Below, piece by piece: positions 1-50,129 of a stretch of 50,129 bases of DNA (position 1 is the stretch's first letter; the number at the start of each line of letters is the position of its first letter). Below the pieces are notes generated by a model. It was not told where the DNA came from. It ran no database searches and saw nothing but the letters and a program-made list of their open reading frames with translations. The stretch is from a bacterium. GTDB lineage: Bacteria > Patescibacteriota > Gracilibacteria > UM-FILTER-43-11. A program made the position numbers and the translations under genes. The stretch covers positions 1 to 50,129 of the forward strand of contig JAUHWS010000005.1 of NCBI GenBank assembly GCA_030427295.1, in the 5' to 3' direction.

Positions 1-131
1 TTTGAATGTTTGGTTCAAAAAAGAATGGCCTAAATGTTAAGGAGCTCTAAATATTTTAATAATTTTTAATGAAATGTCAAGGGGAAATATAATTAATACA
101 CAATTTCTTATTTTTTGTCAATAGTAGTCGA

Positions 132-160
132 TTGATCAAGTCCTCTTTTTTTGGTATAAT
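132..160 (+). promoter_or_regulatory. sigma70-type promoter of the surface-protein operon
   Basis: TTGATC at 132-137 and TATAAT at 155-160 are separated by exactly 17 bp. The expected transcript start is about 28 nt before the GTG start of the first gene. I see nothing else definable in bases 1-131, which are AT-rich. Confidence 0.7.
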
Positions 161-194
161 GATGGGATTTTACCTCCACTAAAAAAATAAAACC

Positions 195-1205
195 GTGAAA
201 AAAAATAGATTCACCTTAACCGCTTTAGCTTTATTTGTTCTCAGTTTGTTCTTGGCGTATCAGCAAGGCTACTTCTTTGATTCGGGACTCGGCATGTCAG
301 ACGTTTCGTACGCCAGCTCTACTTTGCCTGCATCAGGAACAACCATTCTCTCTGGTTTACCTGCTGTGCTTGCCTCGATTTTTATGCCGGTGTTCAATTT
401 TTTGTTGTTCATGCTTGGCAATCATTTTATGGTCGCCATCATTGTATTGGCCTTATTGGTTGAACTCATTACCCTTTACCCTGCAGTGAACATTCAATTG
501 ATGCAGAAAAAAATCCACTTGTTCCATAAAAAATTAGTGGATCGTTTTCGCTCTGGTGAGCTTTCGATGGGGAAGGCGAAGCGTGAATTGGATGTCCTTT
601 ATTCTGTGAATGAACGCATGCATATGAAAGGGGCCGTTTTGGTCGTTTTCCAACTCCTTGTTTTTGCCTCTGTTTTGTCTGGGCTTTATTTGATTTCTCA
701 AGGCTTGATCAATCCTGTAGCTGTGGGAATTTCCAATGTGGGACTCGTCAATGCTCCAGTGACTTACATCCTACCTATTCTGACTGGACTTTCTTACTTG
801 CTCCACTCCTTGATTAAAATTCAGGTCAAGCAACGCGAAGATTATATCAGCGATGCTCAACTGGCGGTGGCTTTGATGTTTGCGATTTTAGGATCGGCTG
901 TGGTCTTCTTTTTCTCCACCCAATTTGCCGTTCTCCTTTCGGTTTATGTGATGACTCAAATTACGTTTGCGACCCTTCGCTACATTGTGGTTGAAAATAA
1001 GGCAAAAGCCTGGGGAAAATTGGCTCAAAAACAACTCCTTCATTTGCTTCGCACCTCCACTCGACATAAAAATAAAGTCGAGCATTTGTCTCGTAAATTC
1101 AACCATTTAGCCTTTGTTCGTCACGTTAATTTCCATCTTCTTGAAGAAGGACTTTCGATGAGCTTGGCTTTTGTGATCGCCATCACTTCTGTGGGAATCA
1201 TTTAG
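195..1205 (+). CDS. YidC/Oxa1-like polytopic membrane protein
   Basis: Probable inner-membrane protein of 336 aa. Hydrophobic segments lie near residues 6-22, 54-74, 77-95, 146-167, 189-207, 221-240, 243-260 and 319-335. The pattern of a membrane segment, a basic helical loop (about 100-142, with QLMQKKIHLFHKK) and another membrane segment resembles the YidC/Oxa1 insertase core, which helps insert membrane proteins. The match is by layout only, and the usual proline-rich hairpin wording is absent. The start is GTG with no Shine-Dalgarno site. It is the first gene of a five-gene co-directional run with gaps of 19-32 bp that otherwise encodes exported proteins, so a role in exporting or anchoring them is plausible. 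A generic membrane protein is the alternative. Confidence 0.5.
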   Translation: MKKNRFTLTALALFVLSLFLAYQQGYFFDSGLGMSDVSYASSTLPASGTTILSGLPAVLASIFMPVFNFLLFMLGNHFMVAIIVLALLVELITLYPAVNIQLMQKKIHLFHKKLVDRFRSGELSMGKAKRELDVLYSVNERMHMKGAVLVVFQLLVFASVLSGLYLISQGLINPVAVGISNVGLVNAPVTYILPILTGLSYLLHSLIKIQVKQREDYISDAQLAVALMFAILGSAVVFFFSTQFAVLLSVYVMTQITFATLRYIVVENKAKAWGKLAQKQLLHLLRTSTRHKNKVEHLSRKFNHLAFVRHVNFHLLEEGLSMSLAFVIAITSVGII

Positions 1206-1231
1206 TTCTGGATGCCTAAATCCTTTGAATC

Positions 1232-3397
1232 ATGAAACATAAAAAAATAAAAATCATCACCGGCCTGTTCGTTTTTTCATTTCTGATGATGACGCTTGTG
1301 GCCAATCCACAAATCAGTATGTACATGGCTGATTTGCTGAATCCTGAGGTGACGGGTGCGGATGAAGATGCTATTTATATGCCCAGTTACACCGCTGAGG
1401 CGGGCACGTCTGGTTTGATGGAGGTGAAGGCAAAGACATCTGTCCCAGCGTTTGATAGTTTGAGTTTTTTGATGTCCTTTACCCCTTCGGATGCGTTAAC
1501 CTTTGCTGATGATCCTTTGGTGCTGGATGAGGATACGCTTTTAAATGCTCCTACCTCACAAGTGGTCGAACTCAAAGAGGCAGGGGTTTTGGAGGTCACC
1601 CTTGTACTTCCTGAACCCGTGACCATTGATGGGCCTGTGCCAGCCGATGTCCTGACTCACGAGACGCTTTTTAAACTCGACGCTCAAGTAGCTGATGTGG
1701 ACGGTCCCGTGGTTTTGAATTTTACGGATGTGGCCTTTGCCAACGGCGATCAAGCTTTGGAAGAAGTGGTTTCCATTCCTCCCAGCTTGTTGACCCTTGA
1801 GCCTGCGGGTGATCAGCAGCCCGTGGTGACCGATGATTTTAATGCGGTTTCCGTGACTTCTGTAAATCCGGATACTGTTTCCAATCAATCCAATAAAATG
1901 GTGGCGATTAGCGGATCTAACTTGATGTCTGTGGACCAGGTTAAAGCCGGTAGCAACACGCTTTCGATTATCAATCAGGCGACGGATTCGTTGTTGGTTC
2001 AAGTGCCTGCGGGATTGAATCCCAACACCTATGATTTGGTGCTTTTGGACGACCAAGACACCGCGAAAATTTTTGAAGGAATGCTTACCGTGACAGCGGA
2101 TGCAAGCGATGAAGGTCTTTCTCAAAATGCAGACGCCCCTTCGGTTAATTTGGATCGCTCCTACACCAGTCCTGTGGCGGTTGAAAATGATGGAGAAACC
2201 CCCTTTGTGCTCTATGCATTTGTAGAAGATCCTCAAAATGACATTGAATCGGTGGTGGTGGATTTGTCTGCCATCGGTCAGGTGGGTCAAAGCTCTGCTG
2301 CTTTGGGTCAGGCTGAAACGCTTACTTTGCAATCAGCTACGTGTCCCACTGCCTCAAAACAAATCGTTTGTATGCAAGCCTCTGTGGAAGAGGTTTCTGG
2401 TCAATGGTTTGTGCTGCCGAACATTTATGCCAATCCTTCTACTCCTGCCAGTCAAACGCCTTATTTGATTCAAGTGTTGACTAAAGATGCCGAGGGAAAT
2501 ACTTCGATGGATGCGATTCCAGTCTACGTTGGTAACCCAGGAGACGTGGAACCTGCCAAAGTTTTGGCGGCGGTTTCAACGGGTCCCAATACGGTTGAAG
2601 TGATGTTTAACCGCGCTTTGGATTCTGCTTCTCTGGCAACGAATGGGGAAGATTTTAGCATTCAAAGTGCTTTGGATGAGTTCGATCAGTTGGCCGTTTC
2701 TGGGGCTAGTTTGAATGCAGAGGGAAATTTGGTGACTTTAAACACCTTGAATCAAACCCCAAATAAGGCCTATGAGTTGACTTTGACGGGCGAGCTTCAG
2801 GACAGTTTTGGTAAAACCGTTTCGTTTTCTGCACCTTTAACGTTTGAGGGTTACCAGCTTCTTGAAAAATCACCTCAAATTGATTATTTGACGGCTACCA
2901 GTTCCAATACCGTTGAGGTGGAATTTGAACATGATCTCAAGCTCAGTTTATTGGGCGAGGCTCAGATAAGCATCTTTAAGGCCGGTAATGAAGCTCAAAC
3001 GGTGGTGGTTAATGCGGTGACGGTTTTGGATGGAAATCAGCTTGAGCTCCAAACCGCTTCACTTGTGGCTGGAGAACGTTATCGGTTGTCGATTGATAAT
3101 TTAGCCTCATACGATGGCACATTGACGACCACGTCTTTGAATCGTGGATTTAAAGGTGCACGTTTTGCTGCTGGCCAGCATGGCGCGGCGGCTCAACAGG
3201 CTGACTTGAATGGAGATTTGCGCGTTGATTTTGCAGACTTCACCATCTTCTCGTTTTATTATGGATCTGATTTTAGGACGGGTGCAACAGATGCCACACC
3301 AACCGCTAGTTCTTCTGAGTCGACTTCGTTTGAAACGCCTGAAATTGCGGATCAGCCGGATGCTTTGGTGGAAACCACCTCTCCCATTAATAACTAG
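1232..3397 (+). CDS. secreted multidomain protein with C-terminal dockerin-like motif
   Basis: 721 aa exported protein with an N-terminal hydrophobic signal (residues 7-25) that may serve as signal peptide or anchor. Domains I can outline: a cohesin-like beta sandwich (about 45-190), an IPT/TIG domain (about 205-290, with SVTSVNPDTV and VAISGSNL), an Ig-like stretch (305-435), and two Big_5/SbsA-type Ig-like domains (about 445-540 and 548-630, each with NTVEV-F). Near residue 660 a single Ca-binding loop reads DLNGDLRVDFAD, with Asp/Asn at loop positions 1, 3, 5, 9 and 12, as in a dockerin half-repeat. Neighbouring genes encode cohesin-like domains, so docking between products of this operon is a reasonable inference. 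Low-complexity Ser/Thr/Glu tail. Confidence 0.6.
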   Translation: MKHKKIKIITGLFVFSFLMMTLVANPQISMYMADLLNPEVTGADEDAIYMPSYTAEAGTSGLMEVKAKTSVPAFDSLSFLMSFTPSDALTFADDPLVLDEDTLLNAPTSQVVELKEAGVLEVTLVLPEPVTIDGPVPADVLTHETLFKLDAQVADVDGPVVLNFTDVAFANGDQALEEVVSIPPSLLTLEPAGDQQPVVTDDFNAVSVTSVNPDTVSNQSNKMVAISGSNLMSVDQVKAGSNTLSIINQATDSLLVQVPAGLNPNTYDLVLLDDQDTAKIFEGMLTVTADASDEGLSQNADAPSVNLDRSYTSPVAVENDGETPFVLYAFVEDPQNDIESVVVDLSAIGQVGQSSAALGQAETLTLQSATCPTASKQIVCMQASVEEVSGQWFVLPNIYANPSTPASQTPYLIQVLTKDAEGNTSMDAIPVYVGNPGDVEPAKVLAAVSTGPNTVEVMFNRALDSASLATNGEDFSIQSALDEFDQLAVSGASLNAEGNLVTLNTLNQTPNKAYELTLTGELQDSFGKTVSFSAPLTFEGYQLLEKSPQIDYLTATSSNTVEVEFEHDLKLSLLGEAQISIFKAGNEAQTVVVNAVTVLDGNQLELQTASLVAGERYRLSIDNLASYDGTLTTTSLNRGFKGARFAAGQHGAAAQQADLNGDLRVDFADFTIFSFYYGSDFRTGATDATPTASSSESTSFETPEIADQPDALVETTSPINN

Positions 3398-3429
3398 TGA
3401 GCGTATTTAGCGATTAATTTTTCATTCTC

Positions 3430-4008
3430 ATGAATTCACTTAAAATTCTATTAGCCGCAATGGTCATTGTGCTCGCTTCCAATTTTCTTTCTGGATGTGC
3501 GACACAAACCGAAAATATCAGCTTTCAAGACTACTCTGATTTGGGAATGGCTCGAATTGATGCGGCGCGTGAGTTGAAACAATCGGTACAACTCGTGGCT
3601 AAGCCCCTTTCTGATTCAGGGTTGGATTTTGAATTGACGCTTGAGAATCCTGAAAAACAAGCCATTACGTCAGCTGAATTGTGGCTCAGTTATGATCCGG
3701 CGGTGCTTTCGGGTGCTTCATTTGAACCGAATGAGAAGACGTTTGAACTGGAGGCCCCTTACGAGAATGGTTTTGATGAACTGAGAGGGCTCCTTAAAAT
3801 GGGCCGCTCAACGGCTCATCCCGTGTCGGATCCATCGATTGTTTTGGGTACCGTTCATTTTGAACGCCTTTCTGACACTTCTACCTTAATTGATGTTTAT
3901 GATTATGACCGTCAATTTTCAGGTCATGCTTCGGTCAATACCATGTTGGATGATCAACCGGTCAATTTATTGCTCGAGCCCGCTTCGCCCTTTGTGGTGA
4001 TTCATTAA
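3430..4008 (+). CDS. lipoprotein with a cohesin-like domain
   Basis: 192 aa. The signal peptide ends in the lipobox FLSGC, giving lipidation at Cys23 and attachment to the outer face of the membrane. Residues about 50-180 form a beta-rich domain with the signature ELWLSYDPAVLSGASFEP followed by LKMGRS. The next gene repeats this wording (SWLQYDPQVLEGVSI and VKVGRS), so the two domains are paralogous. The wording matches the cohesin fold (…YDP.VL…), which binds dockerins. No membrane segment beyond the signal. Third gene of the operon. The cohesin assignment is by pattern only; structure prediction would decide. Confidence 0.6.
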   Translation: MNSLKILLAAMVIVLASNFLSGCATQTENISFQDYSDLGMARIDAARELKQSVQLVAKPLSDSGLDFELTLENPEKQAITSAELWLSYDPAVLSGASFEPNEKTFELEAPYENGFDELRGLLKMGRSTAHPVSDPSIVLGTVHFERLSDTSTLIDVYDYDRQFSGHASVNTMLDDQPVNLLLEPASPFVVIH

Positions 4009-4027
4009 TTTGATTTTTTTATAAACG

Positions 4028-5053
4028 ATGAAACGAATTTTTCTTCTCAGCATCGGTTTCCTCCTCGCGTTTACAGCTAGCATTCAGGGTGTCTTCGCTC
4101 AGTCTGCCCAAGATGCGACCTTGGAATATTCTTCTAATGTGACTCAGGCCAATACGGGAGATGAGTTTGAAGTGCAGATCCTCCTCAAAAATCCTAGTCA
4201 ACAACCTATCATTTCAGTTCGTTCTTGGCTCCAGTACGATCCTCAAGTTTTGGAAGGGGTTAGTATCGATACGGAAGGGACTCCATTTACTTTGGCGGCT
4301 CCCGGAGAGGATGAATTTAGTGTTTCTGATGGCTTGGTTAAGGTGGGACGTTCGAATATTTCGGGAGGTTTTTCCGGGGCTGAAACTCGGATTGCAACCA
4401 TTCGTTTTAAGGTGATTGGCACCTCTGGGGTCAATGCTTTGGTCGAACCCTACGATTTTCAAACGTCTGAATTGGGTCATGTGAGTGTGAATATCATCGA
4501 AGAAGGTTTTCCTGTGAATGTGCTTTCTGGTGAACCTCAATCCTTGCCTCTCACAATTAATTCTGGAGGCTCTACACCGATTCAAGTGGATGATCATTTG
4601 ACAGATAATGTGGGTCTTTCAGCTTTGTCTCGCCCTCAAAATCTTCGCATCATGACAGGAGAAGGCTATGTTGAACTCAAGTGGGACCTTAGTGATTCGC
4701 CTGAATTGGTGGGTTATAATGTTTATTATGGCCGAACCTCGGGGCAGTACACGCGTCGTCGTACAGTTGAAAAGGTCAATGGTTTGCGTATTGATCAACT
4801 CAATAATGGGGAGGCCTATTATTTTGCCATCACGGCTTATGATGCTCAGGGTAAGGAAACAGACTATTCCGATGAAGTGGCTGTCGTGGTGGGTGAACCT
4901 CTTTCTTCGACAGCTCCGTTTGAAGATTTTATGGATTCACTCTTGGCCAATGTGCCTACTTCGCCTGAAAATGGACCCTTGGTGGGGTGGTTGGCGTTTT
5001 CAATACTGGGTCTAGGGGGAACTCTCTACTTTAGAAAAAGCGTACAAAATTAA
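4028..5053 (+). CDS. cohesin-like and fibronectin III surface protein with C-terminal anchor
   Basis: 341 aa. A signal peptide with likely cleavage after FAQ (about residue 25) is followed by a cohesin-like domain (about 30-175, SWLQYDPQVLEGV and VKVGRS). A fibronectin type III domain follows (about 200-290: RPQNLRI, YVELKWDLS, VGYNVYYG, YYFAITAYD). Near 318-335 there is a hydrophobic helix followed by RKS, giving a stop-transfer or sorting-like tail. The product should sit on the cell surface, anchored at its C-terminus, and could present the cohesin module to the dockerin-like protein encoded two genes upstream. The domain pattern is clear, but the partner is inferred from gene order. Confidence 0.65.
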   Translation: MKRIFLLSIGFLLAFTASIQGVFAQSAQDATLEYSSNVTQANTGDEFEVQILLKNPSQQPIISVRSWLQYDPQVLEGVSIDTEGTPFTLAAPGEDEFSVSDGLVKVGRSNISGGFSGAETRIATIRFKVIGTSGVNALVEPYDFQTSELGHVSVNIIEEGFPVNVLSGEPQSLPLTINSGGSTPIQVDDHLTDNVGLSALSRPQNLRIMTGEGYVELKWDLSDSPELVGYNVYYGRTSGQYTRRRTVEKVNGLRIDQLNNGEAYYFAITAYDAQGKETDYSDEVAVVVGEPLSSTAPFEDFMDSLLANVPTSPENGPLVGWLAFSILGLGGTLYFRKSVQN

Positions 5054-5084
5054 AAATTGATTCTTTATAAACGGCTTTATTAAA

Positions 5085-6086
5085 ATGAAAAATAATTCAA
5101 AAACACGTTGGGTGACCATTCCCGAGTCTGAGATGCCTAAAAACACTAGGCCTCCAAAGAAAAAAACCCTTCCTGTAGATAAGGTTGAAAATAAGTTTTT
5201 TTGGGCGGCTGGATTGGTGGCTGTGGTTATTTTTTCGGTGATTGTTTTTATGCCGAATCAAGTCAGCCGTTTGACGGGTAATTTGTTTGATGGATTTGAA
5301 TTTGTGCCGACGGAACAAGACGGTGGCGCTTTTTTTGCAGGTGAGGGGGGTGATTCTGATGAAGTTGATGGCGAAGGTGACGCGCTTTTGGATGACTCTC
5401 AAGGAGCTGATGCTCAATTTTTAGAGGATGTTTCTAGCGACCAGGCCTCTACGTCCAATTCTTCGGACGCGGTGCCGATTCAAATTGACCCTCTCAATGG
5501 CTCAAGTGCTTCAGAAAACGATTCATCTGTGGAAGTGAATGAATCAGACACGACAGATACTTCGGGTGCTTCGGACACTGCTTCTGGTTCTACGGATGCA
5601 GAGCTGCTTGCTTTACTTGAATCTCTCAGTGCTCAATTGGAGGAATTGAAGAAGGACGGTCTTCAAAAAGATCAAGAGATTGCCAGCTTGAAGCAAATGC
5701 TTGAGGCACAAACGACCACATCGTCTTCTAATTTGCAGGGGGCTGCTCAAGAGATTCAGACCACGATGAGTTCAGACACTAAAACGACATCTACGACAGG
5801 GGCTGGAACCTATCGGGCAAACACGCATACGGTGACGGTGAATCCTTTTGACGTTTTGAATCAAAACCGACAGTCTTTGGATCAGATTCAGGCGAGTGCG
5901 ATGCAAGCGAATATCGCTCAAGCGGATTCTTCTGACTCTGTTCAAGCGGCACCTACGATGGATCTTGCGACCTCTGGTTTGCAGTCCCAACCGACGACGG
6001 GTCCCTTTGATTCTTTTTGGATCACGCTTTTGTTGACGTCGATTGGGATTTTATTTTTTGGGATTTATCGGGCGGTTCGGGCTTAG
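5085..6086 (+). CDS. two-helix membrane protein with acidic low-complexity and coiled-coil segments
   Basis: 333 aa. A basic, proline-rich N-terminus precedes a transmembrane helix at about 38-57. A long Ser/Asp/Glu/Thr-rich region follows, then a predicted coiled coil (about 175-212, with leucine heptads in LLALLESLSAQLEEL), a Ser/Thr/Gln-rich stretch, and a final transmembrane helix (about 308-330) ending in a basic tail. I recognise no family. The layout suggests a bitopic scaffold or anchor spanning the periplasmic space or cell wall. It is the last gene of the surface-protein operon, so it may hold the secreted proteins encoded upstream. Confidence 0.55.
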   Translation: MKNNSKTRWVTIPESEMPKNTRPPKKKTLPVDKVENKFFWAAGLVAVVIFSVIVFMPNQVSRLTGNLFDGFEFVPTEQDGGAFFAGEGGDSDEVDGEGDALLDDSQGADAQFLEDVSSDQASTSNSSDAVPIQIDPLNGSSASENDSSVEVNESDTTDTSGASDTASGSTDAELLALLESLSAQLEELKKDGLQKDQEIASLKQMLEAQTTTSSSNLQGAAQEIQTTMSSDTKTTSTTGAGTYRANTHTVTVNPFDVLNQNRQSLDQIQASAMQANIAQADSSDSVQAAPTMDLATSGLQSQPTTGPFDSFWITLLLTSIGILFFGIYRAVRA

Positions 6087-6159
6087 AATTTCTGAGTAAA
6101 CATAATTTTAATAATATAATTTAGTTTTTTCTTTTTTCTTTTTCTTCATTTTTAGCAGC

Positions 6160-6290
6160 AAAAACGAAGCAAAAACTGCCGGGGAGAACACGACGCGGAC
6201 TCATCGTTTTTCCTTTTTTCATCTTTTTACCCGCCGTTTCTCCCCGGACCCCTGTTTTCCGGGAGATCAGCCGGTGCTTATGCTATTTTG
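6160..6290 (+). ncRNA. candidate GC-rich structured RNA or leader
   Basis: This fills most of a 340-bp gap. A GC-rich island stands out in AT-rich DNA. CCGGGGAGAA at 6179-6188 pairs perfectly with TTCTCCCCGG at 6238-6247, and further CCGG/GCCGG segments lie at 6256-6275. A TATAAT at 6115-6120 could start a transcript, but no good -35 is seen. Strand is assumed from that box. It could instead be the operon terminator region or a leader of the next gene. Confidence 0.3.
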
Positions 6291-6371
6291 AATTTTACTA
6301 GTTCTCTTTATCTATTTAAAATTTAAATGAGTGAAAACTTCTCGTTATGTCTTTTGTTTGTATTCTGATCA

Positions 6372-6400
6372 TTGATTCGTTTTCTTGCCTGTGTTAGACT
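6372..6400 (+). promoter_or_regulatory. promoter of the MBL-fold gene
   Basis: TTGATT at 6372-6377 and TAGACT at 6395-6400 are separated by 17 bp. The start codon follows 27 bp downstream. Confidence 0.55.
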
Positions 6401-6427
6401 GTTGCCGCTTTTTAAGTTATTTAAAAA

Positions 6428-7069
6428 ATGGAAATCAAATTTTACGGACAGGCTTGTTTTTCGATTCAGGACAAGGACATGACGGTGGTGATGGATCCTT
6501 TTTCCGACGCAACAGGTCTTAAAGTTCCTTCACTGAAGGCTGATGTGGTGACGGTGAGTCATGATGATCCTGCCTATGCTCATGTGAAAGCGGTTCAAGG
6601 TGAGCCTCGTGTGTTCAGTTGGCCGGGGGAGTATGAGACGGGTGGGGTGCACTTTCGATTGCTGCATTCATTTCACAATAAGCCAGAGGATGCGGATCAG
6701 AAGGAAAACAATATTGCTCTGATGTATTTCAACGGCCTTCGTTTTTGCCATTTGGGCGCTCAGGGGCGTATGGTGTCTGAGGAGCAGGTGGACATGATGG
6801 GGGATGTGGATGTGCTTTTTGTGCCTGTGGGGGGTGGATCGGTTTTGTCTTCGAAGGAGGCTAAAAAAGTGGTGGAGGAGATTGAGCCCCGTGTGGTGAT
6901 TCCCATGCTTTATGCGACTGAAGGGTCAACCCAGGGCTTTGCTCCTTTGGCGGATTTTTTGAAGGAGATGGGATCTCAGGCGGTTGAACCGGTGTCGAGT
7001 TATAAATTCAAAAAGTCTGATTTGCCGGATGACAATACTCAGTTGGTGGTGATTGAGCCTCAAGCTTAG
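6428..7069 (+). CDS. MBL-fold (UlaG-like) metal-dependent hydrolase
   Basis: 213 aa, cytoplasmic. The N-terminus MEIKFYGQACFSI, the strand TVVMDPF and the loop VVTVSHDDPAYAH match small metallo-beta-lactamase-fold proteins of the Lactamase_B_3/UlaG type. The classical HxHxDH metal motif is reduced to HDDPAYAH. Later NIALMYFNGLRFCHLGAQG and the segment VDVLFVPVGGG correspond to the usual GD/LG turn and the final metal-binding strand. Proteins of this compact type are widespread in CPR genomes and their substrates are unknown. Single gene with its own promoter, no Shine-Dalgarno site, followed by an oppositely oriented tRNA gene. Confidence 0.75.
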   Translation: MEIKFYGQACFSIQDKDMTVVMDPFSDATGLKVPSLKADVVTVSHDDPAYAHVKAVQGEPRVFSWPGEYETGGVHFRLLHSFHNKPEDADQKENNIALMYFNGLRFCHLGAQGRMVSEEQVDMMGDVDVLFVPVGGGSVLSSKEAKKVVEEIEPRVVIPMLYATEGSTQGFAPLADFLKEMGSQAVEPVSSYKFKKSDLPDDNTQLVVIEPQA

Positions 7070-7077
7070 TTACTTTG

Positions 7078-7152
7078 TGGTGCTCCCAGCAGGAATCGAA
7101 CCTACATCTAAGCCTTAGGAGTGCCTTGTTCTATCCGTTGAACTATGGGAGC
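7078..7152 (-). tRNA. tRNA-Arg (anticodon CCT)
   Basis: Read on the minus strand: acceptor GCTCCCA pairs with TGGGAGC, the D arm is GTTC/GAAC, the anticodon loop is CTCCTAA (anticodon CCT), and the T arm is GTAGG-TTCGATT-CCTGC. Discriminator A is followed by an encoded CCA. The anticodon stem has one A-G mismatch next to the loop. A TAAAAT box lies just upstream (complement of 7162-7167). Confidence 0.93.
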
Positions 7153-7216
7153 ACAGGGTCTATTTTAGCATAGTTTTTTCTCGCTATTGGCTATTGTGAA
7201 TTTTTTTGTTCATTTT

Positions 7217-7258
7217 ACTATCAGCTACTAGCTCCCAGCTCCCAGCATTTTTTAGGGG
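7217..7258. repeat. remnant of a GTATATACTT element (type A right arm)
   Basis: The AGCTCCCAGCTCCCAGC run followed by a T-tract matches the right arm of the complete type A elements at 14239 and 34377, but its own boundary motifs are missing. A complete type B element begins directly after it, so one element seems to have landed on or replaced another. Confidence 0.6.
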
Positions 7259-7261
7259 TGG

Positions 7262-7505
7262 GTATATACTTTGGGTTGAGGTTAGTATATACTTTTGTCT
7301 TAGTTACGAATTACGAGTGACTAATTACGAGTTGATTTTTTGAGCGTGTAGCGGTCAGCGTATAGCGTTTAGCTCTATTCTAAGATCTATTTCAGCTAAT
7401 CGCTACTCGCCATTCGCTAATCGCTTGATGAAAAAGGTACTGAGATGAACCTCAGCATTTTGAAGAGGGTGAGTATATAGATGGGGAGAGGGTGAGTATA
7501 TACTT
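7262..7505. repeat. GTATATACTT-bounded element 1 (type B core)
   Basis: Left pair GTATATACTT at 7262 and 7285; right pair GTATATAG at 7473 and GTATATACTT at 7496. Each pair is spaced exactly 23 bp. The core holds an imperfect long inverted repeat built from AGCGNTTAGC-like units (left GCGTATAGCGTTTAGC, right complement of CGCTACTCGCCATTCGC). The right edge stops 4 bp short of the stop codon of the minus-strand protease gene. Confidence 0.85.
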
Positions 7506-7508
7506 TCT

Positions 7509-8162
7509 CTAATTTACTATGCTCATACTGATGAGGTTGTGTACCCAGTGAGGTATGAGGGATCCCAGTAAGGATTTTGATTTGTGAAATAAGAAGGCGA
7601 AGATGACTCCAACCACGAAGATGTAGGTGGCTCGTCTGAGTAGCATCATGGGTTCAAGCTCGTTGAGTAGAATCCATTTGGGTACGTGTAAAATGACGAA
7701 AAGTAAGGATGAGATCACAATGGATTTCCAGGTATTGGTTTTCTTTTTGAGTTCTTGAAAAACGACAGATCGGAATAAGACTTCTTCAGTAATGGGTGAG
7801 CCGATGATGTGGTTGAGCCAAATGGCAGCGCTGGTGGGCAATGCGTATTCGTAGTCTCCTATTAAGGTTGGTATTCCGAAATTGATGAGTAGCAGAATTA
7901 ACGAGAATCCAAGTCCCCATTTGAGTCCTGATTTGATATTTTTTAGCCCTAAAAATTCCCACTTTTTCTTTGGATAGACTTTCCATATATAAATTAGGGC
8001 TGGAATCAGAAGGCTTCCCACCCGAATGAAGGCTCGAAGTAGGCTATCGGTTTGATTTAGACTCGGCATTTGCCACATGACGATGACCCAGCTGTACCAG
8101 AGTGTGAGCCCGATGATGAGCGGCCAATAAAATAAATTTAAGGTTGCTTTATTTTTCTCCAT
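7509..8162 (-). CDS. CPBP-family intramembrane protease (Abi-like)
   Basis: 217 aa with about six hydrophobic helices. The CPBP glutamic protease motif EEVLFR lies near residue 122, followed by a second motif with His (FVILHVPKW) and a C-terminal helix with SLIPHWVHNL. These are the catalytic Glu-Glu-x3-Arg and His positions of the family that includes CAAX prenyl proteases and bacteriocin-immunity proteins. Its ATG lies 37 bp from the first Cys-rich gene, transcribed the other way. Physiological substrate unknown. The 3' end abuts repeat element 1, which may supply its transcript end. Confidence 0.85.
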   Translation of the reverse strand: MEKNKATLNLFYWPLIIGLTLWYSWVIVMWQMPSLNQTDSLLRAFIRVGSLLIPALIYIWKVYPKKKWEFLGLKNIKSGLKWGLGFSLILLLINFGIPTLIGDYEYALPTSAAIWLNHIIGSPITEEVLFRSVVFQELKKKTNTWKSIVISSLLFVILHVPKWILLNELEPMMLLRRATYIFVVGVIFAFLFHKSKSLLGSLIPHWVHNLISMSIVN

Positions 8163-8185
8163 GTCTTTTTTAGTTGGATTTAATT

Positions 8186-8193
8186 GCTATAAT
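8186..8193 (+). promoter_or_regulatory. extended -10 promoter for a leaderless transcript (Cys-rich copy 1)
   Basis: An extended -10, TGC then TATAAT (8185-8193), lies exactly 6 nt before the ATG at 8200. The expected transcript start therefore falls on the start codon. No convincing -35 is visible. The same 6-nt distance recurs at copies 3, 5 and 11. Confidence 0.7.
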
Positions 8194-8199
8194 CACGTT

Positions 8200-9768
8200 A
8201 TGAAAACCTGCTCGCAATGTCAATCATCGTTTGAGGTGAGGGAGGAAGATCGAACCTTTTATCAGCGCATTGGTGTTTCAGAGCCTACTTTGTGTCCTGA
8301 TTGCCGCAATCAGAATCGTTTGGCATTTAGGAATGAGCGTAAGTTTTATAAAGGTCATTGTGACTTTTGTAAGAAAGCTGTGATTTCTCTTTATTCAGAT
8401 GATAAGCCATTTACCGTTTATTGTTCTGAATGTTGGTGGTCTGATCGTTTTGACCCTCTTGATTATGGGATTGACTATGATTCTGATCGGTCGTTTTTTG
8501 ATCAATTGTATGATTTGTCACAGCGAGTTCCCAAACCTGCAATATTAAATGCTAAAAGCCAGAACTCTGCCTACACCAATTATTCTCATGAGAATCAGAA
8601 TTGTTATTTTTGTGTGGGGACCATGAAATGTCAGGATTGCTATCATTGTTATCGTGTGATTGAAAGTAAAAATGTGGTTGATGGTTTTGATTTGCTTCAA
8701 TGTGAGTTGTGCTATGAATGCATCCATTCTCAAAATCTATATGCTTGTATATTTTGCGAATCCTGCGAAAATTCGTCTAACTTAATCCTTTGCAAGGATT
8801 GTATTGGATCTCAGGATTGTTTTGGTTCGGTCAATCTTAAAAACAAGCGTTTTTATATTTTTAATCAGCCATATTCAGAGGAAGAATATCGTCTAAAAGT
8901 TGATGCGCTTAAAAAAGACTGGTCTTCAGCTGTTAGGCAGTTTGAGGCTCTAAAAAAATCTCTTCCTCAAAAGGCGAATCACATTTTGAATGCTGAAAAT
9001 TGCAGTGGTGACCAAATAAAAAATTCCAAGAATTGTTATCGTTGTTTTTCGCTCAATCGGTCAGAAGAGTGTGCTTATGTTTACAATGGAGATCAAAATC
9101 GATTTTGCATGGATACTAATTTTTGTGATAGTTCTGAGTTGCTTTATAATTCGACTAACCTTGAAGACAATTATTTAGGTATTGGTTTAAACTTGGTTTG
9201 GTATTGCAAGAGTGCTTTTTATCTCACCAATTGTTTTAACTCTAGTGATGCATTTGGTTGTTTTGGTTTGAAAAAGCATCAGTATTGCATTCTTAATAAG
9301 CAATATTCAAAAGAAGCGTATGAATCACTGAGTCTTCAAATCATTGAAAAAATGAAATCAGATGAAGAGTGGGGCCTTTTTTATCCCATTGAGCATTCAC
9401 CTTTTGCTTATAATGAAACGGTGGCTCAAGATGCTTATCCGTCTGACAAAAAAAGTGTGTTGGGGCGGGGTTGGAAATGGAAGGATGATTTGAATCACGT
9501 TCCTAAAGACATTCCGGGTTCAGCAGTCACATGTGAACAAACCGGTCGCCCATTTATTATCACTTCTCAAGAGTTGAGTTTCTACAAAAAAATGGATTTG
9601 CCTTTGCCAACCCTTCATCCCGATGAGCGCCATCACCGTCGAGTTGCAGCTTCTTTCAGCTATAAACTTTACAGTAAGAAATGTGTTGCTTGTTCGAATG
9701 ATATTCAAGTGACTCGAGATGAATCTTTATTTTATTGTGATGAGTGTTATTTAAAAGAAATTTATTGA
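8200..9768 (+). CDS. Cys-rich zinc-ribbon repeat protein, copy 1
   Basis: 522 aa, no signal peptide, probably cytoplasmic, function unknown. Family layout: N-terminal zinc module (C4-x2-C7, C32-x2-C35), a WWSD-W/F-DP and FFxQ segment (about 78-110), two central Cys/Asn/Tyr-rich repeat domains each closing with N-K-x-Y-x-I-x-N-x-x-Y, a K-I-I/GEWG segment, and a C-terminal zinc module ending YC-x2-C. Here the N-terminal module keeps a second cysteine set (C54, C57, C75, C78), found otherwise only in copy 10. The C-terminal module has lost its first set (CEQTG, HPDERH). I chose the ATG at 8200 over 8161 because the MKTC start is conserved in all copies and the -10 box lies between the two. Tight gene order suggests co-transcription with the next two genes. 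Confidence 0.85.
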   Translation: MKTCSQCQSSFEVREEDRTFYQRIGVSEPTLCPDCRNQNRLAFRNERKFYKGHCDFCKKAVISLYSDDKPFTVYCSECWWSDRFDPLDYGIDYDSDRSFFDQLYDLSQRVPKPAILNAKSQNSAYTNYSHENQNCYFCVGTMKCQDCYHCYRVIESKNVVDGFDLLQCELCYECIHSQNLYACIFCESCENSSNLILCKDCIGSQDCFGSVNLKNKRFYIFNQPYSEEEYRLKVDALKKDWSSAVRQFEALKKSLPQKANHILNAENCSGDQIKNSKNCYRCFSLNRSEECAYVYNGDQNRFCMDTNFCDSSELLYNSTNLEDNYLGIGLNLVWYCKSAFYLTNCFNSSDAFGCFGLKKHQYCILNKQYSKEAYESLSLQIIEKMKSDEEWGLFYPIEHSPFAYNETVAQDAYPSDKKSVLGRGWKWKDDLNHVPKDIPGSAVTCEQTGRPFIITSQELSFYKKMDLPLPTLHPDERHHRRVAASFSYKLYSKKCVACSNDIQVTRDESLFYCDECYLKEIY

Positions 9769-9781
9769 TTTATTTATTTTT

Positions 9782-10564
9782 ATGAACAAAAATCTATCCA
9801 TTTGTGTGATTGGTGCTGGTCATCTTGGAATGAGCATTTTAAATCAATTACATAAAAGAGGGCATAAGGTGCTTTGGGCAACTAGAAGAAGTCATGAGCG
9901 CCTTTCAGAAATTCGACAATTGGTACCTGGTATTAACGTAACCACAGACAATCTTTTGGCTATTAAATCATCTGAGGTAATCATTGTTGCGACGAAAGAG
10001 CATAATTTTTTAGACTTTGCATCAGATTTAAAAAACAATCGATCTGGGAAATTTATTATCAGTATGGGGCCAACTTATAGTTTAAAAAAGTTGGGTTCTA
10101 TTTTTGGTTCAGGGAATGCTCGCCTTGTCCCACCGATCGACCCTTTAGAAGATGTTCTGTGTTACAGTCTTGATGAGCATTGTGGGGCTCGGGAAAAAGA
10201 AATAATTCAATATATATTTAAAGGTACTTTATGTCAGATTCAAGATTTCCAAATGCCTATGGCTACTAGTTATGTTCTTTTTAGAGTTTTGCTCAATTCC
10301 TTTTTTGAGCCATTGCAAAATGCTGGAAAAAAGGTTGGCTTCGATGAAGAATTTATTCAGCGTATTGTTGGGAAGATGCTTATTTCTGCAGGTCAGGAGA
10401 TTGAATTGGGAATAAGTTCTAGACAAAGACTTGAGCAAGCGAGTGGAGGTTTTAATGAGAAGAGCTTTACATTGAATTTGTATAATGATCTCAAGCCTCT
10501 TCAAAATCAGTTTGAAAAACTCTTTAATCAAACTTATTCTCAGTTAAAGAACTTAGAACAATAA
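9782..10564 (+). CDS. pyrroline-5-carboxylate reductase-like oxidoreductase
   Basis: 260 aa. The N-terminal Rossmann fold (VIGAGHLGMSI, then TRRSHERL, which suggests NADP preference) and the SEVIIVATK strand match ProC-type reductases. A C-terminal helical region with LISAGQEIE and QASGGFNEKSF resembles the dimerisation domain that carries the catalytic Ser/Thr. Genuine ProC reduces pyrroline-5-carboxylate to proline, but the middle is divergent, so another imine or ketone may be the substrate. It sits 13 bp after Cys-rich copy 1 and 5 bp before copy 2, the only metabolic enzyme inside the array, and is probably part of one transcript with them. Confidence 0.65.
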   Translation: MNKNLSICVIGAGHLGMSILNQLHKRGHKVLWATRRSHERLSEIRQLVPGINVTTDNLLAIKSSEVIIVATKEHNFLDFASDLKNNRSGKFIISMGPTYSLKKLGSIFGSGNARLVPPIDPLEDVLCYSLDEHCGAREKEIIQYIFKGTLCQIQDFQMPMATSYVLFRVLLNSFFEPLQNAGKKVGFDEEFIQRIVGKMLISAGQEIELGISSRQRLEQASGGFNEKSFTLNLYNDLKPLQNQFEKLFNQTYSQLKNLEQ

Positions 10565-10569
10565 ATTTT

Positions 10570-12204
10570 ATGAAAACCTGCTCGCAATGTCAATCATCGT
10601 TTGAGGTGAGGGAGGAGGATCGAGCGTTTTATCAGCGTATGGATGTTCAAGAACCTACTTTGTGTTCCAATTGCAGGCAGCGTCGGCGGGCGATGTTTAG
10701 AAATGAGTTGAATTTTTATCGTCGGAGGTGTGATTTTTCGGGGGCTGATCTGATTTCGATGTATCGTCCAGAAATCCCTGTTACGGTTTACTCGCCAAAA
10801 GTTTGGTGGTCAGATCAGTGGAATCCCATGGATTATGGGGTTGATTTTGATTTTTCAAAATCCTTTTTTGAACAATTTCAAGCTTTGAGAAAGCGAGTGC
10901 CTCGTCTTTCACTTTATGGAAAAAACAATGAAAATAGTGATTACACGAACCATACGGACCATGCGAAAAATTGTTACATGTGTGCTGATGTGGGCTTTTC
11001 GGAAGACTGTTTCTATTCTAAATGGATTATCGATTGTCGAGATTTAGTAGATTCCTATCAGTTAGAAAAATCGGAACGTTGTTATGGCTCTTTTTACTCG
11101 GTGGGTGCCTACGATTCTAAGTTTATTTACCTGGCTGATAACAGTCAAAATGCTGATTTTCTTTACAATTGTAAGTCTGTTAAAAATGCTTTGATGTGTT
11201 GGAATTTGAGGCAAAAAGAGTACTACATTGAAAATAAATCTTACTCTAAAGAGGCTTATTTAAAAGCTTTGGAATCTTATGACACTGGTTCTTACAAAAA
11301 GTTAGAATCCTACAAAGATCGCTATGCTAGCTTGGTTCGCCAGGCGATTCGTAAGCCTGCTGAAATCATTAATTCGGAAAATTGTACGGGTGATTATGTT
11401 TATCATTCTAAAAATGTTTATGACTCATTTGGTGTGATTGAGTCTCAAGATTCTCGCTATTGCTATGATTCAGGTCATTTAAAAGATTGTTATGACACTT
11501 ACGAGTCGGCTTTTGATTGTGAACTTCAGTACGAATCCTATGCTTGTAATCGAGGTAAATTTTTGATGGGTTGTATGGTTTGCTACGACGTGAGTGACCT
11601 TTTTTATTCTGAAATGTGCCACAATTCATCCGATTTATTTGGTTGCATCGGTTTGCGTTATAAAAAATATTGCATCCTTAATAAACAATACTCTAAAGAA
11701 GCATATGAGGCCTTGCTTCCTAAAATCATTGCGCACTTGAAGCAAACAGGGGAGTGGGGTGAATTCTTTCCCAATGAAATGACTTTTTTTGCTTACAATG
11801 AATCTGCTGCGCCTGAGTTTTTTCCGATGACGCAGGAGGCCGTTTTGGGTATGGGTTGGCAGTGGTATGAGGACGAAAAGGAATATCAATTACAGACGTA
11901 TCAAATTCCCGATCATATTAATGAGGTTTCAGATTCGATTGTTAATGAGGTGTTAGCCTGTGAAAAATGTGACAAGAATTATCGCATCATCACGAAAGAG
12001 CTCCAATTTTACCAATCAAACAATTTGCCTATTCCAAGAAGTTGTCCGCTTTGTCGTTATCACGAACGCTTGCAGTGGCGCAATCCTTACCAACTCTTCA
12101 ATCGCCACTGTGCCAAATGTTCGGCAGAAATCCAGACGAGCTATGCGCCTGATCGCCCCGAGACGGTGTATTGTGAATCGTGTTATTTGAAGGAAGTTTA
12201 TTAA
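10570..12204 (+). CDS. Cys-rich zinc-ribbon repeat protein, copy 2
   Basis: 544 aa member of the family described at copy 1. Short N-terminal form (RMDVQEPTLC). The second N-terminal cysteine set is reduced to CDFSG. The C-terminal module is complete: CEKC, CPLC, CAKC and YCESC, eight potential zinc ligands. The central region is full of DCY/NCY/KNVYDS units. The first 48 nt of the gene are identical to those of copy 1, far above the similarity elsewhere, which points to gene conversion or a conserved RNA signal. No promoter is seen in the 5-bp gap, so it is probably translated from the copy 1 transcript. Stop codon TAA. Confidence 0.85.
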   Translation: MKTCSQCQSSFEVREEDRAFYQRMDVQEPTLCSNCRQRRRAMFRNELNFYRRRCDFSGADLISMYRPEIPVTVYSPKVWWSDQWNPMDYGVDFDFSKSFFEQFQALRKRVPRLSLYGKNNENSDYTNHTDHAKNCYMCADVGFSEDCFYSKWIIDCRDLVDSYQLEKSERCYGSFYSVGAYDSKFIYLADNSQNADFLYNCKSVKNALMCWNLRQKEYYIENKSYSKEAYLKALESYDTGSYKKLESYKDRYASLVRQAIRKPAEIINSENCTGDYVYHSKNVYDSFGVIESQDSRYCYDSGHLKDCYDTYESAFDCELQYESYACNRGKFLMGCMVCYDVSDLFYSEMCHNSSDLFGCIGLRYKKYCILNKQYSKEAYEALLPKIIAHLKQTGEWGEFFPNEMTFFAYNESAAPEFFPMTQEAVLGMGWQWYEDEKEYQLQTYQIPDHINEVSDSIVNEVLACEKCDKNYRIITKELQFYQSNNLPIPRSCPLCRYHERLQWRNPYQLFNRHCAKCSAEIQTSYAPDRPETVYCESCYLKEVY

Positions 12205-12205
12205 C

Positions 12206-12345
12206 TTAATTACGAGTTGCTAATTACGAGTTACGAATGTGGTTATCAGAATAGCAGCGTTTTGGCATCCACAATAGATCCACACGAAGTTGGACCCTCG
12301 ATAGACCCTCAAAAGACCTTCCATAGGCTCTCCACAGAAAAACCG
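12206..12345. repeat. CTATTGTGG-family hairpin repeat (rearranged copy) with TTACGAGTT units
   Basis: Directly after copy 2. TTACGAGTT units (12209-12235) also occur after copy 11 and inside type B elements. They are followed by the complement of the CTATTGTGG arm (CCACAATAG at 12272) and then GATAGACCCTCAAAAGACCTT. Compared with the other four copies the arms are rearranged. The repeat occupies most of the gap before the SLH gene. Confidence 0.6.
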
Positions 12346-12356
12346 TAACAAATCAA

Positions 12357-12365
12357 TGCTATACT
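12357..12365 (+). promoter_or_regulatory. extended -10 promoter of the first SLH gene
   Basis: TGC followed by TATACT (12360-12365); the ATG is 42 bp downstream. No clear -35. Confidence 0.5.
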
Positions 12366-12407
12366 CGTTTTAAATCATAGATATCTTTATCATTAATCCA
12401 TTTTATT

Positions 12408-14051
12408 ATGGTTAAACAGAATCTTTTTAGCCGCTTGTCGTCTTGGCTGCCTGGGGCAGTATTGGCGTTTGCGGCGGCTTTGGCTTTTATGCCTAACGCA
12501 CTTGCTGCTCCAACCCTCAATTATACTGAAAAAATCCCTGAGCTTTTTAAGGTGTATGAGGGGGGTGATTACGCGATGAATATTGAACTGACTGAATTCG
12601 CTGATGATACGACGGTAGAAGTTTTTATAGAGGGCCCCGTTGATGATCCTGAAAGCAGTAAGTATAAAATTGGTGAATTTGAGTACACTCAAGATGGTGT
12701 TCATGAATTCACGTGGGATGGAACTGTCGATGGCGATTATTTATTGCCGGGTGACTATTTGGTGACGGTTTCTGGAGAAGATTTGCAAAACAATCCTCTT
12801 GGCCCCTTGGATGGTTCTTTTGAAATGACTGAGGAAACTAACATGACGGTTATTACGCCTCAACCCGATGATGTTCCTGCTGACTTTGCTAGTTTTGAGT
12901 ACGAATTGGAGACAGCAGTGGGTGCTTGTATTGTTTTTGAGGTGGATGGGGCTGTAGAAAAAACAGAGGGTCCTTTGAGTAGTGGTACTTATTCGTTCAA
13001 TTGGGGTTCTCCAGGTGAATATGAGTGGTCTTTTATAGCTGATCCTCAGTATTGTGATGGTGATGCCCCTGCTTCGACTGAAGAATTGGCTTCTGGCAAG
13101 CTTGTTGTTCTTGATGGCGAAGATGAAATCATCCAAGCGCCTACACTTGGTTTTACAGAAATGCTTGAAGCGACCTATGTCTTGGATTCAGGGAATTATT
13201 CGGTTGAAGTTGGCTTAGAAAATTTTGACTCCAATACTACTGTTGAAATGACTTTGACAGGTCCAAAGGAGGGAAATGAACAGAGTTTTGTAGCGGATAC
13301 CTATCTTTATCAAGACAATGGAACTCATACGTTTTTATGGAATGGGGAAGATGAAAAAGGCCTTCCCGAACCAGGTGAATATACAGTGACTTTTCAAGGA
13401 ATGTATGGTCAAGATCAAATGACCAATAAACTTGAATACGTTCTTTCTGTTGAAGAAAAAACTGTAGAACCTCCTGTTGAAGAAGAATTTTGTGGGGGTT
13501 TCACCGACTTGCCTGGAGATTATGTTTACTGTGATGCTGTCAAAAAAGTGAAGGCTGCTGGCTTGATGACAGGGCAAGATGATGGAACAGGTGCCTTTGA
13601 TATTGGCCCTTTGAATCGGGCTGAAGCGGTTCAAATTTATGCTCGTTTGGATGCGAATTATGATGAAGTTAATGAGGTTTGTGAAGTGATTTTCCCCGAT
13701 GTGGTTTGTGATATTTGGTATGGTCCGCTGGTCTATTATAGTCATGAACAAGGGTACGTGACCGGTTATGAGGCACCGGATCCTAAGGCGGGTATGTTTG
13801 GCCCTGGGGATGATCAAATTCAGCCTCAAGGTTTTGTTTTGCTCTCTCGGGTTTTGGACGTGGATTACCCCCATCAACAAGCGTCCTTCGGAGGTAAAAT
13901 TTCTGGTTCTGAATGGTATAGTGGGGCTTATGCCTGGGCCGAAATGCTAGAGCTTTTGCCTGCTGATGAGATCGACTTGAATAGCTCATTTACTCGCGAG
14001 GATATGGCTCGCGTGTTGGCTAAGTTGATTGATATGAATTTGATTCAATAG
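12408..14051 (+). CDS. S-layer homology (SLH) domain protein with FlgD-like Ig repeats
   Basis: 547 aa exported protein. The signal peptide ends around ALAAP (about residue 28). Two FlgD-type Ig-like repeats (about 35-125 and 250-345) share the wording EFTWDG/TFLWNG followed by LPGDY/EPGEY. Between them lies a smaller domain with two cysteines. The C-terminal 190 residues carry three SLH-type repeats (FTDLPGDYVYCDAVKKVKAAGLMTG, with FPDVVCDIWYGPLVYYSHEQGYVTG as the second), which anchor proteins to cell-wall polymers. The protein encoded at 44206 has the same order of parts. It lies inside the Cys-rich array and is followed directly by a hairpin train and repeat element 2. Confidence 0.82.
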   Translation: MVKQNLFSRLSSWLPGAVLAFAAALAFMPNALAAPTLNYTEKIPELFKVYEGGDYAMNIELTEFADDTTVEVFIEGPVDDPESSKYKIGEFEYTQDGVHEFTWDGTVDGDYLLPGDYLVTVSGEDLQNNPLGPLDGSFEMTEETNMTVITPQPDDVPADFASFEYELETAVGACIVFEVDGAVEKTEGPLSSGTYSFNWGSPGEYEWSFIADPQYCDGDAPASTEELASGKLVVLDGEDEIIQAPTLGFTEMLEATYVLDSGNYSVEVGLENFDSNTTVEMTLTGPKEGNEQSFVADTYLYQDNGTHTFLWNGEDEKGLPEPGEYTVTFQGMYGQDQMTNKLEYVLSVEEKTVEPPVEEEFCGGFTDLPGDYVYCDAVKKVKAAGLMTGQDDGTGAFDIGPLNRAEAVQIYARLDANYDEVNEVCEVIFPDVVCDIWYGPLVYYSHEQGYVTGYEAPDPKAGMFGPGDDQIQPQGFVLLSRVLDVDYPHQQASFGGKISGSEWYSGAYAWAEMLELLPADEIDLNSSFTREDMARVLAKLIDMNLIQ

Positions 14052-14090
14052 TTTTTTGTTGGATTGTTGTTTTAATTTTTTGCCCAACCT

Positions 14091-14234
14091 GAAGGCGAGG
14101 TTCCGGAACCTCGCCTTCTTTGGAAATGAAAATGGTAGGTTATCACGCTTGGACTTGATCCAAGAGTCGTCTGTATTTGGAGTCTCTGGATTCAGACGAT
14201 TCCCCCGCCGTGGCGGGGGAATGATAACAGTCAC
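14091..14234. repeat. hairpin train 1
   Basis: Four consecutive hairpins. GAAGGCGAGG/CCTCGCCTTC encloses the self-complementary TTCCGGAA (14091-14118). CTTGGA/TCCAAG lies at 14148-14164. TCGTCTG/CAGACGA lies at 14167-14199. ATTCCCCCGCC/GGCGGGGGAAT has a 2-nt loop (14199-14222). The same order with altered stem sequences recurs at 18164 and 43737. The 28-bp core of the first hairpin is identical to the palindrome inside the transposase gene at 50079-50106. Confidence 0.85.
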
Positions 14235-14238
14235 TTAG

Positions 14239-14459
14239 GTATATACTTTGGATTGAGGTGGGTATATACTTTCTTAGAGCTGGTAGCTATTAGCTGTTAG
14301 CTGGTAGACTAGTCGGTATTTGGAATAACTTAAATTAGCTCTTACTTAAGATAAATAGAGAATTTTACTAACTGAATTTAACTCCCAGCTACAAGCTCCT
14401 AGCTTCCAGCTTTTTTTGGAGGGTAGGTATATAGTTGAAGAGAGGGTTAGTATATACTT
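14239..14459. repeat. GTATATACTT-bounded element 2 (type A core)
   Basis: Boundary pairs start at 14239/14262 and 14427/14450, each spaced 23 bp. The core is an imperfect inverted repeat of AGCTGNTAGC units on the left and TCCCAGCTACAAGCTCC-like units on the right, ending in a T-tract. It lies directly upstream of Cys-rich copy 3; element 4 occupies the same position before copy 11. Confidence 0.85.
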
Positions 14460-14491
14460 TATTCACGCTATCCTCAATTTCACTCCTCTGT

Positions 14492-14497
14492 TAGAAT
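14492..14497 (+). promoter_or_regulatory. -10 box of leaderless Cys-rich copy 3
   Basis: TAGAAT lies exactly 6 nt before the ATG. The 50 bp upstream, including the end of repeat element 2, closely match the region before copy 11. Confidence 0.55.
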
Positions 14498-14503
14498 CTT
14501 TAC

Positions 14504-16174
14504 ATGAAGACATGCGCTCAATGCCAATCATCGTTTGAGGTGACGGAGGGGGATCGTCAGTTTTATGATCGGATTAGTCCTGTTTTTGGAGGTCAAACGT
14601 ATCCTATTCCGGAGCCGACCCTTTGTCCCCAGTGTCGGATGCGACGGCGGATGGTTTGGCGTTCGGAGTTGCATCTTTTTAAGCATAAGAGTGATTTTTC
14701 AGGCAAAATGATGCTTTCTTCTTTTCCTCCCGAAGCCCCTTACCGGGTCATCTCCTCCGAAGAGTTTTGGTCGGACGATTGGGATCCTTTGGCGACGGGT
14801 CGAGATTTTGATTTCAGTCGGCCTTTTTTTGATCAATTTGCAGAGTTGGTTAAGGATACTCCTTTGATCAGCTTGACGGTGATCAATAATCAAAATAGTG
14901 AGTATGTGAATAATGCGGGTTGGAATAAGGATTGTTATCTGGTGGCTGGGGCGAATCGCAATGAGAGTTGTTATTATGGGAACTTTATCAATCACTCCAA
15001 AAATATTGTCGATTCTAGTTTTGTTCGAAATTCTGAGTTTTGTTACGAGTGTATTGACTGTACGGATTCCTATAATCTGAAGTATTCAGCGAATTGTACG
15101 AATTGCAGTGATTCTTTCTTTTTGTTCAACTGCAAAAATTCTCGTCATTGTTTTGGCTCGGTGAACTTGGTGAATCGAGAGTATGTTTTCATGAATGAGC
15201 AACTCTCTAAAGAGGATTATTTTGAAAAACTAAATACACTTGATTTGGATCAGCGGAGTCGTGTTTTGGAGGCCAAGACTTACTTTAAGGAGCATCGTCT
15301 TAAATATCCCCATAAATATATGATTGGCGAGATGAATGAAGGTGTTTCAGGGAATGTGGTGTATCATTCCCGGAATGCCTTTGATTGTTATGACGCGTCT
15401 GACTTGGAAGATTGTAGGTATTGTGCCTGGTTTCACACGGGTAAAAATTGTATGGATATTTATTCGTGGGGTTATCCAAATACGGAAGAATGCTATGAAT
15501 GTTTGGAGGTAGGAGACAATAGTCGTCGTGTTTTTTTCAGTGTGACGACTCAAAATTCTGATGAGCTTTTTTATACCTTGAACTGCATGCAGTCAAATTA
15601 TCTATTTGGTTGTGTGAGCTTGAAGCGATCCAAGTATTGCATTCTCAACAAACAGTATTCCAAAGCGGAATATGAAACCCTGATTCCTAAAATTATCACT
15701 CACATGCAAGAAACGGGCGAATGGGGGGAATTTTTTCCCATGTGGGTGTCTCCTTTGGCCTATAATCAAACGATTGCGATTGACTACTTTCCTCTTAAAA
15801 AGGATGAGGTTTTGGCCTTGAGGGCTAAATGGAATGAAGGAGCGCCGATCACTTCTCCTGCGCTAACAGTTGAGATTTCAGATTCTATTCATGAGGTGGA
15901 GAATTCTATTTGTGATCAAATTTTGACTTGTGCGGAATGTCGTCGGCCTTATAAAATCATTCCTCAAGAATTCCAGTTTTATAAAACTCAGACTATTCCT
16001 GTACCCGACCGTTGTTTTCAATGTCGTCATCAATCTCGGCTCAAAGCTCGAAATCCACGCCGGTTATGGGATCGGAATTGTGCTAAGTGCTCGGCTGAAA
16101 TTCAGACTAGCTATGCGCCGTATCGACCGGAGCTGGTATACTGTGAAGCGTGTTATTTGGAGGAAGTTTATTAG
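14504..16174 (+). CDS. Cys-rich zinc-ribbon repeat protein, copy 3
   Basis: 556 aa, long N-terminal form (ISPVFGGQTYPIPEPTLC). The second N-terminal set is fully lost (SDFSGKM and no following cysteines). The C-terminal module is complete: CAEC, CFQC, CAKC, YCEAC. The first repeat domain ends LVNREYVFMNEQLSKEDY, the second SKYCILNKQYSKAEY. The last 45 nt of the gene and the following intergenic DNA are nearly identical to the end of copy 9, although the proteins differ greatly, so this end has been homogenised or recently duplicated. Stop TAG. Confidence 0.85.
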   Translation: MKTCAQCQSSFEVTEGDRQFYDRISPVFGGQTYPIPEPTLCPQCRMRRRMVWRSELHLFKHKSDFSGKMMLSSFPPEAPYRVISSEEFWSDDWDPLATGRDFDFSRPFFDQFAELVKDTPLISLTVINNQNSEYVNNAGWNKDCYLVAGANRNESCYYGNFINHSKNIVDSSFVRNSEFCYECIDCTDSYNLKYSANCTNCSDSFFLFNCKNSRHCFGSVNLVNREYVFMNEQLSKEDYFEKLNTLDLDQRSRVLEAKTYFKEHRLKYPHKYMIGEMNEGVSGNVVYHSRNAFDCYDASDLEDCRYCAWFHTGKNCMDIYSWGYPNTEECYECLEVGDNSRRVFFSVTTQNSDELFYTLNCMQSNYLFGCVSLKRSKYCILNKQYSKAEYETLIPKIITHMQETGEWGEFFPMWVSPLAYNQTIAIDYFPLKKDEVLALRAKWNEGAPITSPALTVEISDSIHEVENSICDQILTCAECRRPYKIIPQEFQFYKTQTIPVPDRCFQCRHQSRLKARNPRRLWDRNCAKCSAEIQTSYAPYRPELVYCEACYLEEVY

Positions 16175-16302
16175 ATACCTCCTCCAGCTCCTCCGAAGGA
16201 GGAGTGCAAAAGAACTTCATTACTTCTTTAATTTTGCACCTCCCCTTTGGGGAGGCTGGGAGAGGTCCCTAAATAACTATTTATGAAAACCTGCCTACAA
16301 TG
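16130..16302. repeat. near-identical junction block A (end of copy 3, palindrome, start of copy 4)
   Basis: About 172 bp matching 32529-32700 with only two or three differences. It contains the last 45 bp of one Cys-rich gene, a roughly 95-bp palindromic spacer (ACCTCCTCCAGC pairing with GCTGGGAGAGGT, inner CTCCTCC/GGAGGAG, GTGCAAAA/TTTTGCAC and CCTCCCC/GGGGAGG) and the first 20 bp of the next gene. A TAAATA box lies 7 nt before the copy 4 ATG. Confidence 0.85.
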
Positions 16303-17965
16303 TCAATCATCGTTTGAGGTGACGGAGAGGGATCGAGAGTTGCTGAAGCAAGTGAGTCCCCAGTATGGAGGCCAGACCTATTTAATTCCGGAGCCAACGT
16401 TGTGCTGGAAATGCAAGTTGCAGAATCGTTTGAGTTTTCGAAATGAGCGGAGTTTGTATCGGCGTCAGTGTGATTTTTCGGGCAAGGATATTGTTTCGAT
16501 TTACTCTCCTGATAAGCCGTACAAGGTTTATCATCAAGATATTTGGTGGTCTGATCAATGGGATCCCCTAGAATATGGTCGAGACTTTGATTTTAATCGA
16601 CCTTTTTTTGAGCAGTTTGACGAGTTGTTACACGAGGTGCCGCTGATGGCGCTTTGGTTGATCAATCCTCAAAATGCCGAGTTTAACAATGCAGGATTTG
16701 GCTTAAAGGATTCCTACATGAGTATTTGTTCTGACATGGGTGAGCAGCTTTTGTATTGTTATGGCGTGGATCATTCCAATCATGTGCTTGATTCCGCGGT
16801 GATTAAAGATAGCGAGTTGGTTTATGAATGCGTGGATGGTGAAAAACTTTATCATTGCTATTTTTCTCAGTATCTTAGCAACTGTAGTGATGTGTATTTT
16901 TCTTATGATCTGACGGGTTGTCGGCATTGTTTTGGATGCGTGAATTTAAAAAATAAAGAGTACCACATCTTCAATGAACCCGTGACAAAAGAGGAGTGGG
17001 ATCAGAAAATGGCTGAATTTAAGTTCACCTCTAAATCGATTGCAGAGAACATGAGCAAGTTGGATACCTTGAAGCAATCCCTCCCACTTCGTTCGAACAT
17101 GATCATTAATTGTGAAAATGTGGTGGGGGATAACCTGTATCATTCCAAGAACATGGAAAACTGTTATGACGCCCGTAAATCCGAGGATTGTAAGAATGTA
17201 TTTTATAGTCCTTGGGGCACTAAGCATGCTTTGGATTGTTATGCGGTGGGTGAGTTGTCTTGGGCCTATGAATTGATGGGGGGTGGGGTTGGCACCAATA
17301 AATCTGCTTTTGTGATGAATTATGCGAATGGTCCAGTTTCGACCTATTATTCCACTTACATGCTCAATGGCACCTCGGATTGTTTTGGTTCGGTAAGTTT
17401 AAAGAAGGCACGCTATTGTATTTTGAATAAACAATATTCTAAACAGGAGTACGAAGCCCTTGTTCCTAAAATAATTGAGCACATGAAAGAAACAGGGGAT
17501 TGGGGTCAGTTTTTTCCATCGTCGATGTCCTTGTTTGGATACAACGAAACCAAGGCTCAGGAATTTTTTCCCTTGAGTCGTGAACAAGCTCTTGAGAAGG
17601 ACTATTTATGGTCCGATTATGAACGTCCTCAGCCGATCGCTCAAAAGCAAATTCAGGGGTCGGACCTCCCTGATTCCATCGAATCTGTTCCGGATGACAT
17701 TTTGAATTGGGTGATTGCTTGCGAGGATTCGGGGGAGCTTTATAAAATCACGCGTTTGGAATTGAATTTGTATCGTAAGCTGGGCTTGCCGATTCCTCGA
17801 AAGGCGCCAAATTTACGCTATATGAATCGGCTCAGTCGTCGTCATCCGATTTTTTTATGGGACCGTACTTGTGATCAGTGCCATAAGAACATTAAATCAA
17901 CGTATGCTCCGGATGCTAAAGAGACAGTTTATTGTGAGAGTTGTTATTTGAAGGAGGTTTATTGA
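16283..17965 (+). CDS. Cys-rich zinc-ribbon repeat protein, copy 4
   Basis: 560 aa, long N-terminal form. The second N-terminal knuckle is CWKC rather than CPxC. It belongs to a subgroup (copies 4, 7, 9, 10) that carries an extra linker ending PDDILNW before the C-terminal module. The first half of that C-terminal module has lost its ligands (CEDSG, APNLRYM), while CDQC and YCESC remain. The NFxNAGFGL and DCFGSVSLKKARYCILN segments mark the two repeat domains. Start ATG shared with the junction block; no Shine-Dalgarno site. Stop TGA. Confidence 0.85.
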   Translation: MKTCLQCQSSFEVTERDRELLKQVSPQYGGQTYLIPEPTLCWKCKLQNRLSFRNERSLYRRQCDFSGKDIVSIYSPDKPYKVYHQDIWWSDQWDPLEYGRDFDFNRPFFEQFDELLHEVPLMALWLINPQNAEFNNAGFGLKDSYMSICSDMGEQLLYCYGVDHSNHVLDSAVIKDSELVYECVDGEKLYHCYFSQYLSNCSDVYFSYDLTGCRHCFGCVNLKNKEYHIFNEPVTKEEWDQKMAEFKFTSKSIAENMSKLDTLKQSLPLRSNMIINCENVVGDNLYHSKNMENCYDARKSEDCKNVFYSPWGTKHALDCYAVGELSWAYELMGGGVGTNKSAFVMNYANGPVSTYYSTYMLNGTSDCFGSVSLKKARYCILNKQYSKQEYEALVPKIIEHMKETGDWGQFFPSSMSLFGYNETKAQEFFPLSREQALEKDYLWSDYERPQPIAQKQIQGSDLPDSIESVPDDILNWVIACEDSGELYKITRLELNLYRKLGLPIPRKAPNLRYMNRLSRRHPIFLWDRTCDQCHKNIKSTYAPDAKETVYCESCYLKEVY

Positions 17966-17997
17966 TCCGAATGGGTTGCGGATAGGATGCGAATGGT

Positions 17998-18053
17998 TTT
18001 TTTAGAGCTGTTAGCTGCTAGCTATTAGCTGTTAGATTGATCGGTATTTTAGA
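17998..18053. repeat. remnant of a type A element (left arm only)
   Basis: TAGAGCTGTTAGC and following TAGCTATTAGCTGTTAG-like units match the left arms of elements 2 and 4, here without boundary GTATATACTT motifs. The position after copy 4 corresponds to element 4 after copy 10, supporting an ancestral block duplication. Confidence 0.55.
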
Positions 18054-18075
18054 ATTACTTCATTCCCCCCCTTCA

Positions 18076-18099
18076 CCCCCTCCTCATATGAGGAGGGGG
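18076..18099. repeat. 24-bp perfect G/C palindrome
   Basis: CCCCCTCCTCAT followed by its exact complement. It is of the same kind as the palindromes flanking the DUF559 gene and ending the second SLH gene. Confidence 0.7.
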
Positions 18100-18163
18100 A
18101 AGGATTTGAGCTTGAGACAAGGTGGTAAGGAGGAGGTCCTGAATAAAAGTTGAAATGATCCCT

Positions 18164-18322
18164 GAAGGCGAGGAAACGTTTCCTCGCCTTCATTGAAAAA
18201 TAAGAAAACGGTTGTCACTCTTGGATCAAGCCTGCCTGGCGGCAGGCAGGCTTGATCCAAGAGTCGTCTGTATTCGGAGAAACAGTATTGAGACGATTCC
18301 ATGGTCAAGCCATGGAATGACA
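18164..18322. repeat. hairpin train 2
   Basis: Same order as train 1. GAAGGCGAGG/CCTCGCCTTC here encloses the self-complementary AAACGTTT. A 22-bp perfect stem lies at 18217-18238/18243-18264 with a 4-nt GCGG loop. It is followed by TCGTCTG with a weaker partner (GAGACGA), then ATTCCATGG/CCATGGAAT. It runs directly into repeat element 3. Confidence 0.85.
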
Positions 18323-18335
18323 ATTGTGTACTTAG

Positions 18336-18579
18336 GTATATACTTCGAGTTAGGGTGAGTATATACTTTATTCTTAGTTACGAATTACTAATTACGAATT
18401 ACGAGTTTATTTTTTGAGCGTTTAGCGGTCAGCGTATAGCGTTTAGCTCTATTCTAAGATCTATTTTAGCTAGTCGCTATTCGCTACTCGCTTATCGCTT
18501 GTTGAAAAAGGTATTGAGATGGTGCCCAGCATTTCACAGAGGATAGGTATATAGTTGGGGAGAGGATGAGTATATACTT
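18336..18579. repeat. GTATATACTT-bounded element 3 (type B core)
   Basis: Boundary pairs start at 18336/18359 and 18547/18570, each spaced 23 bp. The core contains TTACGAATTACGAG and the AGCGTTTAGC inverted repeat as in elements 1 and 5. The last base of the right boundary is also the last base of the TrmB stop codon, so the element ends exactly at the gene's 3' end. Confidence 0.85.
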
Positions 18580-19340
18580 CACCGTGCTACGAAGGCGGTG
18601 GCGCCAAGCCAGGCAAGGTCAAAAAAGGATTTCATGCTTTCGGCGAAGGTGGGGCTTTCGAGGATGAGTCCGATCAGTTCATCTTTATTGAGAGAGATAA
18701 TGCCCACTTTGTTTCCGTAGATGGCGATTTCGTTTTGGAAGTTGAATTCTTTGGGGTTGACCATCAAAATTTCCAATAAGTTGGGATCATATTGTTTGGG
18801 ATAATAAGCATCGATCATGTCGACCCCTTCTTCGGTGGCGGGTGCGATGTAGCGGGTTTTGATTCTATATTTTACTTTTTTTTGACAAAATTGACGAAAA
18901 TAGTTGGGGAAGAGTTCACTTAGACCTTTTAAACTGGTGTAACCCAATACTTCGTCTTTTGTTTTTAGGATGTCCTCAAAAATACTTTTGACGCCTTCTT
19001 CTCCTTCGTAAAATCGAATTTTGGGTTTGGAAGCCATGGTGCTGGCCATGGCGAGGAGTTGCGGGATGAGGTCATTGGCCCGTTGTACTTTTTCTTCGGC
19101 CATTTGCTTGAAACGTTTGGGGTCTTCGGCGGTAAAGTGGAGTACTTTTCCCCTTCGGTAAGAACTCACTAGTCCCTTTTTAACGAGATTGTCTAGAGTG
19201 TGATAGCAAGAGGATCGATTGACTTTGGCTCGCCGGGCAATGGCGCTTACGAACGCGTTGCCCAGCTCTAAAACAGACAAGTATACTTTCGCTTCTTCTT
19301 TGGTTAATCCTAAATTTGTAAGCTCCTCATTAACGATCAT
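18579..19340 (-). CDS. TrmB-family transcriptional regulator 1
   Basis: 253 aa from the ATG at 19340; an upstream in-frame TTG at 19376 overlaps the predicted operator and is less likely. N-terminal winged helix-turn-helix (about 5-75: LTKEEAKVYLSVLELG, IARRAKVNRSSCYHTLDNLVKKGLV), a short coiled coil (80-105), then KIRFYEGEEGVKSIFEDIL typical of the TrmB effector-binding region, and ENEIAIYGNKVGIISL near the C-terminus. TrmB proteins usually sense sugars or other small ligands; the ligand here is unknown. Transcribed divergently from Cys-rich copy 5 with about 180 bp between starts. Confidence 0.85.
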   Translation of the reverse strand: MIVNEELTNLGLTKEEAKVYLSVLELGNAFVSAIARRAKVNRSSCYHTLDNLVKKGLVSSYRRGKVLHFTAEDPKRFKQMAEEKVQRANDLIPQLLAMASTMASKPKIRFYEGEEGVKSIFEDILKTKDEVLGYTSLKGLSELFPNYFRQFCQKKVKYRIKTRYIAPATEEGVDMIDAYYPKQYDPNLLEILMVNPKEFNFQNEIAIYGNKVGIISLNKDELIGLILESPTFAESMKSFFDLAWLGATAFVAR

Positions 19341-19360
19341 TTTTTGAGTTGAGTTATTGT

Positions 19361-19387
19361 TGTTGAATGGATTCAACAGATATTATA
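19361..19387 (-). promoter_or_regulatory. TrmB1 promoter with palindromic operator
   Basis: On the minus strand an extended -10 (TGA-TATAAT; complement of 19382-19387) should start transcription near 19375. The 18-bp palindrome TGTTGAATGGATTCAACA (19361-19378) covers that start. This is the classical geometry for autoregulation, inferred only from position. Confidence 0.55.
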
Positions 19388-19510
19388 TCATAATCCTTAA
19401 ATGGCTTAAATTAAATATATAATTGGTATTATAGGACCCTTTTATTGTCGAATTAATTGGACAAAAACTTGACGGCCCGCTGGCGAACTGATAGCTTATT
19501 AGTTTAGACT

Positions 19511-19516
19511 TAAAAT
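19511..19516 (+). promoter_or_regulatory. -10 box of leaderless Cys-rich copy 5
   Basis: TAAAAT lies exactly 6 nt before the ATG at 19523. An alternative promoter with a leader is TTGACG (19469-19474), 17 bp, TAGCTT. Confidence 0.4.
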
Positions 19517-19522
19517 CTTAAA

Positions 19523-21208
19523 ATGCTTGCCATGAAAACTTGTGAACGATGCCAAAATTCTTTCCAAATTCATGACGATGAGAGGGAATTTCTAAAAAAG
19601 ATGGATTTCCAATTTGGGAATCAAACGTTTCGCATCCCTGAACCTGTGCTTTGTCCTGATTGTCGTTCACAGCAACGAGTGAGTCATCGAAATGAACAAA
19701 ATTTCTATCAGAATAAATCGGCAATGTCTGGTAAGCAGCTTATTTCTATTTACGCTCCCGATGTTTCTTGGGGAAGTGACTATAAAGTTTTTACAAAAGA
19801 GGAGTGGAATAGTGACGACTGGGATCCTCTTGAATATGGTCGCGATTTTGATTTCAATCGGCCTTTTTTCGAGCAATTTGAAGAGCTTCAGCGTGTTGTT
19901 CCCAAGATTAATTTAGTGGCAGTTGATAATGAAAATAGTCCTTATGTAACGGGGGTGGCTTATTCCAAAAATTGTCATGTGCTTAATTCTTCTGAATATT
20001 GTGAGGATTGCTATTATGGTAAGCTCCTCCAAAAATGTAAGAATGCTGTAGATTGTACTTATCTTTATGATAGCGAGCGTTGTTATGAGTGCTTTAGCGT
20101 CTATAATAGTTACAACTGTGTTCATCTTTCATACAGCTCTAACTGCTCGGATTGTTATTTTTCAGAGAACCTCATCAATTGTAAAAATTGCTTCCTTTGT
20201 ACTAATTTGAAGGATAAGGAATACTACTTTATGAATGAGCCCCTGGATAAGGTTGAATATGAGCGTCGGGTGGCTGAATTCATGGGTTCTCATCGGAATT
20301 TTGAAAAAGCTAAATCGATTTTGGAGGACTTGCGCAAGAAGCGGATTCACAAATATGCCAATATCACGACTTGTGAAAATTCGACGGGTGACTTTTTACA
20401 GAATTCTAAAAATTGTTTGGATTCTTATGATGTGAATGACAGTCAGGATTGTCGCTATATCCAAGTTGGAGTTCAGCTGAAAGACGTTTATGATTGTTCC
20501 AACATGTATATTAAGCCTGAGCTTTGTTACCAAGTGATGGGAGTTCTTGAGACCTATCATGTGGCTTTTTCATTGTATACTTTCCACAGTCAAAATGTTT
20601 TATATTCGGATCAAATTTATAGCTCGAATAATCTTTTTGGCTGCGTAGGGCTTCGACGTAAGGAGTATTGTGTTTTCAACAAGCAATATACTAAAGAAGA
20701 GTATAATGAAGTGGTACCCAAAATTATAGAACACATGAAAAAAACAGGCGAATGGGGTCAGTTTTTTCCTCCAGAAATTGCTTTGGTTGGTTATAATGAT
20801 TCCTTAGCTTCAGAATACTTTCCGCTAGCTAAGGAAGAAGTTGAATCTCATGGTTGGCGTTGGCATGACGATACTTCTTTTTCTGAATATAAGGGTCCTG
20901 AATGTGAGATTCCGGATCATATTGATGAGGTGACGGATGACATTTGTCAGAAGATTTTAAAATGTGAGCAGTCGGGTCGGTTTTATAAAATCATCCCCCA
21001 AGAACTTCGTTTTTATCGGGACATGAAATTGCCCATTCCTCATCTCTCCCCTGATCAGCGTCACAAAAATCGAATGAGTCTTCGTAATCCTCGAAAATTG
21101 TATGATCGCCAATGTGATCAGTGTAGTGCTGAGGTTCAGTCGACGTATTCACCGGATCGTTCAGAAACGATTTATTGTGAGAATTGCTATTTGAAGGAGA
21201 TTTATTGA
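19523..21208 (+). CDS. Cys-rich zinc-ribbon repeat protein, copy 5
   Basis: 561 aa if starting at MLAMKTC; the conserved start is the fourth codon (19532). Long N-terminal form (QFGNQTFRIPEPVLC). The second N-terminal set is absent (SAMSGKQ), with a small insertion VSWGSDYKVF. The repeat domains are well preserved, with DCY/NCxxSYDV units about 12 residues apart, closing KDKEYYFMNEPL and RKEYCVFNKQYTKEEY. The C-terminal module lacks the first ligand set (CEQSG, SPDQRH) but keeps CDQC and YCENC. Paired divergently with TrmB regulator 1, its likely controller. Stop TGA. Confidence 0.85.
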   Translation: MLAMKTCERCQNSFQIHDDEREFLKKMDFQFGNQTFRIPEPVLCPDCRSQQRVSHRNEQNFYQNKSAMSGKQLISIYAPDVSWGSDYKVFTKEEWNSDDWDPLEYGRDFDFNRPFFEQFEELQRVVPKINLVAVDNENSPYVTGVAYSKNCHVLNSSEYCEDCYYGKLLQKCKNAVDCTYLYDSERCYECFSVYNSYNCVHLSYSSNCSDCYFSENLINCKNCFLCTNLKDKEYYFMNEPLDKVEYERRVAEFMGSHRNFEKAKSILEDLRKKRIHKYANITTCENSTGDFLQNSKNCLDSYDVNDSQDCRYIQVGVQLKDVYDCSNMYIKPELCYQVMGVLETYHVAFSLYTFHSQNVLYSDQIYSSNNLFGCVGLRRKEYCVFNKQYTKEEYNEVVPKIIEHMKKTGEWGQFFPPEIALVGYNDSLASEYFPLAKEEVESHGWRWHDDTSFSEYKGPECEIPDHIDEVTDDICQKILKCEQSGRFYKIIPQELRFYRDMKLPIPHLSPDQRHKNRMSLRNPRKLYDRQCDQCSAEVQSTYSPDRSETIYCENCYLKEIY

Positions 21209-21211
21209 TCT

Positions 21212-21312
21212 CTATTGTGGGTCTACCTCGTGAAGGTCTATTGTGGATGCGAGGGTACTGTTTTCTGATGACCACGATAGAACCACGAAAGACCCTCCAT
21301 AGACCTACTAAA
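21212..21312. repeat. CTATTGTGG-family hairpin repeat, after copy 5
   Basis: Two CTATTGTGG units (21212 and 21238) pair with CCACGATAG (21272) and following AACCACGAAAGACC/CCATAGACC units. Begins 3 bp after the stop codon. Confidence 0.75.
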
Positions 21313-21339
21313 TAAATTATTAGTTTAACTGAATTGACC

Positions 21340-21555
21340 ATGAGATTATTGCCCACCCTTTTTGCTACAAGTTTAGCTTTAAGTAGTTGCCCTAAATCTA
21401 AAAATTCTGAACCTGCTGATACTCATTCCCAATGTATTGAAACAAGTCGAGAAAAAATCATGAGGGTTGATCAGAATAAAGGTCGTTTAACTCGAACAAA
21501 ATATTCTCGCTTAAATCATCCTACTGACGTTAAAACATATACTGATTTTAACTAG
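21340..21555 (+). CDS. small putative lipoprotein
   Basis: 71 aa from ATG 21340. A short signal peptide with lipobox-like ALSSC (Cys about residue 18) is followed by a polar Lys/Ser/Thr-rich tail with one more cysteine. I recognise no family. It ends 10 bp before Cys-rich copy 6 on the same strand, so it may share its transcript, and it separates the CTATTGTGG repeat from copy 6. An exported partner for a cytoplasmic Cys-rich protein would be unusual. It is short enough that it could be a chance reading frame. Confidence 0.45.
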   Translation: MRLLPTLFATSLALSSCPKSKNSEPADTHSQCIETSREKIMRVDQNKGRLTRTKYSRLNHPTDVKTYTDFN

Positions 21556-21565
21556 TATTTTTTTT

Positions 21566-23215
21566 ATGAAAACCTGTTCTCAATGTCACTCATCGTTTGA
21601 AATTTTTCCTGAAGATCGGGCGTTTTATGAAAAAATGGAGGTGCCCGAGCCGACATTTTGTCCACTTTGCCGGATGCAACGACGATTGAGTTACCGCAGT
21701 GAGCGGTTTTTGTATCATCGTAAGTGTGATCTAACGGGTAAGCAGATTATTTCGACCTATCCCCATGATTCGAAGTGGCCTGTTTATAATATTGATGATT
21801 GGTGGGGAGACCAATGGGATCCGATGGATTACGGGCGTGATTTTGATTTCACGCGTCCTTTTTTTGAGCAGTTTTTTGAACTCCGTAATCAAGTGCCCCG
21901 TTTAGCTCTTATTCAACAAAAACCGATGGAAAATAGTGATTATTGCAATGCGGCGAGCTTGAATAAGAATTGCTACTTGGTTTTTTCAACGAACCGTTGT
22001 GAGGATTGCTATTATGGATCCTGGGTGAATCAATGTCGTAATGTAGTTGATGCATTGAATATCAATACATCAGAGCTTTGTTATGAGTGTGTTGGTTGCA
22101 GTGATTGTTATAATGTTAAATACTCTATTGATTCAAATAATTGTAAAAATTCTGCTTTCTTGAGAGCATGTTCGGGTTGTTCGGATTGTTTTGGTTGTAG
22201 CAATTTAATTAATAAACAGTATTATATTTTTAATAAAGCTCATACAAAAGAACAGTACGAAGCCTTTATGAAAGAGGTAGATTTGGGAAGCTATGAAGTG
22301 GTCGAAAAAATTAAAGCCAGACTAGATGATGAGCTTTTGGATTTGATTGTTAAGGCTTTTCAAGGTGTTAATAATGAAAACTCTGTTGGTAATTATTTAC
22401 GTCAGTGCAAAGACTGTTACTCGTGTTTTGAGTGTGATAACTCAGAATCCCTTCGATATTGTTATTGTTTGGAGGGGGTGAATCATTGTATGGATTACAG
22501 CTATTGGGGTGTGGGGGCTAGTTGGGTTTATGAAACTCAAGCTTCTGGATATCAGGTGAACAATATTCGTTTTTGTAATTTGAGTTGGAATAATTGTAGT
22601 AACCTAACATATTGTGATCATTGTCATCATACTCAAGATTCCTTCGGTTGCGTTGGCCTTCGCAATAAACAGTATTGCATTTTGAATAAACAATACTCCA
22701 AAGAAGAATACGGAGTCTTGGTTCCCAAAATCATTGAACACATGAAGTCCACGGGTGAATGGGGGGAGTTTTTTCCTACCAAGGATAGTATTTATGCCTA
22801 CAACGAAACTTTGGCTTATGAGCAAATCCCGCTTTCCAAAGAAGAGGTTTTAGAGCGTGGTTGGCAGTGGCGCGATGAACAGGAAACGATGAGCTATAAG
22901 GGGCCCAAGGTTGTGATTCCTGATCATATAAAAGAGGTCGAAGATTCCATTGTAAGCGAGATTCTGATTTCTGAAAAATCGGGCAAGCCTTATAAAATAA
23001 TTCCTCAAGAACTTAAATTTTACCGTGAAAACAATATTCCTATTCCTCGATTAACCCCTGATGAGCGCCATTGGGAGCGTCTCAAAAAACGTAACCCTCG
23101 GGTTTTATTCGATCGAAACTGTGAAAAATGCGATAAAGCGATTCAGACCACTTATGCGCCTGATCGGCCTGAGAAGGTGTATTGTGAGAGTTGCTATTTG
23201 AAGGAAGTCTACTAA
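21566..23215 (+). CDS. Cys-rich zinc-ribbon repeat protein, copy 6
   Basis: 549 aa, short N-terminal form (KMEVPEPTFC), with C4/C7 and C32/C35 present and a lone C54. It shows the central periodicity best: the [N/D/L]-C/V-Y/V/F units fall at residues 135, 147, 159, 171, 180, 195 and 207, and again at 283, 295 and 307. The closing motifs are LINKQYYIFN (214-223) and LRNKQYCILN (365-374). In the C-terminal module even the first cysteine is gone (SEKSG, TPDERH), while CEKC (519-522) and YCESC (540-543) remain. A 65-nt tract at 22681-22745 is almost identical to copy 7. Stop TAA. Confidence 0.85.
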   Translation: MKTCSQCHSSFEIFPEDRAFYEKMEVPEPTFCPLCRMQRRLSYRSERFLYHRKCDLTGKQIISTYPHDSKWPVYNIDDWWGDQWDPMDYGRDFDFTRPFFEQFFELRNQVPRLALIQQKPMENSDYCNAASLNKNCYLVFSTNRCEDCYYGSWVNQCRNVVDALNINTSELCYECVGCSDCYNVKYSIDSNNCKNSAFLRACSGCSDCFGCSNLINKQYYIFNKAHTKEQYEAFMKEVDLGSYEVVEKIKARLDDELLDLIVKAFQGVNNENSVGNYLRQCKDCYSCFECDNSESLRYCYCLEGVNHCMDYSYWGVGASWVYETQASGYQVNNIRFCNLSWNNCSNLTYCDHCHHTQDSFGCVGLRNKQYCILNKQYSKEEYGVLVPKIIEHMKSTGEWGEFFPTKDSIYAYNETLAYEQIPLSKEEVLERGWQWRDEQETMSYKGPKVVIPDHIKEVEDSIVSEILISEKSGKPYKIIPQELKFYRENNIPIPRLTPDERHWERLKKRNPRVLFDRNCEKCDKAIQTTYAPDRPEKVYCESCYLKEVY

Positions 23216-23216
23216 T

Positions 23217-23312
23217 CTCTATTGTGAGTCCACTTCCGTGGCTCTATTGTGGTTGTACAAAATACTGCTATTTTGATGAATTACGATAGACCCTCAAAAG
23301 ACCTTCAATGGC
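23217..23312. repeat. CTATTGTGG-family hairpin repeat, after copy 6
   Basis: CTATTGTG units near 23219 and 23245 pair with TTACGATAG and following GACCCTCAAAAGACC. It lies between copy 6 and the convergent TrmB2 gene and may help end both transcripts. Confidence 0.7.
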
Positions 23313-23321
23313 TACGATTGT

Positions 23322-24071
23322 TTACCTTCCCATTTTCCACGCCCACTCGAACATGGCTCGGTAGGTTTTGGCAATTTCCTCACTTTCAATCACGATGGCA
23401 AAAATATGGTTTTTGAGGGAGAAGATGACGAGTTTGTTTTCGTAGATCACGTTGTCGGTGAATCCGAATTCAAATTCATTGCTTAAATGACGCAGTTGAT
23501 ACCCCTTTTTGTATTCTTTTTTAAAATTTTTTGACCATTGATTGGTGGTTTTACTTCTGTAGTGTAGTTCTCGAATTTTAATGGTTTTGAGTTTTGAAAT
23601 GGATTCTTTAAAGTTGTTCATCACCTCTGGAACTTCTTTATGAATGGCATCCACATTGGCAAAAAACAAGGCTTCCGCTCCGTTTTTTAGAGCGCTGAAC
23701 ATGTCTTTGTATACCAGATTCATGCCCGCTTTGTTTTCGAAGACTTGAATCCTGGGTTTACTTTTACTTTGGTGATAAAGGGCTAAAAGATCCGGCAGGC
23801 TATCTTCCATCTGGCGTTTTTGATCCTGAGCGATTTCGACCAATCGATTGGGATGGATGGCAGCGTATTTTTTACGTTTTCCAATGAGGGTTTCAGATAC
23901 CAATCCTTTTTGAATGAGATCTTCGATGACCAGATAGGCGGTGGGCCGTTTGATTTGACTGATACGAGCAATATCGGTCATTGAGACTTCCCCAATTTCA
24001 AGTAGTTTTAAATAGACTGTTCTTTCTTTTTGGTCTAGGCCAATGTTTTTTAAGCTGGCTTCTATGTTCAT
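23322..24071 (-). CDS. TrmB-family transcriptional regulator 2
   Basis: 249 aa. Winged helix-turn-helix at about 8-70 (LDQKERTVYLKLLEIG, IARISQIKRPTAYLVIEDLIQKGLV), coiled coil, then KPRIQVFENKAGMNLVYKDMF, the degenerate equivalent of the TrmB RFYEG segment. The C-terminus ENKLVIFSL…FAIVIESEEIA parallels regulators 1 and 3. It is clearly paralogous to them but divergent. It is divergent from Cys-rich copy 7, although a DUF559 element now lies between. The promoter places transcription start on the ATG. Confidence 0.82.
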   Translation of the reverse strand: MNIEASLKNIGLDQKERTVYLKLLEIGEVSMTDIARISQIKRPTAYLVIEDLIQKGLVSETLIGKRKKYAAIHPNRLVEIAQDQKRQMEDSLPDLLALYHQSKSKPRIQVFENKAGMNLVYKDMFSALKNGAEALFFANVDAIHKEVPEVMNNFKESISKLKTIKIRELHYRSKTTNQWSKNFKKEYKKGYQLRHLSNEFEFGFTDNVIYENKLVIFSLKNHIFAIVIESEEIAKTYRAMFEWAWKMGR

Positions 24072-24077
24072 GTTTTG

Positions 24078-24106
24078 AGTTTATCTCATTTCTTTAAAAG
24101 TGTCAA
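24078..24106 (-). promoter_or_regulatory. TrmB2 promoter (leaderless)
   Basis: On the minus strand TTGACA (complement of 24101-24106), a 17-bp spacer and TAAACT (complement of 24078-24083) lie 6 nt before the ATG. GTCA (24102) and TGAC (24113) form an inverted half-site pair over the -35, a possible regulator site. Confidence 0.65.
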
Positions 24107-24185
24107 TTATTATGACGAATTTTTTATTTAAATTTTATTTTGCTTTATTAATAATATTAATTATAATTTTAATATGTAAAAAATA

Positions 24186-24214
24186 TTGACAATAAATATA
24201 TTATTTGCTATTAT
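24186..24214 (+). promoter_or_regulatory. promoter facing Cys-rich copy 7
   Basis: TTGACA (24186-24191), 17 bp, TATTAT (24209-24214) with a TGC extension. It is separated from copy 7 by about 570 bp that contain the DUF559 element. An ATG at 24242 begins a short frame that runs into the element's palindrome and stops, consistent with an insertion downstream of the promoter. Confidence 0.6.
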
Positions 24215-24266
24215 CTATTCCTGAATTTAATAGAAATTATTATGGGTTTGAAGAAAGATATTTTAG

Positions 24267-24762
24267 AAGCCCCCTCTGCCTCCCCCGAATAAAGTTCCCC
24301 CTCCTTGCAGGAGGAGGGGGCTAGGGGGTGGTTCTTGTTGGAAAATTAATAACTCACTTATTACTCATTTTTATTTACATAATCGGTCTGAGCTCAAACA
24401 AAGGCGTAAGGATTTGAGAAATAATGCTACCCATCCCGAATCTTTGCTTTGGGATCGTTTGAAATCTAAGCAATTAAATGGGCTAAAATTTAGACGTCAG
24501 CATAGTATTGGTCACTATGTTTTGGATTTTTATTGTCCTCAATATAAATTGGCTATTGAGCTTGATGGGCCATCTCATTTTTCTTCGAATGCTAAAAGAT
24601 ATGATAGAGTTCGTCAGGAATATATTGAAGATTGTGATATCCATTTTTTACGATTTACAAATCAAGAGATTTTTGAAAATTTGGAGTCCGTTCTAGAGAA
24701 AATTACTGAATTTATTCACTCTAATTAAAACCACCCCAAACCCCTCCTCCTATGAGGAGGGG
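24267..24762. mobile_element. DUF559 gene flanked by G/C-rich palindromes and inverted repeats
   Basis: The left end holds AGCCCCCTCTGCC and a CCCCCTCC/GGAGGGGG palindrome. GAGGAGGGGG then CTAGGGGGTGGTT (24311-24333) is an imperfect inverted repeat of AACCACCCCAAACCCCTCCTC (24729-24749). The right end closes with CCCCTCCTC/GAGGAGGGG (24741-24762). AATTAATAA-type sequence flanks both inner sides. Mobility is inferred; no target-site duplication was established. Confidence 0.55.
24414..24728 (+). CDS. DUF559 family (Vsr/PD-(D/E)XK-like) endonuclease-domain protein
   Basis: 104 aa from a TTG start. RNNATHPESLLWDRLK, GLKFRRQHSIGHYVLDFYCPQYKLAIELDGPSH and RFTNQEIFENLESVLEKI are characteristic of DUF559. 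The D-F-Y and E-L-D-G positions supply the PD-(D/E)XK-type catalytic acids. The reading frame is open further upstream and still family-like (NRSELKQRRKDL), so the true start is probably upstream at a non-ATG codon, or the 5' end was damaged. Such genes often sit between GGAGGGG-type palindromes, as here, suggesting a small mobile unit. Its natural substrate is unknown. Confidence 0.8.
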   Translation: MRNNATHPESLLWDRLKSKQLNGLKFRRQHSIGHYVLDFYCPQYKLAIELDGPSHFSSNAKRYDRVRQEYIEDCDIHFLRFTNQEIFENLESVLEKITEFIHSN

Positions 24763-24785
24763 TTAAATTATTAATAAGCTTCCCC

Positions 24786-26474
24786 ATGAAAACTTGCCCA
24801 CAATGCCAAAATATTTTTTCCATTCGCGATGAAGATCGTCAATTTTATGATCAAGTGAGCCCTGTGATTGGGGGGCAAAAGTATTCAATTCCTGAACCGA
24901 CTCATTGTCCTGATTGTCGACATCAGCGGCGTTTGGCCTTTCGCAATGAGCGTCATTTGTACTGGCGCACTTGCGATGGAACGGGGAAGCGTATCCTTTC
25001 TGTCTTTCTTCAAGACGCTCCTTTTAAGGTTTACGATGTTGATCATTGGTATTCGGATGCTTGGGATCCCTTGGAATATGGTCGCGACTTTGATTTTACA
25101 CGTCCTTTTTTTGAGCAGTTTCGGGAATTGATGGAGTCCGTTCCTCAACTTTCTCGCTCCGTGGTTTCTAATACAAATTGTGATTACGTGAATCAGTGTG
25201 GATGGTGTAAAAATTGCTATTTGATTTTTGAAGCTAATGACAATGAAGACTGTCTTTATGCGAATTATATTACCCATTCCAAATCGTCTGTGGATGCGCT
25301 GATGCTTCATTATTCTGAACTGTGCTACGAATCGGTGGATGTTCAAAAGGGTTATAATCTCAAGTATTGTCTGGACAGTTCAAATTGTTCGGACAGTTGG
25401 TTTCTTAAAAATTGTATTGGATCTCGAGATTGCTTTGGGGGCGTCAATCTTAAAAACAAGCAGTATTGTTTTTTTAATGAGCAGCTTACCAAAGAGGAAT
25501 ACGAAAAGCGGATGGCCGACATTGATCTTTCTGATCGCGAGGTGATTCAATCTTATTTTGAAAAATTTAAAGCCTTTCAAAAGGAGCATCCTGTGAAAGC
25601 CCTCAATGGAGTGAGCAATGAAAATTCAACCGGGAATTATTTGGTGAATACTCAAAATTGTTATGATTGTTTTGATGTGACGAACGCTCAAGATTCAGCG
25701 TATGTGGGTTATGGAAATAATCTCAAAAAAGTTTATGACATGACGGTTTTTGGGGCCTCTGGGGTAGAGTTTTGTTACGAGGTACACGAAGTGGGGGATA
25801 AGGTGAATAATACTTTATTTGCGGATCAGTGTTGGTCGGATTGTTACAACGTTCTTTATTCTAAATTGTGCTTGAACAATTCTCATGATCTTTTTGGTTG
25901 TGTGGGTTTGAAGAAAAAGCAGTATTGTATTTTGAATAAGCAATACTCCAAAGAAGAATACGAAGTCTTGGTTCCCAAAATCATTGAACACATGAAAAAA
26001 ACAGGGGAGTGGGGTGAGTTTTTTCCCGTTCATCTCTCTCCATTTGCTTATAATGAAACCCTGGGGAATGAATATTATCCTTTGGATAAGGATGAGGTTG
26101 AATCGAGGGGGTGGCGTTGGCGAGATGTTACAATTGAAATGCCAGATGTTGAAAAGAAAATCGAAGCCCATCAATTGCCAGATCGAATTGAAGAAGTTCC
26201 CGATGACATTTTGAATTGGGCGATTTTGTGTGAGGTGACGGGGCAGCCGTTCCGGATCACTAAAAAGGAGCTCGATTTTTATCGCCGTCAAAAACTCCCT
26301 ATTCCTCGACGCCATTCTGACCAACGTCACAAAGATCGTTTTGCGTTAAGATCCCCCCGTCATTTGCATGATCGATCTTGTGATGAGTGTGGCACCGCCA
26401 TTCGAAGTTCTCATTCGCCTGATTCAGGTCAGACGGTTTACTGTGAAACATGCTTCCATCGTTTGGTCTATTGA
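24786..26474 (+). CDS. Cys-rich zinc-ribbon repeat protein, copy 7
   Basis: 562 aa, long N-terminal form (VSPVIGGQKYSIPEPTHC). The second N-terminal set is reduced to CDGTGKR. Subgroup with the PDDILNWAI linker. The C-terminal first set is lost (CEVTG, HSDQRH), while CDEC and YCETC remain. The last residues, CFHRLVY, depart from the usual CYLKEVY. Its 65-nt tract at 25931-25995 is almost identical to copy 6. It begins 24 bp after the DUF559 element, whose insertion may have separated it from the promoter at 24186. It ends 6 bp before the convergent kinase-like gene. Stop TGA. Confidence 0.85.
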   Translation: MKTCPQCQNIFSIRDEDRQFYDQVSPVIGGQKYSIPEPTHCPDCRHQRRLAFRNERHLYWRTCDGTGKRILSVFLQDAPFKVYDVDHWYSDAWDPLEYGRDFDFTRPFFEQFRELMESVPQLSRSVVSNTNCDYVNQCGWCKNCYLIFEANDNEDCLYANYITHSKSSVDALMLHYSELCYESVDVQKGYNLKYCLDSSNCSDSWFLKNCIGSRDCFGGVNLKNKQYCFFNEQLTKEEYEKRMADIDLSDREVIQSYFEKFKAFQKEHPVKALNGVSNENSTGNYLVNTQNCYDCFDVTNAQDSAYVGYGNNLKKVYDMTVFGASGVEFCYEVHEVGDKVNNTLFADQCWSDCYNVLYSKLCLNNSHDLFGCVGLKKKQYCILNKQYSKEEYEVLVPKIIEHMKKTGEWGEFFPVHLSPFAYNETLGNEYYPLDKDEVESRGWRWRDVTIEMPDVEKKIEAHQLPDRIEEVPDDILNWAILCEVTGQPFRITKKELDFYRRQKLPIPRRHSDQRHKDRFALRSPRHLHDRSCDECGTAIRSSHSPDSGQTVYCETCFHRLVY

Positions 26475-26480
26475 TGGATC

Positions 26481-28004
26481 TTATTTCTTCGTTTCTTCTT
26501 TTATTTCTTCTTCGATCACTCCTTCTAGGATGAGCATTGCCAAATAGGCGGCGGCATTAATATGTCTATGTTTTCTATTTGGACTTAGAGTCGAGCCTAG
26601 GTCGTGATTTAGTTCGAAATACAATTCTGCTTCTTTTCTTTGCTTCCGTTTTTTTTCAATCTCATCTTTAGTTAAATTTAGTTTTTCAAAATACTCAAAA
26701 TCATATATAAAAAGTTCTAGCTGAGGCCCCGCCTCTCTTTTATTTACTTTAAAAGCTACGCCGTGCGTGTCTGTATTTTGACGGCCGTTTTCAAATATGG
26801 CTTTTTCCATTAGTTTCCCCGCCCTTTTTCTAACTCGCTTGTACTTTATCCTCACGTAATCTTCAAATGTTAATTCAGGTGTTCTTTTTAGCAGAGCGAA
26901 AAACTTCCCTAGGCGGCCGGGCTCTCTTATCCTAAGTGCTTTTTTCACTCGTTCATCATTTAAGTATCTTTTTGCCAGCTCCTTAACTTTTTGATATTCC
27001 TTTTCATATTCTTTTTTGTGATTAGTAACTTCGGCTATAAACTCTTCTTTTGCCACCTCTTCATTCTCTATTAGATCTTCTTCATATTCAAATACGGTGA
27101 ATTGAAATCCATCAGGATAGGTGACAACAGCTACTGGTTTTTCCCAACTTAACTTTATTTCCTCTTTATCAATTCCTTCGTTTTTTTCAAAATGTTGAGC
27201 TACTTTAAACTCTTCTAATGAGCTAAGTCCAGGTTGATGACCTCTTTTTTTGGTGTGTGCGTGTCTGGCTGTTTTTTTCTCTTTTAATATGTATTTTGAC
27301 TCACCTACATCAACTTTGTAAACACGGTCTTTAGATTGTACCCTTTTTTTCCAACGATGAGGTTTTAATAATTCTTCTCTTTTAGCCGGATCATCTGTGT
27401 TTAGGCTTATTAATATCCCGCTGGGGAGCTCAATTTCTCTTCCTGTTGTACTTCTAACATTTTCTTCTTCCTGTATTAACTCTGCACTCAATGCTAGCAT
27501 TTTGACATCTCTGGCAAAACTATAACGTTGGGCGATCATAATTCTTTCAGCATGAGTTATTCCTTTATCAAACGCCCCTAAACTTCCTAGGTCCTCTATT
27601 CTCTCTCTTAAGCCTTCTCCTTTTCGTTCCATCTCATCTCTTTCAAATGCTATTTTCTCTGCAAGGTCAGTATGAGTTTTTGCATGTTTGATGTCTGGGG
27701 AAATCAATTCATCTGGGACTGCTTCGAGGTCTAGATAGGAGCCTAAAATTCCTTTGAATCTATCTCTTAGCTTTCCAATGCGTTGATTGTGTAAATGCTT
27801 TAAAAATTCACCAGGCAGTGTTTCGCTTACGGGGGTATCGACAAAGTCAGCAACCTCCTTTCTCGTTTTACCATTTTTAATCACCTCGCGCCGAATTGCC
27901 TCAGTAACCAATTTCCATTCTCTTTCGATTTCTTTGACGGATTTCCCCACTCTTTCTATGATTGGAGTTCTAGTTTTGATGTGTTCAAATCCTACTATTC
28001 CCAT
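26481..28004 (-). CDS. protein with divergent kinase-like fold
   Basis: 507 aa, highly charged, no signal or membrane segments. The N-terminal 200 residues are helical. From about 225 the order RVYKVDVGESKYILKEKK (nucleotide-loop strand with a Lys), GLSSLEEFKVAQHFE (a Glu-bearing helix), TVFEYEEDL (hinge-like), QNTDTHGVAFKV and LFIYDFEYF resembles a protein or aminoglycoside kinase, with a degenerate catalytic loop and DFG-like DFE. Catalysis is uncertain because the HxD…N pattern is not canonical. It is convergent with Cys-rich copy 7 and codirectional with TrmB3, but has its own promoter. Its codon choice appears more AT-rich than its neighbours, which may indicate separate origin. Confidence 0.4.
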   Translation of the reverse strand: MGIVGFEHIKTRTPIIERVGKSVKEIEREWKLVTEAIRREVIKNGKTRKEVADFVDTPVSETLPGEFLKHLHNQRIGKLRDRFKGILGSYLDLEAVPDELISPDIKHAKTHTDLAEKIAFERDEMERKGEGLRERIEDLGSLGAFDKGITHAERIMIAQRYSFARDVKMLALSAELIQEEENVRSTTGREIELPSGILISLNTDDPAKREELLKPHRWKKRVQSKDRVYKVDVGESKYILKEKKTARHAHTKKRGHQPGLSSLEEFKVAQHFEKNEGIDKEEIKLSWEKPVAVVTYPDGFQFTVFEYEEDLIENEEVAKEEFIAEVTNHKKEYEKEYQKVKELAKRYLNDERVKKALRIREPGRLGKFFALLKRTPELTFEDYVRIKYKRVRKRAGKLMEKAIFENGRQNTDTHGVAFKVNKREAGPQLELFIYDFEYFEKLNLTKDEIEKKRKQRKEAELYFELNHDLGSTLSPNRKHRHINAAAYLAMLILEGVIEEEIKEETKK

Positions 28005-28035
28005 TTTAAAATTTGATAGAATTCTTATTCTTTCT

Positions 28036-28044
28036 ATTATAGCA
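28036..28044 (-). promoter_or_regulatory. extended -10 of the kinase-like gene
   Basis: On the minus strand TGC-TATAAT (complement of 28036-28044); the ATG follows about 31 nt downstream. Confidence 0.6.
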
Positions 28045-28052
28045 TATTTCCC

Positions 28053-28077
28053 TTTTAAAATAAAGCCTCTTGGCTTT
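28053..28077 (-). terminator. terminator after TrmB3
   Basis: On the minus strand AAAGCC, a 4-nt loop, GGCTTT (28077 to 28062) then ATTTT, 25 bp beyond the TrmB3 stop and just before the kinase-like promoter. Confidence 0.65.
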
Positions 28078-28101
28078 TTATTAGTCCTTTTCTGGCTAAA
28101 T

Positions 28102-28875
28102 CTAGTCTAAATTGTTCCACATCTCCTCAAAATAGATTCGAAATGTATCGGCGACGGCTTTACTTTCGATGATGATGCCTGAAGGATAGCCTCCCTCCAT
28201 GTTGGTGTAGGCGACTTTATTGGACCAGCACAGGGTGTCTGTTGGGAAGGTGCCTTTTGATTTTTTCCAGATTTTATATTGGTGTTTAGTGGGTCCATTT
28301 TTGTAGGCTTTTATGATTCGTTCAGTCATTTTGGATTCGGTCATGATGTCCCGCTTAAAGAGTCCTAGCATGTTTAAGTAGACGTTATTCTCTAGAAATC
28401 CTGGGTATGTTTTTTCTAGTTCTTCGGTCGGCCAGATGGTGATTACTTTGCGATTGCATTTTTCTGCATTCATCAAATCCTTTCGTATTTCTTCGTAGAC
28501 CCTTATCATTCCATCCACTCCTTCATAAAAACGAACTTTTGTTTTTTGGGAGGTTCCCATTTTTAAATTTTCAAAGGCACTGGCTGCTTTTTCAAACTCT
28601 TTTTCGGTCTTCTCCCATTGCCGTTTTTTTTGATTGATGTAGGCAATGAGTCCTGAATGTCCCAGTGCTTCATAGTGTTTGACGCCTGACTTTTCAAATT
28701 CTGTGATCAGTCCTTTTTCTAATAGGCTTTCGGTTAAGTCGTAAATATGAGTTCGGGTGATGTCTGTTTCTTTAGCAATGGTTTTAACGGCGGCTGGGCC
28801 CATTTTATAGATCGCCAAGAATACGGCAATTTCTTTTTCTTGGAGATTTAATCGGGATAGTAATGTTTTGAGCAT
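28102..28875 (-). CDS. TrmB-family transcriptional regulator 3
   Basis: 257 aa. Winged helix-turn-helix at about 5-70 (LNLQEKEIAVFLAIYKMG, IAKETDITRTHIYDLTESLLEKGLI), coiled coil (80-110), then KVRFYEGVDGMIRVYEEI, the typical TrmB effector-domain entry, and SNKVAYTNMEGGYPSGIIIESKAVADTFR at the C-terminus. Divergent from Cys-rich copy 8. Two near-identical 22-bp sequences lie one in its 5' leader and one over the -35 of the opposite promoter, so it probably controls both genes. Confidence 0.87.
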   Translation of the reverse strand: MLKTLLSRLNLQEKEIAVFLAIYKMGPAAVKTIAKETDITRTHIYDLTESLLEKGLITEFEKSGVKHYEALGHSGLIAYINQKKRQWEKTEKEFEKAASAFENLKMGTSQKTKVRFYEGVDGMIRVYEEIRKDLMNAEKCNRKVITIWPTEELEKTYPGFLENNVYLNMLGLFKRDIMTESKMTERIIKAYKNGPTKHQYKIWKKSKGTFPTDTLCWSNKVAYTNMEGGYPSGIIIESKAVADTFRIYFEEMWNNLD

Positions 28876-28960
28876 TTTTGTAAATTATTTTCGACAGTTA
28901 AATTATATATTTTAATTTTTTGTTTGTAAATAAATATTTTTTTGTAAATTATTCTTGACA
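28875..28960. promoter_or_regulatory. TrmB3 promoter and 22-bp direct-repeat operator candidates
   Basis: TTTTTGTAAATTATT then TTCGACA (28875-28896) and the same with CTTGACA (28939-28960) differ at two positions and start 64 bp apart; a shorter TTTGTAAAT lies at 28923. The minus-strand TrmB3 promoter is TTTACA (complement of 28925-28930), 17 bp, TATAAT (complement of 28902-28907). Confidence 0.65.
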
Positions 28961-28983
28961 AATATTTAAAACTCTATTAGATT
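28955..28983 (+). promoter_or_regulatory. promoter of Cys-rich copy 8
   Basis: TTGACA (28955-28960), 17 bp, TAGATT (28978-28983). The -35 is the end of the second 22-bp repeat. The start codon is 168 bp further on because a palindromic insertion lies between. Confidence 0.65.
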
Positions 28984-29009
28984 ATTCCTGTTACTTTGTT
29001 TAGTATTTT

Positions 29010-29106
29010 TTTCATTTCGACCGGAGCAACGCGAAGTGGAGAAATCTCTACTTCATTCATACCGTCTCGTGACTAGTAGAGATTTCTCGACAGGCTCGAA
29101 ATGAAA
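29010..29106. repeat. 97-bp palindromic insertion (TTTCGA…TCGAAA type)
   Basis: TTTCATTTCGA (29010-29020) pairs with TCGAAATGAAA (29096-29106), and AGAAATCTCTACT (29040-29052) pairs with AGTAGAGATTTCT (29075-29087), all perfectly. Similar elements with GAGAAATCT arms are common as dispersed repeats in many bacterial genomes. It occupies the 5' leader of copy 8. Confidence 0.8.
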
Positions 29107-29151
29107 AGTAATTGAATTGAAATGAAACGTATTTATTCCTAATTAGGTCTC

Positions 29152-30798
29152 ATGAAAACTTGCCTAGAATGCGATTTGTTATTTGAAATTACTGATACGG
29201 ACCGTGCTTTTTATCAAAAAATGGAGGTGCCTGGACCACATCTTTGTCCGCCTTGTCGTCAACAACGTCGAGCGGCGTGGGCCAATCAAACCAATCTATA
29301 CAAGCGCAAATGTGATGCGACCGGTGAGATGATTGTGTCTCATTATCATCCCGATGCGCCGGTTAAAGTTTACTCCAGAAAGGCTTTTATCAATGATGAT
29401 TTCGATGCGACTGAGTATGATCGGGATTTTGATTTTGAGAGACCTTTCTTTGAGCAGTGGGCCGAGCTGTCCGCTGAAGTTCCTAGGCCTGCCCTTCATG
29501 GGGCCTTGGAATTCAATGAAAATTCTGACTATGTTAACTATGCTGGTTTCAACAAGGATTGTTATATGATTTTTGATGCGGATTACAATGAATCTTGCTA
29601 CTACTCGGTTGGATTGAATAAAAGTAAAATGAGTGCTGATCTTTTGCGTAGCAAGGAATGTGAACTTTGCTATGAGTGTGTGGATTGCTTTCGTTCATAC
29701 CGTCTCCTTTATTCCCAGGATTGTGATAATTGTAGCGATAGTGCTTTCCTTAAAAATTGTGTGGGCGTGAGGAACTCATTCATGTGTAGCAATTTAAAAA
29801 ATAAAGAATATTATATTTTCAACAAGCCTTATGATAAAGAAACTTATGAACGTTTGATGAATTCCTTGTCCGATCAGAATGAATTGGCTAAGTATCTTAA
29901 GGATTGGGAGGCGTTTAAATTGAACTATCCTCAAAAATATACGCATGGGGTGCAAAATGAAAACGTCATTGGTGATTATTTGATCAATTCCAAGGACACT
30001 GAGTATGGTTATGATGCGATGGAGCTTTGGAATTGTAAGTACATTTATCGTTCTTTTGGTGATGTGAAAGATTCCATGGATTGCGATGAGATTGGCACGG
30101 GTGCAGAGCTCCTTTATGAATGTTCAATGAGTGGCTTCAATTTTCAAAATAGCCGGTTCAATACGCATTGTTGGAACCAAATTTCTGACTTGGACTATAG
30201 TGTTTATTGCAACAGCTCTAAGTACTTATTTGCTTGTATTAGTCTCAATCGAAAAGAATATTGCATCCTGAATAAACAGTATACAAAGGAGGAGTATGAA
30301 CGTTTGGTGCCTAAAATCATTGAGCATATGAAGCGTACAGGGGAGTGGGGAGAATTTTTCCCGGTCGAGCTTTCTGATCAATGTTATAACGAAACCATTG
30401 CTCAAGAAGATCAACCTTTGAGTAAAGAGGAGGTGCTAAGGAGAGGATGGAAATGGAGAGATAAAGACGATAAAGAATATTCTCCTGCGACTGCTCAAAT
30501 TCCTGAGGATTCTAGAAATGCCGAGATTTCGATATGCCAGGAGGTCTTTGCTTGTGAGGGGTGTGGTAAGAATTATAAGCTCATTGAGCAAGAATTTAAG
30601 TTGTATAAGACTTTGGGTGTTCCTATGCCAAGACACTGTTTTCATTGCCGGCATCAGTCTCGATTTGCATTGCGCAATCCTCGAATGTTTTTCGATCGAC
30701 AATGCGACAAGTGTCAGATCTCTATCAATACGACCTACTCGCCTGAAAGGCCTGAGATGGTTTATTGCGAAGCGTGCTATTTGGAGTCGATGCACTAG
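29152..30798 (+). CDS. Cys-rich zinc-ribbon repeat protein, copy 8
   Basis: 548 aa, short N-terminal form (KMEVPGPHLC), with the first knuckle CLEC and second CPPC. The second N-terminal set is reduced (CDATGEM). The C-terminal module is complete: CEGC, CFHC, CDKC, YCEAC. It ends LESMH instead of LKEVY. The repeat domains close NLKNKEYYIFNKPY and NRKEYCILNKQYTKEEY. It is the divergent partner of TrmB regulator 3, and a long leader interrupted by a palindrome could add post-transcriptional control. Stop TAG. Confidence 0.85.
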   Translation: MKTCLECDLLFEITDTDRAFYQKMEVPGPHLCPPCRQQRRAAWANQTNLYKRKCDATGEMIVSHYHPDAPVKVYSRKAFINDDFDATEYDRDFDFERPFFEQWAELSAEVPRPALHGALEFNENSDYVNYAGFNKDCYMIFDADYNESCYYSVGLNKSKMSADLLRSKECELCYECVDCFRSYRLLYSQDCDNCSDSAFLKNCVGVRNSFMCSNLKNKEYYIFNKPYDKETYERLMNSLSDQNELAKYLKDWEAFKLNYPQKYTHGVQNENVIGDYLINSKDTEYGYDAMELWNCKYIYRSFGDVKDSMDCDEIGTGAELLYECSMSGFNFQNSRFNTHCWNQISDLDYSVYCNSSKYLFACISLNRKEYCILNKQYTKEEYERLVPKIIEHMKRTGEWGEFFPVELSDQCYNETIAQEDQPLSKEEVLRRGWKWRDKDDKEYSPATAQIPEDSRNAEISICQEVFACEGCGKNYKLIEQEFKLYKTLGVPMPRHCFHCRHQSRFALRNPRMFFDRQCDKCQISINTTYSPERPEMVYCEACYLESMH

Positions 30799-30899
30799 TT
30801 TCTGTTGTGGGACTGCTTCGCGTGGTTCTATTGTGGTCATAAAAATGCTATCATTCTAATAACCACGATAGACCTTCAATAGACCCTCAACAGAAATTT
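30799..30899. repeat. CTATTGTGG-family hairpin repeat, between copies 8 and 9
   Basis: It starts at the stop codon of copy 8 and runs to the ATG of copy 9. TTCTGTTGTGG and CTATTGTGG pair with CCACGATAG and CAACAGAAA. It fills the entire 101-bp gap, so any regulation or termination between the two genes must lie within it. Confidence 0.75.
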
Positions 30900-32573
30900 A
30901 TGATGAAGACTTGTGTTCAATGCAAAACGGCGTTTGATTTTTCTGATAATGATCGGCATTTGCTGGATAAAATGACCTATGTCTTTGCTGGTGAGTCTTT
31001 TGAGATTCCTAATCCGACACTCTGTCCTACTTGTGCGTTTCAGAGGCGTTTGCTTTTTCGTTACAATGGTACTTACCATAGGCGCCCATCGGCTTTGTCT
31101 GGAAAATCTCTGATCACTATGCATGCGCCATCTAGAAAAGTGACTGTTTATTCTCCTGAAGAATGGTGGTCTGATGCCTGGGATGGCCGAGATTACGGGC
31201 GTGATTTTGATTTCAGTCGGTCTTTTTTTGAACAGTTGATTGAACTCTTTGAAGTCGTTCCTCAGATGGCTTTGGTGCAAGATGGCAGTAGTGAGAATTG
31301 TATGTTCACCAATTATGGTCATGGGAGCAAGAACTGCTACATGGCTTTGGCCTTTAAATCTGAGGATTGTTACTATGCTGAAACTTTTTATTGCAAAGAT
31401 GTTGTGGATAGCTTCCATGCCACTCAGTGTGAAAAATCTTATGAAGTTTTGGACTCTCAAAATTGCTACAATGTTAAGTATGTTCAGAATTCACAAGGCT
31501 GTAGTGATTCGATGTTTTTGGAGAACTGTGTGAGCTGTAAAAATTGTTTGGGCTGTAAAAATTTACGAAATAAGGAGTACTATATTTTTAATAAGCCCTA
31601 TTCGAAGGAGGAATATGAAAAAAAGATTTTAGAATATCAATTAGATAGCTATTCTGGCATTCGCGCATTTGAAAAGGAATTTGAGGCTTTTAAGTTGGCC
31701 CTTCCTAATCGGTATAATCGTGAGATCAACAGTGAAAATAGTACAGGTGATTTATTGGTGGGAGCAAAGGATTGTCACGATTGTTTTGATGTGATCAATG
31801 GCGCTGAGAATTGCCGTGATGCGGCTATTTTTGGTTTGGATGGCCGAGATGTGATGCGCTCTAGTTTTTTTGGAGCTGAGTTGGGTTATGAGATTGATGG
31901 TAGCCTTCATGCCTATCATTCGGCATTCATTCATCACAATCGCTACTGTTCTGAATGTTTGTATTCGATGTATATCTATAGTTGCGAGAATTTATTTGGT
32001 TGTATCAGTTTGAAAAATCAAAAATACTGTATTCTCAACAAACAATATTCTAAAGAAGAGTATGAGGTGATGGTTTCTAAAATCATAAAACACATGCAAG
32101 AAACCGGCGAGTGGGGGCAGGTTTTTCCGATTGATTTTCCAGCCTTTGCTTATAACGAATCGGAAGCAAAATTTCACTTTCCCCTTTCCAAGGAAGAGGC
32201 TATAGCTCAAGGTTTTTTGTGGCTTGAGATTGACCAAACAGTAGAAGCTCAGAAAAAGATTCATGCTAGTCAACTCCCTGAGCGGATTGAAGACACTCCG
32301 GATGATATTTTGAATTGGGCGATTGAATGTGAAGCATCGGGTCGACTTTATAAAATCATTCCTCAGGAACTCCGTTTTTACAGAGCTCACCAGATTCCTG
32401 TGCCTCATTTTCATCCTGAAGTACGTTATGCCGAACGCTTTGCTAAACGGAATCCATATCGCCTCTGGGACCGTCAGTGCGATAAATGTAACAAAGCCAT
32501 TCGCACCTCTTTTTCTCCGGATCGGCCCGAGCTGGTATACTGTGAAGCGTGTTATTTGGAGGAGGTTTATTAG
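30900..32573 (+). CDS. Cys-rich zinc-ribbon repeat protein, copy 9
   Basis: 557 aa from the first of two tandem ATGs; the conserved MKTC begins at the second (30903). Long N-terminal form (YVFAGESFEIPNPTLC), with CPTC followed by AFQRR. The second N-terminal set is absent (PSALSGK). PDDILNWAI subgroup. The C-terminal first set is lost (CEASG, HPEVRY), while CDKC and YCEAC remain. Its 3' end with the following spacer duplicates that of copy 3. No promoter found; it may be read through from copy 8. Stop TAG. Confidence 0.85.
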   Translation: MMKTCVQCKTAFDFSDNDRHLLDKMTYVFAGESFEIPNPTLCPTCAFQRRLLFRYNGTYHRRPSALSGKSLITMHAPSRKVTVYSPEEWWSDAWDGRDYGRDFDFSRSFFEQLIELFEVVPQMALVQDGSSENCMFTNYGHGSKNCYMALAFKSEDCYYAETFYCKDVVDSFHATQCEKSYEVLDSQNCYNVKYVQNSQGCSDSMFLENCVSCKNCLGCKNLRNKEYYIFNKPYSKEEYEKKILEYQLDSYSGIRAFEKEFEAFKLALPNRYNREINSENSTGDLLVGAKDCHDCFDVINGAENCRDAAIFGLDGRDVMRSSFFGAELGYEIDGSLHAYHSAFIHHNRYCSECLYSMYIYSCENLFGCISLKNQKYCILNKQYSKEEYEVMVSKIIKHMQETGEWGQVFPIDFPAFAYNESEAKFHFPLSKEEAIAQGFLWLEIDQTVEAQKKIHASQLPERIEDTPDDILNWAIECEASGRLYKIIPQELRFYRAHQIPVPHFHPEVRYAERFAKRNPYRLWDRQCDKCNKAIRTSFSPDRPELVYCEACYLEEVY

Positions 32574-32700
32574 ATACCTCCTCCAGCTCCTCCGAAGGAG
32601 GAGTGCAAAAGAACTTCATTACTTCTTTAATTTTGCACCTCCCCTTTGGGGAGGCTGGGAGAGGTCCCTAAATAACTAATATGAAAACCTGCCTACAATG
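32529..32700. repeat. near-identical junction block B (end of copy 9, palindrome, start of copy 10)
   Basis: Second copy of the block at 16130-16302. A TAAATA box lies exactly 6 nt before the copy 10 ATG; in block A a single extra base makes this 7 nt. Confidence 0.85.
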
Positions 32701-34369
32701 CCAATCAGCCTTCGAAGTTGCCGACCAAGATCGGAATTTTTACGATCAAGTGAGTCCGGTTTTTAATGGCGTGAAGTACTCCATTCCTGAACCAACGCTT
32801 TGTCCGGACTGTCGTCAACAACGTCGTTTGTCGATTGTGAATGAGCGATTTTTTTATCCAGGGACGTGCGGACTCTGTCAAAAGCGTTTGTTGACGGAGC
32901 ATCCATCCTACAGTGCTAAGACGGTTTATTGTTATGATTGTTGGCTTGGTGATTCTTGGGATGCTCGTGATTATGGTCGTGAAGTGGATTTTACACGTCC
33001 CATCTTTGATCAGATCAAAGAATTGTGGTCTGCCGTTCCGGCTCAAAATTTACTGGTTGAAGGGACGAATGTTAATTCTGAATACATCCATTATGCCGGT
33101 TATGCTAAAAACTGTTATTTGATCACGCATGCGGATTATTGTGAGGATTGTTATTATGGTTATGGGATCAAGCAGTCTAAATCTTGTGTGGATGGCTTTT
33201 ATAATTTGGCTTCCGAGCTTTGCTATGACTGTGTGGACGTGAATAAATGTTATGACCTGAAAGGTTCTCAGGATTGTTTTAACTCCAGCTCATCGGCTTT
33301 TTTGAAGGATTGTGTGGGGGTTAAGCATTGTTTTTTGTCGGTTGGGCTCCGTAATAAGGAATATTGTTTTCGCAATGAGCAGTTGACTGAAGCGGAGTAT
33401 AAAAAGCGAATGTCGGAGATTGATTTGGGGTCGCATGAGCAGTATCAGCGTTATAAAAATGAGCTCACGGAACTCGCTAAAAAGTATCCGGTAAAGGCGA
33501 CGCATGGTCATAATAATGAAAACTCTTCCGGCGATCATTTAACTAATTGTAAAAATGTTCAGGATAGTTTTGATTGCGAAGATGTGGAGGATGGGCGCTT
33601 TTTGTATCAGGTGGTGACCGGTGCTAAGAATGATTATGATATTTATCAATATGGGCTCAATTTATCGGAGTCTTATGAATGTTGTATTGCGGGCAATAAT
33701 TGTTACCATATTCTTTTTTCTCATAATGCGCATGTCAATTGTTCTGACTTAATTTATTGTTGGTTTGTTCAAAATTCTAAAAATTGTTTTGCCTCGGTGA
33801 ATATGCATCATGCTCAGTATTGTATTTTGAATAAGCAATATACCAAAGAAGAGTACGAGGCGCTAGTGCCGAAAATTATCAAATACATGAAGCAAACGGG
33901 GGAGTGGGGTGAGTTTTTTCCAGCGAGTTTTTCACCTTTTGGATATAATAAAACGACGGCCCAACTTTATTTTCCAATGACGAAGGATGAAGTGCTTTCT
34001 AGGGGGTGGCAATGGGATGACGAGCTGCTTCCTAAACCTGATTTTGAACGTGTGATTGAAGCTTCTCAACTTCCTGATTCCATTGATGACATTCCCGATG
34101 ATATTTTGAATTGGGCGATTCGTTGTGAAATTTCTGGTCGCTTGTTTAAATTGATTCCACAGGAACTTAAATTTTATCGCTCACATCGCCTCCCCATTCC
34201 TCGCCGTTCTTCCAATCAACGGCATTTGGATCGTTTTGCACTCCGCAATCCTCGTCGCTTTTTGGATCGTCAGTGTGATCAGTGTCACCAAAATATCCGG
34301 ACGACTTATGGGGCTCATTATCCGGGTAAGGTTTATTGTGAGGAGTGTTATTTGAAGACTGTTTATTGA
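32681..34369 (+). CDS. Cys-rich zinc-ribbon repeat protein, copy 10
   Basis: 562 aa, long N-terminal form (VSPVFNGVKYSIPEPTLC). Like copy 1 it keeps a complete second N-terminal cysteine set (CGLCQKR … YCYDCW), making its N-terminal module resemble the C-terminal one (CDQCHQN … YCEECY). PDDILNWAI subgroup. The C-terminal first set is lost (CEISG, SSNQRH). Central motifs include DCYYGYGIKQSKSCVDG and SECYDCVDVNKCYDLK-like units. Repeat element 4 begins 8 bp after its TGA stop. Confidence 0.85.
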   Translation: MKTCLQCQSAFEVADQDRNFYDQVSPVFNGVKYSIPEPTLCPDCRQQRRLSIVNERFFYPGTCGLCQKRLLTEHPSYSAKTVYCYDCWLGDSWDARDYGREVDFTRPIFDQIKELWSAVPAQNLLVEGTNVNSEYIHYAGYAKNCYLITHADYCEDCYYGYGIKQSKSCVDGFYNLASELCYDCVDVNKCYDLKGSQDCFNSSSSAFLKDCVGVKHCFLSVGLRNKEYCFRNEQLTEAEYKKRMSEIDLGSHEQYQRYKNELTELAKKYPVKATHGHNNENSSGDHLTNCKNVQDSFDCEDVEDGRFLYQVVTGAKNDYDIYQYGLNLSESYECCIAGNNCYHILFSHNAHVNCSDLIYCWFVQNSKNCFASVNMHHAQYCILNKQYTKEEYEALVPKIIKYMKQTGEWGEFFPASFSPFGYNKTTAQLYFPMTKDEVLSRGWQWDDELLPKPDFERVIEASQLPDSIDDIPDDILNWAIRCEISGRLFKLIPQELKFYRSHRLPIPRRSSNQRHLDRFALRNPRRFLDRQCDQCHQNIRTTYGAHYPGKVYCEECYLKTVY

Positions 34370-34376
34370 TAGGTAT

Positions 34377-34597
34377 GTATATACTTTTGGTGAGGGTTGG
34401 TATATACTTTTTTCGAGCTGATAGCTATTAGCTGTTAGCTGGTAGACTATTCAGTATTCAGAATAACTCGAATTATCTCTTATTTAAGATAAATAAAGGG
34501 TTGCATTAACTGAATTTCACTCCCAGCTATCAGCTCCAAGCTCCCAGCTTTTTTCAAAAGGTAGGTATATAGTTGGGGAGAGGGTGAGTATATACTT
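34377..34597. repeat. GTATATACTT-bounded element 4 (type A core)
   Basis: Boundary pairs start at 34377/34400 and 34565/34588, each spaced 23 bp. Core arms GAGCTGATAGC and complement-like CTCCCAGCTATCAGCTCC. Same length as element 2 (221 bp) and same position relative to the downstream Cys-rich gene. Confidence 0.85.
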
Positions 34598-34629
34598 TAT
34601 TCACACTATCCCTAATTTAGCTCCTCTGC

Positions 34630-34635
34630 TAGAAT
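34630..34635 (+). promoter_or_regulatory. -10 box of leaderless Cys-rich copy 11
   Basis: TAGAAT lies exactly 6 nt before the ATG, in a 45-bp upstream stretch nearly matching that of copy 3. Confidence 0.55.
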
Positions 34636-34641
34636 CTTTAC

Positions 34642-36318
34642 ATGAAGACTTGCAATCAATGTCAATCATCGTTTGAGGTGACGGAAGAGGATCGACGGTT
34701 TTATGAAAAAATCAGTCCAGTTATTGGGGGTCAAACGTTTTTGATTCCTGAGCCTACTCTATGTTCAGATTGTCGTTTGCAGCGCCGTTTGGCTTTTCGT
34801 AATGATCACCATTTGTACGAACGGCGATGTGATCAGTCTGGAAAACGGCTGATCTCTATGTATCCCCAAGAAGCTCCCGTGACGGTTTATGATAAGGATA
34901 TTTGGTGGTCTGATGAATGGGATCCAAAAGATTATGGGCGAGAGTTTGATTTCAATCGGTCTTTTTTTGAGCAATATGGCGAATTGATCTCAGAAGTGCC
35001 TCATGCTCACACGGTGATTCTTGATGCGGAAAATAGTCTTTATACTAATTATAATGGCTTTGTTCGCAATTGCTATTTATGCTTTGCAGGGAATCATCTT
35101 CAGGATAGCTTGTATTGTTACAATGCTCAGAATTCCAAAGATTGCGTGGACTGTCTTTTTGTTTATGATTCGGAATTGGCTTATGAATCGGTTCATAGCG
35201 ATCAGCTTTATAACACGGTTTATGCATTGCATTCTAAAAACTGTTCCGACTCAATGTTTATTGAGGGGTGTACCGGGGTGAAGAATTGTTTCATGTCTTT
35301 TAATTTGAATAATAAGGAATATTGTATTTTAAATGAGCAGTATTCCAAGGAAGAATATGAAAAGCGGATTGAGTCTTATCAGCTCAATACTTATTTTGGT
35401 TTTAAGAGAGCTTTAGATTACTGGTTAGAAGTTCGGAAGAACTATCCTAAACGCTCCAATTATAACTTGATGAGTGAGGATGTGTCTGGGGAGTACATTT
35501 TGCAATCTAAAAATTGTCATGAGGCTTATATTGTTGCCAAAGGTTCTCAGGATTCAAAGTATCTTTTTTCTACCTTTCCTGGATTGAAAGATAGTTACGA
35601 CTGTAGTTTTTCAGGTGAGGATATTTCGTTTTTCTACGAGTGTATGGGGAGTGGGGCGAAGGGAACCGAGAATTTATTTGGAGCTTTGATTTTGGATGGC
35701 TGCAGTAATGTGCTTTACTCACAGTTTATGTTCAATTCAAAGAACTGTTTTGGATGTAGTAATATGCGCAATGCTCAATACTGTATTTTGAATAAGCAAT
35801 ATACCAAAGAAGAGTATGAAGTCCTGGTACCTAAAATTATTGAGCACATGGAACGAATGGGGGAATGGGGTGAGTTTTTTCCGATTTCAATGTCGCCTTA
35901 CGCTTATAATAAGACAGTAGCTTTTGAGCAGTTTCCCCTTAAGAAATCTCAATTGGAACAAAGTGGGTGGAATTGGGAAGATCAGCATATTTCTAATAAA
36001 GCTCATGAATCTTACGATATTCCTGACGATATCAATGACGTTTCAAGTGATATTACTTCAGCGGTTTTGACCTGTGAAGGATGTGGTAAATCTTATCGCA
36101 TTATTCAACAGGAGTATGCCTACTACTTAAAGCGTCAGTTGCCCATTCCTCGTTATTGTTTTGATTGTCGTCACCAAGCTCGATTAACCCTACGCAATAC
36201 CCGCAAGCTCTATGACCGCCAGTGTGATAAATGTGGTGTGGAGATTCAGACTTCTTACGCTCCTGACCGACCAGAGACAGTGTATTGTGAGAGCTGTTAT
36301 TTGAAAGAGGTCTACTAG
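34642..36318 (+). CDS. Cys-rich zinc-ribbon repeat protein, copy 11
   Basis: 558 aa, long N-terminal form (ISPVIGGQTFLIPEPTLC). The second N-terminal set is reduced (CDQSGKR). The C-terminal module is complete: CEGC, CFDC, CDKC, YCESC. Notable repeat endings: NLNNKEYCILNEQYSKEEY for the first domain and NAQYCILNKQYTKEEY for the second, so here both closing motifs carry the cysteine that is usually confined to the second. Last member of the array. Stop TAG. Confidence 0.85.
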   Translation: MKTCNQCQSSFEVTEEDRRFYEKISPVIGGQTFLIPEPTLCSDCRLQRRLAFRNDHHLYERRCDQSGKRLISMYPQEAPVTVYDKDIWWSDEWDPKDYGREFDFNRSFFEQYGELISEVPHAHTVILDAENSLYTNYNGFVRNCYLCFAGNHLQDSLYCYNAQNSKDCVDCLFVYDSELAYESVHSDQLYNTVYALHSKNCSDSMFIEGCTGVKNCFMSFNLNNKEYCILNEQYSKEEYEKRIESYQLNTYFGFKRALDYWLEVRKNYPKRSNYNLMSEDVSGEYILQSKNCHEAYIVAKGSQDSKYLFSTFPGLKDSYDCSFSGEDISFFYECMGSGAKGTENLFGALILDGCSNVLYSQFMFNSKNCFGCSNMRNAQYCILNKQYTKEEYEVLVPKIIEHMERMGEWGEFFPISMSPYAYNKTVAFEQFPLKKSQLEQSGWNWEDQHISNKAHESYDIPDDINDVSSDITSAVLTCEGCGKSYRIIQQEYAYYLKRQLPIPRYCFDCRHQARLTLRNTRKLYDRQCDKCGVEIQTSYAPDRPETVYCESCYLKEVY

Positions 36319-36319
36319 C

Positions 36320-36497
36320 TTAATTACGAGTTACTAATTACGAGTTACAAATTTGCTTGATTAATCTCTATTGTGGGCCCACTTTGTGAAGGTCTATTGT
36401 GGATGTGAGAATGCTGTTATTATGGTGGCCATGGTAGAACTACGATAGACCTTCAAAAGACCCACCATAGAACCACAATTGATCCTTCACAGAAATA
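36320..36497. repeat. TTACGAGTT units and CTATTGTGG-family hairpin repeat, after copy 11
   Basis: TTACGAGTT units (36323-36350) resemble those after copy 2. CTATTGTGG units follow (from 36369 and 36395) with complementary CTACGATAG and CATAGAACCACAATTG units. This is the longest of the five copies. It covers most of the gap before the ATPase gene. Confidence 0.7.
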
Positions 36498-36519
36498 AAT
36501 AAAAAAATAAAAAAAGCTC

Positions 36520-36549
36520 TTGTCAAATATTTCATTTTGGTGCTACAAT
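36520..36549 (+). promoter_or_regulatory. promoter of the VirD4-like ATPase gene
   Basis: TTGTCA (36520-36525), 18 bp, TACAAT (36544-36549) preceded by TGC. Confidence 0.65.
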
Positions 36550-36591
36550 TAGGCCTGTTCTCCATGTTTAGTTTGTTAGAGCTATTTTCTA

Positions 36592-38835
36592 TTGAAACTC
36601 CATTATCTACATGTGGTGGTGCCTCAAGGGGAATCGGATAACCCCAAAAAAGAAGCTTTGTTTGAGCAGGTTTTGGTGAATTTGCACAATACCGTCAAGA
36701 ATAAGATGGTTTCGCTGGAGTTTTTTGGTTATGAGCAGTATACCTATTTTTATGTGGTGGTTCCTGATGAGCTGCTAGAAACGGTTGAAGGCTTGATTTA
36801 TTCAACCTTTCCGGACTGTGAAATCATGCCCACTCAGGATTATACAAACGCTTTTGACTCCTCTAAAAAAGCTTATGCGGGAGCGAATTTGAAATTAAAG
36901 TTCTTTGATATCTATCCGATTAAGTCTTACGAAGAATTCACAAAGGATAGTCAATCGGGTCTTTTTTCTGTGATTTCCAAAATCACTTCCGGTGAACAAG
37001 TGTGGATTCAAATTGTTATTAATCCTGTTAATGAGTCGGCCGGGTATCATTTTAAGCGGCGTTGGTCCATGCGTTTTGCGTCATTGCGTCAGAAATTCCA
37101 TGTGCGGGACTGGTTTCGGGCCAAGTCGAGTGATGATAACAATATCCGTAAAAGACGCTCGGTCGCGGCTGAGGGAAAGTATGAAAAAGAGCCTTTTAAT
37201 GTTGCGGTCCGTTGTGCATACATTGCTGACAATGAGGAATTGGCCCGTCGTAAATTGACCGCGGTGACCAATAGTTTTTATCAGTTCAATGTGACAGATA
37301 TTCAGGAATTTTATTCCGCAAAACCGACGACTTCCCAGCTTTTTTTAACTCAATATCGTAATCGATCTCTAGCTCGCAGCTACAAAATGGGAGCTAAAGA
37401 GTTGGCGACCCTTTATCATTATCCTAACTCAGATCACACCCCCCATGTGGTTCATGTGTTGGCGAAAAAATCTGAGCCACCTCAGGACCTTCCTAAAAAA
37501 GGAGATCCTGACATTTCGCTTTTTGGGAATACCAATTATCACAACAACTTCATTCCTTTTGGGATCAAGCGCTCAGATCGGCGACGTCATTTGTATGCCG
37601 TGGGAAAGTCTGGGTCTGGGAAATCTAAATTTTTGGAACTTTTGATCAAAGAGGATTTTGACTCGGGTCAAGGGGTGGCGGTTTTGGATCCTCATGGAGA
37701 TTTGGTGGACAATGTGATGCGTTATATTCCTGAGCATCGGATTAAAGATGTGGTGCTTTTTGACCCCTCGGATACGGATTTTCCGATTGCTTTCAATCCT
37801 TTGGAAAATGTGGGTGAGGCTTACAAAATGCAGGTCACGATTGGCTTTATCGATATTTTTAAAAAGCTGTTTGGAGACAACTGGTCAGATCGTTTGGAGC
37901 ATGTGCTTCGTTACACCACCCTGGCCCTTTTGGATAGTCCGAACACGACTGTTCTCTCAATTTTGAAGATGCTGACGGATAAAAATTATCGTCAAAAAAT
38001 CATTTCTCGCATTCAAGATTCGGTAGTCAAAAACTTTTGGGTGTCTGAATTTGCGGCGTGGAGTGAAAAGTTTGATGCGGAAGCCATCACCCCCCTCCTT
38101 AATAAAGTGGGGCAGCTCGTGTCGACCAACATGATTCGAAATATTATCGGTCAACCTGAAACGAAGTTCAATATTCGAGATATCATGGACAACCGAAAGA
38201 TTTTGCTGATGAAGGTGTCAAAAGGCCTTTTGGGTGAGGAAAATTCGGGTTTGATTGGTTCGATGATTATTACCAAGATGTACCAGGCCGCGATGCAGCG
38301 CGCGGACATGCGAGAAGAAGAACGAAATGATTTTTACTTCTACATTGATGAATTCCAAAACTTTGCCACGGATACTTTTTCTGAAATCTTATCTGAAGCG
38401 CGCAAGTATCGTTTGAATTTGACCATTGCTCATCAGTACATGGGACAACTCTTACCTGTGGTTCAAAAAACCGTGTTTGGTAATGTGGGCTCGATTGTGA
38501 GTTTCCGTGTGGGGGCAGATGATGCGGGTATTTTGGCGAATGAATATGAGCCTATTTTTAAAGAGCGCGATATTATTAATTTAGGGGTTCGAGAATTTTA
38601 CACCAAGATGTCGGTCAAAGGTGAAATTCGCGAGGCGTTCTCGGGTCGTACCTTGAATGTCCCTCCGGTGACGAATGACTGTACCCGCTTGATTGTGGAT
38701 CATTCTCGTCAGAGCTTCTGTACCCCAAAAGCTGAAGTGGAGAAATTGCTCACGAAGTGGGATGAAGCGGGGGATTTTTCAGAAGAGAATATGGCCCCCG
38801 AGATGGAGCAGGAATTTGAAGAGCCTTTGATTTAA
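36592..38835 (+). CDS. VirD4/TraG-HerA-like membrane-less coupling ATPase
   Basis: 747 aa from a TTG start (an in-frame stop lies just upstream). The N-terminal 300 residues form a CPR-typical accessory domain (LHVVVPQGESDNPKKEALFEQVL). The P-loop ATPase has Walker A AVGKSGSGKSKFLELL (about residue 340), VLDPHGDLVDNVM, Walker B DFYFYIDEFQNF (about 585) and the sensor segment RLNLTIAHQYMGQL. This is the DUF87/TraG-type family that pumps DNA or couples it to a type IV secretion or pilus channel. No relaxase or VirB genes are nearby, so the role could be pilus-, competence- or segregation-related. Its stop codon overlaps that of the convergent recQ. Confidence 0.85.
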   Translation: MKLHYLHVVVPQGESDNPKKEALFEQVLVNLHNTVKNKMVSLEFFGYEQYTYFYVVVPDELLETVEGLIYSTFPDCEIMPTQDYTNAFDSSKKAYAGANLKLKFFDIYPIKSYEEFTKDSQSGLFSVISKITSGEQVWIQIVINPVNESAGYHFKRRWSMRFASLRQKFHVRDWFRAKSSDDNNIRKRRSVAAEGKYEKEPFNVAVRCAYIADNEELARRKLTAVTNSFYQFNVTDIQEFYSAKPTTSQLFLTQYRNRSLARSYKMGAKELATLYHYPNSDHTPHVVHVLAKKSEPPQDLPKKGDPDISLFGNTNYHNNFIPFGIKRSDRRRHLYAVGKSGSGKSKFLELLIKEDFDSGQGVAVLDPHGDLVDNVMRYIPEHRIKDVVLFDPSDTDFPIAFNPLENVGEAYKMQVTIGFIDIFKKLFGDNWSDRLEHVLRYTTLALLDSPNTTVLSILKMLTDKNYRQKIISRIQDSVVKNFWVSEFAAWSEKFDAEAITPLLNKVGQLVSTNMIRNIIGQPETKFNIRDIMDNRKILLMKVSKGLLGEENSGLIGSMIITKMYQAAMQRADMREEERNDFYFYIDEFQNFATDTFSEILSEARKYRLNLTIAHQYMGQLLPVVQKTVFGNVGSIVSFRVGADDAGILANEYEPIFKERDIINLGVREFYTKMSVKGEIREAFSGRTLNVPPVTNDCTRLIVDHSRQSFCTPKAEVEKLLTKWDEAGDFSEENMAPEMEQEFEEPLI

Positions 38836-40691
38836 GATTCCTTTTGCTGTTCAATCATCTTTACCAATCGAATTTCTTCATATGGAATTTCTTCATCTAA
38901 TTTTTCAAAAATAGGTTTTAACTTTCCATCTTCTGAGTTTAAGAGCTCTTTTTTGATACGTTTGTAAGTTTCTTCTTTTGGCTTAAGGTAATCAAGTTGT
39001 AGTTGATACCCCTTTTCTAGCATTCTTTCCAGATGCCCCATCATACTCGATTCTTTGATGCCATGTTGCCGAGCGATTTCTGGCAAAGGTTTTTTGTTTT
39101 GTAACATTTGTAGCGTAATGTTGTATTTTTCGGAGAATTTTTGAATTGGAGTGCCCCTTTCTTTTTTCTCTCTGACTTGTTTGAGGATGGGTTTGCTTTC
39201 TAGGTGGTGTGCTTGGCAATATTCATCGATGACTCCTAGAAAGGCTTTTCCAAAGTTCTCCAATTTTTTATTCGCCACACCACTGATTTTCAAAAATTCT
39301 TCTTCGGAGCGGGGATAGTAATAGGCCATTTCTTGTAGTGTTCGGTCTCCGAAGATGACGTAGGGGGGTACACCATTTTCGCTAGCAATTTCTTTTCTGA
39401 GTTTTCGGAGTGTCTCGAACAATGCGCTGTCGTATTCTGTATTTGCCTTCTGTAATTCTTGTCTTCTTTTTTCTGATTTTTTTTCTAACTCTTGATCGAT
39501 ATTCAATTTCAAACAAATATCACAGGCTTGGCAATTCACTTCAGGTTTGATTTCTCCAAAATAAGAGAGAATGGATCGTCTCCGGCAACAATTTTTCCAT
39601 TGGGCATAACGCATGACTTGATTTACTTTTTGCTCGGCCGATTTTTTGAGAATGGGGTCTTGCATTCGATCTGTAAAATATTTGTGGCTCCACCAGTCTT
39701 GTTTACCAAATAGCATCACACAATCACTTACTAAACCATCTCGCCCAGCCCGTCCGACTTCTTGGTAATAGCCTTCCATGGATTTGGGGAAGCTATGATG
39801 AATAACCAGACGAATGTTAGATTTATCGATTCCCATTCCAAAAGCGATGGTAGCTGTAATGATGTTGACATCATCATTGATAAATTGATCCTGAGTCTTT
39901 TTTCTTTCTTCTGTATTTAGACCAGCGTGGTAGGGGAGGGTTTTATAGCCTATTTCATTGAGTTGGTCGGCTAAATTTTCAGTATGTTTTCGTGAGAAAC
40001 AATAAATGATAGCAGACTCATCTTTATGTTTATCCAAGTAGTATCGAATTTTTTCAAAAACTTGTTTCTTTTTGAGGACGATGAAATTAAGATTGGGTCT
40101 GTCGAAACTGGCTTTAAAGCTCCTTGGATTTTTGAGTTTAATTTGCTTCTTGATATCTTCTTCTACTTTCTCAGTTGCTGTTGCAGTCAGAGCAATGATG
40201 GGCACGTCTGAGAACCAATCTCTTAAGTTTGATAAATTTCGGTAATCAGGTCTAAAATCATGTCCCCATTCCGAAATACAATGCGCTTCGTCAATGGCAA
40301 TTAGACTTATGTTAAGGTTTTGTAATAAATTCCTAAAGTTATCTTGAGCTAAGCGTTCGGGAGCTACATAGAGAATCTTTAAGTCTCCTGATAGGGCTTG
40401 TTTTTCAACTTCTGATATTTGTTGATAACTGAGGGATGAGTTGATGAAGGCTGCTTTTATTCCGTTTACTCTTAAGCTATCTACTTGATCCTTCATGAGG
40501 GCGATGAGGGGGGAAATGACTAAAGTTAATCCTTCAAAATAAAGAGCGGGGAGTTGATAGCATAAGGATTTTCCTCCTCCGGTGGGCATGAGGACAAAGG
40601 TATCCTTGCCTGTGGTGATACTATGGATGATTTCCTCTTGTAGGGGGCGAAATTCTTCGTAGCCGAAATATTGTTTTAAAAGTTGTTTCAT
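38832..40691 (-). CDS. recQ: ATP-dependent DNA helicase RecQ
   Basis: 619 aa. 3'-5' DNA helicase with all landmarks: FGYEEFRPLQ (Q motif region), Walker A PTGGGKSLCYQLP, DEAHCISEWGHDFRPDY (motif II and aromatic loop), ALTATAT, HAGLNTEERK, TIAFGMGIDKSNIR, and motif VI QEVGRAGRDG. The RQC zinc site CCRRRSILSYFGE…CQACDIC follows, then an HRDC domain (about 430-505, PPYVIFGDRTLQEMA). A C-terminal helix-turn-helix-like extension (PLPEIARQHGIKESSMMGHLERML) is found in longer RecQ forms. Acts in recombinational repair and fork restart. It lies downstream of lexA in the same direction, which fits SOS control by read-through. Confidence 0.95.
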   Translation of the reverse strand: MKQLLKQYFGYEEFRPLQEEIIHSITTGKDTFVLMPTGGGKSLCYQLPALYFEGLTLVISPLIALMKDQVDSLRVNGIKAAFINSSLSYQQISEVEKQALSGDLKILYVAPERLAQDNFRNLLQNLNISLIAIDEAHCISEWGHDFRPDYRNLSNLRDWFSDVPIIALTATATEKVEEDIKKQIKLKNPRSFKASFDRPNLNFIVLKKKQVFEKIRYYLDKHKDESAIIYCFSRKHTENLADQLNEIGYKTLPYHAGLNTEERKKTQDQFINDDVNIITATIAFGMGIDKSNIRLVIHHSFPKSMEGYYQEVGRAGRDGLVSDCVMLFGKQDWWSHKYFTDRMQDPILKKSAEQKVNQVMRYAQWKNCCRRRSILSYFGEIKPEVNCQACDICLKLNIDQELEKKSEKRRQELQKANTEYDSALFETLRKLRKEIASENGVPPYVIFGDRTLQEMAYYYPRSEEEFLKISGVANKKLENFGKAFLGVIDEYCQAHHLESKPILKQVREKKERGTPIQKFSEKYNITLQMLQNKKPLPEIARQHGIKESSMMGHLERMLEKGYQLQLDYLKPKEETYKRIKKELLNSEDGKLKPIFEKLDEEIPYEEIRLVKMIEQQKES

Positions 40692-40755
40692 TGAAATTCT
40701 AGTTCGTCCTTTGGATTCTTATTCTAAAGATTTTTTCTTCTGATGTCTTGTTTTT

Positions 40756-41334
40756 TTACATCTTCCGTATCACTCCTACGACTTTTCCAAAGAGTTTGAG
40801 TTCGTTTTGAGGAATGATGGTGGAATAATTTGGATTGCCGGGTCGAAGAATAATTTGTCCGTTTTTAGACTTTTCTAGGTATTTGACGGTGTAATCTCCA
40901 TCGACAATGGCGACCACGATGTCTCCGATATTGGCTGAGCTGCCGACTTCAACAATGACTTTGTCGCCTTCTTGAATTCCGGCATCGATCATGCTGTCGC
41001 CGCGTACGTTGATGAGACAGGTTTTTTCAGGTCTTTTGATGAGGAGGTCATTCAGGTCAACATGCTCCATCAAAGTCTCTTCTTCGGCGGTGGGCATTCC
41101 GGCTTGGACGCTGTTGAAAAGGGGAAGGCCCAAAAAATGAGGTCCAGGCTTGAGTCGTCCTTTGTCCATTTTTTCAACAAAATGTTCTTCCACCAATTTA
41201 TTGACTAGTTTGAAGGCTGCATTTTTAGATTTGAATCCAAACAGCAAGCAAATTTCATCGTAAGTGGGCATGATTTTATTCTGTTGGTAGAAGGCTCGAA
41301 GGCGATTGACTTTTTCTTTTAGGGTATCGATCAT
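40756..41334 (-). CDS. lexA: LexA repressor
   Basis: 192 aa. SOS regulator that binds DNA and self-cleaves when RecA filaments form. N-terminal winged helix with MPTYDEICLLFGFKSKNAAFKLVNKL; cleavage site VQAGMP (Ala-Gly); catalytic Ser in NVRGDSMIDAGI; catalytic Lys in DGDYTVKYL. All residues needed for autocleavage are present. It sits between recQ and a four-helix-bundle gene with short gaps (64 and 23 bp), and a LexA-type box lies in the promoter two genes upstream, so the operon is probably self-regulated. Confidence 0.95.
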   Translation of the reverse strand: MIDTLKEKVNRLRAFYQQNKIMPTYDEICLLFGFKSKNAAFKLVNKLVEEHFVEKMDKGRLKPGPHFLGLPLFNSVQAGMPTAEEETLMEHVDLNDLLIKRPEKTCLINVRGDSMIDAGIQEGDKVIVEVGSSANIGDIVVAIVDGDYTVKYLEKSKNGQIILRPGNPNYSTIIPQNELKLFGKVVGVIRKM

Positions 41335-41357
41335 TTGAATGAGGTTAGGAATTTTCT

Positions 41358-41633
41358 CTAAAAAATGCGTTTGCTCTTACTGAGTATTGTAATCAGATCA
41401 TTACATTCTTCAATGGCATTTTGGATGGCTCTGGCTTCGTTAGCTTCGTGAGTGTCTTTCATAACTCGTAAGAAGAGTCGGGTTTCTTTTAATTTCTTCA
41501 AACATATTTTTAGACTTCCATTGAATTCTTTTTTTGACCTGGCCTCCAGTGCTCTTGCATAATTTTCAGTGACAGCGGTATGCACTTCAATCAATTTTTC
41601 CGATAATTTGAGTTCAAAGGTGGATGGATTCAT
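41358..41633 (-). CDS. four-helix-bundle protein (23S rRNA intervening-sequence family)
   Basis: 91 aa, all-helical. The pattern ELSEKLIEVHTAVTENYARALEARSKKEFNGSLKI and ETRLFLRVMKDTHEA followed by IEECNDLITILSKSKR matches the small four-helix-bundle proteins first noted inside 23S rRNA intervening sequences but widespread as stand-alone genes. No enzymatic role is known; they form pentameric bundles. Here it lies between a small membrane protein and lexA on one strand, an unusual neighbourhood that may place it in the SOS operon. Confidence 0.8.
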   Translation of the reverse strand: MNPSTFELKLSEKLIEVHTAVTENYARALEARSKKEFNGSLKICLKKLKETRLFLRVMKDTHEANEARAIQNAIEECNDLITILSKSKRIF

Positions 41634-41705
41634 TGGACCTGCATTAGATTTAGTGATTTTCTTTGATGAGATAGAAAAATCCTGTTATTAGACTGAAGAT
41701 AAGTA

Positions 41706-41721
41706 AACTTAACGTTAAGTT
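41706..41721. repeat. 16-bp perfect palindrome AACTTAACGTTAAGTT
   Basis: It lies in the 93-bp gap upstream of the four-helix-bundle gene. It could be an operator or a weak RNA hairpin between the first two genes of the lexA operon. Confidence 0.5.
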
Positions 41722-41726
41722 GATGA

Positions 41727-41945
41727 TCATGTGGAGTAGGTTTTATTGAGTAGGGGTTTTTTAATGGCTTTTCGGTATCGCATGTAGGCTCGTAAAATAT
41801 ATTCAGTGAGCAATTTAGACCGGTGGGCGAATTTGAGTAATCTTTTGATTCCACGGGAGATGAGCGTGGTGCTGGTATCAAGGGTGACCATTCCAATGAA
41901 GGTGATAGTGAGGAGTCCGATGGCGAAAAGAAAATTGAGAATCAT
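41727..41945 (-). CDS. small membrane protein under an SOS-type promoter
   Basis: 72 aa from the ATG at 41945; an in-frame GTG at 41990 lies inside the promoter and is rejected. One transmembrane segment (residues 1-20, MILNFLFAIGLLTITFIGMV) and a basic amphipathic tail (RGIKRLLKFAHRSK, RAYMRYRKAIKK). I recognise no family. Size, topology and a LexA box recall SOS-induced division inhibitors of Gram-positives (YneA, DivS), which sit beside lexA, but there is no sequence similarity that I can see (YneA has LysM). Function is therefore a hypothesis. Confidence 0.55.
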   Translation of the reverse strand: MILNFLFAIGLLTITFIGMVTLDTSTTLISRGIKRLLKFAHRSKLLTEYILRAYMRYRKAIKKPLLNKTYST

Positions 41946-41969
41946 TTTGTTTCGATTAAGTTCAACTCC

Positions 41970-41998
41970 ATCATATGAACGTTTGTTCACCTTGGCAA
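41970..41998 (-). promoter_or_regulatory. LexA-controlled promoter (SOS box in spacer)
   Basis: On the minus strand TTGCCA (complement of 41993-41998), a 17-bp spacer and TATGAT (complement of 41970-41975). The spacer contains GAAC-AAAC-GTTC (complement of 41977-41988), a perfect GAAC-N4-GTTC box of the Gram-positive LexA type. A repressor bound there would block polymerase directly. Confidence 0.8.
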
Positions 41999-42162
41999 GT
42001 AAAAAGTGAACTTTTGTACACTTCTCTTCTTTTTATCCTTTAAATAAGCTGTTTAATTTGCTTGCGTTAATTTATTTTTTATTACTTATTATTGATTACT
42101 GATTTACCACTACTCATTCTTTTTCGTCGATTATTGCGCACTTAGAATTGCATTTGCAGTCC

Positions 42163-42236
42163 ATGGATTAAGTATTATGAAGTATGGATTAAGTCAAATA
42201 ACATGCCTAGTCCTTAGTCTATACTCCTTAATCCTT
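42163..42236. repeat. imperfect GGATTAAG/CTTAATCC hairpin
   Basis: GGATTAAG at 42165 and 42186 can pair with CTTAATCC at 42227-42234. It occupies part of a 250-bp gap (41999-42242) in which I see nothing else beyond low-complexity AT-rich DNA. It may serve the minus-strand transporter gene only by proximity. Confidence 0.35.
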
Positions 42237-42242
42237 TACCTA

Positions 42243-42980
42243 TTATTTAAAAATCAAAACCAATCCCATAATGGCCAATAAAATGAGCATGAGTTGTTTT
42301 AGTTTTGCTTCGTCAATTTTTTTGTAGAATAGGCTTCCGAGGAGTAAGGCTAAAAGGAATCCGGGGAGAGCCCAAATGGTTTTTGCAAAAATTTCCATAC
42401 TGAGTAGCTCATTCTGAATAAGAAGAGGGATTCTTAGAATATTGCTAATTCCTAGTAAGGCGATGATGGTTCCTCTGACGTGGGACGCTAAATGGAATCG
42501 GCTGTTTAAATGTATCAGGAAGATAATGCCTCCATTGTTGATGAGCCCTGAAGACAGCCCTCCTAAAAATCCAAATAGCTTTTCATGCTTGGCGATGGAT
42601 TTGATCCGTTTCTTTTTAAAATAGTGATAAATGATGTAGGTTAAGGTAAAGACACCCAATATTTTTTCTAAGAATTGAGGCTGGATGATTTTTAAAAGTT
42701 GAATCCCCACAAAAAGGCCGATGACACTGGTGATGGCCATGCTCAAAAAGGCTTTTTTATTGACTGATTTCCACGATTTTGGCCCCATGATGAGACTGAA
42801 CCCCAATAAAAAAATCGATAAATAGGCAATGGTGTCTTGAAAGCCAAATAAAAACAGGAGTAGGGGAATGGCAATCAAGCTCGCGGCAAAACCCACCGTG
42901 GTTTGGACGAAGAATCCCGCAAAAATGGCAATGTTGGCGATGAGGATTTCTTTCATGGGCTTTTTGTAGACATTTTGCAT
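42243..42980 (-). CDS. TauE/SafE-family membrane transporter
   Basis: 245 aa, about eight hydrophobic helices. The two family signatures are visible: FAGFFVQTTVGFAASLIAIPLLL at the N-terminus and FGFLGGLSSGLINNGGIIFLIHL in the second half, giving the internal two-fold repeat of the TauE/SafE (anion/sulfite exporter) family. Substrate cannot be told from sequence; sulfur-containing anions are usual. ATG at 42980, with a later ATG nine codons in. It is divergent from pyrE with a 42-bp gap. Confidence 0.88.
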   Translation of the reverse strand: MQNVYKKPMKEILIANIAIFAGFFVQTTVGFAASLIAIPLLLFLFGFQDTIAYLSIFLLGFSLIMGPKSWKSVNKKAFLSMAITSVIGLFVGIQLLKIIQPQFLEKILGVFTLTYIIYHYFKKKRIKSIAKHEKLFGFLGGLSSGLINNGGIIFLIHLNSRFHLASHVRGTIIALLGISNILRIPLLIQNELLSMEIFAKTIWALPGFLLALLLGSLFYKKIDEAKLKQLMLILLAIMGLVLIFK

Positions 42981-43022
42981 CTATTAGCTTAAGATGTTGT
43001 CGTTATTTTGTAAAAACATTTT

Positions 43023-43658
43023 ATGACTATTGCTCAGCGGATTGCTCAAATTCTTCTCGAAAAAGAAGCAGTGCGGATTTCAACGAACCCTCCCTTTACT
43101 TGGACCAGTGGGATTGTGGGTCCGATTTATTGTGACAATCGTTTGTTGATTTCTTATCCTGAAGCCCGCCATGAAATCATTGAAGGGTTCAAATCCATCA
43201 TTCAAGAAAAAGGTTTAGAATTTGATGTGATTGGAGGGACCGCCACGGCGGCAATTCCGTGGGCATCTTTTTTGGCACATGAGCTCGATAAGCCGATGGT
43301 GTACATTCGTCCAAAGCCCAAAGGACATGGGGCGGGTAAGCAAGTGGAAGGCACCATGAAGAAAGGGGCTCGTGTGCTCATTGTGGAAGATTTATTTTCA
43401 ACTGGAGGCAGTTCCATTCGTTCTGCGGAGGCGTGCCAACGCGAGTATGACGCTGAAATTGTGGCCGCTTTGGGGATTTTTACTTATGAGTTTGAGAAGG
43501 CGAAGAATGGTTTTGCTGAAGCCGGTATTGATTACTATCCACTTTCTAATTTTTCCACCCTGGTTCAGGAGTTAGATGTTTCTGACGACCAAAAACAACT
43601 CATCACTCAGTTTTCGGCTGATCCTGCAGGATGGTGGGATAATTTCAATAAAAAATAG
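43023..43658 (+). CDS. pyrE: orotate phosphoribosyltransferase
   Basis: 211 aa. Converts orotate and PRPP to orotidine monophosphate in pyrimidine synthesis. Evidence: the FTWTSGIVGPIYCDNR substrate loop, the flexible-loop region RPKPKGHGAGKQVEG, and the PRPP-binding motif VLIVEDLFSTGGSSI. Length and order are those of bacterial PyrE, with a C-terminal helical extension seen in some families. Single gene here; no other pyrimidine genes are in the window. It is followed by hairpin train 3. Confidence 0.93.
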   Translation: MTIAQRIAQILLEKEAVRISTNPPFTWTSGIVGPIYCDNRLLISYPEARHEIIEGFKSIIQEKGLEFDVIGGTATAAIPWASFLAHELDKPMVYIRPKPKGHGAGKQVEGTMKKGARVLIVEDLFSTGGSSIRSAEACQREYDAEIVAALGIFTYEFEKAKNGFAEAGIDYYPLSNFSTLVQELDVSDDQKQLITQFSADPAGWWDNFNKK

Positions 43659-43736
43659 CATTCTTGCTTTAAATTGATTTGAATGTGAGTTGATAGGAGG
43701 AGGGGGTGGTTATAAATTAAAATGGACGCAATCCCT

Positions 43737-43876
43737 GAAGGCGAGGTCTCGAGACCTCGCCTTCATTGAGAAGTAGGGAAACAGATGTCACTCTAGGGCG
43801 CCAGACCCTAGAATCGTCTGCATTTAGTGTCTCTGAATTCAGACGATTCCATTATCAAGTCATGGAATGACAATGG
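43737..43876. repeat. hairpin train 3
   Basis: Same order as trains 1 and 2. GAAGGCGAGG/CCTCGCCTTC encloses the self-complementary TCTCGAGA (43737-43764). TCTAGGG/CCCTAGA lies at 43792-43812. TCGTCTG/CAGACGA follows, and then ATTCCAT/ATGGAAT. It runs into repeat element 5. Confidence 0.85.
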
Positions 43877-43884
43877 GTACTTGA

Positions 43885-44127
43885 GTATATACTTTGAGTT
43901 GAGGTGGGTATATACTTTATTCTTAGTTATGAATTACAAGTTGCTAATTACGAGTGTATTTTTTGAGCGTTTAGCAATCAGCGTATAGCGTTTAGCTTTT
44001 TAAAATAAGGTTTTTAGCTAATCGCTACTCGCTATTCGCTAATCGCTTGCTGAAAAAGGTAGTGAGATGATGCTCAGCATTTCGAAGAAGGTAGGTATAT
44101 AGTTGGAAAGAAGGTCAGTATATACTT
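43885..44127. repeat. GTATATACTT-bounded element 5 (type B core)
   Basis: Boundary pairs start at 43885/43908 and 44095/44118, each spaced 23 bp. Core with AGCGTATAGCGTTTAGC and TCGCTATTCGCTAATCGC arms, as in elements 1 and 3. It lies upstream of the second SLH gene. Confidence 0.85.
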
Positions 44128-44205
44128 CCATCTTTTTTTGAAAACACTAGACATTCTTTTTAAATTTATTTAATATGGAGATAATTCTTAATAAAACATT
44201 AAAAA

Positions 44206-45630
44206 ATGAAGCGATTTACCTTTCTCAGCCGGGCGGTATCTACTTTGGCCTTGGCTGCTTTTTTCTTTGTCACTCCTACTTTGGCGGCGCCTGTGATTGG
44301 TTTTGACCAAATGCCATTAGAATCCTTTAAGCGTTATGAAACCTTGACCTACTCTGCTTTGGTGAATGTATTTGGAGTGGAGCAGCCGACTTTGGTTCAC
44401 ATGTATGTTTATGGTCCCATGGATGATTCAGGTGCCGAAGAGCATTTGATTGCGTCGCATGTTTACGAAACGAGTGGGGTTTATGAATTCACGTGGGATG
44501 GTAAGGCGGATGGCTATTCTTTGCCTGCCGGAGATTACGAACTTCGCTTCAAAAGTGGTGGGCTTTTTCAAGCCTCTGAATCGGCGCTACGTTTTGAATT
44601 TGAATTGACGGATAACTATTTCGTTACTGTTCAAGAGGATGACAGCTCTCAGGCAGATGATTCCAATGGAGCTACGGATGGTTCTTCTGATGATTCGGAT
44701 GATGACTCTAACAATGATGGTACCGCAGATGATACTGGCTCAGGCGATGATGCTTCAAATGCTGACCCGGATGAGGATGATTTGGTGGATGATATTTCCT
44801 TTAGTCTTCAATCGCTTGAACCGATTTGTGCTGAATTGAAAGTGGATGGAGTGTCTCAAAAGGTTTACGAGGCTCTTGAAGAAGGAGAACATCAAATCGA
44901 TTTGGACGAGTTGATGGATTCAGAGGATTTAGAGCCAGGTGATCATGAGTGGGGGCTCTATACCGATGGTTTGGCTTGTGGCGGGTCGGATGAGGATGAA
45001 CAATTGATGGCTTCTGGCCAATTTACGGTGGCCGAGCGCGAACCGGATTATTCTGAGTTGTGTTCGATTTTTACGGATATTGAACCCGATCATCCTGATT
45101 GTCCTGCGATCGGCTATGTGTACAGTATTGGGGCGATGACGGGGTATCCGGATGGGACCTTTCGACCCAAAAAAATCTTGCAACGCGATGAGGTGTCGAA
45201 GATTTCTTTGATGGCTTTTGAATTTTATAAGGATGGTTTGGATTACTGTCGAGGTGAGGATCCTTTCCCCGATGTTCGTGTGAATGGAGATGAGCCCGAT
45301 TGGTCGGCTCAATATGTGTGCCGCGGGGTCGAGAAAAATATGATCACCGGTTATGAAGGTGGTGAAGACGAGGGTTATTTCCGTCCGGCTCGATTGGTGA
45401 ACATTGCTGAGTTCTTGGCTCTGTTCTTCCGCAACTTGAATGAGACCATGCCGGCTGATAGTAGTGCTTCGTATGCCAATATTCCTACGGGGGAATGGTT
45501 TACCGGCTTCTTCCGCTTTGCTCAAGATAATGATCTTCTGGATACGATTCCATCGTCCCCAACCGATGATGTGCCTCGTTTGCAAGTGGCCAAGGTGCTT
45601 TATAAGTTGTATCAGTTGGGGATGTTGTAG
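44206..45630 (+). CDS. S-layer homology (SLH) domain protein 2
   Basis: 474 aa exported protein, paralogous to the SLH protein encoded at 12408. Signal peptide ends about TLAAP. One FlgD-type Ig domain (about 30-130, VYEFTWDGKADGYSLPAGDYELRF). A strongly acidic Asp/Ser/Asn linker (about 145-190) is typical of Ca-binding spacers. A small two-cysteine domain follows, then SLH repeats from about 285 (FTDIEPDHPDCPAIGYVYSIGAMTGYPDGTFRP, then YVCRGVEKNMITGYEGG). Compared with its paralog it has one Ig domain fewer and the acidic linker instead. Likely cell-wall-anchored surface protein. Preceded by repeat element 5. Confidence 0.83.
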   Translation: MKRFTFLSRAVSTLALAAFFFVTPTLAAPVIGFDQMPLESFKRYETLTYSALVNVFGVEQPTLVHMYVYGPMDDSGAEEHLIASHVYETSGVYEFTWDGKADGYSLPAGDYELRFKSGGLFQASESALRFEFELTDNYFVTVQEDDSSQADDSNGATDGSSDDSDDDSNNDGTADDTGSGDDASNADPDEDDLVDDISFSLQSLEPICAELKVDGVSQKVYEALEEGEHQIDLDELMDSEDLEPGDHEWGLYTDGLACGGSDEDEQLMASGQFTVAEREPDYSELCSIFTDIEPDHPDCPAIGYVYSIGAMTGYPDGTFRPKKILQRDEVSKISLMAFEFYKDGLDYCRGEDPFPDVRVNGDEPDWSAQYVCRGVEKNMITGYEGGEDEGYFRPARLVNIAEFLALFFRNLNETMPADSSASYANIPTGEWFTGFFRFAQDNDLLDTIPSSPTDDVPRLQVAKVLYKLYQLGML

Positions 45631-45640
45631 CCCCCTCTAA

Positions 45641-45657
45641 CTCCCCCAAAGGGGGAG
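45641..45657. terminator. G/C hairpin after SLH protein 2
   Basis: CTCCCCC-AAA-GGGGGAG, 10 bp past the stop codon. There is no clear U-tract, so it is terminator-like rather than certain; it also belongs to the GGGGGAG palindrome family. Confidence 0.45.
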
Positions 45658-45740
45658 AATTCTTGAGGGAAAATAGTGAAGGAATTGAGTTTATTCAAAA
45701 GATGAGAAATACTCTGAATTCAGAATTCAAAATAAGGGGA

Positions 45741-45871
45741 CCCCATGAAATGTGAAGCGACTTCGAACAAAGTGAGAAGAAGCGGATTTCATGGGGAAGG
45801 AGCAAAATGATGCGTAGGCTGAAGAAGGAAGCTCGAAAGAGATTCATTCGTAAGTCGAAGCATCATTTTGC
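45741..45871. repeat. two adjacent perfect inverted repeats
   Basis: CCCCATGAAAT (45741-45751) with ATTTCATGGGG (45786-45796), and GCAAAATGATGC (45802-45813) with GCATCATTTTGC (45860-45871). They fill the gap between the SLH gene and tRNA-Gln. No reading frame is apparent. Confidence 0.8.
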
Positions 45872-45873
45872 GA

Positions 45874-45948
45874 TGGCTCGGGAGGAGGGATTCGAACCCC
45901 CGAATGACGGGACCAGAACCCGTTGCCTTACCACTTGGCGACTCCCGA
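45874..45948 (-). tRNA. tRNA-Gln (anticodon CTG)
   Basis: On the minus strand: acceptor TCGGGAG/CTCCCGA, D arm GCCAAGTGGTAAGGC, anticodon stem ACGGG/CCCGT with loop TTCTGGT (anticodon CTG), T arm GGGGG-TTCGAAT-CCCTC, discriminator G and encoded CCA. It lies 6 bp beyond the guanylate kinase stop and may be processed from that transcript. Confidence 0.93.
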
Positions 45949-45954
45949 ATATGT

Positions 45955-46527
45955 TTAGGTGATTTCCGATTGAATGATTTTGGACACGTTTTTGACGGTT
46001 TTGCCTAACTTTCCATTTTCATTTTCGACCATGTAATCGCAGTCGCGCATGCGGTTGAATTCTTTGTGCATGCTTTCTTTTCGTTTCTCGAGTTCGTCTT
46101 CTGAGATGGCGGCTCGATTTACGATGCGTTCTATCAACTCTTTTTTATTGGGGGCGGTGATGAAAATGGTGGTCAAATCCTCTGGGTCGATTTTTTCGCG
46201 GATGCTGTCAAAGCCTTGAATGTCGACTTCTCTGATCACTGTTTTACCGGATTCCAGGGCATTGATCAAGGGCTTTTTGATGAGGCCGTAGTAGTTGTCT
46301 TGATGCACGATGGCCCATTCTAAAAATTCGTCGTTTTCGATACCTTTTTTGAATTCTTCCTTGCTATAAAAATGGTAGATTTCTCCCTCTTTTTCACCTT
46401 CTCGCATGGGTCTGGTGGTGGCCGAGAGGGGATAGGTGAATTCAGGATGTTTCTTTTTGAGCTCCGCTAAGACAGAGCTTTTTCCGGATCCAGAGGGGCC
46501 GACGAGGAGGAAGAGTTTTCCTTTCAT
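45955..46527 (-). CDS. gmk: guanylate kinase
   Basis: 190 aa. Phosphorylates GMP to GDP with ATP. P-loop LLVGPSGSGKSSVL at residues 6-19; GMP-binding segment SATTRPMREGEKEGEIYHF; EFLEWAIVHQDNYYG; VIREVDIQGFDSI; then the lid RIVNRAAISEDELEKR. Standard length and residue order. ATG start without Shine-Dalgarno site. Probably co-transcribed with tRNA-Gln downstream. Confidence 0.95.
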   Translation of the reverse strand: MKGKLFLLVGPSGSGKSSVLAELKKKHPEFTYPLSATTRPMREGEKEGEIYHFYSKEEFKKGIENDEFLEWAIVHQDNYYGLIKKPLINALESGKTVIREVDIQGFDSIREKIDPEDLTTIFITAPNKKELIERIVNRAAISEDELEKRKESMHKEFNRMRDCDYMVENENGKLGKTVKNVSKIIQSEIT

Positions 46528-46591
46528 TTCTTAGTTAAGGGGTTAGCTTGTCTATTTTAGAGCATTTATTTACTTTTTTGAAGTAAAACCC

Positions 46592-46620
46592 TTGACTTTT
46601 TATTTTTGAGCTGCTATAAT
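46592..46620 (+). promoter_or_regulatory. strong promoter of the structured RNA
   Basis: TTGACT (46592-46597), 17 bp, TATAAT (46615-46620) with a TGC extension, one of the best promoters in the window. No start codon with a sizeable frame follows. Confidence 0.8.
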
Positions 46621-46626
46621 GATCTA

Positions 46627-47121
46627 ATCACTTAGGAAATGTTCTTTGACAGCACTGGCAAAGCAGCCGGGGGCCAATAACCCCATATGTGTCCCTTGAT
46701 GGATTACAGTGGCATGGTTATTGGCCTCTCTCTGCTTTCCCCAACTTACTTCGTTCTACCCTAATGGTAGACCAGCAAGTGAGAAAGTAGTCTCTCGTTT
46801 GGCTTTTGCCAAGCTAGAGAGGCCAAAAACAAAAAACAAACGCCTTTATCTCGGTTTTCGGACCGTGAGAATCGCCTCATAGCGGCGGGTTACAAATTGC
46901 TAAAGCAGGGAGTCTCTATCTTTGGTTTGTCCACTAACTTTGTTAGTGTGATGAGCTAAGATTCTGACCACTCCCCATTCTTGGGTTGTGTGTCGTTGGG
47001 GCGCCAGGCCACCTCTATTTCCTTATCATTTGATGGAAACAAGTGCCAAGCCTGGCGCTTCAAATTCCTTTTGAAGCCACTCTTAAAGTACGATTTCGTT
47101 TAATCCGATCGTGCTTTTTTT
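46627..47121 (+). ncRNA. about 495-nt structured noncoding RNA, family not recognised
   Basis: Bounded by the promoter above and a terminator (AAAGTACGAT 47085-47094 pairing with ATCGTGCTTT 47108-47117, then a T-run). Internal stems: AAAGCAG/CTGCTTT enclosing GGCCAATAACC/GGTTATTGGCC (46660-46738); TCTACC/GGTAGA (46755-46771); CTCTC-TTGGC/GCCAA-GAGAG (46792-46821); CACTAAC/GTTAGTG (46932-46948); GCGCCAGGC/GCCTGGCGC (47001-47058); CTTCAA/TTGAAG (47058-47076). No long frame. I looked for RNase P, tmRNA and SRP signatures and found none. Exact ends are inferred. Confidence 0.7.
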
Positions 47122-47183
47122 GATTCTCTCTATCGAGAGGGTGGGCTTTGTGATAGAATTTGATTGCAACAAATATTAAAAAA

Positions 47184-48107
47184 ATGAATGTCCGCCGCAT
47201 TGTGGGTCAGGGTTTGCAAATGACCAACGAACATTTTAAAAAGCTCATCTGGTATGCGTTTATTCCAGCTTTTTTGGGAGTGGTCATTTCGAGTGCTTAC
47301 TTGACTTATCAATACTACACCCTCATTAATTCGCCGCTTTTTTCGACGGAACAACGCGATATTTGGGCGATTTATGACCTGTTTAAGGATATTTTTGCCG
47401 ACCGTCTTGTTATCCTTGTTACTCTGGTTATTTTGGCGATTTTAGTGGTTTTGGGGAACATTCTACTCAAGCCTATTTTTAATGGTACTTTGATCAATGC
47501 CTTGATGCGGCTTGAAAGAGGTCATTCGATTGATGGGAGTGTTGAGGTGGGTATTCGAAAGTTTTTTCCTCTGTTTGAGTTTGGCATTTTGACGAGTGCT
47601 TTTAGTATCACAGCCTTGTTCACACAATCCTTTTTTATTCTGAAGCTTTGGGGTCAAAATGCTTTGTTTTTCATCCTCCCGATTTTGCTTTTTGTGGCGA
47701 TGGCAGGCTTGATGATCAATTTTTTCTTTGTGTACAGCGAGTATTATATTGTTTTGGAGGATAAAAAGCTGATCAAATCGTTGGTAGAGAGTTTTTATTT
47801 GGTGATTGGAAATTTGCGAAAGACAATTTTGGTTTTACTTCTGATGATTTTAATTGGGGCTCGAGCCATTTTGAATGCTCTTTTCTTTTTGTTGATTCCG
47901 ATGCTGGTCATCTTTTTGACAAGTTATTTTGAGACGTTTTTCCTTTCAATGATTGGGATTGTTTTAATGGCGGTCATTATTTTGGTGGTTTTGGTGGCGT
48001 CGGCTTATTTGTTGGGATTTTTTCAGATTTTTGCGACGGCGGTGTGGGTGCTGACGTTTAAACAGCTTCGCTTGAAGAGTCTTGGGATTGAGCACGATGA
48101 GGAATAG
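47184..48107 (+). CDS. polytopic membrane protein of unknown function
   Basis: 307 aa from ATG 47184 (an upstream in-frame TTG at 47160 is possible but overlaps the TAGAAT -10 at 47154-47159). About six membrane helices with a short amphipathic N-terminus (RRIVGQGLQMTNEHFKKLIWYAF). Two long helix pairs are separated by a charged loop (EDKKLIKSLVESFYLVIGNLRK), and a soluble tail ends EHDEE. The layout resembles the generic CPR/Firmicutes integral membrane proteins of the glycerophosphoryl-diester-phosphodiesterase-associated or DUF975-like kind, but I cannot assign a family. Its own promoter and a following terminator suggest a monocistronic gene. Confidence 0.7.
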   Translation: MNVRRIVGQGLQMTNEHFKKLIWYAFIPAFLGVVISSAYLTYQYYTLINSPLFSTEQRDIWAIYDLFKDIFADRLVILVTLVILAILVVLGNILLKPIFNGTLINALMRLERGHSIDGSVEVGIRKFFPLFEFGILTSAFSITALFTQSFFILKLWGQNALFFILPILLFVAMAGLMINFFFVYSEYYIVLEDKKLIKSLVESFYLVIGNLRKTILVLLLMILIGARAILNALFFLLIPMLVIFLTSYFETFFLSMIGIVLMAVIILVVLVASAYLLGFFQIFATAVWVLTFKQLRLKSLGIEHDEE

Positions 48108-48152
48108 GTTCAATTCTTTCACTTATTTAGAGTGATTCTGCTACTTGTTTTT

Positions 48153-48180
48153 AAGGCCCTTTTTTAGGGGGGTCTTTATA
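48153..48180 (+). terminator. terminator after the membrane protein gene
   Basis: AAGGCCC (48153-48159) pairs with GGGTCTT (48170-48176) with one G-T wobble, followed by a T/A-rich tract. Confidence 0.6.
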
Positions 48181-48202
48181 TTATTTTTTCATAAAATTTT
48201 AA

Positions 48203-48231
48203 TTGACAAATGTTTTTAATTTGGTTACTAT
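48203..48231 (+). promoter_or_regulatory. promoter of lipoprotein cassette 1
   Basis: TTGACA (48203-48208), 17 bp, TACTAT (48226-48231). The shared leader starts about 15 nt downstream. Cassette 2 has no comparable promoter of its own. Confidence 0.7.
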
Positions 48232-48245
48232 CTTTTTTGCTGTTC

Positions 48246-48307
48246 TTTAAAATCACCTTTTGAGTCGGTACATCCTTGTCTTATTTCTAGTTGTCTGTTG
48301 CCCTCCA
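48246..48307 (+). repeat. 62-bp leader repeat, copy 1
   Basis: Identical over 62 bp to 48974-49035, and still similar for another 45 bp (AATAGT…GAA…ATAAGGAA.GGAT…GACT). It is followed by a cassette-specific hairpin, TTTGCACATG (48362-48371) with CATGTGCAAA (48406-48415), and further small hairpins before the start codon. Confidence 0.9.
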
Positions 48308-48507
48308 GCAATAGTACAGACAGAATACATAAGGAATGGATTCCGCTGACTCAATGCATTATTTGCACATGTCGACAATTGCTTTTTTTAGAAGGTGGTT
48401 GCCGGCATGTGCAAAGAGACTTCTTTGCCTTGTTGGTATCAGGGGTATACCTCACCCTGGTGTGCTGGAGATTTGCCTCCAGAAACCCCTTGAGGTTATT
48501 CAACGCT

Positions 48508-48897
48508 ATGTCGTTCTACAACAAGAGCTTTTCCTGCGGCCTCGGCCGTCTTCTTTCCACCTCTTTCCTGGGCCTCGCCCTTTTCCTCGCGGGCTGCGAT
48601 AGCTGCGAGGACGAGTCCTGTGACGACCCCATCCTCGCCGACGACGTCGACTGCTTCGTCAACGACGGCGACGAGGTTCGTCCCTGCACCGAGGACGACG
48701 ACGTCAGCGTCGTCGAGGTGCCGAACGAGGACCTCACCCTCCCCCCCGTCGGCAATACGGTCCTCCACTGCTACAGCGAGAAGCGTTGTGCTGAGGTGGA
48801 GGCTGGGTGCAACAAGCCTGGCCAGGAGTACTCCGAGACCAAGAAGGTCCAGGAGGACGGCAGCGTCTCCATCCACGGCGTCTGCACGACGCCGTAG
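48508..48897 (+). CDS. GC-rich Cys-rich lipoprotein, cassette 1
   Basis: 129 aa from ATG 48508 (GAGG 12 nt upstream); the frame is open further upstream but runs through the structured leader. Signal peptide with lipobox LFLAGC (Cys about residue 30). The mature part is acidic (DSCEDESCDD, DDVDCFVNDGDE) with about nine cysteines, suggesting a disulfide-bonded exported protein. Codons end overwhelmingly in G or C (GAC, GTC, CTC, GAG), unlike every neighbouring gene, indicating foreign origin or unusual selection. No family recognised. The gene is followed by a strong GC hairpin. Confidence 0.7.
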   Translation: MSFYNKSFSCGLGRLLSTSFLGLALFLAGCDSCEDESCDDPILADDVDCFVNDGDEVRPCTEDDDVSVVEVPNEDLTLPPVGNTVLHCYSEKRCAEVEAGCNKPGQEYSETKKVQEDGSVSIHGVCTTP

Positions 48898-48925
48898 TGA
48901 CTGACGCGGATCCATGAACCCAAGC

Positions 48926-48949
48926 CCCGCGCGCGGTATCGCGCGCGGG
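48926..48949 (+). terminator. GC hairpin ending cassette 1
   Basis: CCCGCGCGCG-GTAT-CGCGCGCGGG, a 10-bp stem with a 4-nt loop. It is preceded by TGACTGACGCGGATCC, which has a counterpart (TGACCTGACGCG, GATCC) at the end of cassette 2. No immediate U-tract. Confidence 0.55.
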
Positions 48950-48973
48950 CAACTAAAACAATTTTTATCGCTT

Positions 48974-49035
48974 TTTAAAATCACCTTTTGAGTCGGTACA
49001 TCCTTGTCTTATTTCTAGTTGTCTGTTGCCCTCCA
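48974..49035 (+). repeat. 62-bp leader repeat, copy 2
   Basis: Second copy. It is followed by a different hairpin with the same position: CTCACGTTACA near 49089 pairs with TGTGACGTGAG near 49131, and GGCTA/TAGCC lies inside. Confidence 0.9.
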
Positions 49036-49239
49036 AATGCAATAGTGCGAATGGAAGCTATAAGGAACGGATCCCCCCGACTTAAATCTCACGTTACAAC
49101 TGAGTTGGCTATATTCTAGCCATTTGAATTGTGACGTGAGAGATGCGTTCGCATTTCAAGATGTACGGATAAGGCCGGACGCAGGCGGGGAGGCTTGCGC
49201 GTTCACACCACCAACCCTTTGCTTGGAGTTTTTTCCAGC

Positions 49240-49578
49240 ATGTTCCGCAAGTTTGGCCAAGTGGCCATGTTGTTCACCATCCTACTCGGATTCGGCTGCG
49301 ATCCTGAGCCTTCGCCTATCAGTTCTGAAGCGCCTGCTCCGGACGAAGTGTTCGAGGAGGATGAGGAGATCCTCACGGGCCGTGAGCTCGATCTCCTTCA
49401 GAAGGTCTGGCCGGCAACTGACGGTTGCCACTGGAAAAAGACCCCACAGGAGGATGGCAACGTTCTCTATGAGAAGGAGTGCTGTACGGTCGATGACGCC
49501 TCAGGTGGTGTGAGCTGCAAAGTCGTCAGCTCAATGATCTGTCCCCCGGACGCCAATGGGCCCAGCGACTGCTGGTGA
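49240..49578 (+). CDS. GC-rich Cys-containing lipoprotein, cassette 2
   Basis: 112 aa from ATG 49240 (GGAG 13 nt upstream). Signal peptide with lipobox LLGFGC (Cys20), Pro/Ser/Glu-rich linker, then a compact domain with six cysteines (GCHWKK, ECCTV, SCKV, MICPP, DCW). Unrelated in sequence to the cassette 1 product except for the lipoprotein signal, the acidic linker and high GC at third positions. Together with the shared leader and 3' motif this marks it as the second of two autonomous-looking cassettes. Stop TGA. Confidence 0.7.
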   Translation: MFRKFGQVAMLFTILLGFGCDPEPSPISSEAPAPDEVFEEDEEILTGRELDLLQKVWPATDGCHWKKTPQEDGNVLYEKECCTVDDASGGVSCKVVSSMICPPDANGPSDCW

Positions 49579-49602
49579 CCTGACGCGACGACGATCCGTG
49601 AC

Positions 49603-49634
49603 GGCGCCGGTGGACCACCAGGTTCGCCGGCGCC
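49603..49634 (+). terminator. GC hairpin ending cassette 2
   Basis: GGCGCCGG (49603-49610) pairs with CCGGCGCC (49627-49634). Same relative position as the hairpin ending cassette 1. Confidence 0.5.
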
Positions 49635-49781
49635 TCGCCAATCAAATGGGTTTTCTAGAATTTTTCTTCTGCTTTTTTAGGGTATTTGTGCCTTATTGAT
49701 TCAGTCATTTGGCTTCTTGATTTTTTAGCTTATTTTAGGTATAAACGTAGACCTCCCTTTTACTCTTTGAATGAGGGAGAT

Positions 49782-50129
49782 ATGGAGTATCGGAATTCTC
49801 AAAAGCGGTTTCATGTTGAGGGATATACATATTTTGTGACGGGAGTGACCAAGCATCGATATCGGTATTTTGAGGAGAAAATCTTTTGTGAGGTGTTTTG
49901 GGAGAATTTGAAATTGTGTCAGGAGTTGAAGAACTTTATTCTTCATGGATGGTTTTTGGGATATGATCATTTTCATTTATTGGTGACGCCGATGGGGGAT
50001 GCGAATATTTCGGAGATCATGAAATCGATCAAAGGCAATTCGTCGTGTGATATTAATCGAATCATAAATCCATTTCTTGAAGGCGAGGTTCCGGAACCTC
50101 GCCTTCAAGAAATATATGATGGTCAGAAG
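49782..50129 (+). CDS. REP-associated / IS200-like Y1 (HUH) transposase, partial
   Basis: 116 codons, cut off by the window end. GGAG precedes the ATG. FHVEGYTYFVTGVTKHRYRYF begins the Y1_Tnp domain; FLGYDHFHLLVTP near residue 64 is the HUH metal motif; ANISEIMKSIKGNSSCDINR follows as in RAYT proteins. The catalytic tyrosine would lie beyond the edge. Such enzymes cut single-stranded DNA at hairpins. The frame includes a 42-bp perfect palindrome translated as LEGEVPEPRLQ, whose core also starts hairpin train 1, so the enzyme gene carries a copy of the kind of hairpin it may recognise. Confidence 0.88.
   Translation, partial: MEYRNSQKRFHVEGYTYFVTGVTKHRYRYFEEKIFCEVFWENLKLCQELKNFILHGWFLGYDHFHLLVTPMGDANISEIMKSIKGNSSCDINRIINPFLEGEVPEPRLQEIYDGQK
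50072..50113. repeat. 42-bp perfect palindrome within the transposase gene
   Basis: Centred between 50092 and 50093; the inner 28 bp (50079-50106) equal 14091-14118. It keeps the reading frame open, adding about 11-14 residues between the SIKGNSS helix and the expected C-terminal part. Confidence 0.92.

Follow-up and report, generated by a model that had tools for sequence, protein, structure and literature searches.

A candidate family of boxA-bearing mRNA elements with pre-rRNA-like architecture upstream of exported-protein genes in Peregrinibacteria

In pre-rRNA, boxA recruits NusB and S10, and the helix formed between leader and trailer is essential (PMC10250234). Certain mRNAs, namely, suhB and a Citrobacter toxin-antitoxin gene, are known to be controlled by boxA (PMC5725501), and boxA is also known ahead of CRISPR arrays (work cited in PMC7862264). 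Pairing between the two ends of a message has been described for icaR of Staphylococcus aureus, where the interaction of the 5′ and 3′ untranslated regions (UTRs) represses the gene and makes its mRNA a target of RNase III (PMC3868564). For Ca. Peribacter, exported, Cys-rich surface proteins that vary among strains have been reported, including one cluster of 14 genes (PMC4736985).

We analyzed a stretch of 50,129 nucleotides (hereafter, the window) containing two tandem units, spaced by 728 bp, each with a lipoprotein gene. The host belongs to the Peregrinibacteria, ultra-small uncultured bacteria. Like pre-16S and pre-23S rRNA, the element combines a boxA close to the 5′ end with leader helices and with covarying complementary sequences flanking the enclosed RNA. 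Unlike in these precursors, what is enclosed is an ORF encoding a protein, the helix spans some 10–13 bp compared to more than 17–30 bp, the leader strand doubles as part of a local hairpin, and no Rho RNA-binding domain was found in the genomes checked. The 11-nt boxA of a Legionella CRISPR array, GTTCTTTAAAA (PMC7862264), is identical to the boxA sequence of unit 1; unlike suhB, the Citrobacter gene, and the CRISPR arrays, however, the present boxA belongs to a multi-gene RNA family with a hairpin and a trailer, on surface proteins. The icaR case involves a single gene and pairing with the Shine-Dalgarno (SD) sequence, whereas here we find a family spanning genera, with coordinated changes and boxA. 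The Ca. Peribacter proteins are likewise exported, Cys-rich surface proteins of Peregrinibacteria, but the passages that we consulted describe no leader, boxA, trailer, or composition contrast (PMC4736985). Integron gene cassettes carry attC-type sites 3′ of each ORF, whereas the hairpins considered here lie 5′ of each ORF, with none seen after the last.

Organization of the two units in the window

All features of the two units are on the plus strand. The locus starts with the unit 1 promoter (48203–48231), of the sigma-70 type (TTGACA-17-TACTAT), downstream of an intrinsic terminator (48153–48176) that closes the AT-rich neighboring gene; a promoter was sought for unit 2, and none was found. 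In unit 1, boxA (TGTTCTTTAAAA, 48241–48252) is followed by the leader hairpin hp1 (48250–48356), a second, unit-specific hairpin (48362–48415), the gene lip1 (48508–48897) encoding a 129-aa lipoprotein, a trailer (48906–48915), and a GC-rich terminal hairpin (48926–48949). Unit 2 repeats this order, with a degenerate boxA (CGCTTTTTAAAA, 48969–48980), hp1 (48978–49087), its own second hairpin (49088–49142), lip2 (49240–49578) encoding a 112-aa lipoprotein, a trailer (49593–49599), and a GC-rich terminal hairpin (49603–49634). The original prediction of two units with an identical 62-bp leader (48246–48307 and 48974–49035) and a unit-specific hairpin in each was confirmed from the sequence. The identity is real, but the 62-bp stretch turned out to be one arm of a larger structure: it corresponds to the 5′ arm of hp1, a long, irregular hairpin of ~107–110 nt and 34 pairs (in unit 1, this arm takes up most of the 62 bp), with folding z-scores of −5.9 in unit 1 and −4.1 in unit 2. 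The 3′ arms of the two units have diverged with pairing kept: all differences between them are compatible with pairing, six of them via G-U.

The two genes were described in that prediction as unrelated and rich in GC-ending codons, and both points hold. No sequence kinship was detected between lip1 and lip2 apart from the lipoprotein signal, and their GC3 values are 0.877 and 0.68, compared to 0.42 ± 0.064 (maximum, 0.555) for the 34 other genes of the window; lip1 has no A-ending codon at all. Neither lip1 nor lip2 had a genuine match among relatives, plasmids, phages, viral contigs, Pfam, or NCBIfam, and one hit, to a cyclophilin-like lipoprotein, was rejected as signal-peptide similarity only.

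Elsewhere in the window, two surface-type proteins of normal composition are encoded at 12408–14051 and at 44206–45630, the latter with SLH and FlgD-like Ig domains. About ten tandem paralogs of ~535–562 aa with repeated Cys pairs (MKTCxxCxxxFEV...) occupy 8161–36318, with TrmB-like regulators among them (18579–19376, 23322–24071, and 28102–28875). At the contig end, a perfect 42-bp palindrome with 21-nt arms and no loop (50072–50113) lies in the frame of a Y1/REP-type transposase.

A structured leader and its distribution

When the leader was used as a BLASTN query against 58 genomes, the own genome alone matched, so RNA structure was needed to find relatives. A covariance model built from the two hairpins of the window (R1) identified a copy in another genus, directly upstream of a GC-rich gene for a Cys-rich lipoprotein, and a search with that lipoprotein led to further loci, among them an ung-gyrA interval that holds four units in tandem in one genome (G017). 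A public pattern search identified the organisms as Candidatus Peregrinibacteria / Patescibacteria. Of the 18 genomes in this Peregrinibacteria family, 9 gave a match to a ten-sequence model (R2; threshold E ≤ 0.01), as did two genomes from other families of the class. In two more genomes of the same family (G014 and G016), it was first recognized by eye, and a 24-sequence model (R3) that had not been trained on them matched each (E of 0.0019 and 0.28). The element is thus present in 11 of the 18 family genomes and, with the two from other families, in 13 genomes altogether. By BLASTN, the leader is confined to the own genome, as the original prediction had named for its refutation, but searches by RNA structure overturn that objection. 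A broader set of 380 genomes from the phylum yielded matches in only two (G000 and G002). The own genome, of which 0.83 of 1.48 Mb was sampled, holds at least five further copies, on C76, C94, C96 (two), and C9 (by eye). All genomes are metagenome assemblies, and some units are cut by contig ends. Low-scoring model matches in G030, G037, and G028 were rejected, and a locus in G004 is doubtful: it has a GC-raised lipoprotein gene and a word resembling boxA, but its hairpin is different.

In an alignment of 24 copies (A5) that was fitted to the structure, and whose pair counts therefore lean towards it, pairing was kept in 93.2% of cells, with double-sided changes at 14 of 18 pairs and compensatory changes at 9 of 10 in P1 (one row is the antisense reading of the copy in G222). 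The observed covariation was reached by none of 500 shuffles, and sliding the partner by one column in the same 24 copies lowered pairing to 50–60%. The same P1 changes were seen in an independent MAFFT alignment of ten sequences (A4). The internal loop holds a conserved core, GG(A/U)CAU(C/U)...GAUUC(C/U)CC. Rfam covariance models gave no match other than weak, sub-threshold chance ones. It is nearly certain that the hairpins form a genuine RNA family. Homology of hp1 with the hairpin that follows boxA in rrn leaders was considered and not adopted: the order is the same, but homology is not clear.

Two further stretches deserve mention. In the array of G010, boxA TGTTCTTTAAAA also stands at the second gene (L093, 2840–3000), with a diverged hairpin that terminates in GGATTCTCTC; this copy is not listed by the models. 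In G009, a structured stretch with an intrinsic terminator lies between two GC-rich units, 5′ of boxA (L010, 4395–4190, minus strand); it is possibly an attenuator and had no match in Rfam.

Leader-trailer complementarity and boxA

Examination of the 3′ flanks revealed that the stretch immediately past the stop codon and the 3′ strand of the leader hairpin are complementary. Across 24 cassettes, the longest exact complementary run averaged 9.96 nt, compared to 7.13 ± 0.32 nt when trailers were permuted among cassettes, and none of 10,000 permutations reached the observed value; duplex energies behaved alike (−26.4 vs −22.1 ± 0.7 permuted, 0 of 5,000). As controls, pairing of the 3′ strand with the gene interior gave 5.6 nt, and pairing of the 5′ arm with the trailer gave 5.75 nt. 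The variants of leader and trailer match each other, as in GATTCCCCC/GGGGGAATC, GGATTCTCC/GGAGAATCC, GGATTCTCTCG/CGAGAGAATCC, GTGAGTCCCCCC/GGGGGGACTCAC, and TCAATTCCCC/GGGGAATTGA. Co-folding of cases outside the window, the own genome included, opened the hairpin in favor of 10–17 leader-trailer pairs in 11 of 12. Complementary flanking segments with covariation were found across the family; apart from one case of 5, exact runs measured 7–13 nt, short of a helix of more than ~17 bp, and 4 of the 24 cassettes had no significant exact run. Because a hairpin strand matches the segment after the stop codon and both change in a coordinated manner from gene to gene, the ends of the message are apparently able to pair with each other, and we consider it highly probable that this pairing is an evolved feature of the family.

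The two units of the window are the weakest cases. In unit 1, the leader strand ATGGATTCCGC (48336–48346) can form 10 pairs with the trailer GCGGATCCAT, with one bulged U; in unit 2, the leader strand ACGGATC (49067–49073) can form 7 pairs with the trailer GATCCGT. Exact runs are just 7 nt in both (P of 0.16–0.18 when taken alone), and co-folding leaves the hairpins closed. A single coordinated change distinguishes the two units, with U to C in the leader paired with A to G in the trailer. Given that both trailers are weak, pairing here may be marginal, and we put the chances that it matters in these two units at about even. The 3′ word to which attention had been drawn, CTGACGCG, is indeed common to both units and occurs nowhere else in the window, but by itself it is close to what chance would give (P = 0.08); its relevance comes from its position beside, or within, the leader-complementary trailer. 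The complementarity, like boxA, had not been part of the original prediction.

Directly 5′ of the hairpin, the copies have on average 1.13 mismatches to the boxA sequence TGNTCTTTNAAA, compared to 3.66 in shuffles, and 16 of 23 have at most one. The boxA of the rrn leader in the own genome, TTTGTTCTTTAAAACAC, is nearly identical to that of unit 1, the unit 2 copy being degenerate. The word alone is not specific, since it occurs without mismatch 11 times in 0.83 Mb, twice at leaders. Nevertheless, the element very probably carries a boxA of the rrn type. In eight genomes checked (G002, G006, G009, G010, G012, G015, G017, and the own genome), NusB was present in seven, the own included, and the Rho RNA-binding domain (PF07497) in none; the control was positive in 9 of 14 genomes. 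Given the lack of this domain in the eight genomes, classical anti-Rho action, that is, protection from Rho-dependent termination, is unlikely to be the role of boxA here. This removes the best-known function of boxA and thus counts against a pre-rRNA-like reading.

Raised GC3 and competing explanations

The ORFs downstream of the leader encode exported proteins or lipoproteins, often Cys-rich, some with SLH, FlgD-like, or collagen-like domains. The sole exception is a GC-raised, cytidylyltransferase-like protein (G015b), whose leader copy lies beside rpsI (L095, 5103–5211); not being exported, it weighs against the pre-rRNA-like reading. Cassette GC3 exceeded that of neighboring genes in 13 of 13 genomes (Wilcoxon P = 2.4e-4), and its regression on host GC3 had a slope of 0.95 ± 0.19 and an intercept of 0.23 (r = 0.83). 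The constant offset favors a process operating in situ; successive capture from donors rich in GC, followed by amelioration, fits within error, and the GC3 of 0.94–0.98 of some cassette genes in the own genome, which stands at 0.42, is hard to explain without such capture. Folding of the ORFs beyond codon usage was weak (z of −0.3 to −1.6). Three other GC-rich genes were noticed in the own genome: one without the conserved leader (L118, 5469–5951), one with boxA upstream (L132, 442–1368), and one with a weak model match (L132, 3445–4884; E = 0.33).

If raised GC3 merely reflected codon optimization for high expression behind an ordinary strong 5′ UTR, strong promoters and boxA, both suggestive of high expression, would fit. 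The ribosomal protein genes of G015, however, shift in the opposite direction (C-ending NNY codons, 0.39, and G-ending NNR codons, 0.42, against a background of 0.51 and 0.37 and cassette values of 0.76 and 0.80), so the rise is not ordinary codon optimization, and we regard this explanation as very improbable. A tblastn search for ribosomal proteins, run on the portion of the own genome that was sampled, gave no match, lacked a positive control, and was not used. Another rival is a cassette system at the DNA level, in which leader strand and trailer would form the inverted repeats at either end of a mobile gene, and foreign genes rich in GC (Myxococcota-like lipoproteins) would be captured behind a constant native leader. 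The GC3 values of up to 0.98 speak for it, as do loci at which one leader precedes different genes (ung-gyrA, with 1 to 4 units, and rsmH-pqqL), a slope below 1 that gradual amelioration accommodates within the regression error, and linkers of own-genome proteins that presumably resemble myxobacterial lipoproteins. Related proteins of Peribacteria have also been reported to show weak similarity to Cys-rich repeats of Myxococcus (PMC4736985). Yet the G-U-compatible differences between the 3′ arms in the window are needed by RNA alone, the hairpin base covaries, and the leader is always upstream and always in the sense orientation. Moreover, it was not found in viral collections or viral contigs, GC3 follows that of each host and not one donor composition, some cassette proteins have SLH domains, and part of a G009 protein is akin to normal-composition proteins of the same family. 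We therefore consider such a DNA-level system unlikely. The original prediction of a constant regulatory leader ahead of exchanged, exported Cys-rich proteins is thus partly supported: the leader before differing exported, often Cys-rich proteins recurs in the 13 genomes, four-unit array included, but exchange is not supported in the form proposed, as viral collections lack the leader and raised GC3 depends on the host.

At the RNA level, the hairpin alone could be a 5′ stabilizer of the mRNA or a ligand- or protein-binding, riboswitch-like leader, with boxA and the trailer matches secondary. The conserved internal loop and the 5′-terminal position just downstream of a promoter are compatible with this possibility, but the matches of the trailers are specific to each cassette and far from random, the genes are for structural surface proteins and not for the enzymes or transporters of one metabolite, and Rfam offers no match, all of which makes it rather improbable. 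Repression as in icaR is a somewhat stronger contender, though still on the unlikely side: pairing would create an RNase III target, or the freed pyrimidine-rich 5′ arm would cover the SD sequence. There is precedent for 5′-3′ UTR pairing (PMC3868564), and CCUU-type stretches are frequent in the 5′ arm, but the icaR 3′ UTR covers the SD sequence, whereas the strand engaged here belongs to a hairpin located tens of bases upstream. The pairing may protect, process, or repress the message, and self-repression and protection would look alike at the sequence level.

A candidate closed-loop message

At the sequence level, a boxA, a compensatory hairpin, coordinated leader-trailer complementarity, and an association with exported proteins of raised GC3 are borne out. 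The reading that we prefer, and hold to be more probable than not, is that these cis-acting mRNA elements form a family laid out like a pre-rRNA: strong promoter, boxA, hairpin, exported-protein ORF, and trailer. NusB and S10 bound at boxA would keep the 5′ leader close to the elongating polymerase; the emerging trailer would then take the 3′ strand of the hairpin, the base of which would open so that both ends of the message would be joined. The joined ends could protect the mRNA or set its processing and translation. We advance this loop-closing mechanism only tentatively, and with similar reserve suggest that these might be messages of a class built like pre-rRNA, in which boxA-dependent Nus complexes bring leader to trailer, with an mRNA loop and a hairpin switch, in Rho-less organisms.

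In the literature searched, we found no work that joins rrn-type boxA, covarying pairing between the distant ends of an mRNA, and the variable lipoproteins on the surface of Patescibacteria. The family offers a test case for boxA function without Rho and a candidate bacterial closed-loop mRNA; the elevation of GC confined to cassette genes is a second puzzle. The leader model together with the trailer provides a sequence tag with which one can list, for uncultured symbionts, the proteins likely to serve at the surface or in contact. If our reading is true, these tiny bacteria would have an expression architecture devoted to the variable surface proteins with which they encounter other cells.
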